In this document: piece by piece, positions 1 through 64,000 of the stretch
Numbering within the stretch: position 1 is the first letter of the stretch
Layout of the letters: every line of letters begins with the position of its first letter
Source: G963667425 sp963667425 [NCBI: bacterium]
GTDB taxonomy: Bacteria; UBP6; UBA1177
Direction: 5' to 3'
Assembly: GCA_963667425.1 (NCBI GenBank)
Contig: OY763407.1
Span: 2,790,001 to 2,854,000, forward strand
Length of the DNA stretch: 64,000 nt
Program-made: the position numbers and the translations under genes
Notes under the pieces: model-generated
What the model was told of the DNA's origin: nothing
What the model saw: the letters and a program-made list of their open reading frames with translations, nothing else
Database searches by the model: none

Positions 1-186
1 ACTTTTTTTGATATTTCAGATTTTATTGAAGGTAAAAAAGAGGCTATGTCTTTTTATAAAAATGAAATAAGAGATTTTCCACATCCTCGTTCAATAAAAG
101 GTATAGAACTTAATGCTGCATATTGGGGAATGAGGACCGGTCTTAATTATGCTGAAGCTTTTGTAACTTTAAGGAATGTTTTATGA
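1..186 (+). CDS. PIG-L (LmbE) family deacetylase, C-terminal fragment
   Basis: An open frame enters from the left edge and ends at a TGA at 184-186, leaving about 61 residues. The tail contains NEIRDFPHPRSIKGIELNA followed by an AEAF element near the end, which is typical of the C-terminus of PIG-L/LmbE N-acetyl-sugar deacetylases. The zinc-binding N-terminus lies outside the window, so catalytic residues cannot be checked. Its stop overlaps the next start as ATGA, so the two genes are translationally coupled. With the PseH-like neighbour it probably belongs to a sugar or flagellin glycosylation cluster; this is inference from context. Confidence 0.7.
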   Translation, partial: TFFDISDFIEGKKEAMSFYKNEIRDFPHPRSIKGIELNAAYWGMRTGLNYAEAFVTLRNVL

Positions 187-686
187 GAGAATTTGATTTT
201 TTTTCTTTTGAAAATATTACTTTTACAAGTTTCACGCTGCTTGATGAAAAAAAACTTTTAGAAATCTTAGACTGGCGAAATTGTGAAACAGTAAGAAAAG
301 AAATGTTTAACAGTTCTTTGATTTCTAATAAAGAACACATGGCCTTTGTGGAAAAACTAAAAAATGATATAAATAATTTTTATTGGCTTGTAGCGTTGAA
401 TGGTGATTTGGATCTCGGTGTTTTTTATCTTAATAATATAAATTTTATTAACTGTTCAGCTGAACTTGGAATTTATACTGTTCCTGATGGGAAAATTAAG
501 GGCTCAGGTTCTGTTATTATGATAAATGCTTTAATGATATATTCTTTAATGAATATTAATAAAATTTATCTTCAGGTTTTTAGCGATAATAAAAAAGCTG
601 TGAAGTTCTATCTTAAACATGGTTTTCAGGTTTTAAATGAATTTCGTGGAGAAAGAGATGTTTTAGAAATGTTTCTTGCTGTCTGA
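183..686 (+). CDS. PseH-like GNAT N-acetyltransferase
   Basis: A 167-aa GNAT-fold protein. Near residues 30-60 it has WRNCETVRKEMFNSSLIS followed by KEHMAFVEKL, the layout of PseH (UDP-4-amino-4,6-dideoxy-altrosamine N-acetyltransferase). An acetyl-CoA-binding core follows (ELGIYTVPDGKIKGSGSVIM), then the C-terminal DNKKAVKFYLKHGFQ motif seen in most GNATs. PseH acts in pseudaminic acid synthesis, which decorates flagellins in several bacteria, and three flagellin genes follow directly. The start overlaps the upstream stop (ATGA). It could instead acetylate a related nonulosonate or amino sugar; other Pse enzymes are not in the window. Confidence 0.7.
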   Translation: MREFDFFSFENITFTSFTLLDEKKLLEILDWRNCETVRKEMFNSSLISNKEHMAFVEKLKNDINNFYWLVALNGDLDLGVFYLNNINFINCSAELGIYTVPDGKIKGSGSVIMINALMIYSLMNINKIYLQVFSDNKKAVKFYLKHGFQVLNEFRGERDVLEMFLAV

Positions 687-756
687 TTATTTTGTAATAA
701 TTTCCATTGTTATTTCAGCCTGTTATTAAAAAATGATTTTTTTTGTGATTTTTTGC

Positions 757-783
757 TAAAGAGTTTTTTTTAATATCCGTAAT
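757..783 (+). promoter_or_regulatory. possible sigma-28 (FliA) type promoter for flagellin 1
   Basis: TAAAGAGT at 757-764 and TCCGTAAT at 776-783 are separated by 11 bases, the spacing of the flagellar sigma-28 consensus TAAAGTTT-N11-GCCGATAA. The -35 half matches 6 of 8 positions and the -10 half about 4 of 8, so this is suggestive only. If real, the transcript would pass through the hairpin at 839-931 before reaching the gene. Confidence 0.3.
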
Positions 784-838
784 CCTCAGTGTAAGTGGTT
801 CGTTAACTTTTATTTAGCATAAAGAATAGTCTATTCCA

Positions 839-931
839 GGGAAGGAAACAGATTAATTCCGAGAAGATGTAAATACAGTTTTTCAGCCTGTATTTTATTT
901 TTACGGAATCTGTTTTCTTCCCTTTTTTTTT
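839..931 (+). terminator. long nested hairpin with T-run upstream of flagellin 1
   Basis: GGGAAGGAAACAGATT (839-854) pairs with AATCTGTTTTCTTCCC (907-922) through 16 pairs including one G-U. A second hairpin is nested inside, AAATACAG (871-878) with CTGTATTT (888-895). A run of T follows at 923-931. An outer pairing GCATAAA (817-823) with TTTATGC (929-935) is also possible. It is most simply an intrinsic terminator for the glycosylation genes, but its length and nesting, in the 315-base gap before flagellin 1, leave room for attenuation. No gene is visible in the gap. Confidence 0.65.
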
Positions 932-966
932 ATGCTTTTTAAATATTGTTTGCAGGTTACTAAAAG

Positions 967-997
967 CAGGGATGCATTAAGAATTTTCCAAGGAGGA
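967..997 (+). promoter_or_regulatory. flagellin 1 leader: CsrA-like site plus Shine-Dalgarno
   Basis: CAGGGATG at 967-974 fits the core of the known CsrA RNA-binding consensus (CARGGAUG). It lies in a short GCA/TGC-closed hairpin (966-975). A strong ribosome site CCAAGGAGGA follows at 988-997, itself carrying GGA. The same CAGGGA...CCAAGGAGGA pair recurs before both other flagellins. A GGA hairpin upstream plus a second GGA in the SD is the arrangement by which CsrA represses flagellin mRNA in Bacillus. CsrA/FliW genes are not in the window. Confidence 0.5.
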
Positions 998-1001
998 AAA
1001 G

Positions 1002-3356
1002 ATGGCAATTTTATTACAGGACAGGTACGTAAGTGCCTCGGCAACGAACAGCCTTTCATTGGCTCAGAGTTCGATGTCAAAATCGATTCAGAGACTTAGC
1101 TCGGGTCTTAGGATTAACAGTGCTGCTGATGATCCGTCAGGCTTAGCTATTTCTGAAAGACTTAGAACACAAATTAATGGTTTTGCAAGAGCATCTCTTA
1201 ATGCTCAGGATGCAATTTCTTATTTTCAGACAGCGGAAGGTGCTCTTAATGAAACTCATTCTATTTTACAGAGAATGAGAGAGCTTTCAATTCAGGCTGC
1301 GAATGGAACTCTGACTTCATCTGACAGAAACACTATTCAAAGTGAAGTGGATCAACTTAAAGAAGAGGTTGACAGAATTGCCTATTCAACAGAATTCAAC
1401 ACAAAGAAGCTTTTAAATGGTGATGCTTCAGCTTTGTGGTCTTCTACAACTCAGGATGTTTCTGCTGTTATTAGGGGAAAAGTAAGGGAAGGAAACTATG
1501 AACTTGAAGTTGAGGCAGATCCTGGACAAAATCATGTTCTTAAAACGGATATTTTTTCTGTTAAATCAGGAGAGCAGGCTGCAGTTATTGTAAATAACAC
1601 TGAATCGGCAACCGGTATTGATGATGTAACAGGACCGAACAATCTTCTTACAACTCAGACAACAGGCAATAGTGGGACTTATGTTATTTCTTCCGTTGCT
1701 GGTGTCGCTGCCTCAAGTGCTGTAACAGATGAGCAGCTTGCAGTATATCTTAAAACTACAGCAAGTGATATTACTAAGTTTTCAAATGGAGTTGTCGATA
1801 CATCTTCAACAAATAACTATCATTCAGGTGGTACATATCTTCAGATAGAAGTTGTTAAAGGTGCAACAATGGTTGATACAACTGACGCTAATGCTGCGAC
1901 AGTAAGGTATTCTTTTAACGGTACCACATGGACTGAAATGCAAATAAATGGAAGTGCCTCGGATGTTACTCTGGCAGGTGTAGATGAAGCTGGTGAAACA
2001 TGGAGTTTTATTATCAGTGCCGGGCAGTTTGCAAGTAGCTCTCTTTATGAAGGAGAGAAAATATTAATAGGACTTAATTATCATGATAGTGCTCAGGATT
2101 CAGATACAATTCAGATAGTAGCTCCTGTATATTCAAATAATAAAGATACTTCAGCTGTAAGTCTTGTTCAGAAAACAAGAAGCTATTCATATGATGCTGG
2201 AACTGTTTCAGGTTCAACAAAGGAGCTTGATATAATTCAGCTTGATGCAAGAACAGGTGACTGGATTAATGGAAGTCTGACTATCAATTTTAGTGAAGAA
2301 TATGATTTCGCTGATTCAGATTCTTTTACTTTTAAAATTGAGGCTGGTGGTGTTGCAAACGGTAACAGTAAACTTTCAAGAATAGATCGTTTTTATGATG
2401 ATGACGGGAACTTTGTCCTTGGAGAAGATGGCGAGTATCTCACGATTTATAATTCTAATGGTGATGCTGCTAAAATTCATATAGATGGTGAAGATACTCT
2501 TGATGAGCTTGCAGAGAAAATAAATAATGCAATAAGAGATGATTTAAGTCTTAGCACAGGCGATCTTGAGATGGATAAGCACATTGCTGAATTTGTTCAG
2601 GATGCTACAGCCGGAACAGATATGGCGGTAAGAGGAACTATCGTTATTCGTTCAACAATACCTGGCGCTGAAGGCAAGCTTAGTTTTACAGGAAGTGAAG
2701 ATCTTCTGAATGCTCTTTCTCTTGTAACTATTCAGGAACCGTCAGTTAATAATCTTGATGTTATAGTCCGTGATGCTCACACAAGTGAAGTTATAGGAAG
2801 AGATAGCGTTTCTGATAATGTACTCCATAATGTTATTTCCGGAGTTGATGTTAAATTTGCTTCAACAATGGATATCGATTCTCATTGGGATAATACAAAA
2901 AAAGCATTTGTTTATGAGTCAAGTAGTGGTAAAGTAACAGAATATCTTCATGTTGTTGATAATGCCAAATCCTTTCAGGTTGGTTCTGAAGCTAATCAGA
3001 CTGTTGAAAGTTACATCGGTGAAACAGATGCAAAAGCTTTAGGAATTGACAGAGTGCTTGTAACAGATCAGTCATCTGCTCAAAGTTCTATAGGGTATAT
3101 TGATAATGCTATAGAGATAGTTACTTCAGAACGTTCAAGAATGGGAGCTGTAGTTAACAGACTTGAACATACTATAAATAGTTTGAATGTACAGCAGGAA
3201 AACGCAGTTGCTGCAGAATCAAGAATTAGAGATCTTGATATTGCAAAGGAATCGACAGAGCTTGCAAAAGCACAGCTTATAAGTCAGGCGGCAACGGCTA
3301 TGCTTGCACAGGCTAACCAGATGGGTTCAGGGCTTATTTCCCTTCTTAGAAGTTAG
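1002..3356 (+). CDS. flagellin 1 (long, 784 aa)
   Basis: Structural subunit of the flagellar filament. Residues about 1-145 form the conserved D0/D1 N-terminus, with LSSGLRINSAADDPSGLAIS near residue 31 and RMRELSIQAANGTL near 88. The last roughly 95 residues form the conserved C-terminal helix, with NRLEHTINSLNVQQENAVAA and SQAATAMLAQANQM. Between them lies an insert of about 540 residues, so the protein is far longer than common 270-500 aa flagellins and should expose large outer domains. The start is set by AGGAGG six bases upstream. It resembles flagellins 2 and 3 throughout but differs in many codons, so it is an older paralogue. The upstream PseH-like gene suggests glycosylation. Confidence 0.95.
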   Translation: MAILLQDRYVSASATNSLSLAQSSMSKSIQRLSSGLRINSAADDPSGLAISERLRTQINGFARASLNAQDAISYFQTAEGALNETHSILQRMRELSIQAANGTLTSSDRNTIQSEVDQLKEEVDRIAYSTEFNTKKLLNGDASALWSSTTQDVSAVIRGKVREGNYELEVEADPGQNHVLKTDIFSVKSGEQAAVIVNNTESATGIDDVTGPNNLLTTQTTGNSGTYVISSVAGVAASSAVTDEQLAVYLKTTASDITKFSNGVVDTSSTNNYHSGGTYLQIEVVKGATMVDTTDANAATVRYSFNGTTWTEMQINGSASDVTLAGVDEAGETWSFIISAGQFASSSLYEGEKILIGLNYHDSAQDSDTIQIVAPVYSNNKDTSAVSLVQKTRSYSYDAGTVSGSTKELDIIQLDARTGDWINGSLTINFSEEYDFADSDSFTFKIEAGGVANGNSKLSRIDRFYDDDGNFVLGEDGEYLTIYNSNGDAAKIHIDGEDTLDELAEKINNAIRDDLSLSTGDLEMDKHIAEFVQDATAGTDMAVRGTIVIRSTIPGAEGKLSFTGSEDLLNALSLVTIQEPSVNNLDVIVRDAHTSEVIGRDSVSDNVLHNVISGVDVKFASTMDIDSHWDNTKKAFVYESSSGKVTEYLHVVDNAKSFQVGSEANQTVESYIGETDAKALGIDRVLVTDQSSAQSSIGYIDNAIEIVTSERSRMGAVVNRLEHTINSLNVQQENAVAAESRIRDLDIAKESTELAKAQLISQAATAMLAQANQMGSGLISLLRS

Positions 3357-3725
3357 CTTGAAGAATTACAGAGATAGCTGGAGGGTAGTCTCTGATAATT
3401 TAACTGTTCATTGAAAATATGTTTAAAGCAGAAGAAATTGTTTTGAGTTTTGTTCAGGGAGTGGAGGACCTGAACATTTATAAGACTTAAAATAATCTCT
3501 TTCAATAAGCAGTTTCTAATAATTAATAGATTCATGTTATGTATAAATAGAATTTTATTAATTTAAGAATTTATCATAGCGGTACCGGAAGGTGCCGCTA
3601 TGGCATAGGAGGAAAAGGAAAAGATATAAAAAGAAATTGTTTATTTCTTACCGGAATAAGCAGGTTTCCGGTGGAGTGGTTATCCGGAATTTAACCAGGG
3701 AAAACAAAATCCAAGGAGGAATGTT
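3357..3725 (+). promoter_or_regulatory. flagellin 2 leader: 369-base non-coding region rich in GGA hairpins
   Basis: No credible gene. Five hairpins can be drawn: CAGAGA/TCTCTG (3370-3375/3390-3395, loop with GGAGGG); TGTTCAGG/CCTGAACA (3451-3458/3469-3476, loop GAGTGGAGGA); a 12-pair stem 3575-3586/3591-3602 closing a GGAA loop; ACCGGAA/TTCCGGT (3650-3656/3666-3672); and TGGTTA/TAACCA (3677-3682/3692-3697) with loop TCCGGAATT. CAGGGA (3696-3701) and the SD CCAAGGAGGA (3711-3720) follow. GGA occurs about 14 times. Such GGA-in-loop density is typical of CsrA/RsmA-bound RNAs. It may be a regulated 5' leader or a separate small RNA. No consensus promoter was recognised. Confidence 0.5.
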
Positions 3726-6080
3726 ATGTCTATGGGTATTTACAACAATTCAACGGCGCTTAGTGCCAGAAACAGTTTGAATATTGCATCTGGCGGTATG
3801 TCAAAGGCTATTCAACAGCTTAGCTCAGGCTTAAGGATAAACAGCGCAGCTGATGATCCGTCAGGTCTAGCTATTTCAGAAAGACTCAGAACACAGATCA
3901 ATGGTCTTGCAAGAGCATCACTCAATGCACAGGATGGTATATCCTATGTGCAGACAGCAGAGGGAGCACTTAACGAAACACATTCGATCCTTCAGAGAAT
4001 GAGAGAGCTTGCAGTACAGGGTGCAAACGGAACACTTACATCGACAGACAGGAAGACGATACAGGAGGAAATCAACCAGCTTGTAGATGAAGTAGACCGT
4101 ATATCGACCTCAACCGAGTTCAACACGAAGAAACTTCTTAACGGAGATGCATCAGCACTGTGGTCATCATCATCAGATGCAGTGAATGCAGTAATAACAG
4201 GAAAAGTACGTGAAGGTAACTATGAGCTTGAAATCAATGTAACACCGACGGAAGCTCATGTTCTGAAGAGCGATATTTTTTCAGTTAAAGATGGACTTCA
4301 GGCAGCGGTTATAACAAAAAACACTGAATCATCAACAGGTATCAATGATGTAACGATTCCAACGAATCTTCTTACAAATCAGACCAGTGTTAATTCAGGG
4401 AACTATGTTATATCAGCTCAGGCTGCTACAGCAGCGAGCGGAGCTGTTGCAGAAGAACAGCTTGCTGTTTATTATAAAACAACAGCGAGTAGCATAACGA
4501 TGTTTAAAACAGCAGGAACTGTGCAGACAGCAGCAGCAGCCAACTATCATTCAGGTGGTACCTATCTTCAGATAGAAGTAACTAAAGGTGCAACAATGGT
4601 TGATACTGCGGAAGAGAACCTTGTTAAGATCAGATATTCATTCAATGGTAAAACATGGAGTGAAGGGACGATTAAGGGAGATACCGCAGGAACAATAAGT
4701 TTCTCAGGAGAAGATGCAAATGGAGATACCTGGAAATATAAAATATCCGGTGATTTTTCAGGTAAGTCTATGTACGAAGGAGAAAAGATTCTTATAGGAC
4801 TTAACTTCCATGACAGTGCCAAAAAATCTGATCATATTCAGATAGCTGCACCAGTATACTCAAACAACAAGAAAACAGCATCAGCCGATCTGATTCAGTT
4901 GTCAAGGGATTATTCTTTTGATGCAGGAACACTTTCCGGAGCCAGCAAAGATCTTGATATAATTCAGCTTGATGCAAGGACCGGAGACTGGGTGAATGGA
5001 AGTCTTACAGTTAACTTCAGTGAAGAATTCGACTTTGCTACATCGAGTACATTTGCGTTTGAGATAAAGGAAGGCGGAGTTGCAAACGGAAGTACTAAAT
5101 TATCGAGAGTAGACAGGTTCTATGACGATGACGGTAACTTTGTACTTGGCAGTGAAGGTAAGGAGTTCACTATTTATAGCGGAAGCGGAAAATCTGTAAA
5201 TATATTTATAGATGGTGAAGATACTCTTGATGAACTTGCTGACAAGATAAACAATGCTATCAGAGATGATCTCGGACTTGGAACAGGGGATCTTGAAGCA
5301 GATTCTCATTATGCTTCCTTTGTACAGGATGCGACAGCCGGAACAGATGAGGCAGTAAAAGGTACAATAGTAATCCGTTCGCCGCTCATGGGAGCTGATG
5401 GGAAACTATCATTTTCGGGAGATGAAGATCTTATCAATGCCCTTTCACTTGTAACAATAAATGAACCAACACCGACACAGATGGATGTTGTAGTTCGTGA
5501 TGCTCATACAAGTGAGCTTATAGGCAGAGATACAATATCAAGCGGATCTCTTGTGAACGTTATTGACGGAGTAAGAGTAGATCTTTCTCCAACTCTTGAT
5601 ACCAAAGTTTCCTGGGATAATACAAGTAAATCGCTTAAGTTTGAATCAGAGTCTGGAGTAGTTAAGGAATATCTTCATGTTGTTGATAATGGCAATACTC
5701 TTCATATAGGTGCAGGTCAGAATCAGACACTTGATAACTATATTGGAGATATGGGATCAACAGCGCTCAGGATCAATTCACTTCTTGTAACGAGTCAGGA
5801 AAGTGCAGAAAACGCTATAGGAACGATTGATAACGCAATAGATATGGTGAGCACAGAGCGTTCAAGGATCGGAGCTGTAGTAAACAGACTTGAACATACT
5901 ATAAATAACCTGAATGTACAGCAGGAAAACGCAGTTGCGGCAGAGTCCAGAATCAGGGATCTTGATATGGCTCAGGCTGCTACAGATCTTGCCAAATGGC
6001 AGGTACTGAGTCAGGCTGCGACAAGTATGCTTGCTCAGGCTAACCAGATGGGTCAGAATATTCTTACCTTGTTGAGATAG
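3726..6080 (+). CDS. flagellin 2 (long, 784 aa)
   Basis: Filament subunit with the same plan as flagellin 1: N-terminal D0/D1 with LSSGLRINSAADDPSGLAIS, a central insert of about 540 residues, and a C-terminal D1/D0 ending in SQAATSMLAQANQMGQNILT. I chose ATG 3726 (MSMGIYNN), six bases after AGGAGG; ATG 3732 would match the start of flagellin 3 but is 12 bases away. Bases 3912-5144 appear identical to 6815-8047 in flagellin 3, while the 5' 190 bases and the 3' third differ at many sites. The pattern points to recent duplication or gene conversion. Confidence 0.95.
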   Translation: MSMGIYNNSTALSARNSLNIASGGMSKAIQQLSSGLRINSAADDPSGLAISERLRTQINGLARASLNAQDGISYVQTAEGALNETHSILQRMRELAVQGANGTLTSTDRKTIQEEINQLVDEVDRISTSTEFNTKKLLNGDASALWSSSSDAVNAVITGKVREGNYELEINVTPTEAHVLKSDIFSVKDGLQAAVITKNTESSTGINDVTIPTNLLTNQTSVNSGNYVISAQAATAASGAVAEEQLAVYYKTTASSITMFKTAGTVQTAAAANYHSGGTYLQIEVTKGATMVDTAEENLVKIRYSFNGKTWSEGTIKGDTAGTISFSGEDANGDTWKYKISGDFSGKSMYEGEKILIGLNFHDSAKKSDHIQIAAPVYSNNKKTASADLIQLSRDYSFDAGTLSGASKDLDIIQLDARTGDWVNGSLTVNFSEEFDFATSSTFAFEIKEGGVANGSTKLSRVDRFYDDDGNFVLGSEGKEFTIYSGSGKSVNIFIDGEDTLDELADKINNAIRDDLGLGTGDLEADSHYASFVQDATAGTDEAVKGTIVIRSPLMGADGKLSFSGDEDLINALSLVTINEPTPTQMDVVVRDAHTSELIGRDTISSGSLVNVIDGVRVDLSPTLDTKVSWDNTSKSLKFESESGVVKEYLHVVDNGNTLHIGAGQNQTLDNYIGDMGSTALRINSLLVTSQESAENAIGTIDNAIDMVSTERSRIGAVVNRLEHTINNLNVQQENAVAAESRIRDLDMAQAATDLAKWQVLSQAATSMLAQANQMGQNILTLLR
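3912..5144 (+). repeat. direct repeat, copy A (middle of flagellin 2)
   Basis: About 1233 bases in which I found no difference from 6815-8047 (offset 2903) by eye. It begins just after the A-to-D codon difference near residue 63 and ends at the CTT/ATT difference in the codon beginning at 5145. It covers part of the conserved N-terminal domain and most of the variable insert. Confidence 0.85.
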
Positions 6081-6090
6081 AATATGTTTT

Positions 6091-6117
6091 TGCGGGAAGA
6101 TAATGTTTCTTCCCGCA
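6091..6117 (+). terminator. perfect hairpin after flagellin 2
   Basis: TGCGGGAAGA (6091-6100) and TCTTCCCGCA (6108-6117) form a perfect 10-pair stem with a 7-base loop, 10 bases after the flagellin 2 stop. Only a weak T-rich tail follows (TGGTTCTTTG), so it may be a partial terminator or an mRNA 3'-end stabiliser rather than a full stop. Confidence 0.5.
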
Positions 6118-6634
6118 TGGTTCTTTGAAAATTGAGCAAAAGACTAACGAAAGGCCTTGTACATTTTTGGATAATTTATTTCTCTTTATAAAAAGATCAT
6201 TTTGACTGATATATTTTTATCTCTTTTCCGTTGTAAACTGACTTTTTGGCAGACCTTATTAAAGTAATATCTGCAAAATCTTGGGGAGACTGTCCGAAAA
6301 CAGGATAGTATTGATTTACCCCTTTTTTGCCTGTCTGCAGGTTGTTTGGAGAGTTCTTCATTACACCTGTAATCGGACAGGTTCCTTAGATATAACAAAA
6401 AGAAAGTCTAGCATAAAAAATTATTGTTGGTGGAGAAGAAGAGTAATCAAAGTTGATATCTGGGCCCGATATCAATGGAGAAAAAACTCCTTCTTTTACA
6501 TTGCTGTAATTAGAGAGGAGGTGATTGGATAATCGGTTTAAAGTAAAAATGACCTTTCAGAGTGAAGGTTAGCTCTGACGGCTTGGTCCACCGGAATGTG
6601 ACCAGGGAAATAATTTTAATCCAAGGAGGACGTT
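6118..6634 (+). promoter_or_regulatory. flagellin 3 leader: structured non-coding region
   Basis: No convincing gene. Seen here: ACTGTCC/GGATAGT hairpin (6289-6295/6303-6309) whose left arm could alternatively pair with CGGACAG at 6374-6380; an inverted repeat TTGATATC (6453-6460) and GATATCAA (6468-6475) around TGGGCCC; a near-perfect SD sequence AGGAGGTGAT at 6516-6525 with no matching gene; and the conserved flagellin element with TGGTCCAC/GTGACCA (6584-6591/6598-6604, one bulged C, loop CGGAAT), CAGGGA (6603-6608) and CCAAGGAGGA (6621-6630). CCCGATAT at 6465-6472 resembles a sigma-28 -10 box, with CAAAGTTG at 6448-6455 at a spacing two bases short; weak. Confidence 0.45.
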
Positions 6635-8983
6635 ATGGGAATTTATAGCAATTCAACGGCACTTAATGCCAGAAACAGTTTGAATATCGCATCTAGTGGT
6701 ATGGCAAAATCAATTTCAAGACTTAGCTCAGGCTTAAGGATAAACAGCGCAGCTGATGATCCGTCAGGTCTAGCTATTTCAGAAAGACTCAGAACACAGA
6801 TTAATGGTCTTGACAGAGCATCACTCAATGCACAGGATGGTATATCCTATGTGCAGACAGCAGAGGGAGCACTTAACGAAACACATTCGATCCTTCAGAG
6901 AATGAGAGAGCTTGCAGTACAGGGTGCAAACGGAACACTTACATCGACAGACAGGAAGACGATACAGGAGGAAATCAACCAGCTTGTAGATGAAGTAGAC
7001 CGTATATCGACCTCAACCGAGTTCAACACGAAGAAACTTCTTAACGGAGATGCATCAGCACTGTGGTCATCATCATCAGATGCAGTGAATGCAGTAATAA
7101 CAGGAAAAGTACGTGAAGGTAACTATGAGCTTGAAATCAATGTAACACCGACGGAAGCTCATGTTCTGAAGAGCGATATTTTTTCAGTTAAAGATGGACT
7201 TCAGGCAGCGGTTATAACAAAAAACACTGAATCATCAACAGGTATCAATGATGTAACGATTCCAACGAATCTTCTTACAAATCAGACCAGTGTTAATTCA
7301 GGGAACTATGTTATATCAGCTCAGGCTGCTACAGCAGCGAGCGGAGCTGTTGCAGAAGAACAGCTTGCTGTTTATTATAAAACAACAGCGAGTAGCATAA
7401 CGATGTTTAAAACAGCAGGAACTGTGCAGACAGCAGCAGCAGCCAACTATCATTCAGGTGGTACCTATCTTCAGATAGAAGTAACTAAAGGTGCAACAAT
7501 GGTTGATACTGCGGAAGAGAACCTTGTTAAGATCAGATATTCATTCAATGGTAAAACATGGAGTGAAGGGACGATTAAGGGAGATACCGCAGGAACAATA
7601 AGTTTCTCAGGAGAAGATGCAAATGGAGATACCTGGAAATATAAAATATCCGGTGATTTTTCAGGTAAGTCTATGTACGAAGGAGAAAAGATTCTTATAG
7701 GACTTAACTTCCATGACAGTGCCAAAAAATCTGATCATATTCAGATAGCTGCACCAGTATACTCAAACAACAAGAAAACAGCATCAGCCGATCTGATTCA
7801 GTTGTCAAGGGATTATTCTTTTGATGCAGGAACACTTTCCGGAGCCAGCAAAGATCTTGATATAATTCAGCTTGATGCAAGGACCGGAGACTGGGTGAAT
7901 GGAAGTCTTACAGTTAACTTCAGTGAAGAATTCGACTTTGCTACATCGAGTACATTTGCGTTTGAGATAAAGGAAGGCGGAGTTGCAAACGGAAGTACTA
8001 AATTATCGAGAGTAGACAGGTTCTATGACGATGACGGTAACTTTGTAATTGGCAGTGAAGGTAAGGAGTTCACTATTTATAGCGGAAGCGGAAAATCTGC
8101 AACCATATTTATAGATGGTGAAGATACTCTTGATGAATTTGCTGACAAGATAAACAATGCTATCAGAGATAGCCTCGGACTTGGAACTGGTGATCTTGAA
8201 TCTGGAAAGCATTATGCAGACTTTGTACAGGATGCGACAGCCGGAACAGATGAGGCAGTAAAAGGTACAATAGTAATCCGTTCACCGCTCATGGGTGAAG
8301 ATGGTAAACTTTCCTTCTCAGGAGATGAAGACCTTATCAATGCTCTTTCACTTGTAACGATCAATGAGCCTACACCGACACAGATGGATGTTGTAGTTCG
8401 TGATGCTCATACAAGTGAGCTTATAGGCAGAGATACAGTATCAAGCGGATCTCTTGTGAATGTAATTGACGGAGTAAGAGTTGACCTTTCTTCTTCTCTT
8501 GATACCAAAGTTTCCTGGGATGATACAACCAAGTCGCTTAAGTTCGAATCAGAGTCTGGAGTAGTTAAGGAATATCTCCATGTTGTTGATAATGGTAACA
8601 AACTTCATATTGGAGCTAACCAGAATCAGACACTTGATAACTATATTGGAGATATGGGATCAACAGCGCTCAGGATCAATTCACTTCTTGTAACGAGTCA
8701 GGAAAGTGCAGAAAACGCTATAGGAACGATTGATAACGCAATAGATATGGTAAGTAGTGAGCGTTCAAGAATCGGAGCTGTAGTAAACAGACTTGAACAT
8801 ACTATAAATAACCTGAATGTACAGCAGGAAAACGCAGTTGCGGCAGAATCCAGAATCAGGGATCTTGATATGGCAAAAGAGGCTACAGAGCTTGCCAAAT
8901 GGCAGGTACTGAGCCAGGCAGCAACAAGCATGCTTGCACAGGCTAATTCAATGAATCAGAATTATCTGAGTCTTATCCGTTAG
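6635..8983 (+). CDS. flagellin 3 (long, 782 aa)
   Basis: Filament subunit with the same architecture as flagellins 1 and 2. It starts MGIYSNSTALNARNSL, five bases after AGGAGG, and ends SMLAQANSMNQNYLSLIR. The central part is nucleotide-identical to flagellin 2 (6815-8047). The ends differ, notably residues about 1-60 and several patches after residue 470, for example LESGKHYADF against LEADSHYASF. A strong terminator follows at 8998-9025, closing the flagellin block. Having two near-identical plus one divergent filament gene suggests either high dosage or a reservoir for recombination. Confidence 0.95.
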   Translation: MGIYSNSTALNARNSLNIASSGMAKSISRLSSGLRINSAADDPSGLAISERLRTQINGLDRASLNAQDGISYVQTAEGALNETHSILQRMRELAVQGANGTLTSTDRKTIQEEINQLVDEVDRISTSTEFNTKKLLNGDASALWSSSSDAVNAVITGKVREGNYELEINVTPTEAHVLKSDIFSVKDGLQAAVITKNTESSTGINDVTIPTNLLTNQTSVNSGNYVISAQAATAASGAVAEEQLAVYYKTTASSITMFKTAGTVQTAAAANYHSGGTYLQIEVTKGATMVDTAEENLVKIRYSFNGKTWSEGTIKGDTAGTISFSGEDANGDTWKYKISGDFSGKSMYEGEKILIGLNFHDSAKKSDHIQIAAPVYSNNKKTASADLIQLSRDYSFDAGTLSGASKDLDIIQLDARTGDWVNGSLTVNFSEEFDFATSSTFAFEIKEGGVANGSTKLSRVDRFYDDDGNFVIGSEGKEFTIYSGSGKSATIFIDGEDTLDEFADKINNAIRDSLGLGTGDLESGKHYADFVQDATAGTDEAVKGTIVIRSPLMGEDGKLSFSGDEDLINALSLVTINEPTPTQMDVVVRDAHTSELIGRDTVSSGSLVNVIDGVRVDLSSSLDTKVSWDDTTKSLKFESESGVVKEYLHVVDNGNKLHIGANQNQTLDNYIGDMGSTALRINSLLVTSQESAENAIGTIDNAIDMVSSERSRIGAVVNRLEHTINNLNVQQENAVAAESRIRDLDMAKEATELAKWQVLSQAATSMLAQANSMNQNYLSLIR
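6815..8047 (+). repeat. direct repeat, copy B (middle of flagellin 3)
   Basis: Partner of 3912-5144. By eye no difference was found over about 1233 bases, while both flanks within the genes carry many synonymous and non-synonymous changes. Confidence 0.85.
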
Positions 8984-8997
8984 TCTTTTGTATCATT

Positions 8998-9025
8998 AAA
9001 GAGGGGCGTTTGCCCCTCTTTTTTT
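8998..9025 (+). terminator. intrinsic terminator after flagellin 3
   Basis: AAAGAGGGGC (8998-9007) pairs with GCCCCTCTTT (9012-9021) around a four-base loop, followed by an unbroken T-run to 9025. It lies 15 bases after the flagellin 3 stop. Confidence 0.92.
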
Positions 9026-9149
9026 GTATAGTGTCTGTAAAATTTTTGTAATAGTTTTAATTTTTGCGTTTAAATAAGATTGCAATTTATTTTTTTATAA
9101 CTAAAATGACACTGATAAGTGCTGTAAACATTTTATTATTGGAGGTTCT

Positions 9150-9932
9150 ATGAACTTTTTAAAATTAAGTTTAGCTTTCTTATTTTTTTTCGTTATAGCT
9201 TTTACAGGCTGTGATTCTTCAGACCCTATTCCTGAATATCCTGATGAAGATATTGTTGATGAAGTAGATGAACAACCGGATCCAGATGTTATAATACCGG
9301 ATCCAGATGTTGTAACACCGGATCCAGATGAACAACCTGATCCGGATGTTTCTGAACCAACTGACTGTGTTGAGGATTCTGATTGTGGAGCAGGTAAAAT
9401 TTGTGTTCCTGAAAGTGCAGGTTCAACGTATGGAACATGTGTTGATGGTTGTTCAAGTAACGATGAATGTGGCTCAGGTTCATGTAATCTTAATCTTAGA
9501 AGATGTGTTAATTTAACTGGTGATTCAGGGGAATGCAGTGCTTCAAACTGTTCTGAAGGATGCTGTGTTGCTGGCGATGGTTTAAGATCTCTTACCTGTG
9601 CACCTGTTGAAGATTCAAGATGTTCAGCCTGTGGTCCATGTGCTCAGGGAACTGTCTGCATGGTAAGTACTTCAACATGTGTTGCCGCTGAGTGTTCAAG
9701 TGCTGATCAGTGTGCTACTCTTAATTCACATATAACAGATGTTTCTGAATGGGAATGTTCAGAAGGCATATGTGCTATGTCGGGAAGTTCAACGCCTGAT
9801 GCTGATTCCGGCGGTGCTTGTGTGTCTGAGATGGGTTCCTGTACACAAAATTCAGATTGTTGTGATGGGCTCACTTGTCAAGGTATGCCTCCTATTATGG
9901 GCTTTTGTATGGGAGCTACAGCTGTTCAATAA
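9150..9932 (+). CDS. cysteine-rich secreted lipoprotein, copy 1
   Basis: A 260-aa protein with a type II signal peptide (lipobox FTGC, lipid cysteine near residue 20). An acidic PDPDV-type repeat linker follows at residues about 25-68, then a domain with 28 more cysteines. The cysteine pattern includes SEGCC and a C-terminal knottin-like run (CxxxxxC...CCxxxxC...C). The EDSDCGAGKICVPE-type motif is common in secreted proteins of deltaproteobacteria-like lineages. The start is set by GGAGG eight bases upstream. The next gene encodes a sister protein with the same 29 cysteines. No catalytic motif is visible; a surface-anchored, disulfide-rich role is likely but its ligand is unknown. Confidence 0.85.
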   Translation: MNFLKLSLAFLFFFVIAFTGCDSSDPIPEYPDEDIVDEVDEQPDPDVIIPDPDVVTPDPDEQPDPDVSEPTDCVEDSDCGAGKICVPESAGSTYGTCVDGCSSNDECGSGSCNLNLRRCVNLTGDSGECSASNCSEGCCVAGDGLRSLTCAPVEDSRCSACGPCAQGTVCMVSTSTCVAAECSSADQCATLNSHITDVSEWECSEGICAMSGSSTPDADSGGACVSEMGSCTQNSDCCDGLTCQGMPPIMGFCMGATAVQ

Positions 9933-9955
9933 CTAAAAAATATGTTTTTGTAATA

Positions 9956-9983
9956 AAGGGGCTCATAAAATGAGCCTCTTTTT
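9956..9983 (+). terminator. intrinsic terminator between the two cysteine-rich lipoprotein genes
   Basis: AAGGGGCTCA (9956-9965) pairs with TGAGCCTCTT (9971-9980, one G-U), loop TAAAA, with T-run to 9983. It ends 16 bases before the next start codon, so it also sits in the leader of the second gene and argues against any start further upstream at 9970. Confidence 0.8.
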
Positions 9984-9999
9984 GTTGCTTGGAGGTAAA

Positions 10000-10728
10000 A
10001 TGAAAATATTTCTAACAATAATTGTTGTTTTTATTCTGTTTTCTTTTGCTGGGTGTTCTGATAATGGCTCTGAAGATGATGTTGATAATAATCCTCCGGA
10101 TTTTGGTAACGAAACGGATGACAGCAGTTTTGTTCCTGATGATGTATCTGAAGAGTTCTGCACAAAAGATAAAGATTGCGGGAAAGGAAAAATTTGTCTT
10201 CCTGAAACGGAAAATGCAACTTATGGAAGTTGTATAGAAGGTTGTAGTGAAGATTCAGACTGTTCAATAGGATCATGTAATGTGTCTCTTGGAAGATGTA
10301 TAAATGGTCAGTTGAAATCTGAAGAGAATACTGTTTGCGGAAGTGAAAATTGTTCAAAAGGATGCTGTCTTGCGGCAACTGGACTTACCGGTGTAGTATG
10401 TGACACGGAATTTTCCCACTGTTTTGACTGTTCAATGTGTCGCCAGGGTTATATCTGCATGCCTTCTGCCAGAGAATGTGTTACTGCTGAATGTAACTCA
10501 GATGAAGAGTGTGAGGAAATTAATTCTGAAACAGTTCTTTCAGGGGACTATATGTGGAGATGCCAGGAAGGAATATGTAAACGTATCTATTCCGGTGAAG
10601 AACCTCCTGAAGGTTGTGCGGAAGTTGGAGCTCCTTGCGGAATGCTTGCCGATGTGGCAACTGGAAGCAGTAACGAATGCTGTCCTGGTACAGATTGCAC
10701 TGATTATCTTATAGGTATTTGTCAGTAA
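10000..10728 (+). CDS. cysteine-rich secreted lipoprotein, copy 2
   Basis: A 242-aa paralogue of the preceding lipoprotein. It has a signal peptide with lipobox FAGC, a shorter acidic linker (DDVDNN, DDSSFVPDD), then the same series of cysteines: 29 in all, with motifs KDCGKGKICLPE, SKGCCLA and NECCPGTDC aligning one-for-one with copy 1. I chose ATG 10000 because GGAGG lies just upstream (9991-9995); an earlier in-frame ATG at 9970 falls inside the terminator hairpin. Tandem duplication followed by sequence divergence, with all cysteines kept, indicates selection on the disulfide framework. Confidence 0.87.
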   Translation: MKIFLTIIVVFILFSFAGCSDNGSEDDVDNNPPDFGNETDDSSFVPDDVSEEFCTKDKDCGKGKICLPETENATYGSCIEGCSEDSDCSIGSCNVSLGRCINGQLKSEENTVCGSENCSKGCCLAATGLTGVVCDTEFSHCFDCSMCRQGYICMPSARECVTAECNSDEECEEINSETVLSGDYMWRCQEGICKRIYSGEEPPEGCAEVGAPCGMLADVATGSSNECCPGTDCTDYLIGICQ

Positions 10729-10817
10729 GTATATTTTCTTGTAAAAAAAGAACAAATATGGAATAAAGAAATGTTTTTGTTTGTTCTTTAGCTGTATTTT
10801 GTCTTTTGGAGTTTTGT

Positions 10818-12371
10818 ATGAAGAAATATCTTTTATTAATTACTGTTTTTCTTTCTTTTTTTCTTTATGGAGAAGAGACTTTCAGGTTTTTTTATTCCGA
10901 TATGTGTCCACATTGTAAACAGGCGCACCCTTTTATTGAGGAGCTTAAAACAAAATATCCTTCCATTAAATTTGAAGAATATGAAATTTTAAATTCTGCT
11001 GAAAACAGAGCTCTTTTTAATAAGACGGTTGATGACTTCGGGATTCAGGGTGCAGGTGTTCCAGCCTTTGTTATAGGTAAAGATTATCTTATAGGATTTA
11101 AAGAGAATTTTACTGAGAAACAGATTGTTGCAATGCTTGACAAACATCTTCCAGTTCAGGATAAACCGATTGAAAATCTTAAGCTTTCAGATGATGATAC
11201 TTTTTATTTCTATTATTCAAATACATGCCCTCACTGTAAAGATGCAAAACCTTTTGTTGAAAGACTTGAACAGAAATATCCTAAACTAAAGTTTGTTAAA
11301 AAGGAAATAAGAGAGGATGATGCTAATAGGAAGGATTTTCTTGATAGATGCAAGTCGAGAGGTTTTAGTTGTCATGGCGTTCCGGCTTTTATAATTGGGA
11401 ATTCATATGTAGAAGGTTTTGTTGAAGGAACGCATGATAAACTTATAGAAAAAAACATTGAGAAACATCTTGCCATAAAACTTCATAAAGCTTGTCAGGA
11501 TTCCTGTGATGCAGGAAGTACTATCGAAGAATGTGATAAGTTTAAAGAAGAGGCAAAAAAAATTGGTCTCCCTGCTGAAGAGTGTTCTCCTGGAAACACC
11601 TCCTCAATGTGCAATCTTGAAGAGAGAACCATTTCTATCCCTTTTCTTGGTAAAATAGATCCTCACCTTGTTACTCTTCCTTCTTTTACTCTTATCCTTG
11701 GTTTGCTTGATGGTGTTAATCCTTGTGCAATGTGGGTTTTAATGTTTCTTCTGACTCTTCTTGTAAATGCAAAAAGCAGAGGAAAACTTATAATGATTGG
11801 CTCTGTTTTTGTTATTTCTTCTGGAGTTGTATATTTTCTTTTTATGACTGCATGGCTTAATATTTTCACATTTATGGGACTTACAACTACCGTTACTGTA
11901 ATTCTTGGTGTTGTTGCTTTTTTTATGGGACTTGTCAATCTTAAAGAATTCTTTTTCTTTAAAAAAGGGGTTAGTTTGATGATTCCTGAAAAAGTAAAGC
12001 CAAAATTATATAAAAAAATGAGAAATGTTATAAATAACAATAATACTTTTTTTGCAATTGCAGGGACGGCAGCACTTGCTTTTTTTGTAAATCTTATAGA
12101 ACTTGCTTGTACCATAGGACTTCCTGCAATATATACAAGAGTTTTGTCTATACAAGATATAGGTATGCTCGAAAGATACCTATATATGGGGCTTTATAAT
12201 GTCTACTATGTAGTTCCTCTGGCTATAATAGTTGGACTTTTTGTTATTACGATGGGAAAACATCGTTTTCAGGAAAAACATGCTAAGATATTAAAATTTA
12301 TAAGCGGTTTTTTAATGATTTCTCTTGGACTTATCCTTGTTTTCAAACCGGATCTTCTGGTTTTCAGCTAG
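10818..12371 (+). CDS. membrane thiol-redox protein: two CPHC thioredoxin-like domains plus CcdA/DsbD-like transmembrane domain
   Basis: A 517-aa protein. After a signal peptide (KKYLLLITVFLSFFLYGEE) come two homologous glutaredoxin-like domains, residues about 20-110 and 125-215, each with YS-x2-CPHC-K and a cis-proline segment (GVPAFVIG, GVPAFIIG). A short linker with several cysteines follows, then about six membrane segments. These carry a cysteine in NPCAMW and another in ELACTIG, matching the paired membrane cysteines of CcdA/DsbD electron conduits. The protein probably passes electrons across the membrane to extracytoplasmic disulfides. It sits beside two 29-cysteine lipoproteins. The start was chosen at ATG 10818, nine bases after GGAG. 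The domain order differs from DsbD, where the membrane domain lies between the soluble ones. Confidence 0.8.
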   Translation: MKKYLLLITVFLSFFLYGEETFRFFYSDMCPHCKQAHPFIEELKTKYPSIKFEEYEILNSAENRALFNKTVDDFGIQGAGVPAFVIGKDYLIGFKENFTEKQIVAMLDKHLPVQDKPIENLKLSDDDTFYFYYSNTCPHCKDAKPFVERLEQKYPKLKFVKKEIREDDANRKDFLDRCKSRGFSCHGVPAFIIGNSYVEGFVEGTHDKLIEKNIEKHLAIKLHKACQDSCDAGSTIEECDKFKEEAKKIGLPAEECSPGNTSSMCNLEERTISIPFLGKIDPHLVTLPSFTLILGLLDGVNPCAMWVLMFLLTLLVNAKSRGKLIMIGSVFVISSGVVYFLFMTAWLNIFTFMGLTTTVTVILGVVAFFMGLVNLKEFFFFKKGVSLMIPEKVKPKLYKKMRNVINNNNTFFAIAGTAALAFFVNLIELACTIGLPAIYTRVLSIQDIGMLERYLYMGLYNVYYVVPLAIIVGLFVITMGKHRFQEKHAKILKFISGFLMISLGLILVFKPDLLVFS

Positions 12372-12460
12372 ACAGTTTTATGTTTCATAAAAATAAACAT
12401 TGATAAAAAAGCAATTTGATTTTAAAGTGTAATAATATTGTTTTTTGTAAAGGTTTTATT

Positions 12461-13738
12461 TTGTTGAAGACTGTTTTTTCCATTTTTGTGATTTGTTTAC
12501 TTTTATTTGTTTCCTGTGGAACAGAAAAAGAAGATAAGCTTTACATCGATGATGAGGTTGACTACGACATTCTTTTTACTGACGACACGGATGAGATTTT
12601 TAATGATGAAGATTCTTTAATAGAAATAGATATTGATGATTCAGATTTTTTTTCTGAAGATGACTTAATCTCTGACTCTGATGAAATTCAGGATGAGGAA
12701 ATAATTTGTAATTATTCTGATTCCGATTTTTGTAAAAACGGATACTCATTCTGCCTTTCAAATGCAGTTACGCAGTGTGAAATTCTTTATGACGAAAATT
12801 CCTGTCCTTATGAACAGAAGTTGAGTGTTGTTCAAAATTGTTCCGATGAAGGAATGAACTGTTTTGAAGTTCCTGAATCAGAATCGCTTTGTGATTGCAC
12901 TGAAGGACTGATTAATGTGGCAAACCAGTGTGTTGACAAATTTGAGTGCCCATCATATATAACAACAGATGAAACAATAAAACCGCTTGATACTATTGCA
13001 TCTTTTAATACTCTTCATCTTGGTTGGGATAATGACAAGGATTTTGCAGGTATTGCTTGTGTTATAGAACATTTTGATATAGTTGGGCTTGTCGAAGTTG
13101 AATCGGAATATGCTCTTCAGAAACTTGTTTCATATCTTACAGGTTTATCCGGTGAGAAGTGGGATTATCATATTTCTCCATATGATGTAGGCAGAACTTC
13201 ATATAAGGAATATTATGGTTATGTATGGAGATCAAACAATATCACATTTGAAGGTTCAGCTGGTTTTTATGAAGAGGATAACGATGAATTTGAGCGAGAA
13301 CCATATGCTGCAAATTTTAGCTTTGGAGATTTTTATTTTACTTTTATTCTCTCGCACATTGTTTATGGTGACTCAATTACAGAACGAAAAGGTGAAGTTG
13401 AAAATCTCATAAAGGTTTATTCACAGTTTCAGCTTATAGATGAATATGTTGATGATATAATTATTGCAGGTGATTTTAATCTTGCAGCTGATGATGAAGC
13501 TTTTACTTTGATAGGTTTTGATGAAATAATAAATGCAATTCCTGCGTCTCAGAAAACATCAATAGGAGAAACAGGACTTTCATCCGCTTATGATAATATA
13601 TTTTTGTCAGCATATTATACAACAGAATATGAAGGTACATCAGGAATTCTTGATTTTGCGGTGGCTGATTATTCAGATTTAAGAGTCTCCGTAAGTGATC
13701 ATGTTCCTGTCTGGATAAAAGTTAAAACTTCATGGTAA
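12461..13738 (+). CDS. lipoprotein with endonuclease/exonuclease/phosphatase (DNase I-fold) domain
   Basis: About 425 aa. It has a lipoprotein signal (LLLFVSC), a very acidic Asp/Glu linker at residues about 25-90, a small cysteine-containing segment (CNYSDSDFCKNGYSF to CDCTEGLINVANQC), then an EEP domain. Visible EEP motifs are IASFNTLHLGW, the acid in GLVEVESE, SHIV, AGDFNLAADDEAF and the terminal SDHVPVW, which supply the metal-binding Asn, Glu, Asp/Asn and His. It is probably an extracellular nuclease or phosphodiesterase tethered to the surface. The start is uncertain: no ATG precedes the signal peptide, and TTG 12461 or 12464 follows AAAGG at a workable distance; a TTG at 12416 is also open. 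Confidence 0.78.
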   Translation: MLKTVFSIFVICLLLFVSCGTEKEDKLYIDDEVDYDILFTDDTDEIFNDEDSLIEIDIDDSDFFSEDDLISDSDEIQDEEIICNYSDSDFCKNGYSFCLSNAVTQCEILYDENSCPYEQKLSVVQNCSDEGMNCFEVPESESLCDCTEGLINVANQCVDKFECPSYITTDETIKPLDTIASFNTLHLGWDNDKDFAGIACVIEHFDIVGLVEVESEYALQKLVSYLTGLSGEKWDYHISPYDVGRTSYKEYYGYVWRSNNITFEGSAGFYEEDNDEFEREPYAANFSFGDFYFTFILSHIVYGDSITERKGEVENLIKVYSQFQLIDEYVDDIIIAGDFNLAADDEAFTLIGFDEIINAIPASQKTSIGETGLSSAYDNIFLSAYYTTEYEGTSGILDFAVADYSDLRVSVSDHVPVWIKVKTSW

Positions 13739-13889
13739 TTTTAACTATATTTTCTTTTGTTAAAAATTAAATTTTGAGAAAAAGGTGGATTTTTATATAA
13801 TCCTCTCATTTAATCGTTCATTTCTTTGACTACTTAAAGGATTTTGGTTATAAATCTGTATGAAAGTCTATTTTCATTGAGGAGGGTTG

Positions 13890-15155
13890 ATGTATATTCT
13901 TGTTTTGACTCCGCATAAGGGAGAGATGGATTCTTATTTCCTTACGCAACAGGTGGAGATGATAAAAAGCCTCAAAGGGGAAATAATAAACAGAAATAGA
14001 AATGTGGACATAGGTATTCTTCCTCTGCATGAAATTGATTTTTCTAAAATGACAATGGAAGATCTTGATCGTTTTATAGAGTCAAGAAAAAGATCTATAG
14101 ACAAAGCGGATCTTATTCACTCCTTTTCAACATTGCCATTAAAATGGGATCTTTTCCCAGGTAAGAGTATTCTTTACACATTAAATGCAGCTGGTGCGGC
14201 CAAATCTTCTAAAAGATTATTCCCGTCAAAATTCAGTATAGGTCGTGAAATGATACTTTATCCTTTAGGCGTTGATAATCTGCCTTATCAGGAACTTCTG
14301 CCTGGCTTTACAATAGATCCTCCCGTACAGGAATATTCACATACAAGTAAAAAAGTTATCATTTTTACTTCTACCAGAGGTTTTTTTGAAAAAGCTGTCA
14401 ATGTTGTGAAAACTATTCTTCCTGATGCAGAATTGTATGTTAAATTCAGAACTCCAGCCTCTCTTGAAGCTGGGGAAAGCCCTTTTACTATGTCAATGCT
14501 TGAAGATGATTCCTTTCTTTTTGCAATTAATGAAAGTGACTATTCCGCTGAAGTAGATTTATTGCCTTTAAAAGTTATGTCAAGAGGAATTCCTGTTTTT
14601 GTGACTAAAGGAACAATAGAAGAGCATCTTTATCCTGAAGAATGCAGAATGATTTCCATTGAGAATTTTGCTTCAGGCTACAATTCTTTAATGAAAAAAC
14701 TAAATGAAGAAGACAAAGTAAAAGATTTTTTCCATAGTTATTCATGTAGAATGTTTTTCTTTTCAAAATTAGCTGATGATCTTATCCGTATATATGGAAA
14801 TATGAATAATGTTAAGAAAATAAGTGAAAAAAGGCCTTGGGGTGACTGGCAGACACTGCTTATGGGTAATAAATATAAAGTTAAGACATTTATGGTATAT
14901 AAAGGTGAATCTTTAAGTCTTCAGAAACATAAACAGAGAAAGGAAACATGGATAGTGCTTAAAGGTAATGGAATTATTACGGTTGGAGATGAAAAATTTG
15001 AAGCCGGGGAAGGTGATCTTTTTCTTGTTGAGCCAAACCAGATTCATAGAGCAGAAGGGCTTTCTGATGATCCTTTTACAATCCTTGAAGTTCAATCTGG
15101 AACTTACCTCGGGGAAGATGATATAACAAGGCTGGAAGATAAATATGAAAGATAA
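13890..15155 (+). CDS. fusion: GT-B-like domain plus type II mannose-6-phosphate isomerase cupin
   Basis: A 421-aa protein. Residues about 1-300 are not confidently assigned but resemble a reduced GT-B glycosyltransferase: DLIHSFSTLPL in the first half and EVDLLPLKVMSRGIPVFVTKG near 215, like the donor-site EAM(S)xGxPV segment. Residues about 310-420 are a PMI type II cupin (EKRPWGDW, SLQKHKQRKETW, EAGEGDLFLVEPNQIHRAEG), which interconverts mannose-6-P and fructose-6-P. That cupin normally forms the C-terminus of the bifunctional guanylyltransferase, which here is a separate gene overlapping by 11 bases downstream. The start is ATG 13890 after GGAGGG. Confidence 0.72.
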   Translation: MYILVLTPHKGEMDSYFLTQQVEMIKSLKGEIINRNRNVDIGILPLHEIDFSKMTMEDLDRFIESRKRSIDKADLIHSFSTLPLKWDLFPGKSILYTLNAAGAAKSSKRLFPSKFSIGREMILYPLGVDNLPYQELLPGFTIDPPVQEYSHTSKKVIIFTSTRGFFEKAVNVVKTILPDAELYVKFRTPASLEAGESPFTMSMLEDDSFLFAINESDYSAEVDLLPLKVMSRGIPVFVTKGTIEEHLYPEECRMISIENFASGYNSLMKKLNEEDKVKDFFHSYSCRMFFFSKLADDLIRIYGNMNNVKKISEKRPWGDWQTLLMGNKYKVKTFMVYKGESLSLQKHKQRKETWIVLKGNGIITVGDEKFEAGEGDLFLVEPNQIHRAEGLSDDPFTILEVQSGTYLGEDDITRLEDKYER

Positions 15156-16203
15156 CCTTATAACTGTTATAATGGCAGGTGGAAGCGGAACCCGTTTCTG
15201 GCCTTTGAGCAGAGAATCAAAAGCAAAACAGTCTCTTGCACTTTTTTCTGAAAAATCACTTTTGTGCGAGACAATAGAGAGAGTTAAGGATATTTCGAAA
15301 CATATTTTAGTTGTTTCTTCAAAAAAACAGGAAATTCCAATTAGAAAAGATATTGAAAGATATTCCGATATAACTCTTCTTCTTGAGCCTTCAGCCAGAA
15401 ACACAGCGCCGTGTATAATGTTGGCATCTCATTGGATTAAGTTGAATTTTAATGAAAATATGAATGTCCTTGTACTTCCTTCAGATCACCATGTTGCAAA
15501 TGTAAAAGCATTTAAAAATGCTGTTTCAGAAGCAGTGGCTGTGCTAAACAGCAATCCTGAATCGATAGGAACTATTGGAATAGAACCGAGTCGTCCTGAG
15601 ACAGGCTATGGATATCTTCAAAAAGGAGATTTTTTTTGCGGAAAATCTCTTGTTGTTCGAAAGTTTGAAGAAAAACCTAATGCTGAAAGAGCTGAAATGT
15701 TTTTTAAAAGTGGCGAATATCTTTGGAATGGCGGGATATTTCTTTTTAATACAGCAACTATGAACAATGAATTTAAAAATATAAAGCCGGCTGTGTTTGA
15801 AGGTATACAAAAAATAGATTCATTTAATCCTATTTCAAAAGAAATATATGATTCAATAGAATCAATATCTTTTGATTATGCAATAATGGAAAATACTAAA
15901 AAAACGGTTTTTACAATTCCTGCTGATTTCGGCTGGAATGATGTTGGAAGTTGGCTCAGTTACTACGATCTTTTACAAAAAGATGATAACGGTAATGCTT
16001 CAAAAGGGGATGTTTTTTTTGTAAAAAGTTCAGATTGTCTTGCCTATAATGAAACTTCCAGACCGCTTGTTATTTATGGAAAAAAAGGAGAGCTTGTAAT
16101 CGAGCTGGAAGATGTTTCTTTAACGACAGATATCGCCAACCATCAGCAAATAAAAGAAATTGTTGCTCTGCTTGCCGCTAAAGGTAGGAACGAGCTGATT
16201 TAA
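15145..16203 (+). CDS. manC: mannose-1-phosphate guanylyltransferase
   Basis: A 352-aa nucleotidyltransferase making GDP-mannose from mannose-1-P and GTP. The N-terminal signature MAGGSGTRFWPLSRESKAKQ holds the nucleotide loop. EPSARNTAPCI, PSDHHV and the FEEKPN motif follow, then GYLWNGGIF and FGWNDVGSW. It ends near residue 350 and lacks the PMI cupin carried by longer ManC proteins; that cupin is fused to the overlapping upstream gene. Together the two genes supply the F6P to GDP-mannose route with the mutase missing from view. The product probably feeds surface polysaccharide or glycoprotein synthesis. Confidence 0.9.
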   Translation: MKDNLITVIMAGGSGTRFWPLSRESKAKQSLALFSEKSLLCETIERVKDISKHILVVSSKKQEIPIRKDIERYSDITLLLEPSARNTAPCIMLASHWIKLNFNENMNVLVLPSDHHVANVKAFKNAVSEAVAVLNSNPESIGTIGIEPSRPETGYGYLQKGDFFCGKSLVVRKFEEKPNAERAEMFFKSGEYLWNGGIFLFNTATMNNEFKNIKPAVFEGIQKIDSFNPISKEIYDSIESISFDYAIMENTKKTVFTIPADFGWNDVGSWLSYYDLLQKDDNGNASKGDVFFVKSSDCLAYNETSRPLVIYGKKGELVIELEDVSLTTDIANHQQIKEIVALLAAKGRNELI

Positions 16204-16215
16204 AAAATAACAAAT

Positions 16216-16243
16216 TTGCACTTTATTTAAATTCGTGTACTAT
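16216..16243 (+). promoter_or_regulatory. sigma-70 type promoter for fba
   Basis: TTGCAC (16216-16221), 16-base spacer, TACTAT (16238-16243), about 44 bases before the aldolase start. Confidence 0.5.
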
Positions 16244-16286
16244 TTCTTTGTGTCAATTGCTTATTGATATTTTTAGGAGGATAATT

Positions 16287-17294
16287 ATGACAAAAGTAAG
16301 TTACGCAGATCTCGGTCTTGTAAATACCAAAAAAATGTTTGAGGATGCTATTAAGGAAGGTTTTGCTGTTCCGGCATACAATTTTAACAATATGGAACAG
16401 CTTCAGGCCATAATTCAGGCTTGTGTTGAAACAAAATCACCGGTTATTTTACAGGTTTCTTCCGGTGCAAGAAAGTATGCAAATGCTACACTGCTTAAAA
16501 ATATGGCAAAAGGTGCGGTTGAGTATGCAAAAGAACTCGGATGCGAACTTCCTATAGTTCTTCATCTTGATCATGGCGACAGTTTTGAACTTTGCAAAGA
16601 TTGTATTGAAAGCGGTTTTTCTTCAGTAATGATAGACGGTTCTCATCTTTCTTTCGAAGAGAATATTGCTCTTACAAAAAAAGTTGTTGAATTTGCCCAC
16701 TCACAAAAGCATTATGTTACTGTAGAAGGAGAACTTGGAGTTCTGGCAGGTATTGAAGATGAAGTTTCTGCTGAACATTCAACATATACAAGACCTGAAG
16801 AGGTTCAGGAATTTGTCAACAAGACAGGCGTTGATTCTCTTGCAATCTCAATTGGTACATCGCACGGTGCTAACAAATTTAAGCCTGAACAGTGTACAAG
16901 AAATGCAGATGGAATTCTTGTTCCACCTCCACTTCGTTTTGACATTCTTGCAGAAGTAGAAAAACGTCTTCCAGGTTTTCCAATAGTTTTACACGGATCT
17001 TCATCTGTTCCGCAGGAACATGTAAATACTATTAATAAATTTGGCGGAGCGCTTAAAGATGCTGTAGGTATTCCTGAGGAAGAGCTTAGAAGAGCAGCCT
17101 CAATGAACGTATGTAAAATAAACATAGATTCAGATGGCAGACTTGCAATGACAGCGGCTATAAGACAAGTTATGGCAGAAAAACCTGCAGAGTTTGATCC
17201 AAGAAAATATTTGGGACCGGCAAGAGATTCTCTGAAAAAACTTTATATGCATAAAAATCAGAATGTGCTTGGTTCAGCAGGGCAGGTTAAGTAG
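16287..17294 (+). CDS. fba: class II fructose-bisphosphate aldolase
   Basis: A 335-aa zinc-dependent aldolase splitting fructose-1,6-bisphosphate into DHAP and glyceraldehyde-3-P in glycolysis and gluconeogenesis. Motifs: VPAYNFNNMEQ, the HLDHGDSFE metal/catalytic segment near residue 88, EGELGVLAGIEDEV, GTSHGANKF, VLHGSSSVP and CKINIDSDGR. The start is ATG 16287, six bases after AGGAGG (16275-16280); an earlier in-frame codon has no ribosome site. The length fits the longer class II type. Its own promoter lies upstream, so it is probably independent of the manC genes. Confidence 0.95.
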   Translation: MTKVSYADLGLVNTKKMFEDAIKEGFAVPAYNFNNMEQLQAIIQACVETKSPVILQVSSGARKYANATLLKNMAKGAVEYAKELGCELPIVLHLDHGDSFELCKDCIESGFSSVMIDGSHLSFEENIALTKKVVEFAHSQKHYVTVEGELGVLAGIEDEVSAEHSTYTRPEEVQEFVNKTGVDSLAISIGTSHGANKFKPEQCTRNADGILVPPPLRFDILAEVEKRLPGFPIVLHGSSSVPQEHVNTINKFGGALKDAVGIPEEELRRAASMNVCKINIDSDGRLAMTAAIRQVMAEKPAEFDPRKYLGPARDSLKKLYMHKNQNVLGSAGQVK

Positions 17295-17402
17295 TTTAGA
17301 GGTTGTTAAAAGATATTGTTTCTCTACTTTTCAAAAAAAAATTGATTTTTAGAGACTTGAGAGTAACATGTGTCCGATTTTTATTGAACTAAGGAGGAAG
17401 TG

Positions 17403-17597
17403 ATGTCTCGTAAATGTGATGTTTGTGGAAAAAAGCCGCTTTTCGGTCACAATGTTAGCCACGCAAATAATAAATCGCAGAAAATACAGAACCCAAATGT
17501 GCAGAAATTAAGAGTTCTTCTTGAGAATGGCTCAAAAAAGAACCTTAACGTTTGTACACAGTGCCTTCGTAGCGGTAAGGTTACAAAAGCTCTTTAG
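17403..17597 (+). CDS. rpmB: 50S ribosomal protein L28
   Basis: A 64-aa L28 with the typical start [21 protein letters not shown] and two CxxC pairs (CDVC, CTQC) that would bind zinc. The start is ATG 17403 after AAGGAGG. It is followed at once by a strong terminator, so it is transcribed alone. Confidence 0.95.
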
Positions 17598-17620
17598 TAT
17601 TCTGCTTTTTTATATTTATA

Positions 17621-17652
17621 AAGCCGAAGCTTTAAATGCTTCGGCTTTTTTT
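17621..17652 (+). terminator. intrinsic terminator after rpmB
   Basis: AAGCCGAAGC (17621-17630) pairs with GCTTCGGCTT (17638-17647), 7-base loop, followed by a T-run. It ends just before the next gene's ribosome site. Confidence 0.93.
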
Positions 17653-17668
17653 ATTTGTGAGGTAAAAA

Positions 17669-18472
17669 ATGTCTGCTAATTTTTCTGAAAGACTTAGGAA
17701 ATTAAGAAATTTTCAGTCTCAGGACTTTTGGGCAATGCTTTTTGCAAGACCACTTACAATTCTGTTTCTTCTTCCTATAATTGAATTTAATTTTGTTACT
17801 CCCAACAGAATAACAATTCTTGCTATAATTACTAAAGTTGCAGCAACTTTTTTTATTGCTTTTGATTTTTCCTACAGAGGTGCTATCCTTGGAGCTGTTT
17901 TAATAAATTTGGGTCTGGTTCTTGACAATATGGATGGTACAATTGCCAGGTACAGAAAATGCGGAACACAGTTTGGCTATGTTTTTGATAAAGTATCAGA
18001 TTCATTCACTTTGGCATTTCTTTTCTTTGCTATGGGATGGCGTGGATACAACATTTCATCAAATATCATAGATCTTATTCTTCCTCTCGCTGCAATGTCC
18101 GGTGCATTTGTTTCAGGATATTCCAAATGGGTATTTCAATATGTTATGAAAAATGTTAAACTTTCTGAAATAAAGGACAATCCTGAAGAACTTAGAAAAT
18201 ATGCCGAAGGTAATTCGGTTTCAACTGTTTCTGTGGCGCCGCCTGAAAGAACTTTTGTTGATTGGATAAAATGGTTTGGTAAAGCTCTCTTTTCCATACT
18301 TTATATGAATGAAGTTGATCTTTTCTTCTGGTGTGGACTATCTCTTGTGCTTTCCAATATGGATATTTTTAACAGATATTATTCATCAGTTATTGCTTTA
18401 GGTGTAATTGGTGGTCCACTTCTTTTTTCTTTTAAGACCTATAAGGCGGAAAAGAATTTAAAGGAGAAATAA
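17669..18472 (+). CDS. CDP-alcohol phosphatidyltransferase family protein
   Basis: A 267-aa integral membrane enzyme of phospholipid synthesis that moves a phosphatidyl or phospho-alcohol group from a CDP-activated donor. The family signature DGx2ARx8Gx3Dx3D is complete: DGTIARYRKCGTQFGYVFDK followed by VSDS, around residues 91-115. Several hydrophobic segments flank it, and a loop of about 50 residues lies near 165-205. The acceptor alcohol cannot be told from the sequence. The next gene begins five bases later, so they are probably co-transcribed. Confidence 0.82.
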   Translation: MSANFSERLRKLRNFQSQDFWAMLFARPLTILFLLPIIEFNFVTPNRITILAIITKVAATFFIAFDFSYRGAILGAVLINLGLVLDNMDGTIARYRKCGTQFGYVFDKVSDSFTLAFLFFAMGWRGYNISSNIIDLILPLAAMSGAFVSGYSKWVFQYVMKNVKLSEIKDNPEELRKYAEGNSVSTVSVAPPERTFVDWIKWFGKALFSILYMNEVDLFFWCGLSLVLSNMDIFNRYYSSVIALGVIGGPLLFSFKTYKAEKNLKEK

Positions 18473-18476
18473 ATCC

Positions 18477-19046
18477 ATGCCTTTGAAAACCATGCTTAAA
18501 ACAATGCTGCCTGGTTTGCTTCCAATAATAGTTTATATTTTTGTTGAAGAGTTTTTTGGTGTAGTTGCCGGTATTTCTGCAGCTATTATTTTGGGGATTG
18601 CAGAGTATATCTATACTTATTTAAAATGGCACTATAGTGACAGATTCATTTTTGTTGATACAGTGATTCTTGTTCTGCTTGGTGCAGTTTCACTTATATC
18701 AGGAAATGAGCTTTTTTTTAAGTTGAAACCTGCTTTTATAAATTTTCTATTTATTGCTCTTTTTGCCATATCTGTTTTTTCATCCAGAAATGTAATCCTT
18801 AAAATGAGTGAAAGATATATGAAAAATATCCATTTAAATGATGATGCAATTTATAAGATGAAGAAAATGTCGTTGCTTATGCTGATTTTTTTCGTTATTC
18901 ATACAATCCTTGTAGTTTTTGCCGCTTTTTATATGACTCAGGAAGCCTGGGCATTTATTTCTGTTACACTTCCCTACATTTTTTTTGCTCTTGTATTCTT
19001 TTTTATGTTTTTTTATAAATTTATCATTAATTCAAAAAAAAGATAG
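18477..19046 (+). CDS. YciB/IspZ-like inner membrane protein
   Basis: A 189-aa protein with about five or six hydrophobic segments. The layout and phrases such as GIAEYIYTYLKW, FKLKPAFINFLF and a C-terminal FYMTQEAWAFISVTLPYIFF recall the septation protein A (YciB/IspZ) family, implicated in cell-envelope maintenance and septation. The match is by pattern only. AAGGAG stands upstream at a good distance and the gene follows the phosphatidyltransferase by four bases. Confidence 0.55.
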   Translation: MPLKTMLKTMLPGLLPIIVYIFVEEFFGVVAGISAAIILGIAEYIYTYLKWHYSDRFIFVDTVILVLLGAVSLISGNELFFKLKPAFINFLFIALFAISVFSSRNVILKMSERYMKNIHLNDDAIYKMKKMSLLMLIFFVIHTILVVFAAFYMTQEAWAFISVTLPYIFFALVFFFMFFYKFIINSKKR

Positions 19047-19130
19047 AACAATAACTCTTTTTTTATCTGTTAAAAATAAAAAAAAGAGGAGATAAATTTT
19101 TTGAAAAAGCTTGTGAATAAACAAAAAAAA

Positions 19131-19159
19131 TTGACATTTAAGGGTTCAAAAGTTAATCT
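19131..19159 (+). promoter_or_regulatory. sigma-70 promoter for the giant coiled-coil gene
   Basis: Perfect TTGACA (19131-19136), 17-base spacer, TAATCT (19154-19159). The gene starts 64 bases further on with a strong AAAGGAGGT ribosome site. Confidence 0.75.
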
Positions 19160-19223
19160 ACCCCGAGAGATGGTTTAGCTATTTTTAACTTATTATACAT
19201 AGAACCATAAAGGAGGTTTTCTC

Positions 19224-22200
19224 GTGAGGAAATTAGTCTGTCTGGTTGTTTTATTGATTATGTCCTCTGTTTCTATGACTGCTTTAGCGTCCGGTACAAT
19301 GACAGTAGTACCTGCAGCAGCAAAGAAAACCAATGAAAAGGAACTTGCAAGTAAAATCCAGAAAAATTTCGCACTTCTTTATGCACAGATTAAAGAAGTT
19401 GATGTTAAAGAACTCGATTTAACTGGGAACACTGCCAGAGAATATTCAAGATGTGCGACTTCTTTATCATGCCTTTCCAATCTTGGAAGAAAAGGAGGTT
19501 CGGATCTTGTACTTGTTACGACAGTTCGAACAAAGAAGGGTGGTGTAGCCATAAGAATGGTGCTTTACGATTCAAAAGGTAAAAAGATTGATTCAGCTGC
19601 AATGACACCAGATGATGCTGATCCTGAAGAAGTTGCACCTGAAATGCTTGTTGCAGCTAAGAAAATGCTAAAAAAAGCAGATGTTGGTGCTACAGCAAAA
19701 GCTGAAACAAAAAAAGTGGAAAGAAAGAAAATTTATGGTTATTCTGAAGTGAAAAACAGAATAAAAGATGGTCTTTCTGCATATGAAAAAGGCAATTTGG
19801 ATGAAAGTAAATCTGCTTTTAATGAAGCGGCTTTTGAAATGGATTGTAAATGCGCTCAGAATGCTAAAGCAAAAGAGCTTTTTGATCTTGTAGATTCAAT
19901 ATCAAAACTTGTAGATTCAGCTACTTCCGCAATTGATTCCGGTGATAACAAAAGAGCAGCATCAGCTCTTAAATCGGCACAGGAAAAAGATCAGCAGGTT
20001 CTTAAAGCCGGTTATGATATGCTTGTTTTCAAAAAAGGCAATGTTGAACGTGTCGTTTATGCTGAGCCAAATTCAAAAGATGGCGCTGAAGTTGATAATA
20101 TAATAGCTAAATATAAAAAAGAAGCTAAATCTCTTAAGGTTTGGAAAGATACGGAAAATGAAAAGATTGATAAATGGATTAATGATCGAATAAAAGATAG
20201 AGAAGCTAAGGAAAAAACAGCAGCTGAAGATATAAAAAATGCTGAAAAAGCTTCCAAACAGGCTCAGATAGATGTCAAGAAGAAGATACAGGATCTTAAA
20301 TACAAATGGGAAAAGGATGATTCTTCTCTTGAACAGGAGATAGTTTCTCTTGAAAGCCAGATTACAATGATAGAACAGAAGGAAAGAGGTATAATAAAAA
20401 CCTCTAATTCTGCAAGAGATAAACAGAAAAATACAGAGCTTGATAAAATCGATAAAGAATATAAAGACTGGAAAAAAGATCTTGCTTCCAAAAAAGATGC
20501 ATATTACAAAAATCAGGATGAAAATTTAGATAAAGATGCAAAATCTACTTCAGTAAAAATAGCTGAAATTCAGAAAAAACAGAGCGAAACTGAGAAAACA
20601 ATTAAAGATCTTGAAACTGAACTTCAAAAAATGAATGATGCTTTTGATAAAGAGCAGAGTGCATACGTTTCTAAAAATGAAACTTCAGTTATGAAACGTG
20701 AAGATGAAAATAGAAAATTTGAAGCTGATGTTGAAAGAGAATATCAGAAAACTTTTGATGAGCTTAATGCTAAGCTTGCTAAATATGATGTGGAAGAAGA
20801 GAAAAAACAGCAGAAACTTGAATCTTTTGACAGAGAAATTGAAGATTATCTTACAAAATCTGCTGATACAATGGGTAAGATTCAGGAAGCTGTAGAAAAA
20901 GAAAGAGCACAGGAAGAGCAGAAATATCAGACATCAAAAGCAAATATTCAGCAGCAGAAAGAACAGGAATATGAAAAGACTCTTGAATCGCTTGCTAAAC
21001 AGAAAGCTCAGCTTGAAGACACAGTTGCAAAATATGTAGAAGAGACAGAGACTCTTAAAATCAAAAAAGAAGAGTCAATGACCAAAGAAAACGAAACAAA
21101 ACTCCAGAATATGGAGAAACGTACTGTTGCAATAGAAGAACAACTTGGAACTGTAGATCAGAAATATGAGACAGAAATTGCATCTCTTGAAGAAAAAATT
21201 GCAAGTAGCAAAGATGCTGAAGAAAATGCAAAAATGGAAAAAGAGAACCAACTCAGAGCTCAGAATGAAAAATCACTTCAGAATATAGCTTCATATGATG
21301 ACAAAATCATGGTGGAAAAAGATAGGCAGGCAAACACCACTGCTAAAATAGATGAAGAATATTCAATGAAGATTGGTTCTGTTGATGATAAAATAGCAGA
21401 AGAAAATAACAAGCTTATAGAAGCAACAGAAAACTTCAAAGCAAACTGGGGAGATTATGTTAATAAGCAGGTTGAAGCTATAATCATAAAAGAAGATGCT
21501 TTAAGTGCTCAAATAATGAAGAAAAAAGAAGAAAAGGCAGATCTCGATTCAAAAATTTCTGAAATGAAAGCTGCCAAACTTGCTGAAATAGAAAGTAAAA
21601 AAGCTTCTTTAGATGATAAGTATGCAGCAAGACTTGCTAAAGTAGATGAAGATATTCAAAAGGAAATTGATGCTGAAAATGCAAAATATGCTTCTAATGA
21701 AGAAAAGAATACTACTCTTTTAGCTAAGAAAGACTCTGCACTTGAGAAAAAAATGGCAGGCTTTGCTTCTGAAGAGGCAGCAATATCAGCTCAGTTTGAT
21801 GAAAAAGTAGCTAAATTTGATACAGAAATTTCTGCTATTGACAACAAGTATGCTGCAGAGCTTGATAAATATGCAGTTCAGCCTCTTACAGATAAAATGA
21901 ATGAAGAAGTTTCAGATCTTGAAAATAAAAAACTTGCAGAAGTAAATAAGCTTCAGGAAATTCTTGATGCAATTCAAACTGCTGAGGCAGGTGCAAAGCA
22001 GGAATATGAAGATCAGCTTGCAAACGCAAAAACTGATTCTGACAAGTCAAAAATAAAAAGAGAATACGAATCCAATGTGAGAAAAATAACAATGGATAAA
22101 AACAGTATTCAGAGAAAACTTACTTTTGCCGCAAGTTCAGCTGACAGAAAAATAGCTTTTGCAAAAAGTAGCTATCAGAGAAAAATAGATGCCAATAATA

Positions 22201-24365
22201 GAAAGCTTTCGTCAATAGAAAAAGACAAACTCAAAGAAGTTCTTGAGGTTAACAAAAAAATAAAGGCTGTTAATGCTGAAAGAGATAAGGCATTAGCTGA
22301 ACATAAAAAGAAAGTTGATTCTTCTATTGCAGCTTCAAAGAAAGAAAAAGATCAGGATAATAAAAATGCTGAAGCAAGAAAAGCTGAGCTTGCAAAAAGA
22401 ATAAAATCTATTCAGGCTTCTGAAAAAACAAGAAAAAATGCTGTTTTATCAGAAAAGAAAAGAGAGCTTGCAAGTATAAATTCTGACGAAAATACTATAA
22501 ATAAGAATTTTGCAGTTATCGTTAAAAATGAAAAAGCTAAAATTGACAGTGAAATATCAAGACTTTCTAAAGAACTTGCTGAACTTGGTAAGGAAAAGAA
22601 ATCATGGAATGCCAGAAGCAATAAGGTTGATGCTAAGAAACTCGCTGAAGCAAAAGCTCCTTTTAACAAAAAAATTACTACACTTAAAGAAGAAAAGAGC
22701 AAACTTGTTGCAGAAAGAGATTCAAAGAAAGCTGCTGTTAAGAAAGCATCCGATGAAATTATTACAAAACTTGTTAATGATAAAAAGAATGCTTCTACAG
22801 GTACAAAAGATTTTGATGCTATGCTTAAAATAGAACTTAAGAAAGTTTCTGATGAATATGAATCACAGAGAACTGCTCTTAAAAAACAGAGTGATGCAAA
22901 AAAATCCGAAAAGAAAACAAAAATAGCACAGCTTAATTCTGAAAAAGCTAAAATAGCAAAAGAAAGAGCTTCTTTGGAAAAAGGTTTTGATGCAATAATA
23001 AAAAAAGACATAGCAGCACTTTCAAAGGAAAGAAACAATGGTTTAGCAAAATTACAGAGTGAACTTAAAACTGTTTCTGCAAATCTTGCAAAACATGAAA
23101 AATCACATGATTCTTTTGTAGAAAATGCTGTGGCTAAAGTTGATTCTGATTATGAGAAAAAAATGGGTGAGCTTGATATGAGACTTGCTTCTGAAAATCA
23201 GAAACTTCAGAATAACAATAAAAATTTCTCAGCACAGAAAAAGAAGGAAAAAGCAGCTTACGAAAAAGAGTTAAAGAAATTCCTTGCAGAAAAGGCCGCT
23301 TTTAAGAAAAATATAAATTCACTTATAGCTAAAGCTCAGAAAGATAGAGATGCTAAAATAGCTAATAGAAAAGCTCAAATGGATAAAAACAAAGCCGGTT
23401 TTGAGCAGTCTCTTAAGACAAGAACCGCTGATTTTAATAAAAAAACAGCTTCTATCAGAGATGATATAGCTAAAAATAACAAACTTCTTGAATCTTATGC
23501 TGTAAGCATTGATAAGCTTAATTCCGATCTTGCCTCCAGAACTGAAAAAACAAAAATAGCAAACGCTAAGTCAAGAAAATTACAGGAAGCTAAATGGAAC
23601 AAGGATGAATCTGCAAGAGATAAGAAATATGACAAAGACAGAGAAGCCGTAGTTCTTAAATATGAAAAGATGGAAATAGCTGAAAAGAACAATAGAGAAG
23701 CTAACAAAGCTCAGCTTGAGAAGAAAAGGGAAGCTCTTTTAATAGAAAAAGACAAGAGAAAAGAAAAAAGAGAAAAAATTCTTGAGACTGAAAAGGTAAA
23801 TTGGGAAAAGAAACAGGATTCAATGGCTGCTCAGAAGGATAAACTTGTTGAAACGCTTGCTAATCTTAAAGAGAAAAACAAAGAAATGCTTGTAAAGGAT
23901 AAAGAAGATGCCAAAACTAAGAAGGCACAGGTGGAATCTTCTTATCAGGCTAAAGTTTCAAAAATTGATGATAAGATTATTGCAGAGATAAAGAAGAAAT
24001 TTAACAAAGAGTATGATATTGAGAAGAAGAGAGATTTTATCCCTGTGGGTGTTTCAAAGAAAATAGATTCCATGATGGCTGATGTTTATGCAAAGGAAGG
24101 ATTGGATCTGGTTGAAAAGGATAATCTTAAAACAGCTAGAAAATATTTTTCAAAGGCTTTCTATCTTGATAAAGATAATAAGAATGCAAAATCAGGCATG
24201 AGTGCTCTTGATGATAAAGCAAAATCGCTTTTCTGGAGTGCTTATGGCGCAAAAGATACTGATAGAGCAAAAGCCAAAAAGATTTTTACTCAGCTTGTAA
24301 CAAGTCTTATGCCGACTAATGAATTCTATATAAAGTCAAAAAGTGCTTTAGAGGAGATGGAATAG
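19224..24365 (+). CDS. exported giant coiled-coil protein (1713 aa)
   Basis: Starts at GTG after AAGGAGG. A signal peptide (residues 1-23, ending ALASG) indicates export. Residues about 25-150 form a globular domain with CATSLSCLSNLGRKGGSDLVLVTTV, similar in feel to the TolB-like or 'C-x-n-C-ll..G...v' domains of myxobacterial secreted proteins. Residues about 165-275 look TPR-like. Residues about 290-1590 are almost unbroken Lys/Glu/Ala-rich coiled coil. The C-terminus (about 1600-1713) has TPR-like helices (EKDNLKTARKYFSKAFYLDKDNKNA). The coiled-coil start aligns colinearly with the protein at 39739-41187. Function unknown; a periplasmic or envelope filament or spacer is a reasonable guess. 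Confidence 0.85.
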   Translation: MRKLVCLVVLLIMSSVSMTALASGTMTVVPAAAKKTNEKELASKIQKNFALLYAQIKEVDVKELDLTGNTAREYSRCATSLSCLSNLGRKGGSDLVLVTTVRTKKGGVAIRMVLYDSKGKKIDSAAMTPDDADPEEVAPEMLVAAKKMLKKADVGATAKAETKKVERKKIYGYSEVKNRIKDGLSAYEKGNLDESKSAFNEAAFEMDCKCAQNAKAKELFDLVDSISKLVDSATSAIDSGDNKRAASALKSAQEKDQQVLKAGYDMLVFKKGNVERVVYAEPNSKDGAEVDNIIAKYKKEAKSLKVWKDTENEKIDKWINDRIKDREAKEKTAAEDIKNAEKASKQAQIDVKKKIQDLKYKWEKDDSSLEQEIVSLESQITMIEQKERGIIKTSNSARDKQKNTELDKIDKEYKDWKKDLASKKDAYYKNQDENLDKDAKSTSVKIAEIQKKQSETEKTIKDLETELQKMNDAFDKEQSAYVSKNETSVMKREDENRKFEADVEREYQKTFDELNAKLAKYDVEEEKKQQKLESFDREIEDYLTKSADTMGKIQEAVEKERAQEEQKYQTSKANIQQQKEQEYEKTLESLAKQKAQLEDTVAKYVEETETLKIKKEESMTKENETKLQNMEKRTVAIEEQLGTVDQKYETEIASLEEKIASSKDAEENAKMEKENQLRAQNEKSLQNIASYDDKIMVEKDRQANTTAKIDEEYSMKIGSVDDKIAEENNKLIEATENFKANWGDYVNKQVEAIIIKEDALSAQIMKKKEEKADLDSKISEMKAAKLAEIESKKASLDDKYAARLAKVDEDIQKEIDAENAKYASNEEKNTTLLAKKDSALEKKMAGFASEEAAISAQFDEKVAKFDTEISAIDNKYAAELDKYAVQPLTDKMNEEVSDLENKKLAEVNKLQEILDAIQTAEAGAKQEYEDQLANAKTDSDKSKIKREYESNVRKITMDKNSIQRKLTFAASSADRKIAFAKSSYQRKIDANNRKLSSIEKDKLKEVLEVNKKIKAVNAERDKALAEHKKKVDSSIAASKKEKDQDNKNAEARKAELAKRIKSIQASEKTRKNAVLSEKKRELASINSDENTINKNFAVIVKNEKAKIDSEISRLSKELAELGKEKKSWNARSNKVDAKKLAEAKAPFNKKITTLKEEKSKLVAERDSKKAAVKKASDEIITKLVNDKKNASTGTKDFDAMLKIELKKVSDEYESQRTALKKQSDAKKSEKKTKIAQLNSEKAKIAKERASLEKGFDAIIKKDIAALSKERNNGLAKLQSELKTVSANLAKHEKSHDSFVENAVAKVDSDYEKKMGELDMRLASENQKLQNNNKNFSAQKKKEKAAYEKELKKFLAEKAAFKKNINSLIAKAQKDRDAKIANRKAQMDKNKAGFEQSLKTRTADFNKKTASIRDDIAKNNKLLESYAVSIDKLNSDLASRTEKTKIANAKSRKLQEAKWNKDESARDKKYDKDREAVVLKYEKMEIAEKNNREANKAQLEKKREALLIEKDKRKEKREKILETEKVNWEKKQDSMAAQKDKLVETLANLKEKNKEMLVKDKEDAKTKKAQVESSYQAKVSKIDDKIIAEIKKKFNKEYDIEKKRDFIPVGVSKKIDSMMADVYAKEGLDLVEKDNLKTARKYFSKAFYLDKDNKNAKSGMSALDDKAKSLFWSAYGAKDTDRAKAKKIFTQLVTSLMPTNEFYIKSKSALEEME

Positions 24366-25193
24366 TTGAGGCTTTATGAATTATTAAGGGGAGCTTTATT
24401 GCTCCCCATTTTTTTTTATACAATTCTATTGAATGCAGAAGAGCCGTTATTATGTGCTTTTTATAATACTCCATTAACTTTCACATCTTTTCTTAAAAGT
24501 GAGAAGAATGAATATACTAAAGATATTTTTATTCATCGTTATCATCTTCCTTTATCTGGACGTAAATATAAATATGATTTTTCCTTAAAGAAAGTTGATT
24601 CTTTTACTGATGATAAGGAAAATTACTATCTTTATATAAAATGTGATAAAAATTGCTCTTTTTCTGTATTGTTTGGTGGAATTAAAAATGGAGTTATAAG
24701 TATTAATGGTTCTAAACGTGGTGATATTGATATAGATTCTGCTTATGGTTATTCTTTAATGACATTAAATTTGTCTAAGGGAATATATTTCTTTTCTCTT
24801 CTCATTAATGAAAAGTATGAAGAATTTCCATTAACGATGCTTTCTGACAGTATTGTTAATGTTTCTGATAAGAATGGGTTTAATAAAGATTCAAAAGCTT
24901 CTGCTACTCTTAGAAATATAAATACTAAAAACAAACTTCTTTTTGAAGATGCTATGTTTAAACGTTTCTGTTTTCCTTATTGCGGTTTTTCATCAGGCAA
25001 CATAAGTGCTGAAATCAATATTTTAAATTTCTCAGGATATACAGCTTCTTTTGATAAACTACCAGTGATTGTTTTACTTTCAAGAGTAGCCTATGACAGA
25101 AATATTGCTGATTATTTAAAAAAATTGGGTTTTACCAGTGACGATATAGCGTGGTGGGAAATTAAATCAAAAAACGGGTTTTGTAAAGAGTAA
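24366..25193 (+). CDS. secreted protein of unknown function
   Basis: 275 aa in the longest form. No family recognised. The N-terminus LLLPIFFYTILLNAEE looks like a signal peptide with cleavage after Ala; the rest is mixed beta-rich sequence with a few cysteines (CDKNCSF, CFPYCGF). It begins directly after the stop of the giant coiled-coil gene at TTG 24366. TTG 24399, preceded by GGGGAG (24388-24393), is an equally good start and keeps the signal peptide. A terminator hairpin overlaps this start region. It is likely a partner of the upstream gene, from position only. Confidence 0.6.
   Translation: MRLYELLRGALLLPIFFYTILLNAEEPLLCAFYNTPLTFTSFLKSEKNEYTKDIFIHRYHLPLSGRKYKYDFSLKKVDSFTDDKENYYLYIKCDKNCSFSVLFGGIKNGVISINGSKRGDIDIDSAYGYSLMTLNLSKGIYFFSLLINEKYEEFPLTMLSDSIVNVSDKNGFNKDSKASATLRNINTKNKLLFEDAMFKRFCFPYCGFSSGNISAEINILNFSGYTASFDKLPVIVLLSRVAYDRNIADYLKKLGFTSDDIAWWEIKSKNGFCKE
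24388..24417 (+). terminator. intrinsic terminator overlapping the start of the next gene
   Basis: GGGGAGC (24388-24394) pairs with GCTCCCC (24401-24407), loop TTTATT, then A and nine T. It lies inside the open frame of the following gene; the left arm also contains the candidate ribosome site for TTG 24399, which is in the loop/right-arm junction. Confidence 0.75.
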
Positions 25194-25913
25194 CTATAAA
25201 TTTAATTCTTTCATTACCTTTTTCATATCTTCCCATACAGGTCTCTTTAAAGCTTCATTTCTTAAAAGCGCAGAAGGATGATATGTTATAAAAACCTTAC
25301 TATTTTCAAAAACATATTCATTGTTTCTAAGGTAGGATATAGATTCTGTGCGATTTAAAAGAAACTTGGTGGCAACTTTTCCAAGTAAAACAATTACTTT
25401 GGGTTTTATAAATTTTATTTGCTCAAGAAGATAAGAAATGCATATTGAGGCTTCACTTTCAAGAGGATCTCTATTGTTTGGAGGTCTGCATTTTACGATA
25501 TTGGCAATATATACAGAATTCCTTTTTATTTTAAGACCGTTTTCTATTATTTGTGTCAGAAGTTGTCCGGCTTTTCCGACAAATGGCCTTCCTGACATAT
25601 CTTCATCATAACCAGGTCCTTCTCCAATAAACATTAGATCAGCTTCAGGATTTCCTTCACCAAAAACAAGGTTGTGTCTTGTTTTTCCTAAAGGGCAGGC
25701 TAAACAATCTTTTATGGAAAGACAAAGTTCATCAAGATTTGCCGGTAGGATGTTTGCTGTTTCTTTTTTATCTTCAACTAAAGTTGTTTCAGAAATGTTT
25801 TCTTCCTGAATAATATTAATTTCAGGTATTTTACTTATTCTGAAAGGAGCAGTAGAATGAGACCATTCAAAATAGTTTTTTATTGTATCAGGATTTAAAG
25901 CTTTTTTATTCAT
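25194..25913 (-). CDS. family 4 uracil-DNA glycosylase
   Basis: A 240-aa type 4 UDG that removes uracil from DNA and carries a 4Fe-4S cluster. Motifs: CLACPLGKTRHNLVFGEGNP (first cluster cysteines), GEGPGYDED and GRPFVGKAGQLL (active site, residues about 110-130), NIVKCRPPNNRDP with another cysteine, and the C-terminal TYHPSALLRN motif. I chose ATG 25913 (MNKKALNPDT), overlapping the upstream HEAT gene's stop by eight bases; a longer frame to 26003 would overlap it much more. The N-terminal 70 residues are a poorly conserved extension. The stop abuts that of the convergent plus-strand gene. Confidence 0.9.
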   Translation of the reverse strand: MNKKALNPDTIKNYFEWSHSTAPFRISKIPEINIIQEENISETTLVEDKKETANILPANLDELCLSIKDCLACPLGKTRHNLVFGEGNPEADLMFIGEGPGYDEDMSGRPFVGKAGQLLTQIIENGLKIKRNSVYIANIVKCRPPNNRDPLESEASICISYLLEQIKFIKPKVIVLLGKVATKFLLNRTESISYLRNNEYVFENSKVFITYHPSALLRNEALKRPVWEDMKKVMKELNL

Positions 25914-27444
25914 ACTTTTCTTTTGATTCACCATAACGAAGGATGAAGAGGTTGTCTTCAAGTGCTTTTGCGGCATCTTCTCTGATTTTGCTGTTTTGTT
26001 CATTCTTTATTATTTCTTTCAGTGCTACCTGAACTTTGTCTGAAGGTATCTTTGCCATAGAATCAATAGCAATTGATTTTGCCAGAATTGATGTTTCTTT
26101 TGTTATGAAATTTCGAAGAGGTTCAACTGCTTCTGCTGATTTTAATGAACCCAGAGCTATAGCGGCGGCAGTTCTGATTTCTTCTTTTGAATCTTCATTG
26201 AGTACTTTAATAAGAAAATCAAGAGAATCTTTATAACCGTAACTACCTATTATAAGAAGTATTACTTTGCTTTGAAAAATTCCTGAAGATGTTTCAAATC
26301 TTTTTTCAAGGTATTTTGCATTTTCTTTTGACTTTATTGCCATGAAGTAGTTATTGAAATTTATTCTCTGCTGAGAGGTAACTGAATCTGCTGAAGAGGC
26401 TGTTAAAACTATATCTACCAAATCTTCACCTTCATACTGAGCCATTATTAAAAGAACTTGTTCCAGCCAGTCAGGATTATTTGTTGAAAGTTCTCTAAGC
26501 AGTATTTTTCTTGTATCCTGTGAATTGATCTCAACTATTGCCTGTATCATTTTAGCTTTATTTGACATTGGTTTTTCTTCAGGAAAACATTCACTTGAAG
26601 AAGGATTGTATGTCTGAATTTTCTGCAATAGCTTTTCAAGCTGAGTTTCAACTTCTGTAGATTCTGAATCTATGGCTGCTTCTGTTGCTGCAATAAGAGA
26701 ATCTCCTTTATATGATTCAAGGTTTGGAGCAATTTTGGTTAAAAAGAAATCTTTGCCCATGATCTTAGTACTATGTTTTAATGCAACACAGGCTGTCAGA
26801 TCATTACCTGAAATAATTGAAGTGTATTTTTCTTCATTAAGTCTTACTGATGTTAATGCTGCCAGATTTAAAATTCCTCTAACTGTAGAAAAATCCTTTT
26901 TATCTACTTTATCTTCAAAAATTGACTGAAGAGCTATTTCTGTATCTGTTGTAAGCATTGTCGCGGATGCTTTTTCCCTAATGGCTGTAAAAAGAATTTT
27001 CATGAAGTTAATATCCAGGTCATGCCAGAAAGATGGTTTATATGGTGTATTTAGGGAAAACTGAGCTTTATCTTTCATTACAGGTATGATAACAGAGTCT
27101 GGATCAAGAATAAAAGAGTTGTCTTTTTTAGATACAATAAAAATGTAATCCCTGTTTGGTTTCAAAGGTTCAAGATTGATTTCCTGTCTTAATTTTTCAT
27201 TATCAATTCCTTTGATAATAATAGTTCCTGTCTCTTTGCCTGTAAAATCGGTTTTAATTTTGACTTTACACTTTGTTTTTCCTCCCTGAACGTATGTTGC
27301 AAGCAGTATAGAATCATTTTCAGTAATGGATTTGTAAAAGTTGTTTTTAGCTAGTTTGGTTGCTGCCATAAGTTCGATAGAGGAAAAAAGAAAAACTGTA
27401 ATAAGGAAAAGGAAAATAAATTTAAAAAAAATGATACTTTTCAT
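25906..27444 (-). CDS. exported HEAT-repeat protein
   Basis: About 512 aa from ATG 27444 after GAGAG. A signal peptide (FFKFIFLFLITVFLFSSIELMAAT) precedes a beta-rich N-terminal part. Alpha-helical repeats follow, ending with clear HEAT units such as EIRTAAAIALGSLKSAEAVEP and SKIREDAAKALED at residues about 420-500. HEAT repeats mediate protein binding. A consensus promoter lies just upstream. The end overlaps the UDG start, so both are probably one operon. The specific role is unknown. Confidence 0.75.
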   Translation of the reverse strand: MKSIIFFKFIFLFLITVFLFSSIELMAATKLAKNNFYKSITENDSILLATYVQGGKTKCKVKIKTDFTGKETGTIIIKGIDNEKLRQEINLEPLKPNRDYIFIVSKKDNSFILDPDSVIIPVMKDKAQFSLNTPYKPSFWHDLDINFMKILFTAIREKASATMLTTDTEIALQSIFEDKVDKKDFSTVRGILNLAALTSVRLNEEKYTSIISGNDLTACVALKHSTKIMGKDFFLTKIAPNLESYKGDSLIAATEAAIDSESTEVETQLEKLLQKIQTYNPSSSECFPEEKPMSNKAKMIQAIVEINSQDTRKILLRELSTNNPDWLEQVLLIMAQYEGEDLVDIVLTASSADSVTSQQRINFNNYFMAIKSKENAKYLEKRFETSSGIFQSKVILLIIGSYGYKDSLDFLIKVLNEDSKEEIRTAAAIALGSLKSAEAVEPLRNFITKETSILAKSIAIDSMAKIPSDKVQVALKEIIKNEQNSKIREDAAKALEDNLFILRYGESKEKYE

Positions 27445-27484
27445 TTTAACTCTCTCTATAATAAAAAACATGAATACTAATAAG

Positions 27485-27512
27485 ATTATATCGTCTGAGC
27501 TGCGTATGTCAA
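27485..27512 (-). promoter_or_regulatory. consensus sigma-70 promoter for the HEAT/UDG operon
   Basis: On the minus strand, TTGACA (27512-27507) and TATAAT (27490-27485) are separated by 16 bases: both hexamers are perfect. The start codon at 27444 lies about 40 bases downstream. Confidence 0.85.
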
Positions 27513-27553
27513 ATAATCGGTAATGAAATTAGAGTATTAAATTGTATTTATTG

Positions 27554-28300
27554 TTATTTTGAAGGAGTTGTTTCGGCTTTTTTGAAATCAATAAGTTCAA
27601 CTTCAAAAATAAGTGCTGAATTAGGAGTTATTTTCTGTCCGGCACCTCTTTCACCATAAGCGAGTTCTGAAGGAATATAGAATTTATACTTAGCTCCTTT
27701 TTTCATGAGCTGAACACCTTCTGTCCATCCTTTTATAACTCTATTCAGAGGAAATGTGGCAGGTTCATTTCTTGAGTATGAGCTGTCAAATTCTGTTCCA
27801 TCAAGAAGAGTTCCTTTATAGTGTACTGTAACTGTATCTGTTGCTACGGGATAATCTCCTTCGCCCTCTTTTAAAACTTCATACTGAAGTCCGCTTTCTG
27901 TTGTTTTGACACCAGGTTTCTTGCCATTTTCAGCTAGGAATGTTTCAGCTTTTTTCTTGTTTGCTTCTCCTTCTGCTTTCATTTTATCCTGCTGTTTTTT
28001 CATCATTTCTTTTTGGAATTGCACAAGTGTATCTTTTATTTCATCTTCTGTTAAAAGACCTGCTTCGGAAATAATTCCTTTGGAAAGACCTTCTTTAAAT
28101 GATTCAAGATCGACAGTAAAAAGGTCGCTTTTTATTGAACGTCCTACATCATAACCCATAGCATAACTTACTTTTTTAGTGTTATCCTGAGTTAAAGTTT
28201 CTTTTGTTAAGGAAGAAACATTTTTGTTTTGAGCCGGCTGATTACAGCTGACCATGATAAATAGTGAAATAAAAAGAGTCGTAAGAACAATTTTTTTCAT
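27554..28300 (-). CDS. FKBP-type peptidyl-prolyl isomerase lipoprotein
   Basis: A 248-aa FkpA/Mip-like folding helper. It has a signal peptide with lipobox FIMVSC, an N-terminal helical dimerisation domain ([19 protein letters not shown], residues about 40-125), then an FKBP domain from about residue 140. That domain has [40 protein letters not shown] and the terminal [10 protein letters not shown], all active-site and hydrophobic-core elements. The start is ATG 28300 after GGAG. It probably assists folding of envelope proteins on the periplasmic side. Confidence 0.93.
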
Positions 28301-28339
28301 TTTAATCTCCAATAAAACATAAAAAGACATTAACGCGCG

Positions 28340-28367
28340 AGTATAGCAGAAGCTATTTTAAAAGCAA
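28340..28367 (-). promoter_or_regulatory. sigma-70 promoter for the FKBP gene
   Basis: Minus strand: TTGCTT (28367-28362), 16-base spacer, TATACT (28345-28340), about 40 bases before the start. Confidence 0.6.
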
Positions 28368-28404
28368 TAAAAAGAGTTTTTATAATTTAGATATTAAAAA
28401 AAAA

Positions 28405-29190
28405 TTAAATGTTATAGTACTTTTTTTGTCTATCTTCAAAGACATTGTTGAAAGGGTTTAATGCTTTGTTTCTAGCTAACTCGGTTTCTAAATTGAAAAT
28501 GTTTATTTCTTCAGTATTTTTGCCAGCTCTGACAAGATATTCCCCTTTTGGACTTAAAACAACACTTTCACCTGTAAAAGTAAGTGATTCTCCATCTCTC
28601 GATTCTGTGCCTATTCTGTTTGATGTTACTATATATACTTTGTTTTCGATTGCTCTTGCAAAATCTGTCTGCTGACAGTAAGGCATAACAAGGTTTGCAG
28701 AATGAGCTATTAAGTCTGCTCCTTTTAATGCCAGGGTTCTGAAGCTTTCTGGAAAAATCCAGTCAAAGCATATTGCCATTCCTATTTTTATTCCTCTGAA
28801 TTCTGTAATATCAAAACCTTTGTTTCCTGGTGTAAAAAAAAGTTTTTCTTTATAAAAAAGGTGTGTTTTTCTGTATATATGTATAACTCCGTCAGGAGTA
28901 ACAAACATTGATGCATTGTAAAAGCTGCCGTTATCATTTTCAATAAAGCCAAAAATAATTCCGGCATTTTTTTCTTGAGCTTTTTCTATAAAAGAATGTA
29001 TAAAAGGACTATCTGTTTTGTCGGAAAGATTTTCAACTTCTTCTTTTGATATAAACTGATAACCTGTATAACAAAGTTCCGGTAATATGTAAAGTTCGGC
29101 ATTTTTACTATCAATTAGAGAGAAAAGTTTTTCTATATTTCCTTTTTTATCTCCAAATACCGGATTGTTTTGAACCGATGCAATTTTCAT
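28405..29190 (-). CDS. nitrilase-superfamily carbon-nitrogen hydrolase
   Basis: A 261-aa amidase-type enzyme. The catalytic triad is visible: Glu in LPELCYTGY (residue about 42), Lys in YRKTHLF (about 107), Cys in AICFDWIFPES (about 142). It lacks any signal peptide, so it is cytoplasmic. Substrate not determinable; related enzymes act on omega-amides, carbamoyl-putrescine or other small amides. The start is ATG 29190 with GGAG nine bases upstream; two further in-frame ATGs upstream are less well placed. It is divergent from panD. Confidence 0.85.
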   Translation of the reverse strand: MKIASVQNNPVFGDKKGNIEKLFSLIDSKNAELYILPELCYTGYQFISKEEVENLSDKTDSPFIHSFIEKAQEKNAGIIFGFIENDNGSFYNASMFVTPDGVIHIYRKTHLFYKEKLFFTPGNKGFDITEFRGIKIGMAICFDWIFPESFRTLALKGADLIAHSANLVMPYCQQTDFARAIENKVYIVTSNRIGTESRDGESLTFTGESVVLSPKGEYLVRAGKNTEEINIFNLETELARNKALNPFNNVFEDRQKKYYNI

Positions 29191-29256
29191 TGATTTTGTC
29201 TCCATAAAAACTTTCACCATTTTCTATTTTTGATTTTAAATTGTCAAGAATAGCAG

Positions 29257-29284
29257 TTGACAATTGAGTTAAAAATTATATTAT
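29257..29284 (+). promoter_or_regulatory. sigma-70 promoter for panD
   Basis: TTGACA (29257-29262), 16-base spacer, TATTAT (29279-29284), about 37 bases before the panD start. The -35 box is half of an inverted repeat TTGTCAA (29241-29247)/TTGACAA (29257-29263). Confidence 0.65.
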
Positions 29285-29320
29285 CAGGCATTGATATTTG
29301 TTTTCTGGAGTTTTGTTTAA

Positions 29321-29674
29321 ATGTTTCGAAAGATGTTAAAATCAAAAATACATCGTGCAACTGTAACCGATGCTAATCTGAACTATCAGGGAAGCGTAAC
29401 TATTGATCCTGAGCTTATGACTCTGGCAAATCTGAAACCTTTCGAATTTGTGGATATATGGGATGTTAACAATGGAAGTCGCTTTGAAACTTATGTTATT
29501 GAGGGACAAAGAGGTTCCAGAGAGATTTGTATAAATGGCGCAGCAGCCAGACTTGTTGCTCCTGGAGATAAAGTTATAATTGCATCCTCATTTTATCTGG
29601 ATTCTGTTAATACCGATTTTTACCCTTCAGTCGTTTTTGTTGATGAGCTTAATAATCCTGTTGACAAGAGTTAA
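29321..29674 (+). CDS. panD: aspartate 1-decarboxylase
   Basis: A 117-aa pyruvoyl enzyme converting aspartate to beta-alanine for pantothenate and CoA. It starts [20 protein letters not shown]. The self-cleavage site Gly24-Ser25 is in YQGSVTID, and ERF-like [19 protein letters not shown] and GDKVIIAS follow. Length is normal for PanD. The PilZ gene begins two bases after its stop, so they share a transcript. Confidence 0.95.
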
Positions 29675-29676
29675 AA

Positions 29677-30036
29677 ATGGTTATAGAGGCAAGACAGTTT
29701 AAGCGTTTTGATATTGAGACCTCAGTTGTTATAACAGACAATTCTATTGGCGAGCTTCCTGTTTTGTATACTGCTTCCAATTTGAGTGAAGGCGGACTTT
29801 TTATCAAAAGTGATCTTCTCTGGGAGCCTGATTCTATTCTTAGCGTTTCCTTCAATTTGCCTGGAAGATTAGAATCTGTTAAAGCTAAAGTAAAAGTTGC
29901 AAGATTGGAAGAAACTTTTGATATTTTTGGCGAAAATGTCGATGTTCATGGCATGGGACTGAAATTTATTGATATTTCGGATGAAGATTTTAATTTTCTT
30001 AAAAAAGTTATTGGTGATTTTCAGAATACGAAATAA
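29677..30036 (+). CDS. PilZ-domain protein
   Basis: A 119-aa protein made of one PilZ domain, a c-di-GMP receptor module. The RxxxR motif (RQFKR) stands at residues 5-9 and the D/NxSxxG motif as NLSEGG near 36. Both binding motifs are intact, so c-di-GMP binding is expected. Targets often include flagellar or pilus motors, present elsewhere in the window. Its last 29 bases overlap the convergent obgE 3' end. Confidence 0.88.
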   Translation: MVIEARQFKRFDIETSVVITDNSIGELPVLYTASNLSEGGLFIKSDLLWEPDSILSVSFNLPGRLESVKAKVKVARLEETFDIFGENVDVHGMGLKFIDISDEDFNFLKKVIGDFQNTK

Positions 30037-31021
30037 CTTTTTCTCCAAGAAATTTCATTAGTTCAGGCAAACCTTTCCTTGTTGCCGCAGATATTTTGAA
30101 AAGTTTTTTACCTTTCAAAAATTTTTCAAGCTGCTCAATAGTTTCATTATCTTCTTCATTGTAAATGTCACATTTATTGAGAACATATACTTGTTCTTTG
30201 TGAATCATTGTGTCGGAAAATTTTTCAAGCTCTCTGTTCAGTATTTCAATATCGTCGACAGGCGATTTTCTTGCAGGGTTTATTTCAACCATATGGATGA
30301 GAAATTTTGTTCTTTCCACATGTTTTAAAAATCTGTGTCCAAGACCTGCACCTTCAGATGCACCCTCTATAATTCCAGGAATATCTGCAATCACATATGA
30401 TGTGAAATTGCTGTTTTCTATCATTCCTAGGTTTGGTGTAAGAGTTGTGAAAGGATAATCAGCAATTTTAGGCTTTGCATTGCTTACTACAGATATAAAT
30501 GTTGATTTGCCAACTGATGGGAAACCTAATATGCCTATATCTGCTATAAGTTTAAGTTCAAGTCTTATTGTTTTTGATTCTCCTGGAAGACCATGTTGGG
30601 CATATGTCGGAGCTTTATTTACAGAGCTTTTAAACTTTACGTTTCCTTTTCCTCCAAGACCGCCTTTAGCAACAATGGCTTTTTGTCCATGCTTGGCAAG
30701 ATCTGTAATAAGTTCTCCGGTTTCGTTATCATAAATCAGGGTTCCAACAGGAAGAACAACAGTTTCAGTTTTTCCTCCTCTGCCATACATTTGACTGCCC
30801 ATTCCTTTTTGACCGTTTTCAGCTCTAATTTCACGTTTGAGTCTTATGTCATAAAGAGTGTTAACGTTTTCACTGGCTTCAAAGACTATGTCTCCGCCAT
30901 TTCCGCCATCTCCACCATCAGGACCGCCAAGAGGAATATATTTTTCTCTTCTGAAAGTTGCTGCCCCTGGCCCACCGTGACCGGCAAATACCTTTATAAC
31001 AGCTTCATCTATAAACTTCAT
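30008..31021 (-). CDS. obgE: GTPase Obg
   Basis: A 337-aa ribosome-associated GTPase. The glycine-rich Obg fold spans residues 1-155 (FIDEAVIKVFAGHGGPGAA, GGDGGNGGDIVF). The G domain follows with GFPSVGKST (P-loop), DIPGIIEGASEGAGLG (G3) and NKCDIY (G4), ending in the SAATRKG segment. Its position after rplU and rpmA is the classic gene order. It acts in 50S assembly and stress control. Confidence 0.97.
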   Translation of the reverse strand: MKFIDEAVIKVFAGHGGPGAATFRREKYIPLGGPDGGDGGNGGDIVFEASENVNTLYDIRLKREIRAENGQKGMGSQMYGRGGKTETVVLPVGTLIYDNETGELITDLAKHGQKAIVAKGGLGGKGNVKFKSSVNKAPTYAQHGLPGESKTIRLELKLIADIGILGFPSVGKSTFISVVSNAKPKIADYPFTTLTPNLGMIENSNFTSYVIADIPGIIEGASEGAGLGHRFLKHVERTKFLIHMVEINPARKSPVDDIEILNRELEKFSDTMIHKEQVYVLNKCDIYNEEDNETIEQLEKFLKGKKLFKISAATRKGLPELMKFLGEKVISYSENHQ

Positions 31022-31032
31022 TCTATTTTCCT

Positions 31033-31061
31033 AAAAAAAAGGAGCAGCCTAAAGCTGCCCC
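31033..31061 (-). terminator. terminator-like hairpin between rpmA and obgE
   Basis: Minus strand: GGGGCAGC (31061-31054) pairs with GCTGCTCC (31048-31041, one G-U), then eight T (31040-31033). It lies 24 bases after the rpmA stop and 12 bases before obgE. It probably lowers obgE expression relative to the ribosomal proteins. Confidence 0.8.
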
Positions 31062-31084
31062 CGTTAATTTTCTGCTGTAGGATA

Positions 31085-31357
31085 TTATTCTGCAACAACA
31101 GGTACTACGTGTACTCTCTTTCTTGCAAAACCGTTTTTACGGAAAGTCTCATATTCAACTTTTCCGTCAGTAAGGGCAAATATTGTATAATCTTTGCCTA
31201 AACCTACATTTTTACCAGGATGTATCTTTGTCCCAAGCTGTCTTACAATTATGTTTCCAGCTATAACTGCTTCTCCGCCGTATTTCTTTATACCGCGTCT
31301 TTGTCCGGCACTATCACGACCGTTTTTTGCGCTTCCGCCACTTTTCTTATGTGCCAT
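31085..31357 (-). CDS. rpmA: 50S ribosomal protein L27
   Basis: A 90-aa L27 beginning [20 protein letters not shown], with [22 protein letters not shown]. It has the direct mature-type N-terminus (AHKK), without the cleavable extension found in Firmicutes. It follows rplU by 23 bases. Confidence 0.97.
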
Positions 31358-31380
31358 TTAAAAACCCCTTATCTTAATTA

Positions 31381-31692
31381 TTATTTTAAAATTTCAAGAA
31401 CTTTTAACTGTGTTAAATGCTGACGGAAACCTCTTTTTACCTTGCTTCCTTTTCTTCTTCTTTTCTTAAAAACTACAACTTTTTTACCTTTGTAATTTTC
31501 TACAACCTCAAGTCTAACTTTTACGTTTTCAAGATAAGGACTTCCGATGAGAACTTCGCTGTCGTTATCCAAAAGCATAACAGGAGTATCTTCAATAATT
31601 GTTCCAACTTCTTTGTTAAGATTGTTGGCAACCAAATTTACACCTGGAACTGCTTTAAGCTGATCGCCGTTCAAATTGATTACAGCGTACAT
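31381..31692 (-). CDS. rplU: 50S ribosomal protein L21
   Basis: 103 aa: MYAVINLNGDQLKAVPG, then KKVVVFKKRRRKGSKVKRG and HRQ-like RQHLTQLKVLEI at the end. I chose ATG 31692 because GGAGG sits six bases upstream; this gives the normal L21 length. First gene of rplU-rpmA-obgE. Confidence 0.96.
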   Translation of the reverse strand: MYAVINLNGDQLKAVPGVNLVANNLNKEVGTIIEDTPVMLLDNDSEVLIGSPYLENVKVRLEVVENYKGKKVVVFKKRRRKGSKVKRGFRQHLTQLKVLEILK

Positions 31693-31735
31693 ATATGCCT
31701 CCAAAAACAAGAATTCTTCAAAATACTGCTGGGCG

Positions 31736-31763
31736 ATTATATGGATAAATGTTTGAGAGTCAA
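31736..31763 (-). promoter_or_regulatory. sigma-70 promoter for rplU-rpmA-obgE
   Basis: Minus strand: TTGACT (31763-31758), 16-base spacer, TATAAT (31741-31736), about 44 bases before the rplU start. Confidence 0.85.
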
Positions 31764-31955
31764 GCTTTTTTTGTTCAAAATCTCTGTTTGTTTTTTATGC
31801 AGCTTGATGCGCAGTGCATTTTCATGCATCGAGGTTTTGTTTCAGCATTGTGCATAATATTGCATTAATAATGATAAATCTCAATGATTACGTGGTGACT
31901 CTGAAAGGGAACTCTATTTGCGATTAATACTTCGAGTTTGCTTTTGGAGGTTGTT

Positions 31956-32678
31956 ATGGATAATCTTTACAAAATATTAGATGTCAGTCCTGATGCAGAG
32001 CAGAATGAAATAAGAAAGGCTTATAGTGCAAAACTTTTTAAGTTGCATCCTGATCACGGTGGAGAAGGCGGACAGGAACTTTATAAAGTTATGAAAGCAT
32101 ATGAAATATTAAAGGATCCTCAGAAAAGGGCTTTTTATGATCAATCTTTTATGAAAAAAAATAAAGGTTACAGAAAAGAATCTTCTTCAAGTTCGAATCA
32201 GAAAAAAGAAGATAGATTGACAACTTACAAAATGACTTTTTTCTTTACTCCTGAAGAGATGTTTAAAGGGATGAATGTTGTCGTTAATTATAAGAACCGG
32301 GAATTTTTCGTTAAAGTTCCTAAAGAAACGTACAACGGCAGGAGTTTAAGATATGCTACAGAATATGACGGTGAACCTTTAGTTCTGGAATTAAAAATTG
32401 CCTACAAAAAGGGAAAAGAAAAGTTTGTTAAAGATAATGGTGATGTTTATATGGATCATACTATAGATGCAAACAGAGCTGCATTGGGGGGAAGAGAATC
32501 TCTGCTTTCTCCTTTAGGAGAAACTATCTCTGTTTTTTTTAAAGGGGGATTGAGGGATTCCCAGATAATTCGACTTAAAGGACAGGGGATGATGGGGCGA
32601 ACTGGGGTGAGAGGTGACTTGTATCTATCGGTAAAGATTAAAAAAGTTATATTTAGTCTAAGAGCTGTCTTTTCTTGA
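31956..32678 (+). CDS. DnaJ-domain protein
   Basis: About 240 aa. A J domain fills residues 1-70 with an intact HPD (KLHPDHGGEGG) and YDQSF end, so it should stimulate an Hsp70. There is no Cys-rich zinc domain. The C-terminal part resembles the substrate-binding region of DnaJ/CbpA (ANRAALGGRESLLSPLGE and IIRLKGQGMMG), but only one such subdomain is seen. I chose ATG 31956 seven bases after GGAGG. It lies just before the pil operon, which has its own promoter. Confidence 0.85.
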   Translation: MDNLYKILDVSPDAEQNEIRKAYSAKLFKLHPDHGGEGGQELYKVMKAYEILKDPQKRAFYDQSFMKKNKGYRKESSSSSNQKKEDRLTTYKMTFFFTPEEMFKGMNVVVNYKNREFFVKVPKETYNGRSLRYATEYDGEPLVLELKIAYKKGKEKFVKDNGDVYMDHTIDANRAALGGRESLLSPLGETISVFFKGGLRDSQIIRLKGQGMMGRTGVRGDLYLSVKIKKVIFSLRAVFS

Positions 32679-32703
32679 CTATTCAAATATCAAATGTTAT
32701 TCT
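32675..32703 (+). promoter_or_regulatory. sigma-70 promoter for the pil operon
   Basis: TTGACT (32675-32680), 17-base spacer, TATTCT (32698-32703), about 37 bases before pilB. The -35 overlaps the stop of the dnaJ-like gene. Confidence 0.65.
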
Positions 32704-32739
32704 CTCCCGTAAAATGCAAATTTAATACGGGCATGATAT

Positions 32740-34485
32740 ATGGATGATAGGCAGCTGTCGGGAATGTTGATAAAAAGAGGTGCTATATCTCTTCCTGAAC
32801 TCAAAGAATTAGAGGAATTAGCTACTGAAAAAGGTCAGACCCTCAAAGATGTCCTTTTTAACGAAAATAAAATTTCCGAAGATGAACTTGTAACAATGCT
32901 CAGTGAGCATTACAAAGTTCCCGTTATGGATATCGGTGATCTTGAGCTGGATAAGGATATTGCCGGGGTTATTTCACGTCAGGTTGCTGAAAGGTATTGT
33001 GTAATACCTGTTTCCAGAATTGGAAGCACACTTACTATTGCCATGAGTGATCCTTCCAACATGAATGCTATTGATGATATAAGATTTCTTACAGATTATA
33101 ATGTTGAAGTTATTGTAGCTACAGAAACAGATATCAGAGAAGCTATTGATAAATATTATGATGAAGCTGAAAAAGATGAGCCTGTAAGCAAAAAGCGTGA
33201 TTTCAAGCTTGATATGGAAGCTCTTATTGCTGATGCTGATACTGTTGAAATTGCAGAAACTGAAGATTTGGCTCCTACACTGGAAGAATCTCTTACAGAG
33301 TCGGCTGAAGCTCCTGTCGTTAAACTTGTAAATATGATTCTGCTTGATGCAATTCGTAAAAAAGCATCTGATATTCATGTTGAGCCATATGAAAAAAGTT
33401 TTAGAGTAAGACTTCGAATTGATGGTACTCTTTATGATACCATACATCCTCCTATACACATGAAGGATTATCTTGTTGCAAGATTTAAAGTTATGGCAAA
33501 TCTCGACATAGCTGAAAAAAGAGTCCCTCAGGATGGACGTATCAAAATTAAGCTTGGAAAAGGCGAGGAGATGGATTTCCGTGTGTCGGTTCTTCCTACA
33601 ATTTTTGGAGAAAAAGTTGTTCTTCGTCTTTTGGATAAATCAAACCTTCAGCTAGATATGACCAAACTTGGTTTTTTCCAGGAACAGCTTGAAGTTTTTA
33701 AGGAAGCTATACATAAACCATATGGAATGGTGCTTGTTACAGGTCCTACAGGTTCCGGTAAAACTACAACACTTTATTCCGCTCTTTCCGAACTTAATGA
33801 AGTTGGAACAAATATTTCTACAGCAGAAGATCCAGTCGAATTTAACCTTGAAGGTATAAATCAGGTTCCCATCAGAGATGCTGTAGGTCTTACATTCGCA
33901 GCTTCTCTGAGAAGTTTTCTCAGGCAGGATCCTGATATTATCATGGTAGGTGAAATCAGAGACTTCGAAACAGGCGAGATTGCTGTTAAGGCTGCTCTTA
34001 CCGGTCATATGGTTTTGAGTACACTTCATACGAATGATGCTCCTGCTACAATTACAAGGCTTCTTAACATGGGTATTGAAAGTTTTCTTGTTACAGCATC
34101 TCTTAACTGCATTGTTGCACAGAGACTTGGAAGAAAATTATGCCCTGAATGCAAAAAAGAAACTTCAATGACAAAAGAACAGCTGCTGGAGCTTGGTGCT
34201 ACAGAAGACATGCTTGAAAATGGGTATACAATTTATGAAAAGAATTATGACGGCTGTGATTACTGTTCCGGACGAGGATATAAAGGTCGAATAGCTTTCT
34301 ATGAAGTTTTAAAAATGACTGATGTGGTAAAGGAAGCAGTATTAAATGGTGCAAGTGCTATAGAGCTTAAGCAGGTTGCTATGGAAGACGGTATGCTTAC
34401 AATGAGGCAGAGTGCTGTAAAAGTTATGCTTGAAGGAACTACAGATTTGGCGGAAGTTGTAAGGAATACCGCCCCTGATAAATAG
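32740..34485 (+). CDS. pilB: type IV pilus assembly ATPase PilB
   Basis: A 581-aa GspE/PilB motor that extends pili. Residues about 1-150 form the MshEN-type N-terminus (LSEHYKVPVMDIGDLELDKD). The ATPase core has GPTGSGKTTT (Walker A), the Asp-box AEDPVEFNLEGI, LRSFLRQDPDIIMVGEIRD (Walker B) and the His-box LSTLHTNDAPATITRL. CPECKK and CDYCSGRGYKGR supply the zinc cysteines typical of PilB/GspE. First of five closely spaced genes. Confidence 0.95.
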   Translation: MDDRQLSGMLIKRGAISLPELKELEELATEKGQTLKDVLFNENKISEDELVTMLSEHYKVPVMDIGDLELDKDIAGVISRQVAERYCVIPVSRIGSTLTIAMSDPSNMNAIDDIRFLTDYNVEVIVATETDIREAIDKYYDEAEKDEPVSKKRDFKLDMEALIADADTVEIAETEDLAPTLEESLTESAEAPVVKLVNMILLDAIRKKASDIHVEPYEKSFRVRLRIDGTLYDTIHPPIHMKDYLVARFKVMANLDIAEKRVPQDGRIKIKLGKGEEMDFRVSVLPTIFGEKVVLRLLDKSNLQLDMTKLGFFQEQLEVFKEAIHKPYGMVLVTGPTGSGKTTTLYSALSELNEVGTNISTAEDPVEFNLEGINQVPIRDAVGLTFAASLRSFLRQDPDIIMVGEIRDFETGEIAVKAALTGHMVLSTLHTNDAPATITRLLNMGIESFLVTASLNCIVAQRLGRKLCPECKKETSMTKEQLLELGATEDMLENGYTIYEKNYDGCDYCSGRGYKGRIAFYEVLKMTDVVKEAVLNGASAIELKQVAMEDGMLTMRQSAVKVMLEGTTDLAEVVRNTAPDK

Positions 34486-34496
34486 GAGATGTTGAT

Positions 34497-35582
34497 ATGG
34501 TTGATAGTGCAACAGTTAACTTACAGGATTTACTAACTCTTCTTATAGAGCAGAATGCGTCCGACCTTCATATTACGTCAGGAGCTCCACCTCAGCTCAG
34601 AATAGATGGTGATTTACATCCTGTTAATTTACCGCCTCTTTCGCCTGTCGATACAAAAAGGCTTGCCTACAGTATAATGACTGAAAAGCAGAAAAAAACA
34701 TTTGAGGAGAAAAATGAGCTTGATTTAAGTTTCGGTGTTAAAAATCTGTCAAGATTCAGAGCAAATGTTTTTGTACAGAGGGGTGCTGTAGCTGTCGCCA
34801 TCAGAGTAATTCCCTATAAAATACTTTCTTTCGAAAAACTTGGTCTTCCACCAGTTGTAGAAAAACTGGCCAATAAACATCGAGGACTTATTCTTGTTAC
34901 AGGACCTACCGGCAGTGGAAAATCAACAACACTGGCTTCAATTCTTGACTACATAAACAGAAATAGAAAAGGACACATAATAACAGTAGAAGATCCTATA
35001 GAATATATTCATATGCATAGGAACTGTATCGTAAATCAGAGAGAAGTTGGTGCAGATACATATTCTTTTGCCAATGCTCTTAAATATATATTGAGACAGG
35101 ACCCGGATGTTGTTCTTGTTGGTGAAATCAGAGATCTGGAAACTATGGAGACAGCTCTTACCATTTCCGAAACAGGTCACCTTTGTCTTGCAACACTCCA
35201 TACAAACAGTGCAATAGAAACAATAAACAGAATTATAGATATGTTCCCTGTGAATCAGCAGGGACAAGTCAGAGTGCAGCTTAGCTTTGTTTTGGAAGGA
35301 ATAGTCTCTCAGCAGCTTATTCCAAAAATTCATGGAGGTAGGGTGATTTCAACTGAAATACTTATACCTAATGCTGCTGTAAGAAATCTTATAAGAGAGA
35401 GAAAGCTTTCACAGATATATTCATTAATGCAGTCAGGTCAGAAAACACATGGTATGCAGACAATGAATCAGGATCTGGTAAGGCTTATTGCTACAGATCA
35501 GATAGCTTTCGCGGAAGCAGAGCAGAGAGTAACCAATCTTGATGAATTCTCTTCTCTTTTGGCGCAAACTTCAAAGTATTGA
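34497..35582 (+). CDS. pilT: type IV pilus retraction ATPase PilT
   Basis: A 361-aa PilT that powers pilus retraction and twitching. NASDLHITSGAPPQLRIDG marks the N-terminal domain. GPTGSGKSTT (Walker A), EDPIEYIH, REVGADTYSF, LRQDPDVVLVGEIRD (Walker B), the HTNSAIETINRIID box and the C-terminal AIRNLIRE-type motif (here AVRNLIRE) follow. The zinc cysteines of PilB are absent, as expected. It lies 11 bases after pilB. Confidence 0.96.
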   Translation: MVDSATVNLQDLLTLLIEQNASDLHITSGAPPQLRIDGDLHPVNLPPLSPVDTKRLAYSIMTEKQKKTFEEKNELDLSFGVKNLSRFRANVFVQRGAVAVAIRVIPYKILSFEKLGLPPVVEKLANKHRGLILVTGPTGSGKSTTLASILDYINRNRKGHIITVEDPIEYIHMHRNCIVNQREVGADTYSFANALKYILRQDPDVVLVGEIRDLETMETALTISETGHLCLATLHTNSAIETINRIIDMFPVNQQGQVRVQLSFVLEGIVSQQLIPKIHGGRVISTEILIPNAAVRNLIRERKLSQIYSLMQSGQKTHGMQTMNQDLVRLIATDQIAFAEAEQRVTNLDEFSSLLAQTSKY

Positions 35583-35594
35583 AAGGAGAGTTGA

Positions 35595-36791
35595 ATGCCT
35601 GTTTATAAGTATAATGGTGTTAATAAAAAAGGTGAAAATGTAAAAGGAATTATTGATGCTGACAATGAAAAGGATGCTCAGAATTCTCTTTTAAGTCAAG
35701 GTGTTAAGCTTCAGTCAATAAAAAGGGATTGGACTCAGATAGAAATAGGCGGAGGAAGCGTTCCAGCCAAAGAAGTAATGGTATTTACAAGAATGTTTTC
35801 CACAATGATTGATGCCGGTCTTTCCATTATTCAGGCTTTGGACATTCTCTCTCAGCAGGGGACATGTAAACCTTTTCAGAGAATTTTAAGAAAAGTTAAG
35901 AATTCTGTTCAGGAAGGTAAAAGTCTTTCAGAATCTTTAAAAGGCTATAGTCATGTATTTGATGATCTTTATATAAACCTTGTTGCAGCAGGCGAAGTAG
36001 GTGGTATTCTGGATACTATTCTTGAAAAACTTGCTGTTGCAAAAGAAAAAAGTATGGCTCTTGAAAAGAAAGTCAAATCTGCAATGACTTACCCAATAAC
36101 AATTCTTGTAATCACTATTGTTGTTGTTATCATTTTGATGGTAAAAGTTGTTCCGGCGTTTTCAGGTATGTTTATGCAGAGTGGTAAGGCATTGCCTGGT
36201 CTGACTCAGCTTGTTGTTGATATAAGTGATTTTTTTCAGGATCATATAATTATTATTGTAATAGCCATTATCGGTTTTGTTATAGGGCTTAAGATGCTTC
36301 TTAAACTGCCTAAAGTGCGTTATGCCATGGATAAAATGGCTTTACAACTTCCGATAATTGGTGAAACTGTAAGAAAAATTGCTGTTGCAAGATTTACTTC
36401 AACGATGGCAACTCTTATTGCTTCAGGTGTTCCTCTTGTTGAGGCTCTTGAAGTTGTTTCAAAAACAGCTGGAAATAAAATTATAGAAAATGGTATAGTT
36501 TATGTTAGAGAAAGAGTTATGGAAGGTCAGGATATGACAACACCTCTTACAGAAACTGGAATATTCCCTGGTCTAGTAGTTCAGATGGTTGGTGTTGGAG
36601 AAGCAACAGGTGCAATGGATATTATGCTTTCAAAAATTGCCGATTTTTATGATGAGGAAGTTAACGCCGCTGTAAGCGCTCTTACCTCGATGCTTGAACC
36701 TCTTATGATGGTTGTAATAGGCGGTATAGTTGGTACGATTCTTATTGCTATGTATATGCCTATTTTCTCTATGGGAAAAGCGTTGGAATAA
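35595..36791 (+). CDS. pilC: type IV pilus inner membrane platform PilC
   Basis: A 398-aa GspF/PilC platform protein. Two T2SSF repeats with FTRMFSTMIDAGLSIIQAL (near residue 66) and FTSTMATLIASGVPLVEAL (near 270), and three membrane segments at about 170-195, 215-235 and 365-390. It couples the PilB and PilT motors to pilin assembly. AAGGAG precedes the start. Confidence 0.95.
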   Translation: MPVYKYNGVNKKGENVKGIIDADNEKDAQNSLLSQGVKLQSIKRDWTQIEIGGGSVPAKEVMVFTRMFSTMIDAGLSIIQALDILSQQGTCKPFQRILRKVKNSVQEGKSLSESLKGYSHVFDDLYINLVAAGEVGGILDTILEKLAVAKEKSMALEKKVKSAMTYPITILVITIVVVIILMVKVVPAFSGMFMQSGKALPGLTQLVVDISDFFQDHIIIIVIAIIGFVIGLKMLLKLPKVRYAMDKMALQLPIIGETVRKIAVARFTSTMATLIASGVPLVEALEVVSKTAGNKIIENGIVYVRERVMEGQDMTTPLTETGIFPGLVVQMVGVGEATGAMDIMLSKIADFYDEEVNAAVSALTSMLEPLMMVVIGGIVGTILIAMYMPIFSMGKALE

Positions 36792-36794
36792 ACA

Positions 36795-38357
36795 ATGTCT
36801 CTCAAAGAAGAAAAAATATCTGAAAGGCTCTTTTCGTTTCTGCTTATAAGGTTTTTTCTTCTTTTTGCTCTTTTTGCGGCTTTTTACCTTTTCCCGATAG
36901 TATTGGGAGTTGTAAAAAGATCTGATGTAATTACCGACATTTTTTTTATATTTTTTCTCTCGTTTCTTGTATTTAATCTTTTTTCTGTTTTTTATTATAA
37001 AAAGATAAACAAAGTAAGAATTACCAGATTTGCTTTTCTTCAATTTATTGTAGATGTTTTTTTCTGGGTTATTATTTCTTATCTTACAGGAGGCCTTAAA
37101 TCTCCCTACCTTTATGTAATAGTTATAAATATTTTATATTCAGGCATAATTCTTGGTGAAAAAGGAGCTCTTACCAATGCTGTTATAAGTTTTTTTTCTC
37201 TCATAGGGCTCGGCGTTGTACTTAAGCTGGAAATATTTCCTGATCTCTCTTTTCTTTTATTTGAAAGTTCAAATATTGAATGGAGAGATTTTTTACTAAG
37301 AACATCGCTTTTCTTGCTGTTTTTCGCCGTTTCAGGAATTATTTCAGGTAAAATTGCGGAAAATTTTTCTGATTACAATCAGGAAATTGAAGATCAGAAA
37401 ATAATTGAAAGTAAAATAAAAAGAAACTTTTTAAATATCTTATCTGTGATACCTGAAGGGGTTATGCTTGTTGACGAAAACAGCACCTTATATCTTAATA
37501 AGTATGCTCAGAATTATAAGAGATATGTTACAGGACTCCGTTATATAGTAATTAATAGAGAAAATTTTGATGACTGGATAGAAATCAGAGTAAAAGATAA
37601 GATATTTTCATGTTCAAAAAAGAATTATTATAATGGACAGCTTATTGTGCTTTTTTCTGATATTACAGATAAAAAGAGTGCGGAAGAAGATTCAAAAAGA
37701 ATTGAAAAACTTGCTGCAATAGGTAATTTGACTGCCCTTATTGCTCATGAAATAAAAAATCCGTTAGCGTCCTTAATAGGTTCTACAGAACTACTTTTTG
37801 CAGGCTATGAAGCTGTTGATGAAGATACTGAAAGGCTTGTTGAAATAGTAAGGCGTGAAGGAGAGAGGATAAAAAGACTACTTGAAGATCTTTTCAGCTA
37901 CAGTCAGGATAGAAGTTTTACCTATAAGGAAACAGATATATTTGAGCTTGTCAGTGAAATAGTGAAAGTTGCAAAAGCTGGTTATCCTTTAGCTCAGATA
38001 AGTGCTATAGGAGAACACTTCGGAATAGATGTCGACAGAGACAGAATTAAAGAAACTTTGTGGAATCTGCTTCTTAATGCTCTGGAAGCTACCGACAAAG
38101 AAGGTGTTATTGTATTTTCTGTTATAGATTGCGGGGAAAAAGCTGAAATCAGAATAAAAGACAATGGTCCTGGAATTTCTTCAGATGTTCAGGACAAAAT
38201 CTTTGAACCGCTTTTTTCGACTAAAGAACGGGGGAGTGGCTTCGGACTTTCAATAGCACATAGAAACATCTTAAAACATGGAGGTTCCATTAATTTTACA
38301 ACTTCTGAAGATGGAACAGAGTTCGTTATAGAGCTTCCGTTTAAAAGAGAGGAATAA
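36795..38357 (+). CDS. pilS: sensor histidine kinase PilS
   Basis: A 520-aa membrane kinase. About six hydrophobic segments fill residues 15-185, then a PAS-like region (EGVMLVDENSTLYLN), a HisKA domain with phosphoacceptor IAHEIKNPLASLIGS, and an HATPase domain with N-box LWNLLLNALEAT, DNGPGI and GSGFGLSIAH. It is expected to sense pilin levels in the membrane and phosphorylate PilR. It starts three bases after pilC. Confidence 0.9.
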   Translation: MSLKEEKISERLFSFLLIRFFLLFALFAAFYLFPIVLGVVKRSDVITDIFFIFFLSFLVFNLFSVFYYKKINKVRITRFAFLQFIVDVFFWVIISYLTGGLKSPYLYVIVINILYSGIILGEKGALTNAVISFFSLIGLGVVLKLEIFPDLSFLLFESSNIEWRDFLLRTSLFLLFFAVSGIISGKIAENFSDYNQEIEDQKIIESKIKRNFLNILSVIPEGVMLVDENSTLYLNKYAQNYKRYVTGLRYIVINRENFDDWIEIRVKDKIFSCSKKNYYNGQLIVLFSDITDKKSAEEDSKRIEKLAAIGNLTALIAHEIKNPLASLIGSTELLFAGYEAVDEDTERLVEIVRREGERIKRLLEDLFSYSQDRSFTYKETDIFELVSEIVKVAKAGYPLAQISAIGEHFGIDVDRDRIKETLWNLLLNALEATDKEGVIVFSVIDCGEKAEIRIKDNGPGISSDVQDKIFEPLFSTKERGSGFGLSIAHRNILKHGGSINFTTSEDGTEFVIELPFKREE

Positions 38358-38359
38358 AT

Positions 38360-39742
38360 TTGGAAAAAATCAAAATTCTTGTAGTTGACGATGAACTAAG
38401 TATGAGACAGTTTTTAAAAATACTCCTAAAAAAAGAGGGGTATGAGGTAGAAACTGCTGTTAACGGAGAAGATGCTGTAATAAAAGCTAAAACAGATTTT
38501 TTTCCTGTTATTCTTATGGATTACAATATGCCTGGAGCTATAGATGGAATAGAACTCCTTCAGGAATTTCTTTATATTTCGAAAGAACATAAAGTTATAA
38601 TAATAACAGCCTATTCAAGCACTGATCAGGCTATAAAAGCTATTGAGCTTGGTGCCTTTGATTATGTAAGTAAACCATTCAATGTTGTTGCAATAAGAGA
38701 GCTTGTTGCAAAAGCATTAAAAGACTATAAACCTCAAGCTGCTGCCAGTGATATTTATGTTAAATCTTACTCAACTGAAAGCATTGATTCCAAAAGTAAT
38801 TCAATGATAGAAATTGAAAGCTTTGCTGAAAGGATTGCGCCTACAGATTCTACAGTTCTTATTACAGGTGAAAGTGGTGTCGGTAAAGAAGTTCTGGCCA
38901 GTAAAATTCATCAGTTAAGTAACAGAAAAAATGGACCATGGTTCCCTATAAACTGCGGAGCAATCCCTGAAAATTTACAGGAAAGTATGTTTTTCGGTTA
39001 TAAAAAAGGCGCATTTACAGGGGCGGATCAGGACAGACCCGGATATTTTGAAGTCGCTTCAGGAGGAACACTCTTTCTTGATGAAATAGGTGAGCTTGGT
39101 GAGAATATGCAAGTCAAATTATTAAGAGTTCTTCAGGAAAGAAAGTTTATTCCGGTTGGCGATACTATCTTGAAAAATGCAGATGTTCGTATAATAGCTG
39201 CCACCAATAGTGATCTTAGAAAAATGATAAAGGAAGGTCGTTTCAGGGAAGATCTTTTTTTCAGATTAAATGTCTTTGAACTTAATATTCCGCCACTTAG
39301 GGACAGACGTGAAGATATTCTGCCGCTTGCAAAACTTTTTCTAGAAAACTTTTCTAAATCTTATGATAAGCCTCTTAAATTAAGTAGTGATGCTGAACAT
39401 TTTCTTTTGAATTACACTTTTAAAGGAAATGTCAGAGAGCTCAGAAACATGCTTGAAAGAGGTTCTGTCCTTTCTACTGACGGGATTGTTTCTCCAGGCA
39501 TGCTTGTTCAGAAAAACAATAAATCAGCATCAGCTTTGGTTACAGAAAATGAAATATATTCAAAGCGTCCCGATTTTCCAATTGAACTTGACACAATTCT
39601 TGAAAATATTGAGAGATACTATGTAATTGAAGCTCTTGAAAAGTGTGGATGGAAAAGGGCGGAAACAGCAAAAGCTCTTGGAATAAACGAACGTTCCCTG
39701 CGGTATCGAATGCAGAAACTTGAACTTACAAAAGGTGATTAA
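38360..39742 (+). CDS. pilR: sigma-54 response regulator PilR
   Basis: A 460-aa NtrC-type activator starting at TTG directly after pilS. The receiver domain has VVDDE and the phosphoacceptor Asp in LMDYNMPG. The AAA+ domain has GESGVGKEV, the sigma-54 contact loop GAFTGA, and GGTLFLDEIGEL. A Fis-type helix-turn-helix ends the protein (RAETAKALGINERSLRYRM). The usual target is the pilA promoter; no pilA is in this window. Its stop overlaps the convergent gene's stop by the four bases shared at 39739-39742. Confidence 0.93.
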   Translation: MEKIKILVVDDELSMRQFLKILLKKEGYEVETAVNGEDAVIKAKTDFFPVILMDYNMPGAIDGIELLQEFLYISKEHKVIIITAYSSTDQAIKAIELGAFDYVSKPFNVVAIRELVAKALKDYKPQAAASDIYVKSYSTESIDSKSNSMIEIESFAERIAPTDSTVLITGESGVGKEVLASKIHQLSNRKNGPWFPINCGAIPENLQESMFFGYKKGAFTGADQDRPGYFEVASGGTLFLDEIGELGENMQVKLLRVLQERKFIPVGDTILKNADVRIIAATNSDLRKMIKEGRFREDLFFRLNVFELNIPPLRDRREDILPLAKLFLENFSKSYDKPLKLSSDAEHFLLNYTFKGNVRELRNMLERGSVLSTDGIVSPGMLVQKNNKSASALVTENEIYSKRPDFPIELDTILENIERYYVIEALEKCGWKRAETAKALGINERSLRYRMQKLELTKGD

Positions 39743-41187
39743 TTCTTACAGCCTGACATTGCTTTCTGATATTTTTCCTTTTCCTTATCCAGAGTTGCCT
39801 GATTTCTTATTTTGTTATCATCTTTCTTTTTAAGCAAAGCATCTCTTTTAGCAGTTAAATCCTGTTTTGTCTTTTCTGATTTCTGTTTTGAGGCAAGAAT
39901 AAGATTATCGTACTTGGTTTTTATTTTATCACTTTCATTATTGTAAACTGTTTCAGCCACCTCTTTTGCCTTCTCTCTCTTTTCTTTTTTTGTATTGAAC
40001 TCATTGTTTGCCTTTATTTTTTCCGACATTATTTTGTCATCCATATCAGCAATTTTATTATTGAAAGCATCAAGCTGTTTTTGCATAATGTCTCTTGGTT
40101 TTGTATATTTATCATCCAGTGATTTTTTAAAAAGAGTTTCCTTCATAAGCATTTCCTGTTTCCACTTTGTATCTCTTATGTTACGAAGAGCTTTTCTTGC
40201 AGCAATTTCTTTATCTCTTTTTTCCTGAGCTTTTTTTACCTTCATATCCACAGTTATTTTTGCTACTTTTTTATTTTTCAGAAAAGTTGTATACGCTTTT
40301 TCCTTCTCTTTTTTTTCCGTTAGCTTTTTTGCTCTAAATTGTTTTACCTGTGCATTAAGAAAAGAGTTTTCTTTTGAAAGCTGAGTATCAAGCTTTTCAT
40401 TTTCCGTTATATATTCAGCTTCAGCGGAAGGATCACCTTTTTTTGCATCATATATTTTTTGTACTTCGGCTCTTTTTTTCTCAATTTCGCTCTGCTTTTT
40501 TTCCATTTCGGCAGCTTTTTCTATCGCATACTGCTCTATCTCTTTATCAACAGCAGAAACAGCGGCTTTTACGCCTTCCTCATTCTTATCCCAAGCTTCA
40601 AGCTCCTTGTTTAGACTATCAAATTCTTTCTGATAATCCTCTGCAACTTTTGTCTGAAATTTTCTGTCTTCATCTTCATCTTTCATTCTTTGTATTTCAT
40701 TATCTGATTCGATTTTTTCCTTTTCCTTTTCATGTTTTGCAAACATTTCCTGTTTTAAAGGTTCAAAAGCTGCGAGATCTTTCTCTGTTTTTTCTTTTAA
40801 TTTCACCAAAGAAGCTCTACTGCTTTCATTATCAGTATTTGCCTTATTCATTTTTTCCTGATCAGCTTTTTCTTCATTTTCAAGCTTCATTAGAGTTGTT
40901 TCGTAAATTTTTCTTACTTTATCCAGCTCTTTGGATCTATCTGATTCATATTTATCATTAGTTTTAACAAGAGTTGAAGCTTCAGCTTTTTCAAGATTTA
41001 CAATTTGAGTATCCAGCGTTTCTATCATATTATCAAGATTTTTCTCTTCCTTATCCCAGCTTTCTTTCATTTCAGTGATCTTTTTAGTGAATTCCGATTT
41101 TACATCGGCGCAGGATTTAGCTTCAAGATTTGATGATAAAATAAAAATAAAAGTAAGTAACAGAGAGCAGTAAACATTTTTTCTCAT
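39739..41187 (-). CDS. exported coiled-coil protein, paralogue of the giant protein
   Basis: 482 aa with a signal peptide (YCSLLLTFIFILSSNLEAKSC) and then Lys/Glu-rich coiled coil to the end. Residues about 30-235 align colinearly with residues about 300-510 of the 1713-aa protein: WDKEEKNLDNMIETLDTQI against WEKDDSSLEQEIVSLESQI, and EDEDRKFQTKVAEDYQKEF against EDENRKFEADVEREYQKTF. It has cysteines near both ends (KSCADV and SGCKN) and lacks the globular and TPR ends of the larger protein. AAAGGAG precedes the start. No known function. Confidence 0.85.
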   Translation of the reverse strand: MRKNVYCSLLLTFIFILSSNLEAKSCADVKSEFTKKITEMKESWDKEEKNLDNMIETLDTQIVNLEKAEASTLVKTNDKYESDRSKELDKVRKIYETTLMKLENEEKADQEKMNKANTDNESSRASLVKLKEKTEKDLAAFEPLKQEMFAKHEKEKEKIESDNEIQRMKDEDEDRKFQTKVAEDYQKEFDSLNKELEAWDKNEEGVKAAVSAVDKEIEQYAIEKAAEMEKKQSEIEKKRAEVQKIYDAKKGDPSAEAEYITENEKLDTQLSKENSFLNAQVKQFRAKKLTEKKEKEKAYTTFLKNKKVAKITVDMKVKKAQEKRDKEIAARKALRNIRDTKWKQEMLMKETLFKKSLDDKYTKPRDIMQKQLDAFNNKIADMDDKIMSEKIKANNEFNTKKEKREKAKEVAETVYNNESDKIKTKYDNLILASKQKSEKTKQDLTAKRDALLKKKDDNKIRNQATLDKEKEKYQKAMSGCKN

Positions 41188-41329
41188 AAAAAACTCCTTT
41201 TGATAGACAAACTAATGGATTATAACAAATAGATTTAAGAAATCCAGACAAAAAAACTTGAATTGAGAAGGCTAGATAAATAGGATATGCAGGTAGCAAA
41301 CTGTTTTATAATTATAGCGGAGGTTTTTT

Positions 41330-42958
41330 ATGAGACTTGTAGCATTATTAATGTTGATATTCTTTTCAATGGCCGTTACAGCAGAAGAACCTGCATTAGT
41401 TCCTCCTAAAAAGACTACTAAAAAAGATGATTCTGAAAAAGAAGATGATTCCAAAAAGGAAGAAAAGAGCGAATATCAGGATCTCTATCAGCAGTATTTA
41501 AACAAATACAAACAGCAGAATGAGAAAAAGGAAGAGCCTGCCCCTGAAGTTAAGAAAGAAGAACCTGCTCCATCAGTTCCTGAACCCAAGAAAGAAGTGC
41601 CGGCTCTCGTAAAACCGGAGAAAAAAATAGATGCCGCACCAAAACCGTTTAAAGACATTCCTGTCGCTGCCGAAAATAAAAAGATAAATAAACAAATTCC
41701 TATTAAAAAGAAAGCGGAAAAAAGAGACTACACCTTTCATATCAAAGGTTTCGGAGCTATTACAAATGGAATGCAGTTCTTTGGCTCTGATAAGAAAAGT
41801 TCAAGTTATAAATTTACACTTGACAACGCTCTTGTTGATATGGACATGAACATTAATTCCATAGCAAAAGCCAGATTCTTATATGACTTTGCCGCACTTT
41901 ACAGTGAAGAGGTAAGCTTTGTTTCAAACAACTACAACACAGACCTTGATGCTGTAGAAGTTGATGGCGGAACAGGCAATAAAGTTGATGCTGTAAAAGA
42001 AGCAAGTATTGACTTTGACAATCTTCCATATGGAATCATTATAAAAGCAGGAAAGTTTCAGGTACCTTTCGGTATAGAAAACAGCTGTCAGGCATACGAA
42101 ATTCCTTTCTGGTTTAAATCAAGAGTTTCAGAAGTTTATCTCGGAAACGGATTTAACGACCTCGGCGCAACCCTTGGATATAAAATCGACCTTTTCCCAG
42201 GCTCAACTTTAACAGCCAGATATACAATGTTTAACGGTTCAAACAGTGTACAGCTTGACGGAGCAGATCTTTACAATGCACCGGCACACTCATTTGACAT
42301 AAGATACGAAGCAACAGGCAAACTCGAATCCACAGTTTCATTTTCTGTAATATACGGCAGCGCCTACATGCCTTTTGAATCCATAAGCGGAGGTCTCGCC
42401 GAATCCATAGCTTCAAAAGTAAAGGATGTTGACACATATGATTTAAGACACGAAGAAAAAAATCTTCTCTTCGGAGCAGGAGTTTCTCTTGACTATCATT
42501 TCAGCGATACATTTAAACTCGGTTTTGATGGAGAATTCTTCTATTCATCAAGAAGCCTTTACAATCCAGCTGTAAATTATACAAGCGGCACAACAGGATA
42601 CCTTCTTGTTGATTCCATATCACTCTACACAGACACAAACTATACTTCATACGGTTTTTATATCGCACCAAAAATGTCTTACAGCATAGTAGACCTTATG
42701 CTCAGATTCAGCATGCATAAAGCACCGACATTTATCGAAACACTTGGAGACGACAACAATCTCTACACAGGTTTTGACGCACTTGCAAACATTAACTTCG
42801 CAGACAACGCAGGACTTGCGCTCTCTTTCCGCTACTACCGTGAAAAACTCAACCATTACCTTCCTCTTGTTGATGCGGCAGATTACTCGGAAGAAACATT
42901 CAACACAACAGAAGTTTTTGCATCATTATGGTTCAGCATAGACTATTTTGCAAAATAG
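41330..42958 (+). CDS. porin-like outer membrane beta-barrel protein
   Basis: A 542-aa protein with signal peptide (ALLMLIFFSMAVTAEE). A charged, Pro/Glu/Lys-rich segment follows (residues about 25-120), including a short coiled-coil stretch (YQDLYQQYLNKYKQQNEK). Residues about 125-542 form a barrel of alternating strands. AGKFQVPFGIEN and FNDLGATLGYKID recall phosphate-selective porin O/P-like proteins. It ends in an aromatic strand (SLWFSIDYFAK), near the usual BAM signal. The linker might reach toward peptidoglycan. GGAGG precedes the start. Confidence 0.78.
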   Translation: MRLVALLMLIFFSMAVTAEEPALVPPKKTTKKDDSEKEDDSKKEEKSEYQDLYQQYLNKYKQQNEKKEEPAPEVKKEEPAPSVPEPKKEVPALVKPEKKIDAAPKPFKDIPVAAENKKINKQIPIKKKAEKRDYTFHIKGFGAITNGMQFFGSDKKSSSYKFTLDNALVDMDMNINSIAKARFLYDFAALYSEEVSFVSNNYNTDLDAVEVDGGTGNKVDAVKEASIDFDNLPYGIIIKAGKFQVPFGIENSCQAYEIPFWFKSRVSEVYLGNGFNDLGATLGYKIDLFPGSTLTARYTMFNGSNSVQLDGADLYNAPAHSFDIRYEATGKLESTVSFSVIYGSAYMPFESISGGLAESIASKVKDVDTYDLRHEEKNLLFGAGVSLDYHFSDTFKLGFDGEFFYSSRSLYNPAVNYTSGTTGYLLVDSISLYTDTNYTSYGFYIAPKMSYSIVDLMLRFSMHKAPTFIETLGDDNNLYTGFDALANINFADNAGLALSFRYYREKLNHYLPLVDAADYSEETFNTTEVFASLWFSIDYFAK

Positions 42959-43015
42959 CTTGTCTTTTTCCCATTATTCATTTAACTTAAACCAGTAAAC
43001 TTTTTATTAGAAACG

Positions 43016-43582
43016 ATGATAAAATTTGAAATAACAAAATTATTCATAGAAGGCCTCAATATTGTAAAACCGCACAGATTCGGAGATGAAAGAGGCTTCT
43101 TTGAAGAATTCTACAATAAAAAAGCATTTGAAGATTCAGGACTTACAGCCGATTTCGTTCAGGATAATCACTCAAAATCACGTAAAGACGTACTTAGAGG
43201 CCTTCATTTTCAGAAAAAAGCCCCGCAGCTTAAACTCGTCAGGGTTTTAAGAGGTTCAATATACGACGTAGCAGTCGATCTTAGAAAAGGATCGCCGACA
43301 TACGGGAAATGGCATGGTGAAATCCTTACATTTGAGAATGGAAAAATGCTCTGGATTCCCGAAGGATTCGCACACGGCTTTCTAACCCTTGAAAACGACA
43401 CAGAAGTGCTATATAAATGCAGCAATCTTTACAACCCCGAAGACGAAGGGGGAATAATATGGAACGATATCGACATCAAAATCAACTGGGGCATAGAAAA
43501 TCCGCTCATTTCAGAAAAAGATAAAAAACATCCCGCCTTCAAAGACTTTGATTCTCCATTTGTTTACAAGGATTCAAAATGA
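43016..43582 (+). CDS. rfbC: dTDP-4-dehydrorhamnose 3,5-epimerase
   Basis: A 188-aa cupin epimerase in dTDP-L-rhamnose synthesis. Motifs: RGFFEEFYNKKAF, FVQDNHSKSRKDVLRGLHFQ with the catalytic His, VAVDLRKGSPTYGKW and WIPEGFAHGFLTL. It overlaps the next start by ATGA. rfbA and rfbB are not in the window, so the first half of the pathway must lie elsewhere. Confidence 0.95.
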   Translation: MIKFEITKLFIEGLNIVKPHRFGDERGFFEEFYNKKAFEDSGLTADFVQDNHSKSRKDVLRGLHFQKKAPQLKLVRVLRGSIYDVAVDLRKGSPTYGKWHGEILTFENGKMLWIPEGFAHGFLTLENDTEVLYKCSNLYNPEDEGGIIWNDIDIKINWGIENPLISEKDKKHPAFKDFDSPFVYKDSK

Positions 43583-44421
43583 AAACAGCACTACTCGGCG
43601 CATCAGGCCAGCTTGGAACAGAAATAAGAAAAATCATTGATACGGAACCACTTACAAGAGAAAATTACAGCATAGATGAACCTTTTGAAAAGTGCGCAGA
43701 GCTGCTTCTTCCATACGATACAATCATCAACGCAACAGCATACACCAATGTTGAAAAAGCGGAAAGTGAAATCGAACAGACATTTAAAATAAACGCAAAA
43801 TTTCCCGGAAAACTTGCAGAATACTGTAAAAAACATAAGAAAACACTCATCCATTTCAGCACAGACTACGTCTTTAACGGTGAAAAAACCGTGCCATATA
43901 AAGAAAACGACATTCCAGCCCCGATTAACATCTATGGAAAATCAAAATTTGCAGGAGAATTCCTGGTATCATCATCATGCAAAAAATTCTTTATATTCAG
44001 ACTAAGTTCACTCTTCGGAAAAGCAGGAGCAAGCGGCAAAGGTGGCAATTTCATTGAAACCATGCTTAAAATGGCAAAAGAAAACAAAAAAATCAGAGTA
44101 ATCTCGGACCAGACAATGAGCCCGACCTATGCAGCTGATGCCGCAGAAATGATTAAAAGTTTTCTTGTAAAAAATGAGAAAACCTATGGAACATACCATT
44201 TCGCCAACAGAGGAACCTGCTCGTGGTTTGATTTTGCATCAAAAATATTTGAAATTGAAGGCATAAAACCAGACATAAACGCCGTTACATCAAAAGAATT
44301 CATTACAAAAGCATTAAGACCCGCCTACAGCGTTCTTGATACATCAAAAATAAGCTTAAAAGTAAAAATCAGACGCTGGGAAGAAGCACTGGAACACTAT
44401 ATCTCAGAAAGAAACAGTTAA
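43579..44421 (+). CDS. rfbD: dTDP-4-dehydrorhamnose reductase
   Basis: A 280-aa NADPH-dependent SDR that makes dTDP-L-rhamnose. The nucleotide-binding loop GASGQLGTE is at the start; NATAYTNVEKAE, the catalytic FSTDYVFNGEK with Tyr, and NIYGKSKFAGE with the Tyr/Lys pair follow. Its coding strand is rich in A and C, unlike the T/G-rich genes before 41 kb. Confidence 0.95.
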   Translation: MKTALLGASGQLGTEIRKIIDTEPLTRENYSIDEPFEKCAELLLPYDTIINATAYTNVEKAESEIEQTFKINAKFPGKLAEYCKKHKKTLIHFSTDYVFNGEKTVPYKENDIPAPINIYGKSKFAGEFLVSSSCKKFFIFRLSSLFGKAGASGKGGNFIETMLKMAKENKKIRVISDQTMSPTYAADAAEMIKSFLVKNEKTYGTYHFANRGTCSWFDFASKIFEIEGIKPDINAVTSKEFITKALRPAYSVLDTSKISLKVKIRRWEEALEHYISERNS

Positions 44422-44543
44422 AAAAGAAAACTTTAGCAAGCAAAACCCAAAAAAGCGGGAGTATCATAAAAACTAACACAGAAACAGACAGAAACTTTCC
44501 CAATATTTCTTTCACAACACCTGTTTATAACACATTACAGCAT

Positions 44544-45686
44544 TCAGTAACCTTTCTGAAACTTTTTTACCAGAGATTTATACCAGAATTTGTTCATAAA
44601 AGGTCTTTCGGCTATAAGAAAAAATACAGATGAAATTACAAGGACTAAAACAATCAGTATCGCAGCATATATACCTGTATTTATAATCTGATTATCTGAA
44701 AAAGTTTTTCTTACTAAAGGATTTCCAAACAAACTGATAATTGGATAGTGAATAAGATATATGGAATAACACATTCCACCGATATTTGTGATAACTCGCA
44801 TTGAGAGTATTTTAAACGTTTTATGAATGAGCACATAGTAATAGAAAAAAAATATACTAGCAATCTGAGCTGTTTCCATAACCATTTTCAAGTATCTTGA
44901 ACCAACATCCTTATTATCAAGCAGCCATATTAATATAAATATTATTAACGCTATTAAAGAATCAAACTTAGTTGCCGGTAATAACGTTATTTTGTCTGCA
45001 TATATATCAGCCAGAATAAAACCAGTAAGAAAATATGGTAGATAATTGATAATTGTTATAAAAGGAAAATCAATAAAGTTATCAGCACACACAAACAGAA
45101 TTGATACAGTAGCAAGTAGTACATATTTTGTTCTTTTGTTTTTTATTAAAAAGAAATATGCCATAAGAGGTGCAAGCATATAAAACTGAGCTTCAACTTC
45201 AAGACTCCATGTCACTATATTTATCTTAGTCAGCGACTCGCCGAATATTATGTTATGCAGATAGAAAATTGATGCAGAGTAACTTTTTAAAGCATCAGCT
45301 AATGAAAGTTTATGTGCCACAAAAACTGTCGCAAAAAGCAATGTGGTCATTACTATAATATATGGTGGTTCAAGTCTTGACAACCTTCTTATGAAATAGT
45401 TTTTTATGCTGACTTTTTTCCCTTTACCTAAATAATATCTTGCAAAAGGAAGCCCCAAAATGAAGCCACTTATCACAAAAAACAGAGAGACACCAAGATC
45501 TCCTCTATGAAGAATTTCTTTCAAAATATTAAAATCAAAAAATTCTACATATTTAGTCTGATCTTTTACAGAAAGAAAACCGGCTAAGTGAAAAAAGACA
45601 ACACTAGTGATAGCAATAAATCTTAATCCGTCTATTTCAGGAATAAAATTTCCTGAAGATGTTATTCTTCTGAAAGATAATTTCAT
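44544..45686 (-). CDS. acyltransferase 3 family (OafA/YrhL-like) membrane protein
   Basis: About 380 aa with around ten membrane segments. The family start EIDGLRFIAITSVVFFHL is clear, with the catalytic His in FFHL near residue 37, and FVISGFILGLPFARYY, RRLSRLEPPYI and TWSLEVEAQFYMLAPL follow. These enzymes O-acylate surface sugars such as O-antigen. Its place next to rfbC/rfbD suggests rhamnose-containing polysaccharide as the target. I chose ATG 45686 after AGGA. Confidence 0.92.
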   Translation of the reverse strand: MKLSFRRITSSGNFIPEIDGLRFIAITSVVFFHLAGFLSVKDQTKYVEFFDFNILKEILHRGDLGVSLFFVISGFILGLPFARYYLGKGKKVSIKNYFIRRLSRLEPPYIIVMTTLLFATVFVAHKLSLADALKSYSASIFYLHNIIFGESLTKINIVTWSLEVEAQFYMLAPLMAYFFLIKNKRTKYVLLATVSILFVCADNFIDFPFITIINYLPYFLTGFILADIYADKITLLPATKFDSLIALIIFILIWLLDNKDVGSRYLKMVMETAQIASIFFFYYYVLIHKTFKILSMRVITNIGGMCYSIYLIHYPIISLFGNPLVRKTFSDNQIINTGIYAAILIVLVLVISSVFFLIAERPFMNKFWYKSLVKKFQKGY

Positions 45687-45715
45687 AAACATTCCTATCA
45701 ACGTAAACGTTCAGC

Positions 45716-45744
45716 AATATAAAACACTTTAATATAAAGCGCAA
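45716..45744 (-). promoter_or_regulatory. probable promoter of the acyltransferase gene
   Basis: Minus strand: TTGCGC (45744-45739), 17-base spacer, TATATT (45721-45716), 30 bases before the start codon. The rest of the 230-base gap up to 45917 is very AT-rich with nothing else recognised. Confidence 0.5.
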
Positions 45745-45917
45745 GATTATTATCTGGCAAAGTAGTAATGTCCGGCTGTTAAAAAAAATCTCTGATAAAA
45801 AAAATAAAATCATTAGGAAAAATTTCAATAAATAAAATTTAACATAACAAAAAATACTTGCATATTCTTTTTATATCATGTAATTTTATACATATATTAC
45901 TAAAATAATAACTACAC

Positions 45918-46343
45918 ATGAAAAACATTTTCAAAAGTTGTTATCAGTCAGATAAAAATCACAAATCTTTATGCAGTAACAGTTTAAATTTAATATTTTT
46001 AAGCTTAATTTATTTAAAAACAGCTCACAACGTTGTTAAAAACGGTAAATCAGTTGTCATATACAGTCAAACGATTGCAATATATGCTAAAGCGATAGTC
46101 ATTTACGCTAAACAGATTGCGATATATGCTAAAACGATTGTCATTTACGTTAAACAGATTGCAATATACGCTAAAGCGATTGTCATTTACACTAAACAGA
46201 TTGCAATTTATGCTAAAACGATTGTCATTTACGCACTTAAATATTACATTTTTGTATTAAAGAAACACAAACACGCTCCAGAGAACCTTAAAAATGATTT
46301 TTGCACCCGTAAATACAGTAAAGTATTTTTAAAAACCATTTAA
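45918..46343 (+). CDS. doubtful open frame built on heptad repeats
   Basis: A 141-aa frame, MKNIFKSCYQ..., whose middle is a run of seven-residue units IAIYAKT / IVIYAKQ encoded by the 21-bp repeats. No ribosome site precedes its ATG and no signal peptide or known domain is seen. A 21-bp period keeps any frame open, so openness is weak evidence of coding. If made, the alternating IAIY/IVIY units could form stacked beta strands. A promoter-like sequence for the next gene lies in its 3' end. It may equally be non-coding repeat DNA. Confidence 0.3.
   Translation: MKNIFKSCYQSDKNHKSLCSNSLNLIFLSLIYLKTAHNVVKNGKSVVIYSQTIAIYAKAIVIYAKQIAIYAKTIVIYVKQIAIYAKAIVIYTKQIAIYAKTIVIYALKYYIFVLKKHKHAPENLKNDFCTRKYSKVFLKTI
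46052..46240 (+). repeat. 21-bp tandem repeat array, nine units
   Basis: Units of exactly 21 bp start at 46052, 46073, 46094, 46115, 46136, 46157, 46178, 46199 and 46220. From the second unit two forms alternate: GATTGCAATATATGCTAAAR and GATTGTCATTTACGCTAAAC, so the true period is 42 bp. The first and last units are degraded and a weaker copy may precede at 46031. The 21-bp period equals two helical turns, placing every unit on one DNA face. Confidence 0.9.
46301..46329 (+). promoter_or_regulatory. possible promoter of the 46356 gene
   Basis: TTGCAC (46301-46306), 17-base spacer, TATTTT (46324-46329), 26 bases before ATG 46356 and just downstream of the repeat array. Confidence 0.45.
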
Positions 46344-46355
46344 GGAGAACAGAAA

Positions 46356-47054
46356 ATGGAAAACGAAGAAAAAACGACACAAAACAAAACCACAGAAGAG
46401 ACAAAGAAAACAAGAAAAAGCAATTCAGGCGAAAAAGAAAAACTAATGCAGTGGAAACTCATCATTGCAGCCTTAAAAACAGATGAAGAAATAAAAGCAG
46501 TAATGTTAAAAAGAAATTTCTCAGATGAAAAAATCAGCGGCATAGAAGAACAGTACAACAAACTCATTGAATTAAGTTCAAAACAGCAATCAGCAATTGG
46601 AGAAAAACAACAGGCGCAGGAAAAATTCGGCAAACTGAAAACCGAACTGATAGAATTCTACAAAAGCACACGAACATTTGCCAGACTTGCACTAAAAGAA
46701 GACACATCAAATCTTAAATCATTAGGAATCGATGAACCATTAAAAACAAGCTTTGCAGCCATGATGGATAAAATATCACAATTTGTCATGAACGCACTGG
46801 ACAATGAAATAATCCTTACAAAACTTGCCGAACTCGGAGTAACAAGAGAAAATATTGAAACACTATCAGCAAAATACAATGAAACCATCACAGCAAAAAT
46901 AGAAGTTGAAAATGAAACAGCTGAATCGATGCGTTTAACCAAAGAAAAAATAAAAAAGTTTGCTGAAATGGAAAAAATATTTAAAACCATTATAACAATT
47001 GTAAAGACTGACCTTAAAGAAAGACCTGACCTTTTAAGCAAAATGGGGATATAA
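46356..47054 (+). CDS. helical protein with internal duplication, unknown function
   Basis: 232 aa, no signal peptide, mostly predicted helix. After a Lys/Glu/Thr-rich head (residues 1-30) two repeats of about 80 residues can be aligned. The first ends FARLALKEDTSNLKSLGI (near 118), the second IVKTDLKERPDLLSKMGI (the C-terminus); both contain a similar start (MLKRNFSDEKISGIEEQYN, LAELGVTRENIETLSAKYN). I recall similar unnamed helical proteins in varied bacteria but know no function. AAGGAG lies seven to eight bases before the start. Confidence 0.7.
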   Translation: MENEEKTTQNKTTEETKKTRKSNSGEKEKLMQWKLIIAALKTDEEIKAVMLKRNFSDEKISGIEEQYNKLIELSSKQQSAIGEKQQAQEKFGKLKTELIEFYKSTRTFARLALKEDTSNLKSLGIDEPLKTSFAAMMDKISQFVMNALDNEIILTKLAELGVTRENIETLSAKYNETITAKIEVENETAESMRLTKEKIKKFAEMEKIFKTIITIVKTDLKERPDLLSKMGI

Positions 47055-47271
47055 CACTTAAAACATTGTTATTAAAACAAATTCAATTAAAAAAAAACCT
47101 AGTCTGTTGCTTTTGAATATGCTTGACGTAAAATTTATTTTTTATCAGGAAATATTTCAGCCACATATCTTGATGCATCAGACGCCCAGAGGGGCGTTGC
47201 TACACAGGTTTCATTTTGACATAACCTCAATAAACGTTATAATCATTTAACTTAATTTAAGTGAGGCGGTA

Positions 47272-49005
47272 ATGAAAAAGATTCCATACGGCATTGCAAA
47301 TTTTGAAGATTTGAGAGAAGGAAATTACTATTTTATAGATAAAACCAAATATATTGAGAAACTGGAAAACAATAATGGTAAATTTATATTCTTTCTTCGT
47401 CCTCGCAGGTTCGGGAAATCTCTTTTCATTTCTATGCTTGAACATTACTATGATATAAATAAAAAAGATAAATTTGAAGAGCTTTTCAAAGATACTTATA
47501 TTGGTAAAAATCCGACTCAGCTTAGAAACACTTTTCCTATATTAAAGCTTAATTTTTCAGGAATTCCGACAAATAAAAGCATGGAAGAGATAGAATTTTC
47601 TTTTGATGATTCAATTAGAGCCTCTGTAAATGGTTTTTTTGAGAAATATCAGAAGAAACTTAATATCCCGGAAAATGTTAAGGATGAAGTCCTTTCAAAA
47701 AAATCTGCCGGAGATCTGTTTAATTCATTTGTAAGCAATCTTTATTATAAATCCGGGATCAGCTATTATCTTTTAATCGATGAATATGATAACTTTGCAA
47801 ATAACATTCTGATTCATCATGGTAAAGGTTCATATCAGGATTTAACACACGGCGGCGGCTTTCTCCGAAGTTTCTTTGCCGCTGTAAAGAATGCAACAGA
47901 GACCAGAACTGTTGAAAGACTTTTTGTAACAGGAGTATCACCACTGGTTTTAAGTGATGTTACAAGCGGCTTCAATATGGGCGACAATATCTCAACTGCT
48001 GTCCCGTTTAACTCAATGATAGGCTTCACAACTGAAGAAGTTAAGGAAATGGTAGATTATTACATCTCGGAAGGGGCTGTAAAAGAAGAGGAAAGAGCAA
48101 AAATTCTTGAAACACTTAAAATCAACTATGACAACTACTCATTTTCAGATAAAACAGATGAAAAAATCTATAACTCTGACATGGTTTTATATTTTTTCAA
48201 TAAATATTTTCAGTCGGGCAACATTCCGAATGAACTTATAGATCCTAATATCCGCACAGATTTCGGTAAACTTAAGTTTCTGATTCTCCAGGATAAGAAA
48301 CTGAACGGAAACTTCTCAATACTCACTGAACTTCTGGACAAAAAGGAGACAGAGACGGATCTTGTAAGCAGTTTTGCACTTTCAGATATTATAGAGCACA
48401 GTAAATTTAAATCATTTCTTTATTATCTCGGACTTCTCACGATAAAAGATCATGTATTTGCAAACCACTATGTCATGAATGTGCCGAATGAAACGGTTAA
48501 ACAGATGCACTTTGAATATATCCGTGAAGCACTTAAAGGAAGATATGATGAACTTAACATAAATACAGACTTTTTAAGCAAAGAGTTCATTAACATGGCT
48601 TTTAAAGGTGAGTGGACAAAACTTATGACCTATATTTTAGATAAGTTTTATGAAGCATCATCAATAAGAGATTTCATCTATCGTGAAGAAGGGATAAAAA
48701 TGTTTCTTCTTGCTTACTTTAACATAACCAAACTTTATTTTGTAGAAAGTGAACCTGAAATGAATCACGGCTACGCTGATATTTTTCTTCAGAAGAATTA
48801 TGCCGTGACAGATTTAACGAAATATGAATACTTAATCGAAGTTAAATACAGAAAAGCAGGTGAAACTGAATCAGTGGAAACATTAAAGGAAAAAGCAGCC
48901 GCTCAGCTTGAAAGATATGCCAAAAGTCAGAAGATAACATGCCCCGTCAAAAAGCTTATTGTCATCTGCTCAGCCAAAGAGTGCGAGTTTTTTGGGGAAG
49001 TGTAA
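47272..49005 (+). CDS. AAA-ATPase-like / PD-(D/E)XK nuclease-like protein
   Basis: A 577-aa protein of the AAA-ATPase_like plus PDDEXK_9 type. The start IPYGIANFEDLREGNYYFIDKT is the family hallmark; FLRPRRFGKSLFISML is its P-loop and YYLLIDEYDNF its Walker B. The C-terminus has YADIFLQK...EYLIEVKYRK, the D...ExK nuclease core near residues 505-530. These proteins are multi-copy in many anaerobes and their role is unproven; mobile-element or defence roles have been proposed. It lies in the accessory-looking segment. Confidence 0.9.
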   Translation: MKKIPYGIANFEDLREGNYYFIDKTKYIEKLENNNGKFIFFLRPRRFGKSLFISMLEHYYDINKKDKFEELFKDTYIGKNPTQLRNTFPILKLNFSGIPTNKSMEEIEFSFDDSIRASVNGFFEKYQKKLNIPENVKDEVLSKKSAGDLFNSFVSNLYYKSGISYYLLIDEYDNFANNILIHHGKGSYQDLTHGGGFLRSFFAAVKNATETRTVERLFVTGVSPLVLSDVTSGFNMGDNISTAVPFNSMIGFTTEEVKEMVDYYISEGAVKEEERAKILETLKINYDNYSFSDKTDEKIYNSDMVLYFFNKYFQSGNIPNELIDPNIRTDFGKLKFLILQDKKLNGNFSILTELLDKKETETDLVSSFALSDIIEHSKFKSFLYYLGLLTIKDHVFANHYVMNVPNETVKQMHFEYIREALKGRYDELNINTDFLSKEFINMAFKGEWTKLMTYILDKFYEASSIRDFIYREEGIKMFLLAYFNITKLYFVESEPEMNHGYADIFLQKNYAVTDLTKYEYLIEVKYRKAGETESVETLKEKAAAQLERYAKSQKITCPVKKLIVICSAKECEFFGEV

Positions 49006-49058
49006 TTGGCAATTTATCTGCGTGTTTATGAAACGCTTTTTTTCCAAAGGAGCAAACC

Positions 49059-49874
49059 ATGAAATACGATAACGAGCTTACTTTATATAAACGGAGCAGC
49101 AATTTTCTCTGGACTGATCCTTATATTGCTAAAAATATGCTGAAGGCGCATCTTGATTTTACAAATGATGCTGCAAGCCGTAATATTAAGACTATTAATA
49201 AAACTGTTAACTGGATCGAGCCTAAGATTAAGGGAAAAAGGGTTCTGGATCTTGGCTGTGGTCCCGGTCTTTACTCTTCTATTTTTGCGGGTCGCGGGTT
49301 TGATGTCACGGGCGTTGATATTTCGGCTTCTTCTATTGATTATGCCAGAGAGAGTGCTGAAAAATGTAATCTTGATGTGAATTTTCTCTGTATGGATTAT
49401 CTTAATGGCGATTTCGGCACTGGTTTTGATGCTGCTTTTTGTATTTACTGCGATTTTGGCGCGCTGATTCCTTCCGAGAGGGAGGTTTTTCTTAAAAAGG
49501 TTCATGGTGCGCTTAATCCCGGCGGTGTTTTTATTTTTGATGTGTTTGGTGCTGGGATTTCGCTTTGTAAGAGTGAGTTCAGGAACTGGCGGTTTTCGGA
49601 TGGTGGTGATTTCTGGTGTGAGAGCGGTTATCTTGCTCTTGAGGAGTGCAGGCATTTTCCTGATAGTTCTGCATGGGGCTTTCGTAATGTGATTATTGAG
49701 GAGAATGGTTTTTCAAGGGAATTTATTACGTGGGATTCTTATTTTTCACAGGATGATGTTTCTCTGATTCTTGAAAAGAATGGTTTTAAGGCTGTTTCTT
49801 TTAACTATAAGCTTGTTGAGAGTAGTAATTTTACGAGCAGTGATGTGATTTTCACGTGTGCGGTGAAGGTTTAG
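49059..49874 (+). CDS. class I SAM-dependent methyltransferase
   Basis: 271 aa. Motif I VLDLGCGPGLYSSIFAGRG near residue 66, acidic VTGVDIS after it, MDYLNGDFG, DAAFCIYCDFGALIPSE and the post-motif NPGGVFIFDVFG. The C-terminal part looks like a substrate domain; the substrate is unknown. AAAGGAG precedes the start. Its last 21 bases are repeated at 51204-51224, marking the edge of the duplication involving the two FGE-lipoprotein genes. Confidence 0.88.
   Translation: MKYDNELTLYKRSSNFLWTDPYIAKNMLKAHLDFTNDAASRNIKTINKTVNWIEPKIKGKRVLDLGCGPGLYSSIFAGRGFDVTGVDISASSIDYARESAEKCNLDVNFLCMDYLNGDFGTGFDAAFCIYCDFGALIPSEREVFLKKVHGALNPGGVFIFDVFGAGISLCKSEFRNWRFSDGGDFWCESGYLALEECRHFPDSSAWGFRNVIIEENGFSREFITWDSYFSQDDVSLILEKNGFKAVSFNYKLVESSNFTSSDVIFTCAVKV
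49854..49874 (+). repeat. direct repeat, copy 1 (methyltransferase 3' end)
   Basis: These 21 bases, ending in the methyltransferase TAG, recur exactly at 51204-51224. In both places the repeat leads into the 3' end of an FGE-lipoprotein gene on the minus strand. Confidence 0.9.
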
Positions 49875-49885
49875 TTTAAAATTTT

Positions 49886-51058
49886 TTATTTTGCACAGCG
49901 GAATCCGTTTGCTTCACTTCTGAATGCCGGATTTCTGCTGTATCTGTATGATGTGCGCTGAGCTACGTAGTTGTTGCTTTTTGATCCGCCACGCAGTACA
50001 CGGTATGTTCCGTTTTCTGCGCCCTGAGGGTCAGTTGCCGGTGATGTTGCGTAATATTCAGCACCGTACCAGTCGTTTACCCATTCAAATACGTTGCCTG
50101 CCATGTCATAAAGCTGATATTGGTTTACTCCGTCTGCTTTGCTGCCGATTTCCCATGTACCGCTTGTTCCGCAGCTGCTTCCTCCGGCGTTTTCGTCATA
50201 CATTGCCGCATAGTTGCATGTTGCTGTTTCATTTCCCCACGGATATATTCTTCCGTCTGTTCCTCGTGCGGCTTTTTCCCATTCTGCTTCTGTAGGGAGT
50301 CTTTTGCCTGCCCATTCGCAGTATGTTTTTGCTCCGTACCAGCTTATGCAGTTTGCAGGATGGTTGTTTTTATCTGATGCGCCAATATTGCATGTCAAAC
50401 TATCTGTATTTGTTGAATAATGTGGTTCTGATGTATTGTTGTTACTGCATGCACCTGAATTTATGCATTCCTGATACTAATTTACTGTTATTTCATATTT
50501 GTCTATTTTATATTCCGATAGTGTTATCTGATGATATGGTTTTTCGTTTGTACCGCAGTTGCTGTCAATTGTTTCATTGCAGCCCATCATAAATTGTCCG
50601 GCTGGGATTACTGTCATTGATTCAACGACTGTATCTTCGTCCGGTGTTTCTTCATTTTCATCTGTTTCGATGTTAATGTCCGCATTTTCATCCGGTACTA
50701 ACTCATCTTCGTCTGTTTCAGTGTCGGGGTTTGTTATGTCTTCATCTGTTTTGGTGTCAATGTCCGCATTTTCATCCGGTATTAATTCATCTTCATCTGT
50801 TTCGGTGTCGGTGTTTGTTATGTCTTCATCTGTTTTGGTGTCAATGTCTGCATTTTCATCCGGTATTAATTCATCTTCGTCTGTTTCCGTGTCGGTGTTT
50901 GTTATATCTTCATCTGGTTCGATGTCTAGAACTTCTGTGTCTTCGTCAGTTACAGTAATTGTGTCATTGTCTGTCTTATTAGGTTTTTTTGTGCTGCCAT
51001 CGTCACAGCTGATTGCAGTAAGAAGCAGTAATACAGTAAGTAATAAGATTTTTTTCAT
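49886..51058 (-). pseudogene. FGE/SUMF1-domain lipoprotein interrupted by an in-frame TAG
   Basis: ATG 51058 after GGAG starts a lipoprotein (lipobox LTAISC) with three 28-residue acidic repeats, then the beginning of an FGE domain (MTVIPAGQFMMGCN...EYKIDKYEITVN). A TAG at 50479-50477 stops it. The same frame continues open to 49886 with the rest of the domain ([60 protein letters not shown]). The intact neighbour at 51230-53194 reads through the same point (DKYEVTAAAYKACIDSG). A single nonsense mutation, readthrough or a sequencing error would explain it. It lacks the cysteine-repeat block of the neighbour. Confidence 0.85.
50657..50908 (-). repeat. three tandem 84-bp repeats coding for an acidic linker
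   Basis: Three 28-residue units of the form DITNTDTETDEDELIPDENA plus DIDTKTDE. The first two are identical in protein; the third has a few changes. The period is a multiple of three, so copy-number change keeps the frame. Confidence 0.85.
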
Positions 51059-51203
51059 TTTTTCTCCACATTTATGTTTATAGCCCATAAAAATATAGCT
51101 TCAAAAAAACTATAATCAAGAAAATGTTCGGTTGTTTTTTTATGCTGTTTATTCTAGTAGTTTGTTGTTTGGTTTTATTTTATAAAATAAATTGCTGTTT
51201 TTT

Positions 51204-51224
51204 ACGTGTGCGGTGAAGGTTTAG
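51204..51224 (+). repeat. direct repeat, copy 2
   Basis: Exact copy of the last 21 bases of the methyltransferase gene (49854-49874), now without the rest of that gene, just after the 3' end of the intact FGE lipoprotein gene. Confidence 0.9.
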
Positions 51225-51229
51225 GTTTG

Positions 51230-53194
51230 TTATTTTGCGCAGCGGAATCCTAATCCTGCATAAACAACATCCGGTGATGCAAAAACTCTTTTTGAAACAC
51301 GCATCTGATAGAGATATTCTGCCAAAGTTCCAAATGATTCTCCACGTATTACACGATCTGTTCCACTTGCTGCGCCTTGAGGGTCGGTTGCAGGTAATAC
51401 GGAATAATAATCTTTATCGTACCAGTCATTTACCCATTCCTGCACGTTTCCGGTCATATCATAAACGCCGTAGGGGCTCATGTCTTTAGCTCTGCTTCCT
51501 ATTTCCCATGCTACGTTTCCTGCGCCGCAGCTCATCCTCATATCGTCAAAACTTGTTCCTTCAGACATTATTGTATATTCACATGTTGCTGTTTCATTAC
51601 CCCATGGGTATATTCTTTCGTCTGTTCCTCGTGCGGCTTTTTCCCATTCGGCTTCGGTCGGGAGTCTTTTGCCTGCCCATTCGCAGTATGCTTTTGCTCC
51701 GTACCAGCTTACGTTGTTCATCGGATGGCTTTCTTTGCCTGGTTGAACGGCATTGCTTCCATCAACATAGAGTTGGTTTAACGAATTTTCGTTGCTGCAT
51801 GAACCGGAATCTATACATGCCTTGTATGCTGCGGCTGTTACTTCGTATTTATCTATTTTGTATTCCGATAGTGTTACCTGATGGTATGGTTTTTCACCTT
51901 CACCGCATTCGTTTGCATTATCAACAAACTGATTGCAGCCCATCATGAACGGTCCTGCCGGTATTGTAACCATTTCTTCTATGCAGTCGCCCTGATTTTC
52001 CCAGAGTTTTTGTGCATTGCATATCTGTTTTTGGAATAGTGTGCCGTCTGTCTGACATGCGACTGTTTTTATTTCTCCTTCTTTGCAGGTATATCTGCAT
52101 GATGTTGTTGAACTTTCTGTATTGTACTCGGGAGTGGTTTCAATTGGTACCCATTTTGTTCCGTCAAAGGTCTGTGTGTATTCGGAAACGGTGTTCCAGA
52201 CTGTTTTTTCGGGTTTATCGGGGCATGTATAAACCTGTGTGCAGCTGTTTTCGATTACCCATTCGTCACATGTGCTGCTGCATGGCGCTTCTCCGCCATA
52301 CTGGTTTCCAAGATATAAAGAACATGCTTTTGTATTGCTGTCACATAGTTCGACTCCTTCGTTTACGTATCCGTCACCGCAGATATTTAGTTTGCAGCTG
52401 TTTAAGCAGCTGTCTTCGTTTATTACGTTTCCGTCGTCACACTCTTCAAAGCCTTCGTTTTTGTATCCGTCTCCGCAGATGTTTGCTTTGCAGTCGTTTA
52501 AACAGCTGTCTTCGTTTGAAAGGTTGGCGTCATCGCATTCTTCTCCGCTGTCTAAATGTCCGTTTCCGCATAGCTGGCAGACTGTTTCATCGTTCCAGCC
52601 TGTACACATCTCATTGCAAACAGCTGTTGTTCCTGTTATGTAGTTTTTACCGGGTATCATCGAGCAGTCTATGGCGCTTCCTGTTTCACATGTTTCTCCG
52701 GTGTCTAATATTCTGTTTCCGCATGTTTCACAGAGGCTGTTTTTCCAGCCTGAGCAGTCGTCGTTGCAGATTGTGTACTTTCCCTGGGGATATGTTTCTC
52801 CTTCGATGGCAGAGCATTCTATAGTTTCCCCAAGTTCGCATATTTCACCTTCATCTTTTATGCTGTTGCCGCATTTTGTAACAAAAATGTCTGCATCTTC
52901 GTCAGATGTTTCTACATCTTCGTCTGTTTCGGTGTCGGGCGCTGTTATATCTTCATCAGATTCATTATCAGGAACTGTATCTTCGTCTGTTTCGGTGTCG
53001 GGTACGGTTATATCTTCATCATTTTCACTGTCAACGACTGCATCTTCATCTGTTTCGGTGTCTGTAGTTGCTGTATCTTCGTCAATCGCCGGAATTGTGT
53101 CATTATCTGTCTGCTCCGGTTTTGTTGTTTTACCGTCATCACAGCTGACTGTAATAAAAAGCAGCAATACAACAAGTAATAAAATTTTTCTCAT
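51230..53194 (-). CDS. lipoprotein with DUF4215-type cysteine repeats and FGE/SUMF1 domain
   Basis: 654 aa. Signal peptide with lipobox FITVSC; acidic linker of TDTETDED units (residues about 25-100); cysteine-rich modules at about 105-330, including CGNGHLDSGEECDDANLSNE and CGDGYKNEGFEECDDGN, the Myxococcus-type cysteine repeat; then an FGE-sulfatase/SUMF1 domain from about 410 ([73 protein letters not shown]). Similar domains in secreted proteins often act as binding modules rather than formylglycine-generating enzymes. The substrate is unknown. It is the intact paralogue of 49886-51058. Confidence 0.9.
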   Translation of the reverse strand: MRKILLLVVLLLFITVSCDDGKTTKPEQTDNDTIPAIDEDTATTDTETDEDAVVDSENDEDITVPDTETDEDTVPDNESDEDITAPDTETDEDVETSDEDADIFVTKCGNSIKDEGEICELGETIECSAIEGETYPQGKYTICNDDCSGWKNSLCETCGNRILDTGETCETGSAIDCSMIPGKNYITGTTAVCNEMCTGWNDETVCQLCGNGHLDSGEECDDANLSNEDSCLNDCKANICGDGYKNEGFEECDDGNVINEDSCLNSCKLNICGDGYVNEGVELCDSNTKACSLYLGNQYGGEAPCSSTCDEWVIENSCTQVYTCPDKPEKTVWNTVSEYTQTFDGTKWVPIETTPEYNTESSTTSCRYTCKEGEIKTVACQTDGTLFQKQICNAQKLWENQGDCIEEMVTIPAGPFMMGCNQFVDNANECGEGEKPYHQVTLSEYKIDKYEVTAAAYKACIDSGSCSNENSLNQLYVDGSNAVQPGKESHPMNNVSWYGAKAYCEWAGKRLPTEAEWEKAARGTDERIYPWGNETATCEYTIMSEGTSFDDMRMSCGAGNVAWEIGSRAKDMSPYGVYDMTGNVQEWVNDWYDKDYYSVLPATDPQGAASGTDRVIRGESFGTLAEYLYQMRVSKRVFASPDVVYAGLGFRCAK

Positions 53195-53309
53195 TTATTT
53201 TTCCTCTTTTTTCGTTTAAAACATTTAAAATATAACTTTAAGAGAATTGAGGTCAACAAAATATTTGTTTCTTTTTTCGTGTATAAGCTTTTGTCTGCGG
53301 ATGATGTTG

Positions 53310-54257
53310 TTATTTTATTGCATCGAATGTAAATCTTCCTTTTATTCCGTCTATTTCATAGTGATAGAGGAAGTTGTTGCCTTCGATCTGGTTTATTTCA
53401 TTTATTATTATGGGTAATTCTTCCTGTGTAACGATCAGATTTATCATTGTCCTTCTTTTTTTAAGGTATCCGCCTATTCCAACTGTTTTTGTAAAGGTTC
53501 TCTCAGGAAGGATTTCATTGATTATTTGTGAAACTGCCCACGGATTGTCTGTGTTGATTGTAAGGTTTGAGAATCTGTATCTTTTATATATGGTGTTTAC
53601 TGTGGCTGCACCTACAAATATAAAGATTACTGTGTATATGAATGTGTTTGCTGTAACTGTTATGTCACTATATTTAAGATAATTGAGAACAAGCCCGTAT
53701 ATCATTGAAACTGAGCCTGCAATTATGCTTATTTTGCCTACTGGCTTTCTTAATTTTTCAGAAAAGTAGACGCTTATTATATCTTCGTCTCCGGTTGAAC
53801 CTCTGTTTATAAGCGATAGTGCTTTTCCGAGTCCTGAGATGATTGCGCCAAAGAGTACGAGCACGATTCTTTCATTTTCCGGTTCCGGTGAGGCAACTTT
53901 TACTGATGGAAGAAAGATTAGCAGGGTTATAACTGCTGAAAGTGTTATAAATGTTTTGAGGCTGAATATTTTTCCGACTTTAAAGAATGAAAATGCCAGC
54001 AGAAGGAACTGGAATATGGAATAGAGCAGTATAAAAAGCCAGTTTGATTCGAAATAGTATGCGGTTGAGATTGCTATGCCTTCCGAGCCTGTCATTATAA
54101 CTCCTGACGGCATAATAAAGTATTTTATTGAAACTGCATAGATGAGTCCTGCTAATAGAGATATGAGCGTGGGTTTAAGAAAGTTGTCGTAACCTTTTTT
54201 AAGCTTTCTTGCTTCTGTTTTCTGGTTTTTCTCTGCAAATGTGCTTTGTTTTGTCAT
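53310..54257 (-). CDS. YitT/DUF161-family membrane protein
   Basis: A 315-aa protein with about five or six membrane segments and a C-terminal cytosolic DUF2179-like domain. Motifs: YFIMPSGVIMTGSEGIAI, INRGSTGDEDIIS and the C-terminal TVGIGGYLKKRRTMINLIVTQ segment. The family is widespread and of unclear function. The first 30 residues are polar and precede the first membrane segment. Confidence 0.85.
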   Translation of the reverse strand: MTKQSTFAEKNQKTEARKLKKGYDNFLKPTLISLLAGLIYAVSIKYFIMPSGVIMTGSEGIAISTAYYFESNWLFILLYSIFQFLLLAFSFFKVGKIFSLKTFITLSAVITLLIFLPSVKVASPEPENERIVLVLFGAIISGLGKALSLINRGSTGDEDIISVYFSEKLRKPVGKISIIAGSVSMIYGLVLNYLKYSDITVTANTFIYTVIFIFVGAATVNTIYKRYRFSNLTINTDNPWAVSQIINEILPERTFTKTVGIGGYLKKRRTMINLIVTQEELPIIINEINQIEGNNFLYHYEIDGIKGRFTFDAIK

Positions 54258-54515
54258 GTAATGACCTTTTTACAGTGAAAATCATAAAAGAATATCATCT
54301 TTTAATGTTTTGTAAAGCTTTAATATCACTTATCTTTCAACTGACGGATTATGTTTCTGATATTTTTTTACTGCATATTTTTTGATTCTTTTTTTATCTG
54401 ATACAAGAAATAATTAATTTTTGTTTTATGAGTTATTTTAAACTTTTCACTTGATAAAATAGAAAAATAAAGGATAATTTCATTAAGATTTTTTTAACGA
54501 TTATAGGAGTTTATT

Positions 54516-57500
54516 ATGAGAGTGAGCTTTTATTCAATACTTGCAGTGGTTTTCCTTTTATTTTTCATCTCTTCCTGTGATGATTCCACTAACAATGCTA
54601 CTGATAATGATAATGTCAGCAGCGGTGAGACTAAATTTCTTACGGCAGGAAATTCTTCTTCTCAGGATTACAATAATGGCACACCGGAAGATGGTGCTGA
54701 TGAGGATATTGCTGCCGGTGAGGATGATGAACATAAGGATGCTGAAAGAGAGATTGCTGAATCGGATATTTATTATGTCAGCGGTGATACGCTCTGGCTT
54801 GTAAATGCTTATAAAGGGCTTATTTCTGTTGATATAAGTAATCCTTCAGCCCTTAAGATTGTTGGAAGAGCTTCTTTTAAGGGAACTCCCGGTGAAATGT
54901 ATATGAAGGATAATAAAGCGTTTATCCTTGTTTCCGGTGTCAGTGAAAATGACGGAATTACTGATGGTTATTACTATAATCGTTATGTTTCCAAGCTGAT
55001 TGTTGTGGATACTGCCGATCCTGCTAAGCCTTCTGTTGAATCTACATACGAAATCAAGGGTTATTTTGTAGACAGCAGAATGGTTGGCGATGTTATTTAT
55101 GTTGTTGCTACGGAATATAAATATTACTGGTATACATGTGATAATTATGAGACTCAGGGCGATGACAAGATAAATATTATGTCAATTAATGTCGCTGATC
55201 CTGCAAATATTGAAAAGTCTGATGAAACTTCTGTTCCCGGAACCACTTATACTATTTATGTTTCCAATAAATCGATTTATGTTACCGAAAATAATAATTC
55301 CTACAGCGAGGAAGGTGGTTACAGTTCTGATGTTACTCTTTTTGATATAAGTAATGTTAAGGGGAAGATTTCAAAGAGGGGAACTCTTAAAACAAAGGGT
55401 TATGTTTCCGACAGATGGAAAATGCATGAATCGGGTAATAAGTTTTTTGCTATAACAAGTTCAGGCTGGAACGAAGATAATCTTATTGAGAGTTTTGATA
55501 TAACGGATAAGGATCATATTACTAAGACAGGCGAGCTTGTCTTTATGCAGAATCAGCAGCTTTACGGAACTAAGTTTGATAATAATAAAATGTATGCTGT
55601 AACTTACTACAGGCAGGATCCTCTGCATGTTATTGATATTACGGATCCGGCTAATATGACAGAGCTTGGTCAGCTTGCTGTTCCTGGCTGGTCAAATTAT
55701 CTTGAAGTTCAGAATGACAGAATTTTTGCTGTCGGTGTTGATGATACTGACGGTTTTAAGGCTAAACTCAGTATGTATAATGTTGCAGATCCGACAAATC
55801 CGGTTGAAATGGGTTCTATTTCTTTCGGAACCGGTTATTCTTCATCTACTGCTTCCTATGACTGGAAGGCTTTTAAAATAATTTCCGATTTAAATCTTAT
55901 TCTTCTTCCTGTTAACAGTTACAGCTACGATTATTATCACTATACATACAATCTTCATTTAATTGATTATGATATGAATACCGGTCTTAAGGAAAGAGGT
56001 CATATTTCTTCAAATTCATCCTTTTTAAGAGGAATTGCTTTAACTAATAAGCTGATGATAGGTATTACAAGCAGCGAAGTTATAACGGCAGATATTGAAA
56101 ACAGAGACGAACCGAGTGAACTTGGCAAAATTACTCTTGCTTACTATGCCGGTGAACTTGATACATGCGGAAAGAATCTTTGCGGTGTCGATTCAAATTA
56201 CTATAGCGCAAATACTGTTCTTGCAGCTTATGATCCTGATAATGAAACTGCTCCGATAAAATGGAAAAGTGATACTCTTCCAGAAACTTACGGTTACTAT
56301 CGCTTTATGAAGGCTGGCGACAAAGGATATCTTGGCGGTTTTGATTATTATTATGATTACGGCATGGTGGATGATGCTGAAGGAGTTTCAACAAAAGCTT
56401 CTTCTGATGAAAGAACAAATTCTGTTTCTGTTTTCGATCTTAATAGCGGTGATTTCCCGAAACTTCTAGGTAATGTTAAGATAAAAATACCTGAAAATGA
56501 CGGGTACTACAGCTATTATTATCAGTCGTCTTCCGCTGTTACAGAAAGTGGTGCTTTTGCAAACGTGTCAAGAAGTTATGATGTTTATTATCCAGAAGCT
56601 GAATGCTATGGTAGTGATGAAAATTGCGATACTTCCGGAAAATCTGAATATATATCCTTCTCAAACATAAATGTTTATAACCTCAGTGACCCTTCAGTTG
56701 AAACTGCTGAACCTGTTATGTCAATAAAGGCTGATGCTTCTTTTGATTATACATCCGAGATTTTTGCAAATGGCAGCAGCTTATGGTACACGACTTGTGA
56801 AGAACACGGAAAGGACAGTGATAATCGTCCAATGCTTGCCTGCTATGCCGAATCAATAGATACGACGGATCCAAAAGCTCCTGTCAAGGACAAAAAGGTC
56901 AATATTCCAGGTAACGTTGCAGGTATAAGTGATGACGGCAATTATCTTTACACTGTTCAGCGTGAATGGAAACGAATTTCAAGCGGTAGTGATGATGGTT
57001 ATTATGATACATATTCAAGGAAGCTTTTTATTCTTAAGTTTAACAGTGACAGAACAGATGTTTCCGTAATAAAAGAGATAGAACTTGAAGATTCATACAG
57101 CTATTCATATTACAACAGCGAAAGTTACGGTTATACATATACAAATTACATTATTCAGAATGACAGAGTTCTCATTGGTAAAAATACTATAGATTATGGC
57201 TCGGATTCATGTAATTATTATCGTGAGAGAAGTATTGAAACTGATGTTCAGGTATATAAAGCTGAGGATGGCAAAACTGTTCTTGATAAAACATTTAAAG
57301 ATGGTTCAAGTTTTTATGCTGTTAAAGGCGGTGGCTTCCTTATTATGAAATATAACTATAACAGCTATTATTATTACGGTTACGCTTCAGACAGAAATAT
57401 TACTTACATTTCTCCTGAGGGTAAAACAGCTGAATTTTCACTTACAGATAATGGTTACGGATATTATTACTACAATATCAACAGTGTTCTTAAAGATGGA

Positions 57501-57560
57501 ACTCTTTATATTGCAAAAGACTGGTACGGAATTGAGAAAGTGGAACTTTCTCTGGATTAA
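54516..57560 (+). CDS. beta-propeller domain lipoprotein
   Basis: 1014 aa. Lipobox FISSC, acidic linker (residues about 22-85), then a long 'beta-propeller domain' protein of the PF09826 type, starting SDIYYVSGDTLWLVNAYKGLISVDISNPSALKIVG. LVIVD-like strands repeat (VDTADPAKPSVESTYEIKG, IDITDPANMTELGQLAVPG, YNVADPTNPVEMGSISFG). The protein is very rich in Tyr and Ser, with YYYYG-like clusters in the last 150 residues. It should sit on the outer face of the cell and bind partners; no enzyme motif is visible. AGGAG precedes the start. Confidence 0.85.
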   Translation: MRVSFYSILAVVFLLFFISSCDDSTNNATDNDNVSSGETKFLTAGNSSSQDYNNGTPEDGADEDIAAGEDDEHKDAEREIAESDIYYVSGDTLWLVNAYKGLISVDISNPSALKIVGRASFKGTPGEMYMKDNKAFILVSGVSENDGITDGYYYNRYVSKLIVVDTADPAKPSVESTYEIKGYFVDSRMVGDVIYVVATEYKYYWYTCDNYETQGDDKINIMSINVADPANIEKSDETSVPGTTYTIYVSNKSIYVTENNNSYSEEGGYSSDVTLFDISNVKGKISKRGTLKTKGYVSDRWKMHESGNKFFAITSSGWNEDNLIESFDITDKDHITKTGELVFMQNQQLYGTKFDNNKMYAVTYYRQDPLHVIDITDPANMTELGQLAVPGWSNYLEVQNDRIFAVGVDDTDGFKAKLSMYNVADPTNPVEMGSISFGTGYSSSTASYDWKAFKIISDLNLILLPVNSYSYDYYHYTYNLHLIDYDMNTGLKERGHISSNSSFLRGIALTNKLMIGITSSEVITADIENRDEPSELGKITLAYYAGELDTCGKNLCGVDSNYYSANTVLAAYDPDNETAPIKWKSDTLPETYGYYRFMKAGDKGYLGGFDYYYDYGMVDDAEGVSTKASSDERTNSVSVFDLNSGDFPKLLGNVKIKIPENDGYYSYYYQSSSAVTESGAFANVSRSYDVYYPEAECYGSDENCDTSGKSEYISFSNINVYNLSDPSVETAEPVMSIKADASFDYTSEIFANGSSLWYTTCEEHGKDSDNRPMLACYAESIDTTDPKAPVKDKKVNIPGNVAGISDDGNYLYTVQREWKRISSGSDDGYYDTYSRKLFILKFNSDRTDVSVIKEIELEDSYSYSYYNSESYGYTYTNYIIQNDRVLIGKNTIDYGSDSCNYYRERSIETDVQVYKAEDGKTVLDKTFKDGSSFYAVKGGGFLIMKYNYNSYYYYGYASDRNITYISPEGKTAEFSLTDNGYGYYYYNINSVLKDGTLYIAKDWYGIEKVELSLD

Positions 57561-57624
57561 AAAGTCTAAATGAACCTGTTTTTTCACTCAAAATATTAAA
57601 ACCAACGATTTAAGGATTTTATAA

Positions 57625-59139
57625 ATGAAAAAAATCATACTTATTTTGCTTCTGTTATTGAATATTATTTCATGTGATAGTGAAAACAATTCAGAAACGG
57701 TGCAAAATGATGAAGATATTATAAAAGAGATTTCAATAGTTTTAAATTTTAACAGAACTGGAAAACTTTATACTGACCCTGTTGAAATTGAGATGGAATT
57801 AAAAGAAAATGAAGTGGCTTTAACTGGTGTTTCACCTCAAATTTCTGCTGAAAAAGGAAGTTTAAGTGAAATAAAAGAAAAAGGCAATGGAATTTATTCA
57901 GCGATACTTACTCCAGAGAAAACCGGAATTTATCCTGTAACAGTTTCTTATGAGAATAAAAGCGTTACAAGAAAAATTCTGGTTGTAAGAGAACTTATGG
58001 AAGGCGTTTCTCAGCCAATTCTTGTTCCAGGAATGATAAATAGTGAAGGATACGAAGATGGAATAACAATAACACCTGACGGCAATTACCTTTTTATTCA
58101 GTATGGCCCTTTATACTTCAGCGGAATCTTTTTATGCTCGGAAATCTGTGCTGAAGAAGGCTGGAGCATGTACAATCTTAAATCGTGTGAAGAAAAAGAT
58201 GACAGTAAATGGGTTTTTGATACAATAGGTCCATATTCTGCTCCGCTCCGTCCTGATTTTCCGACTGGAGCAATTGAAAATGGCAAACTTACCCACATTG
58301 ACATTACAATAGATGGCGTTGCGAATAAAATTGCGCTTTTTCCAACAGTTTTTTACGGATTTAAAAGAGATGAAAATGGTGAATTTACTAATCCCTTTAA
58401 AGTTTCATTTAATGATGCACGGGGAACAAACGGACCATTTGGACTTTCATTTAGAACAAGAGAGGATGGAATAACTGACTTTACAGTTGCATGGAACAAC
58501 TACTTTGAAGATCTTGGTGATGATAAACCCGATATTTACTCCGGAACCATGAAACTTGGCGAAAATACAAATTTAGGAGATGTAGCATATAACGGAGATA
58601 TGTTTGCATCTATAAAACCAAATGTAAAGCCGGTAAACTTTCCTTCACACGATGGAGTTCAGGGAAATCCTTCGTTATATAACAATGAAAATGGTAAAAT
58701 AACTTCAATATGGACAGATGATGAGCAGGTAACTCATGATATTTCGGTTTATATTTTAAAATCAGGCAGTTATCCTGACGGCGAATGGGAAAAACTTGTT
58801 CTTCCATCAAAAATAAATACCGAAGCCAGCGAGTCGCAGCCGTATTTCACAGGTAAAAGGCTTTATCTTAACAGAGATACGCATATTTCCTATCATGAAT
58901 ATCTTGGAATATCTCCTGAAGATTATGATAAAGATTCATCATGGGGAGATGAAGTCACAGTTATAAAAGGCGGTGATTTTGAAGTTGGAACTATATATGG
59001 AATGGGAGAACCGACTATTGCAAATTACAATGGAAAAACATATCTATATTTTGCATATGTTGAAATAAGATCACCTGGAGAAACAGCCGGCAGATATGAT
59101 CTTGATCTTGGAGCTGCATTTTTAGAGATAAAAGAGTAG
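57625..59139 (+). CDS. lipoprotein with Ig-like N-terminal domain, unknown function
   Basis: 504 aa. Lipobox NIISC, short acidic linker, then a segment of about 90 residues like an invasin or Ig-fold domain (EIKEKGNGIYSAILTPEKTG). The rest (about 135-504) has TITPDGNYLFIQYGPLY and other blade-like segments reminiscent of PD40/TolB propellers, without a firm match. AAGGA precedes the start. It follows the beta-propeller lipoprotein by 64 bases and may be co-transcribed. Its stop abuts the stop of the convergent gene. Confidence 0.72.
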   Translation: MKKIILILLLLLNIISCDSENNSETVQNDEDIIKEISIVLNFNRTGKLYTDPVEIEMELKENEVALTGVSPQISAEKGSLSEIKEKGNGIYSAILTPEKTGIYPVTVSYENKSVTRKILVVRELMEGVSQPILVPGMINSEGYEDGITITPDGNYLFIQYGPLYFSGIFLCSEICAEEGWSMYNLKSCEEKDDSKWVFDTIGPYSAPLRPDFPTGAIENGKLTHIDITIDGVANKIALFPTVFYGFKRDENGEFTNPFKVSFNDARGTNGPFGLSFRTREDGITDFTVAWNNYFEDLGDDKPDIYSGTMKLGENTNLGDVAYNGDMFASIKPNVKPVNFPSHDGVQGNPSLYNNENGKITSIWTDDEQVTHDISVYILKSGSYPDGEWEKLVLPSKINTEASESQPYFTGKRLYLNRDTHISYHEYLGISPEDYDKDSSWGDEVTVIKGGDFEVGTIYGMGEPTIANYNGKTYLYFAYVEIRSPGETAGRYDLDLGAAFLEIKE

Positions 59140-60006
59140 CTACTTTATATCATCATGATTGACATATCTTAAAAAGACTTTGTATTTATCTTTACTCACA
59201 ACTTTTTTATCATCAATTGAATCAACGATTCTCTTGATGCTGTAGCCATTTTTAAAAGCTGAATATGTGAACTTGAAAATGTTGTTATAAATGGCTTTTG
59301 TGGGGCAGGAAAATATGCAGCGCATACACCAGATACATTTTGAGCCGAATTTAACTTTAGAATTTTCAAAAGTAATATTACCTGAAGGACATTCCTTAGC
59401 ACATTTTCCGCATTTTATGCAGGAATCATTAACTTTCAGGGTTTTACCGAAAATTTTAGCCCCAAAAACTTCAGACTTTCCAAGAACAGCAAAAATAGTT
59501 GCAGGAATAGAGCGTTCAAGTTTCCTTTCTTTTAAAGAAGCTATTTCTTCAGCCATAAATGCACATTTTTCCTTTGTCGCACGGCAGAGATCACGCTCTA
59601 ACCTTTCATCTCTGCATGAAGCAAAGTTAGTAGGCATAACATAGTTCATTTCATGAAAAACATTATAACCGATGGCATTTAATTTATCTGCAATTTTGGT
59701 AACTGAAACAAAATTATATTTCGCATAACCTCCTGAAGTTGAAAATACAAAAACTTTTTTTTCATCTCCAACCGGAAGCAGATTCAAAAACTTAAAAACT
59801 ATCTCTGCCATATTGAAACTATAGACAGGACCACCTATTCCAATGACATCGTCAGCATTAAAGGAAATTTTTTCTCCTTTTTTAACAGCATCTTCTATTT
59901 TTAAAAGTGTAACTTCACAGTTTCTTGCTTCAAGCTCTTCTTTAAGCCAGTTTGAAGTCACCTCTGTGTTGCCTGTTCCTGAAAAATAATATAATTTTAT
60001 ATTCAT
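59140..60006 (-). CDS. EFR1-type flavodoxin/ferredoxin fusion
   Basis: 288 aa. The flavodoxin part starts MNIKLYYFSGTGNTEVTSNW, the FMN phosphate loop being SGTGNTE, and continues to about residue 150. A C-terminal two-cluster ferredoxin follows with CIKCGKCAKECP and CIWCMRCIFSCP, giving two 4Fe-4S sites. It should be a cytoplasmic low-potential electron carrier, typical of anaerobes. I chose ATG 60006 because GGAGGGTGAT lies directly upstream. Confidence 0.9.
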   Translation of the reverse strand: MNIKLYYFSGTGNTEVTSNWLKEELEARNCEVTLLKIEDAVKKGEKISFNADDVIGIGGPVYSFNMAEIVFKFLNLLPVGDEKKVFVFSTSGGYAKYNFVSVTKIADKLNAIGYNVFHEMNYVMPTNFASCRDERLERDLCRATKEKCAFMAEEIASLKERKLERSIPATIFAVLGKSEVFGAKIFGKTLKVNDSCIKCGKCAKECPSGNITFENSKVKFGSKCIWCMRCIFSCPTKAIYNNIFKFTYSAFKNGYSIKRIVDSIDDKKVVSKDKYKVFLRYVNHDDIK

Positions 60007-60148
60007 ATCACCCTCCCATATAAAGCTTTTATATTTTATACTTACAGAAAAATATATCAATTTTGGTAACATTGAAATAAGAAAACTAAACTTCTCAAAA
60101 GAATTTTTATCAGTTAGAATTAATCGGAAACAACTTTGGAGTATAACT

Positions 60149-61321
60149 ATGTCAGATGTTAAATATTTGGAATTTCTGAAAGATGTTTTTATCTGCTCGC
60201 TTGGAGCTTATGGTGGACCTGAGGCACATATCGGTATTTTCATAGATCAGCTTGCTGTTAAGAAAAAATATCTCACAGAAGAAGAGATAATAGAGCTTAC
60301 TGCATTGTGCAGTATTCTTCCGGGACCGACAAGCACACAGACAATTGTATCTGTAGGTTATAAAAAAGGAGGCGCTTTTCTCGCTTTTCTGACAATGCTC
60401 GTATGGGCTCTGCCTGTTCTGATTTTAATGACAATGCTCTCTTTTCTGTATATGTTCCTCTCAGAATTTCATATTTCAGGTAATATTTTAAGATTTATTG
60501 GTCCGATGGCTGTAGGATTTATAATTACAGCTGCATTCAGAATAAACCGAAAGGTCATAAAAGATAAAATTTCAGCAACTTTGATGCTTTTTTCAATGAT
60601 TACAACTATTCTTTTTCATTCTCCATGGATATTTCCTCTGCTTCTTGTTTTAGGAGGCGTTGTCACAATAATATTATCAAAAGAAAAAAATATATGGCAG
60701 AAAACCAAGATTTCTCCACCATGGAAATACCTTTCAGCATTTATTATTATTGCAGTAACATCATTTATATTTGCAGAATTTTCCGACATAAAAATTATTT
60801 CTCTTTTTGAAAAATTCTACAGATACGGATATCTGGTTTTTGGAGGAGGACAGGTTGTTGTTCCGCTTATGCACAGCGAACTTGTTGAAATTGATAATTT
60901 TATGACAAATCAGGAATTCCTGACAGGCTATGGACTTGTTCAGGGACTTCCGGGACCAATGTTCAGCTTTGCGGCATATGCCGGAGGAATGTCTGCAAGA
61001 AACAGTTCCATATTTTATCAGATTCTTGGTGCTATAGCGGGAGGAGCAGGCATTTTTCTTCCCGGACTTCTGCTCATATACTTCGTTTATCCTGTCTGGG
61101 AAAAACTTAAAAAAATAAAAGCTGTAAAGATTTCTCTCAAAGGGATAAATGCCGTAGCCGGAGGATTAATTGCAGCAGCTGGCATTATTCTTTTTCAGAA
61201 AAACGGTTTTGCGGTTGATATAACAGCTGCAACTCTTATATCTGCAATACTTTTGCTTACAGGAAAAATACCTGCTCCAATTATTGTTGTTGCTGCTATT
61301 TCAGGAGGAATTTTATTCTAA
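60149..61321 (+). CDS. ChrA-family (chromate) transporter
   Basis: A 390-aa bidomain CHR transporter with about ten membrane segments. Both halves carry the family motifs: GAYGGPEAHIGIF, TALCSILPGPTSTQ and GYKKGGAF in the first, FGGGQVVVPLM and GYGLVQGLPGPMFSFAAYAG in the second. Members export chromate; many homologues have other or unknown substrates. Its neighbours give no hint of metal resistance. GGAG precedes the start. Confidence 0.9.
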   Translation: MSDVKYLEFLKDVFICSLGAYGGPEAHIGIFIDQLAVKKKYLTEEEIIELTALCSILPGPTSTQTIVSVGYKKGGAFLAFLTMLVWALPVLILMTMLSFLYMFLSEFHISGNILRFIGPMAVGFIITAAFRINRKVIKDKISATLMLFSMITTILFHSPWIFPLLLVLGGVVTIILSKEKNIWQKTKISPPWKYLSAFIIIAVTSFIFAEFSDIKIISLFEKFYRYGYLVFGGGQVVVPLMHSELVEIDNFMTNQEFLTGYGLVQGLPGPMFSFAAYAGGMSARNSSIFYQILGAIAGGAGIFLPGLLLIYFVYPVWEKLKKIKAVKISLKGINAVAGGLIAAAGIILFQKNGFAVDITAATLISAILLLTGKIPAPIIVVAAISGGILF

Positions 61322-61374
61322 AGAAAATAATCAGATTGGAATATATAATTTTTCAGATTAAATTATGAGCCTGC

Positions 61375-61977
61375 TTATTTTACAGACTTCAGAACAGTTG
61401 AAGGTTCAGTTTTTTCAGAAACGGATGGACTACTTTGAGCTGTTGCTGGCTGATTTGTTTCCTCTTTTTTCTCTTCTTTCTCACACCAGTTATTATCATA
61501 TTTGGTGAAAACATATCTCTTCATAAACGGAGAGATATAAACGGTGTCATTATATTTAAGCGGTGTGCCGCTTCCGGCTTTTCCACCGAAAGCAAACAGT
61601 TTTCCATTGACATCTATGCTGAGACCTTTATCGAAACCGTATTTCTCATCATATTCTTTTTTCCATGGACCAATTTTCTTTCCAAGCCTTATTTCAGGAA
61701 CAGTTTTAAGTATTCTATCAACAAGATTCATATCTGCATTGCAGTTTTTATCTTCGACTTTCCAAGCATCTCCTTCTTTTTTAAGCTTAACAGGCTCCTT
61801 CTTACCTGATTCACTTATTTTTATTGAAGTTACAGTTTCAGGCTGAAAATTTTCTATCATCTTTACAGATTCTTTTTTCATACTTTCGCTGGCTTTGTTC
61901 TCACTACTTCTGTTTCCCAAATATACCGCAGCGGCAAGAACTGCAAAAATGATTATAAAAATTATATTTTTCTTCAT
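61375..61977 (-). CDS. DUF4340-like membrane-anchored protein
   Basis: 200 aa. An N-terminal membrane anchor (IIFIIIFAVLAAAVYLG), then a domain matching the DUF4340 style (TVTSIKISESGKKEPVKLKK, GDAWKVED, LVDRILKTVPEIRLGKKIG). It ends in a Glu/Ser/Pro tail. DUF4340 genes commonly follow GldG, as here. The ribosome site GGAGG lies within the end of the upstream gene, two bases separating stop and start, so translation is coupled. Confidence 0.78.
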   Translation of the reverse strand: MKKNIIFIIIFAVLAAAVYLGNRSSENKASESMKKESVKMIENFQPETVTSIKISESGKKEPVKLKKEGDAWKVEDKNCNADMNLVDRILKTVPEIRLGKKIGPWKKEYDEKYGFDKGLSIDVNGKLFAFGGKAGSGTPLKYNDTVYISPFMKRYVFTKYDNNWCEKEEKKEETNQPATAQSSPSVSEKTEPSTVLKSVK

Positions 61978-61979
61978 TT

Positions 61980-63596
61980 TTACCTCCTTTCGGACTTTCT
62001 GTTTCGAAGAATCATTCTGATTATGCCGTAAAGAACTACTATAAAAGGAATTAATAACGTTCCAAACCACTTTATCGAGCTTTTTACAGTATCTGAAAGA
62101 TCATTTCTGATATAGCTCATACCTTCGCCTCTGTTTCTGATTCCCACAAGCTCAGTACTGTTTGTCAGATAATCAGCCATATTAATAAAAAAGATTCCAT
62201 TAGATTTAAAATTCTTTACACCTCTATCCAATATAAAATCAGATGAACCTATAAGAAAAACTGCACCATTCTTTGTTGCCTGAGGAATAAAATCACTCAC
62301 TTTATCTTTTATAGAATCAGGCAGAGAATCTTTTGTAAAGGCACTTTTAAATTTTCCTTCAGCCATCACGGAAAGGTCATAAACTTTAAATGAATTTTCA
62401 TCTGGAGGAGTTATCCTTGAAGGATCGAGAAAAGCCACATTTGTTTCAGCCCAGCTTTTTCCTGATGTCTTTGCTATCTCTTTATAAGTTATCCCCTCCT
62501 GCGCAGAAACAGAAATAGAGCTGGCATAAGTGAAACCAAGAGTTCCTGCCGATTTAAAAGAATCAGGAAGTTCATCTGCCATTTGAGAAGGAGACACTTT
62601 TATCCAAAGCGGATATGGAGTCAGATATCTCATATTTCCCTGAGGAATCATAACAGAATAACTGTTGGCATCATAAATCATATCAGGATTTAGTGTAAGT
62701 CCGTACTTCTCAAGCATTTCCGAATAATTAAACTTAACAGGCTGAGCCATCATCTGAGAAGTTACGCCCATTCCTGCCTTTATAAAAACAATTTTGCCCC
62801 CTTTCATAAGAAACTGATCTATAGCAAACTGCTGCCAGTCAGTAAGTGACTGAGCGTTATTTATAACCAGAACGGAAGCATCCTCATCAATATTATCCCC
62901 ATCCTTAAGGGTAATTTCCTTAACATCATACATATCCTTTAAAGCTTCACCCACAATTTTTGTATCGCTGTATATCGAATGCCCCTCTCCAAGTTGAGCC
63001 TGAAGCTGAGCCCTATACTGCGGATCAATATTATCAGGAATTTGAGGCTTAGTATTAAGAAAAACAATTTTTTCTCTCTTTTCCTTAATAAGTTTCAGAA
63101 TTGATGAAGTCATTTGAAATTCAAGATCATTAATAGACATAACTATAGGAATAGTTTCGTTTTTATCATCATATAAAAGAGCCATTCCCATATAAGCCGA
63201 CTGAAGTTCTTCCTTATTATCTCCTATAACATTAAGCTGAACCTTTTGAATACCAATATTCTTTGCATCATTTTCAATTGAGGAATCCTTTTCAGGATAA
63301 AGAATTGAAACATTGACATTACCCTTTCCATATCTTTCATATTCAGTTAAAAGATCCAGAACATTCCTTTTTATAGGCAAAACCCTTGGCGGAACCTCTT
63401 CACTTACATAAAACTTTATATCCAGAGGCTTCTTAAGATTAGAAAGCATCTTCTTTGTAGAATCGCTTATAGTATAAATCTTATCTTTTGTAAAATCAGC
63501 CCTGTAAAAATTCGATGAACACAAAATATTTAAAACGACAACAATAGCCGTTACAAGAATAACACTTAAAACAGCCTCTCTTTTTTTACCTTTCAT
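61980..63596 (-). CDS. GldG-like ABC transporter auxiliary subunit
   Basis: 538 aa. N-terminal membrane segment (AVLSVILVTAIVVVLNILCSS), a large extracytoplasmic domain starting RADFTKDKIYTISDSTKKML, and a C-terminal membrane segment (LLIPFIVVLYGIIRMIL). Sequence such as LDIKFYVSEEVPP and LLTEYERYGKGNV is typical of the GldG/ABC-type uncharacterised transport family. In Bacteroidetes GldA-GldF-GldG takes part in gliding; here its role is open. GGAGG precedes the start. Nine bases after the permease gene. Confidence 0.85.
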   Translation of the reverse strand: MKGKKREAVLSVILVTAIVVVLNILCSSNFYRADFTKDKIYTISDSTKKMLSNLKKPLDIKFYVSEEVPPRVLPIKRNVLDLLTEYERYGKGNVNVSILYPEKDSSIENDAKNIGIQKVQLNVIGDNKEELQSAYMGMALLYDDKNETIPIVMSINDLEFQMTSSILKLIKEKREKIVFLNTKPQIPDNIDPQYRAQLQAQLGEGHSIYSDTKIVGEALKDMYDVKEITLKDGDNIDEDASVLVINNAQSLTDWQQFAIDQFLMKGGKIVFIKAGMGVTSQMMAQPVKFNYSEMLEKYGLTLNPDMIYDANSYSVMIPQGNMRYLTPYPLWIKVSPSQMADELPDSFKSAGTLGFTYASSISVSAQEGITYKEIAKTSGKSWAETNVAFLDPSRITPPDENSFKVYDLSVMAEGKFKSAFTKDSLPDSIKDKVSDFIPQATKNGAVFLIGSSDFILDRGVKNFKSNGIFFINMADYLTNSTELVGIRNRGEGMSYIRNDLSDTVKSSIKWFGTLLIPFIVVLYGIIRMILRNRKSERR

Positions 63597-63605
63597 AACA
63601 ACCTC

Positions 63606-64000
63606 CTACCATTTTCTGCTTTCTATCGAACGAACATTATAAAACAGGAACAGGGATATTATTGAAAGATAAAAAATAACATCTCTTGAATCCAGAACAC
63701 CACGCTGAATACTCTGAAAATGATAAGTAAGAGAAAAATTTCTTATAACATCAGCCATAAATGAAGGAAAAAGAGTATAAACAGGCTCAGTTCCAATCAT
63801 CATGAAAAACAGAATAACAACAGCACTGAAAAGAAAAGCTGAAACCTGATTAGAAGTAAAAGAACTTATAAGATTACCAATTGAAACATACGCAGCCGCT
63901 AAAAGAAAAAGCCCGATATAAGAAGTTATTACAGGACCCCAGTCAAGCTCCCCAGTCGCACTGATAAGAACAGGAACAAGAAAAGTCAGCACAATTCCAA
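63606..64000 (-). CDS. ABC-2 permease (GldF-like), C-terminal part
   Basis: The frame is open to the right edge, so the N-terminus is outside the window. The visible 130 or so residues contain four hydrophobic segments, with YIGLFLLAAAYVSIGNLISS and the family-typical SLTYHFQSIQRGVLDSRDV near the end. Together with the GldG-like and DUF4340 genes it forms an ABC exporter operon whose ATPase should lie just beyond the window. Confidence 0.85.
   Translation of the reverse strand, partial: GIVLTFLVPVLISATGELDWGPVITSYIGLFLLAAAYVSIGNLISSFTSNQVSAFLFSAVVILFFMMIGTEPVYTLFPSFMADVIRNFSLTYHFQSIQRGVLDSRDVIFYLSIISLFLFYNVRSIESRKW

What the first reader, a model, noticed from the sequence alone, without database searches (positions are those of the whole stretch)
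967..6630. Shared CsrA-like leader element before all three flagellins
CAGGGA is followed 15 to 18 bases later by CCAAGGAGGA in front of each flagellin (967/988, 3696/3711, 6603/6621). Before flagellins 2 and 3 the CAGGGA completes a hairpin with a CCGGAAT-type loop, and the stems differ by compensating changes (TGGTTA/TAACCA against TGGTC-CAC/GTGACCA), which suggests selection on the RNA fold. In flagellin 1 the site CAGGGATG fits the CsrA consensus. CsrA repression of flagellin through paired GGA sites is known in Bacillus and Campylobacter.
Basis: partly seen in the sequence, partly recalled or inferred. Interest (0 to 1): 0.68.

Follow-up and report, generated by a model that had tools for sequence, protein, structure and literature searches.

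The report
CsrA-type switch in flagellin leaders
The start regions of three flagellin messages carry paired RNA-protein binding sites, one over the ribosome-binding site, of the sort that lets bacteria hold back flagellin production until it is needed; the same element turns up in a distant bacterial phylum.

Summary
The motifs are where stated: CAGGGA at 967, 3696, 6603 and CCAAGGAGGA at 988, 3711, 6621, before three flagellin genes. On the window alone the case is modest: the folds are no more stable than shuffles, and only one stem pair shows a clean double change between leaders 2 and 3. Comparison makes it strong. Flagellins similar over their whole length (about 40% identity) occur in Synergistota. 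Their leaders often carry a covarying hairpin with GGA in the loop plus a Shine-Dalgarno written ACA(A/G)GGAGGU, close to the published CsrA SELEX consensus. A covariance model from 21 such leaders gives four matches in the 64 kb, all before flagellins (leader 1 E 0.0024; leaders 2 and 3 weak, resting mainly on the Shine-Dalgarno). csrA and fliW track flagellin there: each in 97 of 107 flagellin-positive genomes, against 3 and 2 of 42 without. In local folds the window's Shine-Dalgarno forms UCC-AAGGA-GGA in all three leaders, resembling the SL1/SL2 plan of Campylobacter flaA. I conclude: a CsrA translation operator of the known hag/flaA kind in an unplaced lineage. Whether this organism has csrA or fliW could not be tested. 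The Synergistota element was not seen in the papers searched.

The parts
957..999 (+). Flagellin 1 leader: CsrA-type two-site element (SL1 + SL2)
   Evidence: Best match in the 64 kb to the covariance model built from Synergistota flagellin leaders, 19.7 bits, E 0.0024
966..975 (+). Flagellin 1 SL1: GCA-GGGA-UGC (or GC-AGGGAU-GC), ANGGA core in the loop; CAGGGAUGC agrees with 8 of 9 positions of CARGGAUGU in the SELEX consensus
   Evidence: Sequence; forms in the folds of 957-1003 and 687-1010 but not in that of 940-1010; consensus RUACARGGAUGU from PMC7652899
984..1000 (+). Flagellin 1 SL2: UUUUCC-AAGGA-GGAAAA, Shine-Dalgarno inside the hairpin with AAGGA as the loop
1002..3356 (+). Flagellin 1 (784 aa)
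   Evidence: Pfam Flagellin_N and Flagellin_C
3677..3701 (+). Flagellin 2 SL1: TGGTTA-TCCGGAATT-TAACCA followed at once by GGGA (CAGGGA 3696-3701)
3710..3720 (+). Flagellin 2 SL2: UCC-AAGGA-GGA over the Shine-Dalgarno
   Evidence: local fold, not in the whole-intergenic fold; covariance-model match 3688-3722, 11.6 bits, E 0.3
3726..6080 (+). Flagellin 2 (784 aa)
6582..6608 (+). Flagellin 3 SL1: CTTGGTCCA-CCGGAA-TG-T-GACCAGG (6582-6606), overlapping CAGGGA 6603-6608
6620..6630 (+). Flagellin 3 SL2: UCC-AAGGA-GGA over the Shine-Dalgarno
   Evidence: local fold, not in the whole-intergenic fold; covariance-model match 6593-6632, 9.1 bits, E 1.4
6635..8983 (+). Flagellin 3 (782 aa)
834..847 (+). 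Possible additional CsrA-type site TTCC-AGGGAA-GGAA upstream of flagellin 1, overlapping the 5' arm of a terminator-like hairpin
   Evidence: covariance-model match 827-869, 10.4 bits, E 0.61; GGA-hairpin scan
838..931 (+). Long hairpin (838-923, 35 pairs) running into nine T (923-931), between pseH and flagellin 1: terminator or attenuator
   Evidence: MFE -39.5, z -7.69 for 828-940

Best explanation
Each flagellin leader is a translational operator for the RNA-binding protein CsrA. One half of a CsrA dimer holds an upstream GGA (SL1: AGGGAU loop in flagellin 1; the hairpin-loop GGA and/or the adjoining AGGGA in flagellins 2 and 3). The other half bridges 16-32 nt downstream to AAGGA in SL2, which is the Shine-Dalgarno, and blocks the ribosome. 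By analogy with Bacillus and Campylobacter, FliW would free the operator when flagellin is being exported. Shown: the motifs; a predicted SD mini-hairpin in local folds of all three leaders; covariation and a CsrA-consensus SD in Synergistota flagellin leaders; co-occurrence of csrA and fliW there. Inferred: that this organism has csrA and fliW, that CsrA binds, and that the effect is repression.
For: Synergistota leaders: 47 of 95 have a GGA-loop hairpin at score 12 or more, against a mean of 5.2 (max 13) in 200 shuffles and 5 of 73 control ORFs; the excess holds at all five cut-offs tried, 8 to 16; GGA is the commonest of 64 trinucleotides in such loops (47 of 93 leaders holding it, next AGG 30 of 76). 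GGA chosen without regard to structure: flanks pair in 57.5% of cells against 40.8% with partners shuffled (max 47.8%) and 37.6-44.1% slid. 21-leader alignment: 95% of cells paired, 27 double-changed cells (0 of 500 shuffles reach this), slid controls 30-55% (rows were selected for having a hairpin, so helix 1 is biased; helix 2 was not selected and is 100% paired with 4 double-changed cells). SD preceded by ACA in 54 of 81 against 4 of 49 controls. Model R1 on the window: four matches up to E 10 with default filters, all upstream of flagellins. On 51 held-out loci all 25 matches at E 0.06 or less end 5-11 bases before a flagellin start, 25 of 59 starts. csrA in 97 of 107 (96 over the family cut-off) and fliW in 97 of 107 flagellin-positive genomes, against 3 and 2 of 42 negative ones. 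SELEX consensus, SL1/SL2 plan and 10-63 nt bridging range from PMC7652899 and PMC4894983 (passages).
Against: No genome held for the window, so csrA and fliW are untested; none found inside the window with 7 CsrA and 6 FliW queries. Leaders 2 and 3 match the model weakly (E 0.3 and 1.4): in leader 3 all four SL1 pairs are non-standard in that alignment, in leader 2 SL1 is mostly skipped, and the outer SL2 pair of the model is broken in all three leaders, whose SL2 uses another register. Their SL1 loop is CCGGAA, lacking the A two bases before GGA, and their AGGGA is not in a loop. SL2 of leaders 2 and 3 is absent from the whole-intergenic folds and SL1 of leader 1 from one of three folds. Fold energies of the local leader regions do not clearly beat shuffles (z -0.22 to -1.65). 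Obg at 41-49% identity (main matches) suggests that the window is not Synergistota, so the comparison is probably between phyla. 48 of 95 Synergistota leaders have no strict hairpin at score 12 or more. On A1 the number of pairs with a change on both sides is no higher than in shuffles (4 against 3.4).
Confidence: 0.77

Rival explanations
1. The shared sequence is just a strong Shine-Dalgarno plus leftovers of gene duplication; the hairpins have no regulator.
For: Flagellins 2 and 3 are paralogues with about 1 kb of identical coding sequence; local folds are at shuffle level; CCAAGGAGG is a good SD, and the model matches of leaders 2 and 3 rest mainly on it.
Against: Only the hairpin-SD block is alignable in otherwise unlike intergenic regions; flagellin 1 shares CAGGGA and CCAAGGAGGA although its coding DNA is only 69% identical to flagellin 2; Synergistota leaders show the covarying GGA hairpin and ACA-SD, both rare at control ORFs.
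Confidence: 0.14
2. The hairpins serve RNA stability or ribosome standby, or bind another GGA-recognising protein or an antisense RNA.
For: Hairpins near the 5' end often stabilise abundant mRNAs (general knowledge); no csrA seen for this organism.
Against: Loop identity is specific (GGA commonest of 64; A at -2 in 51 of 93), and the SD flanks match the CsrA consensus, which stability alone would not require; csrA tracks flagellin.
Confidence: 0.09

Closest known systems
Campylobacter jejuni flaA leader (CsrA-FliW), PMC4894983 (passages seen)
   Same: Two stem-loops with ANGGA in the loops, the second over the ribosome-binding site; compensatory changes reported among Campylobacter species
   Different: Window: three tandem flagellins of 782-784 aa with separate leaders; in leaders 2 and 3 the SL1 loop is CCGGAA and the ANGGA lies at the stem's 3' foot; csrA and fliW unknown
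Bacillus subtilis hag leader (CsrA-FliW), as summarised in PMC7652899 (passages seen)
   Same: Two sites, one overlapping the SD; in many Synergistota genomes fliW and csrA lie close to a flagellin, as I recall for B. subtilis
   Different: Different lineage and flagellin; in the window pseH, not csrA, lies directly upstream in the sequence held
Escherichia coli glgC leader (CsrA), PMC7652899 (passages seen)
   Same: Hairpin-loop site tethers CsrA and a second site covers the SD
   Different: Target is glycogen metabolism; the antagonists there are the CsrB/C RNAs rather than FliW

Membership tests
CsrA operator of flagellin leaders (hag/flaA type) | ANGGA site overlapping the Shine-Dalgarno | tested here: met
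   AAGGA within CCAAGGAGGA at 988, 3711 and 6621
CsrA operator of flagellin leaders (hag/flaA type) | Second GGA site upstream within 10-63 nt | tested here: met
   GGA-to-GGA 22, 16 and 19 nt for CAGGGA; 29 and 32 nt for the loop GGA of leaders 2 and 3 (coordinates; range from PMC7652899)
CsrA operator of flagellin leaders (hag/flaA type) | GGA displayed in hairpin loops | tested here: inconclusive
   Local folds: SL2 loop AAGGA in all three, SL1 loop GGGA in leader 1, CCGGAA in 3, TCCGGAATT in 2; energies not above shuffles, and SL2 of leaders 2 and 3 absent from the long folds
CsrA operator of flagellin leaders (hag/flaA type) | Stem conserved by compensatory changes | tested here: inconclusive
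   In the window one clean double change; met in Synergistota leaders
CsrA operator of flagellin leaders (hag/flaA type) | csrA in the genome | not testable with these tools
   No genome held; none in the 64 kb; present in 97 of 107 flagellin-positive Synergistota genomes
CsrA operator of flagellin leaders (hag/flaA type) | fliW in the genome | not testable with these tools
   As above; 97 of 107
CsrA operator of flagellin leaders (hag/flaA type) | CsrA binds the leader and represses translation | not testable with these tools
   Needs the bench
Any Rfam family | Match at gathering score | tested here: not met
   None in the window; in 1-9200 the best sub-threshold scores are far below the cut-offs

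The most novel reading that the evidence does not exclude
Flagellin 1 may carry a two-tier CsrA switch: a further CsrA-type site at 834-847 overlaps the 5' arm of a strong terminator-like hairpin (838-923 plus T run), so CsrA could decide between termination and read-through of the leader as well as translation, giving the first flagellin a control not seen before flagellins 2 and 3.
Probability: 0.1. Interest if true: 0.65.

Novelty: new member of a known kind. Interest (0 to 1): 0.43.

Why it matters
It extends CsrA control of flagellin translation, known from Bacillus and Campylobacter, to an unplaced lineage and, by sequence evidence, to many flagellate Synergistota, and offers a searchable RNA model. 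Flagellin-leader sites kept in lineages this far apart would argue that the CsrA-FliW-flagellin loop is an old core part of flagellum assembly, which these leaders make directly testable.

Tried and rejected
Own-genome searches for csrA and fliW: no genome held. Close relatives: 41 stretches matched a pattern in genome contigs and one encoded a relative, a Synergistaceae MAG; none in viral contigs. CsrA 'sponge' idea (many GGA hairpins in the long leaders): not above shuffles in the regions before flagellins 2 and 3. Sigma-28 promoter scan: two moderate candidates before flagellin 3 (15.3 and 15.2) but several higher scores elsewhere, best before flagellin 1 13.2 and before flagellin 2 9.5, so no promoter is claimed; sigma-70 matches are at shuffle level. 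Rfam: nothing. Papers on CsrA with Synergistetes or Synergistota: 4 and 1 listed, none on this topic by title; PMC9029176 checked by passages, not relevant. Other listings. The library holds open-licence papers only.
Full report
OBSERVATION. CAGGGA stands at 967, 3696 and 6603; CCAAGGAGG stands at 988, 3711 and 6621 and nowhere else on either strand of the 64 kb. Each pair precedes a flagellin ORF: 1002-3356, 3726-6080 and 6635-8983, with Pfam Flagellin_N and Flagellin_C. Start-to-start distances are 21, 15 and 18; from GGA to GGA they are 22, 16 and 19. Between leaders 2 and 3 the block 3684-3720 / 6591-6630 is the only local similarity found in otherwise unlike intergenic regions at the cut-off used. 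Within it the stem shows one clean compensatory pair (T-A to C-G) and a shift of register. Against this, the local folds are no more stable than shuffles (z -0.50 and -0.22), and GGA-loop hairpins are not enriched over these two intergenic regions (P 0.24 and 0.70; 0.048 before flagellin 1). From the window alone the case would be suggestive only.

WHAT ELSE IS IN THE LEADERS. In local folds of 47-96 bases the Shine-Dalgarno of all three leaders lies in a small hairpin, UCC-AAGGA-GGA, six pairs long in flagellin 1 and three in the others, with the CsrA core AAGGA as loop. In folds of the whole intergenic regions it forms in leader 1 but not in 2 and 3. In flagellin 1 the CAGGGA can be the loop of a mini-hairpin, GCA-GGGA-UGC; this appears in two of three folds (957-1003; 687-1010) and not in that of 940-1010. 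CAGGGAUGC agrees with 8 of 9 positions of CARGGAUGU in the SELEX consensus RUACARGGAUGU (PMC7652899, passages). In flagellins 2 and 3 the hairpin loops are TCCGGAATT and CCGGAA, and AGGGA lies at the 3' foot of the stem; these hairpins form in both the short and the long folds.

RELATIVES. One genome-collection scan gave one relative, a Synergistaceae MAG. In 149 genomes of its phylum 107 have a flagellin match, the best over the whole length at about 40% identity. The window is probably not from that phylum: its Obg is 41-49% identical to theirs in the main matches. I fetched flagellin upstream regions from these genomes and reduced them to 97 distinct leaders, 95 with an SD.

TEST OF THE HAIRPIN. 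47 of 95 leaders have an uninterrupted GGA-loop hairpin scoring 12 or more within 60 nt upstream of the SD. Shuffles of the same leaders give 5.2 on average and at most 13 in 200 rounds, and control ORFs in the same loci 5 of 73; the excess holds at all five cut-offs printed (8 to 16). Among all 64 trinucleotides GGA is the commonest in such loops (47 of 93 leaders that hold it; next AGG 30 of 76, ACG 23 of 65, GAT 23 of 53). Taking simply the GGA nearest the SD, without looking at structure, in 93 of 97 leaders the flanks pair in 57.5% of cells at the hexaloop register, against 40.8% with partners shuffled and 37.6-44.1% with the partner slid; A is favoured two bases before GGA (51 of 93), with C and G as closing bases (45 and 51 of 93). 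In a 21-leader alignment 95% of cells pair with 27 double-changed cells (shuffles 7.7), and slides give 30-55%; the number of pairs with any double change, 4 of 6, is not above shuffles (3.4). Those rows were picked for having a hairpin, so helix 1 is biased; helix 2, the SD mini-hairpin, was not selected and is 100% paired with four double-changed cells.

TEST OF THE SD. 54 of 81 flagellin SDs of the form (A/G)GGAGG are preceded by ACA, against 4 of 49 control ORFs. ACAAGGAGGU is close to the CsrA consensus. In the window the equivalent flank is UCC, pairing with GGA in another register.

TRANSFER TO THE WINDOW. A covariance model from the 21 leaders was run over the 64 kb. Four matches up to E 10 came back with default filters: 957-999 (19.7 bits, E 0.0024), 3688-3722 (11.6, E 0.3), 827-869 (10.4, E 0.61) and 6593-6632 (9.1, E 1.4). 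Three are the flagellin leaders and the fourth lies further up before flagellin 1. The alignments of leaders 2 and 3 rest mainly on the SD: SL1 is mostly skipped in leader 2 and its four pairs are non-standard in leader 3, and the outer SL2 pair of the model is broken in all three. A search of 1-9200 with filters off gave the same top four and six weaker ones at 6.9 bits or less, in coding sequence or on the other strand. On 51 held-out Synergistota loci all 25 matches at E 0.06 or less end 5-11 bases before a flagellin start, 25 of 59 starts; of all 40 matches up to E 1, 30 do so, 2 more overlap a start, and 8 lie elsewhere.

PARTNERS. csrA is found in 97 of 107 flagellin-positive genomes (96 over the family cut-off) and 3 of 42 flagellin-negative ones, two of these three being weak or partial; fliW in 97 of 107 and 2 of 42 (Fisher P 6e-23 and 2e-24, not corrected for kinship; completeness of these genomes is not told). 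In at least 29 genomes csrA lies on one contig with a flagellin match, at most 4.4 kb away (coordinates), for example G088 with fliW at 159826, csrA at 160257 and flagellin at 160756. For the window's own organism this cannot be tested, and no csrA or fliW was found in the 64 kb; the sequence begins only 1 kb before flagellin 1, with a pseH gene between (PseH model 116.4 bits, cut-off 93.1).

MECHANISM. Most likely a CsrA dimer binds SL1 and bridges to SL2 over the SD, blocking ribosomes, with FliW relieving the block, as in B. subtilis hag and C. jejuni flaA (PMC7652899 and PMC4894983, passages). In C. jejuni the 45-nt leader has two stem-loops with ANGGA in both loops, the second over the ribosome-binding site: the plan proposed here. 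The steps of binding, repression and FliW relief are inferred.

NOVELTY. The system is of a known kind. The host lineage and the Synergistota element were not seen in the listings of the searches made, in a library that holds open-licence papers only. The boldest open reading is a CsrA-controlled terminator ahead of flagellin 1 (827-931).

Noticed in passing
3406-3418 and 6120-6132: GTTCNTTGAAAAT occurs only twice in the 64 kb on both strands, each about 40-50 bases after a flagellin stop codon and shortly after a predicted hairpin; it resembles the boxA antitermination element of ribosomal RNA operons (resemblance recalled, not tested).
   Followed up: partly
838-931: A very stable predicted hairpin of 35 pairs (region z -7.7) running into nine T between pseH and flagellin 1: terminator of the pse genes or attenuator of flagellin 1.
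   Followed up: partly
3574-3603: A 13-pair uninterrupted hairpin (wobble pairs included) with a GGAA tetraloop in the middle of the flagellin 1-2 intergenic region (z -5.7), without a T run after it.
   Followed up: no
3726-6080 and 6635-8983: Flagellins 2 and 3 are identical in DNA over about 1 kb of their middle while ends and leaders differ, which suggests gene conversion.
   Followed up: partly
9150-10728: Two acidic, cysteine-containing lipoprotein-like ORFs after the flagellins; the first has a weak C-terminal knottin-like Pfam match (Toxin_12, E 3.5e-4).
   Followed up: no
51230-53194: Lipoprotein-like ORF with TIGR02232 cysteine-rich acidic repeats and a C-terminal region resembling EgtB and GldK models below their cut-offs, one of several similar acidic ORFs in the window.
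   Followed up: no
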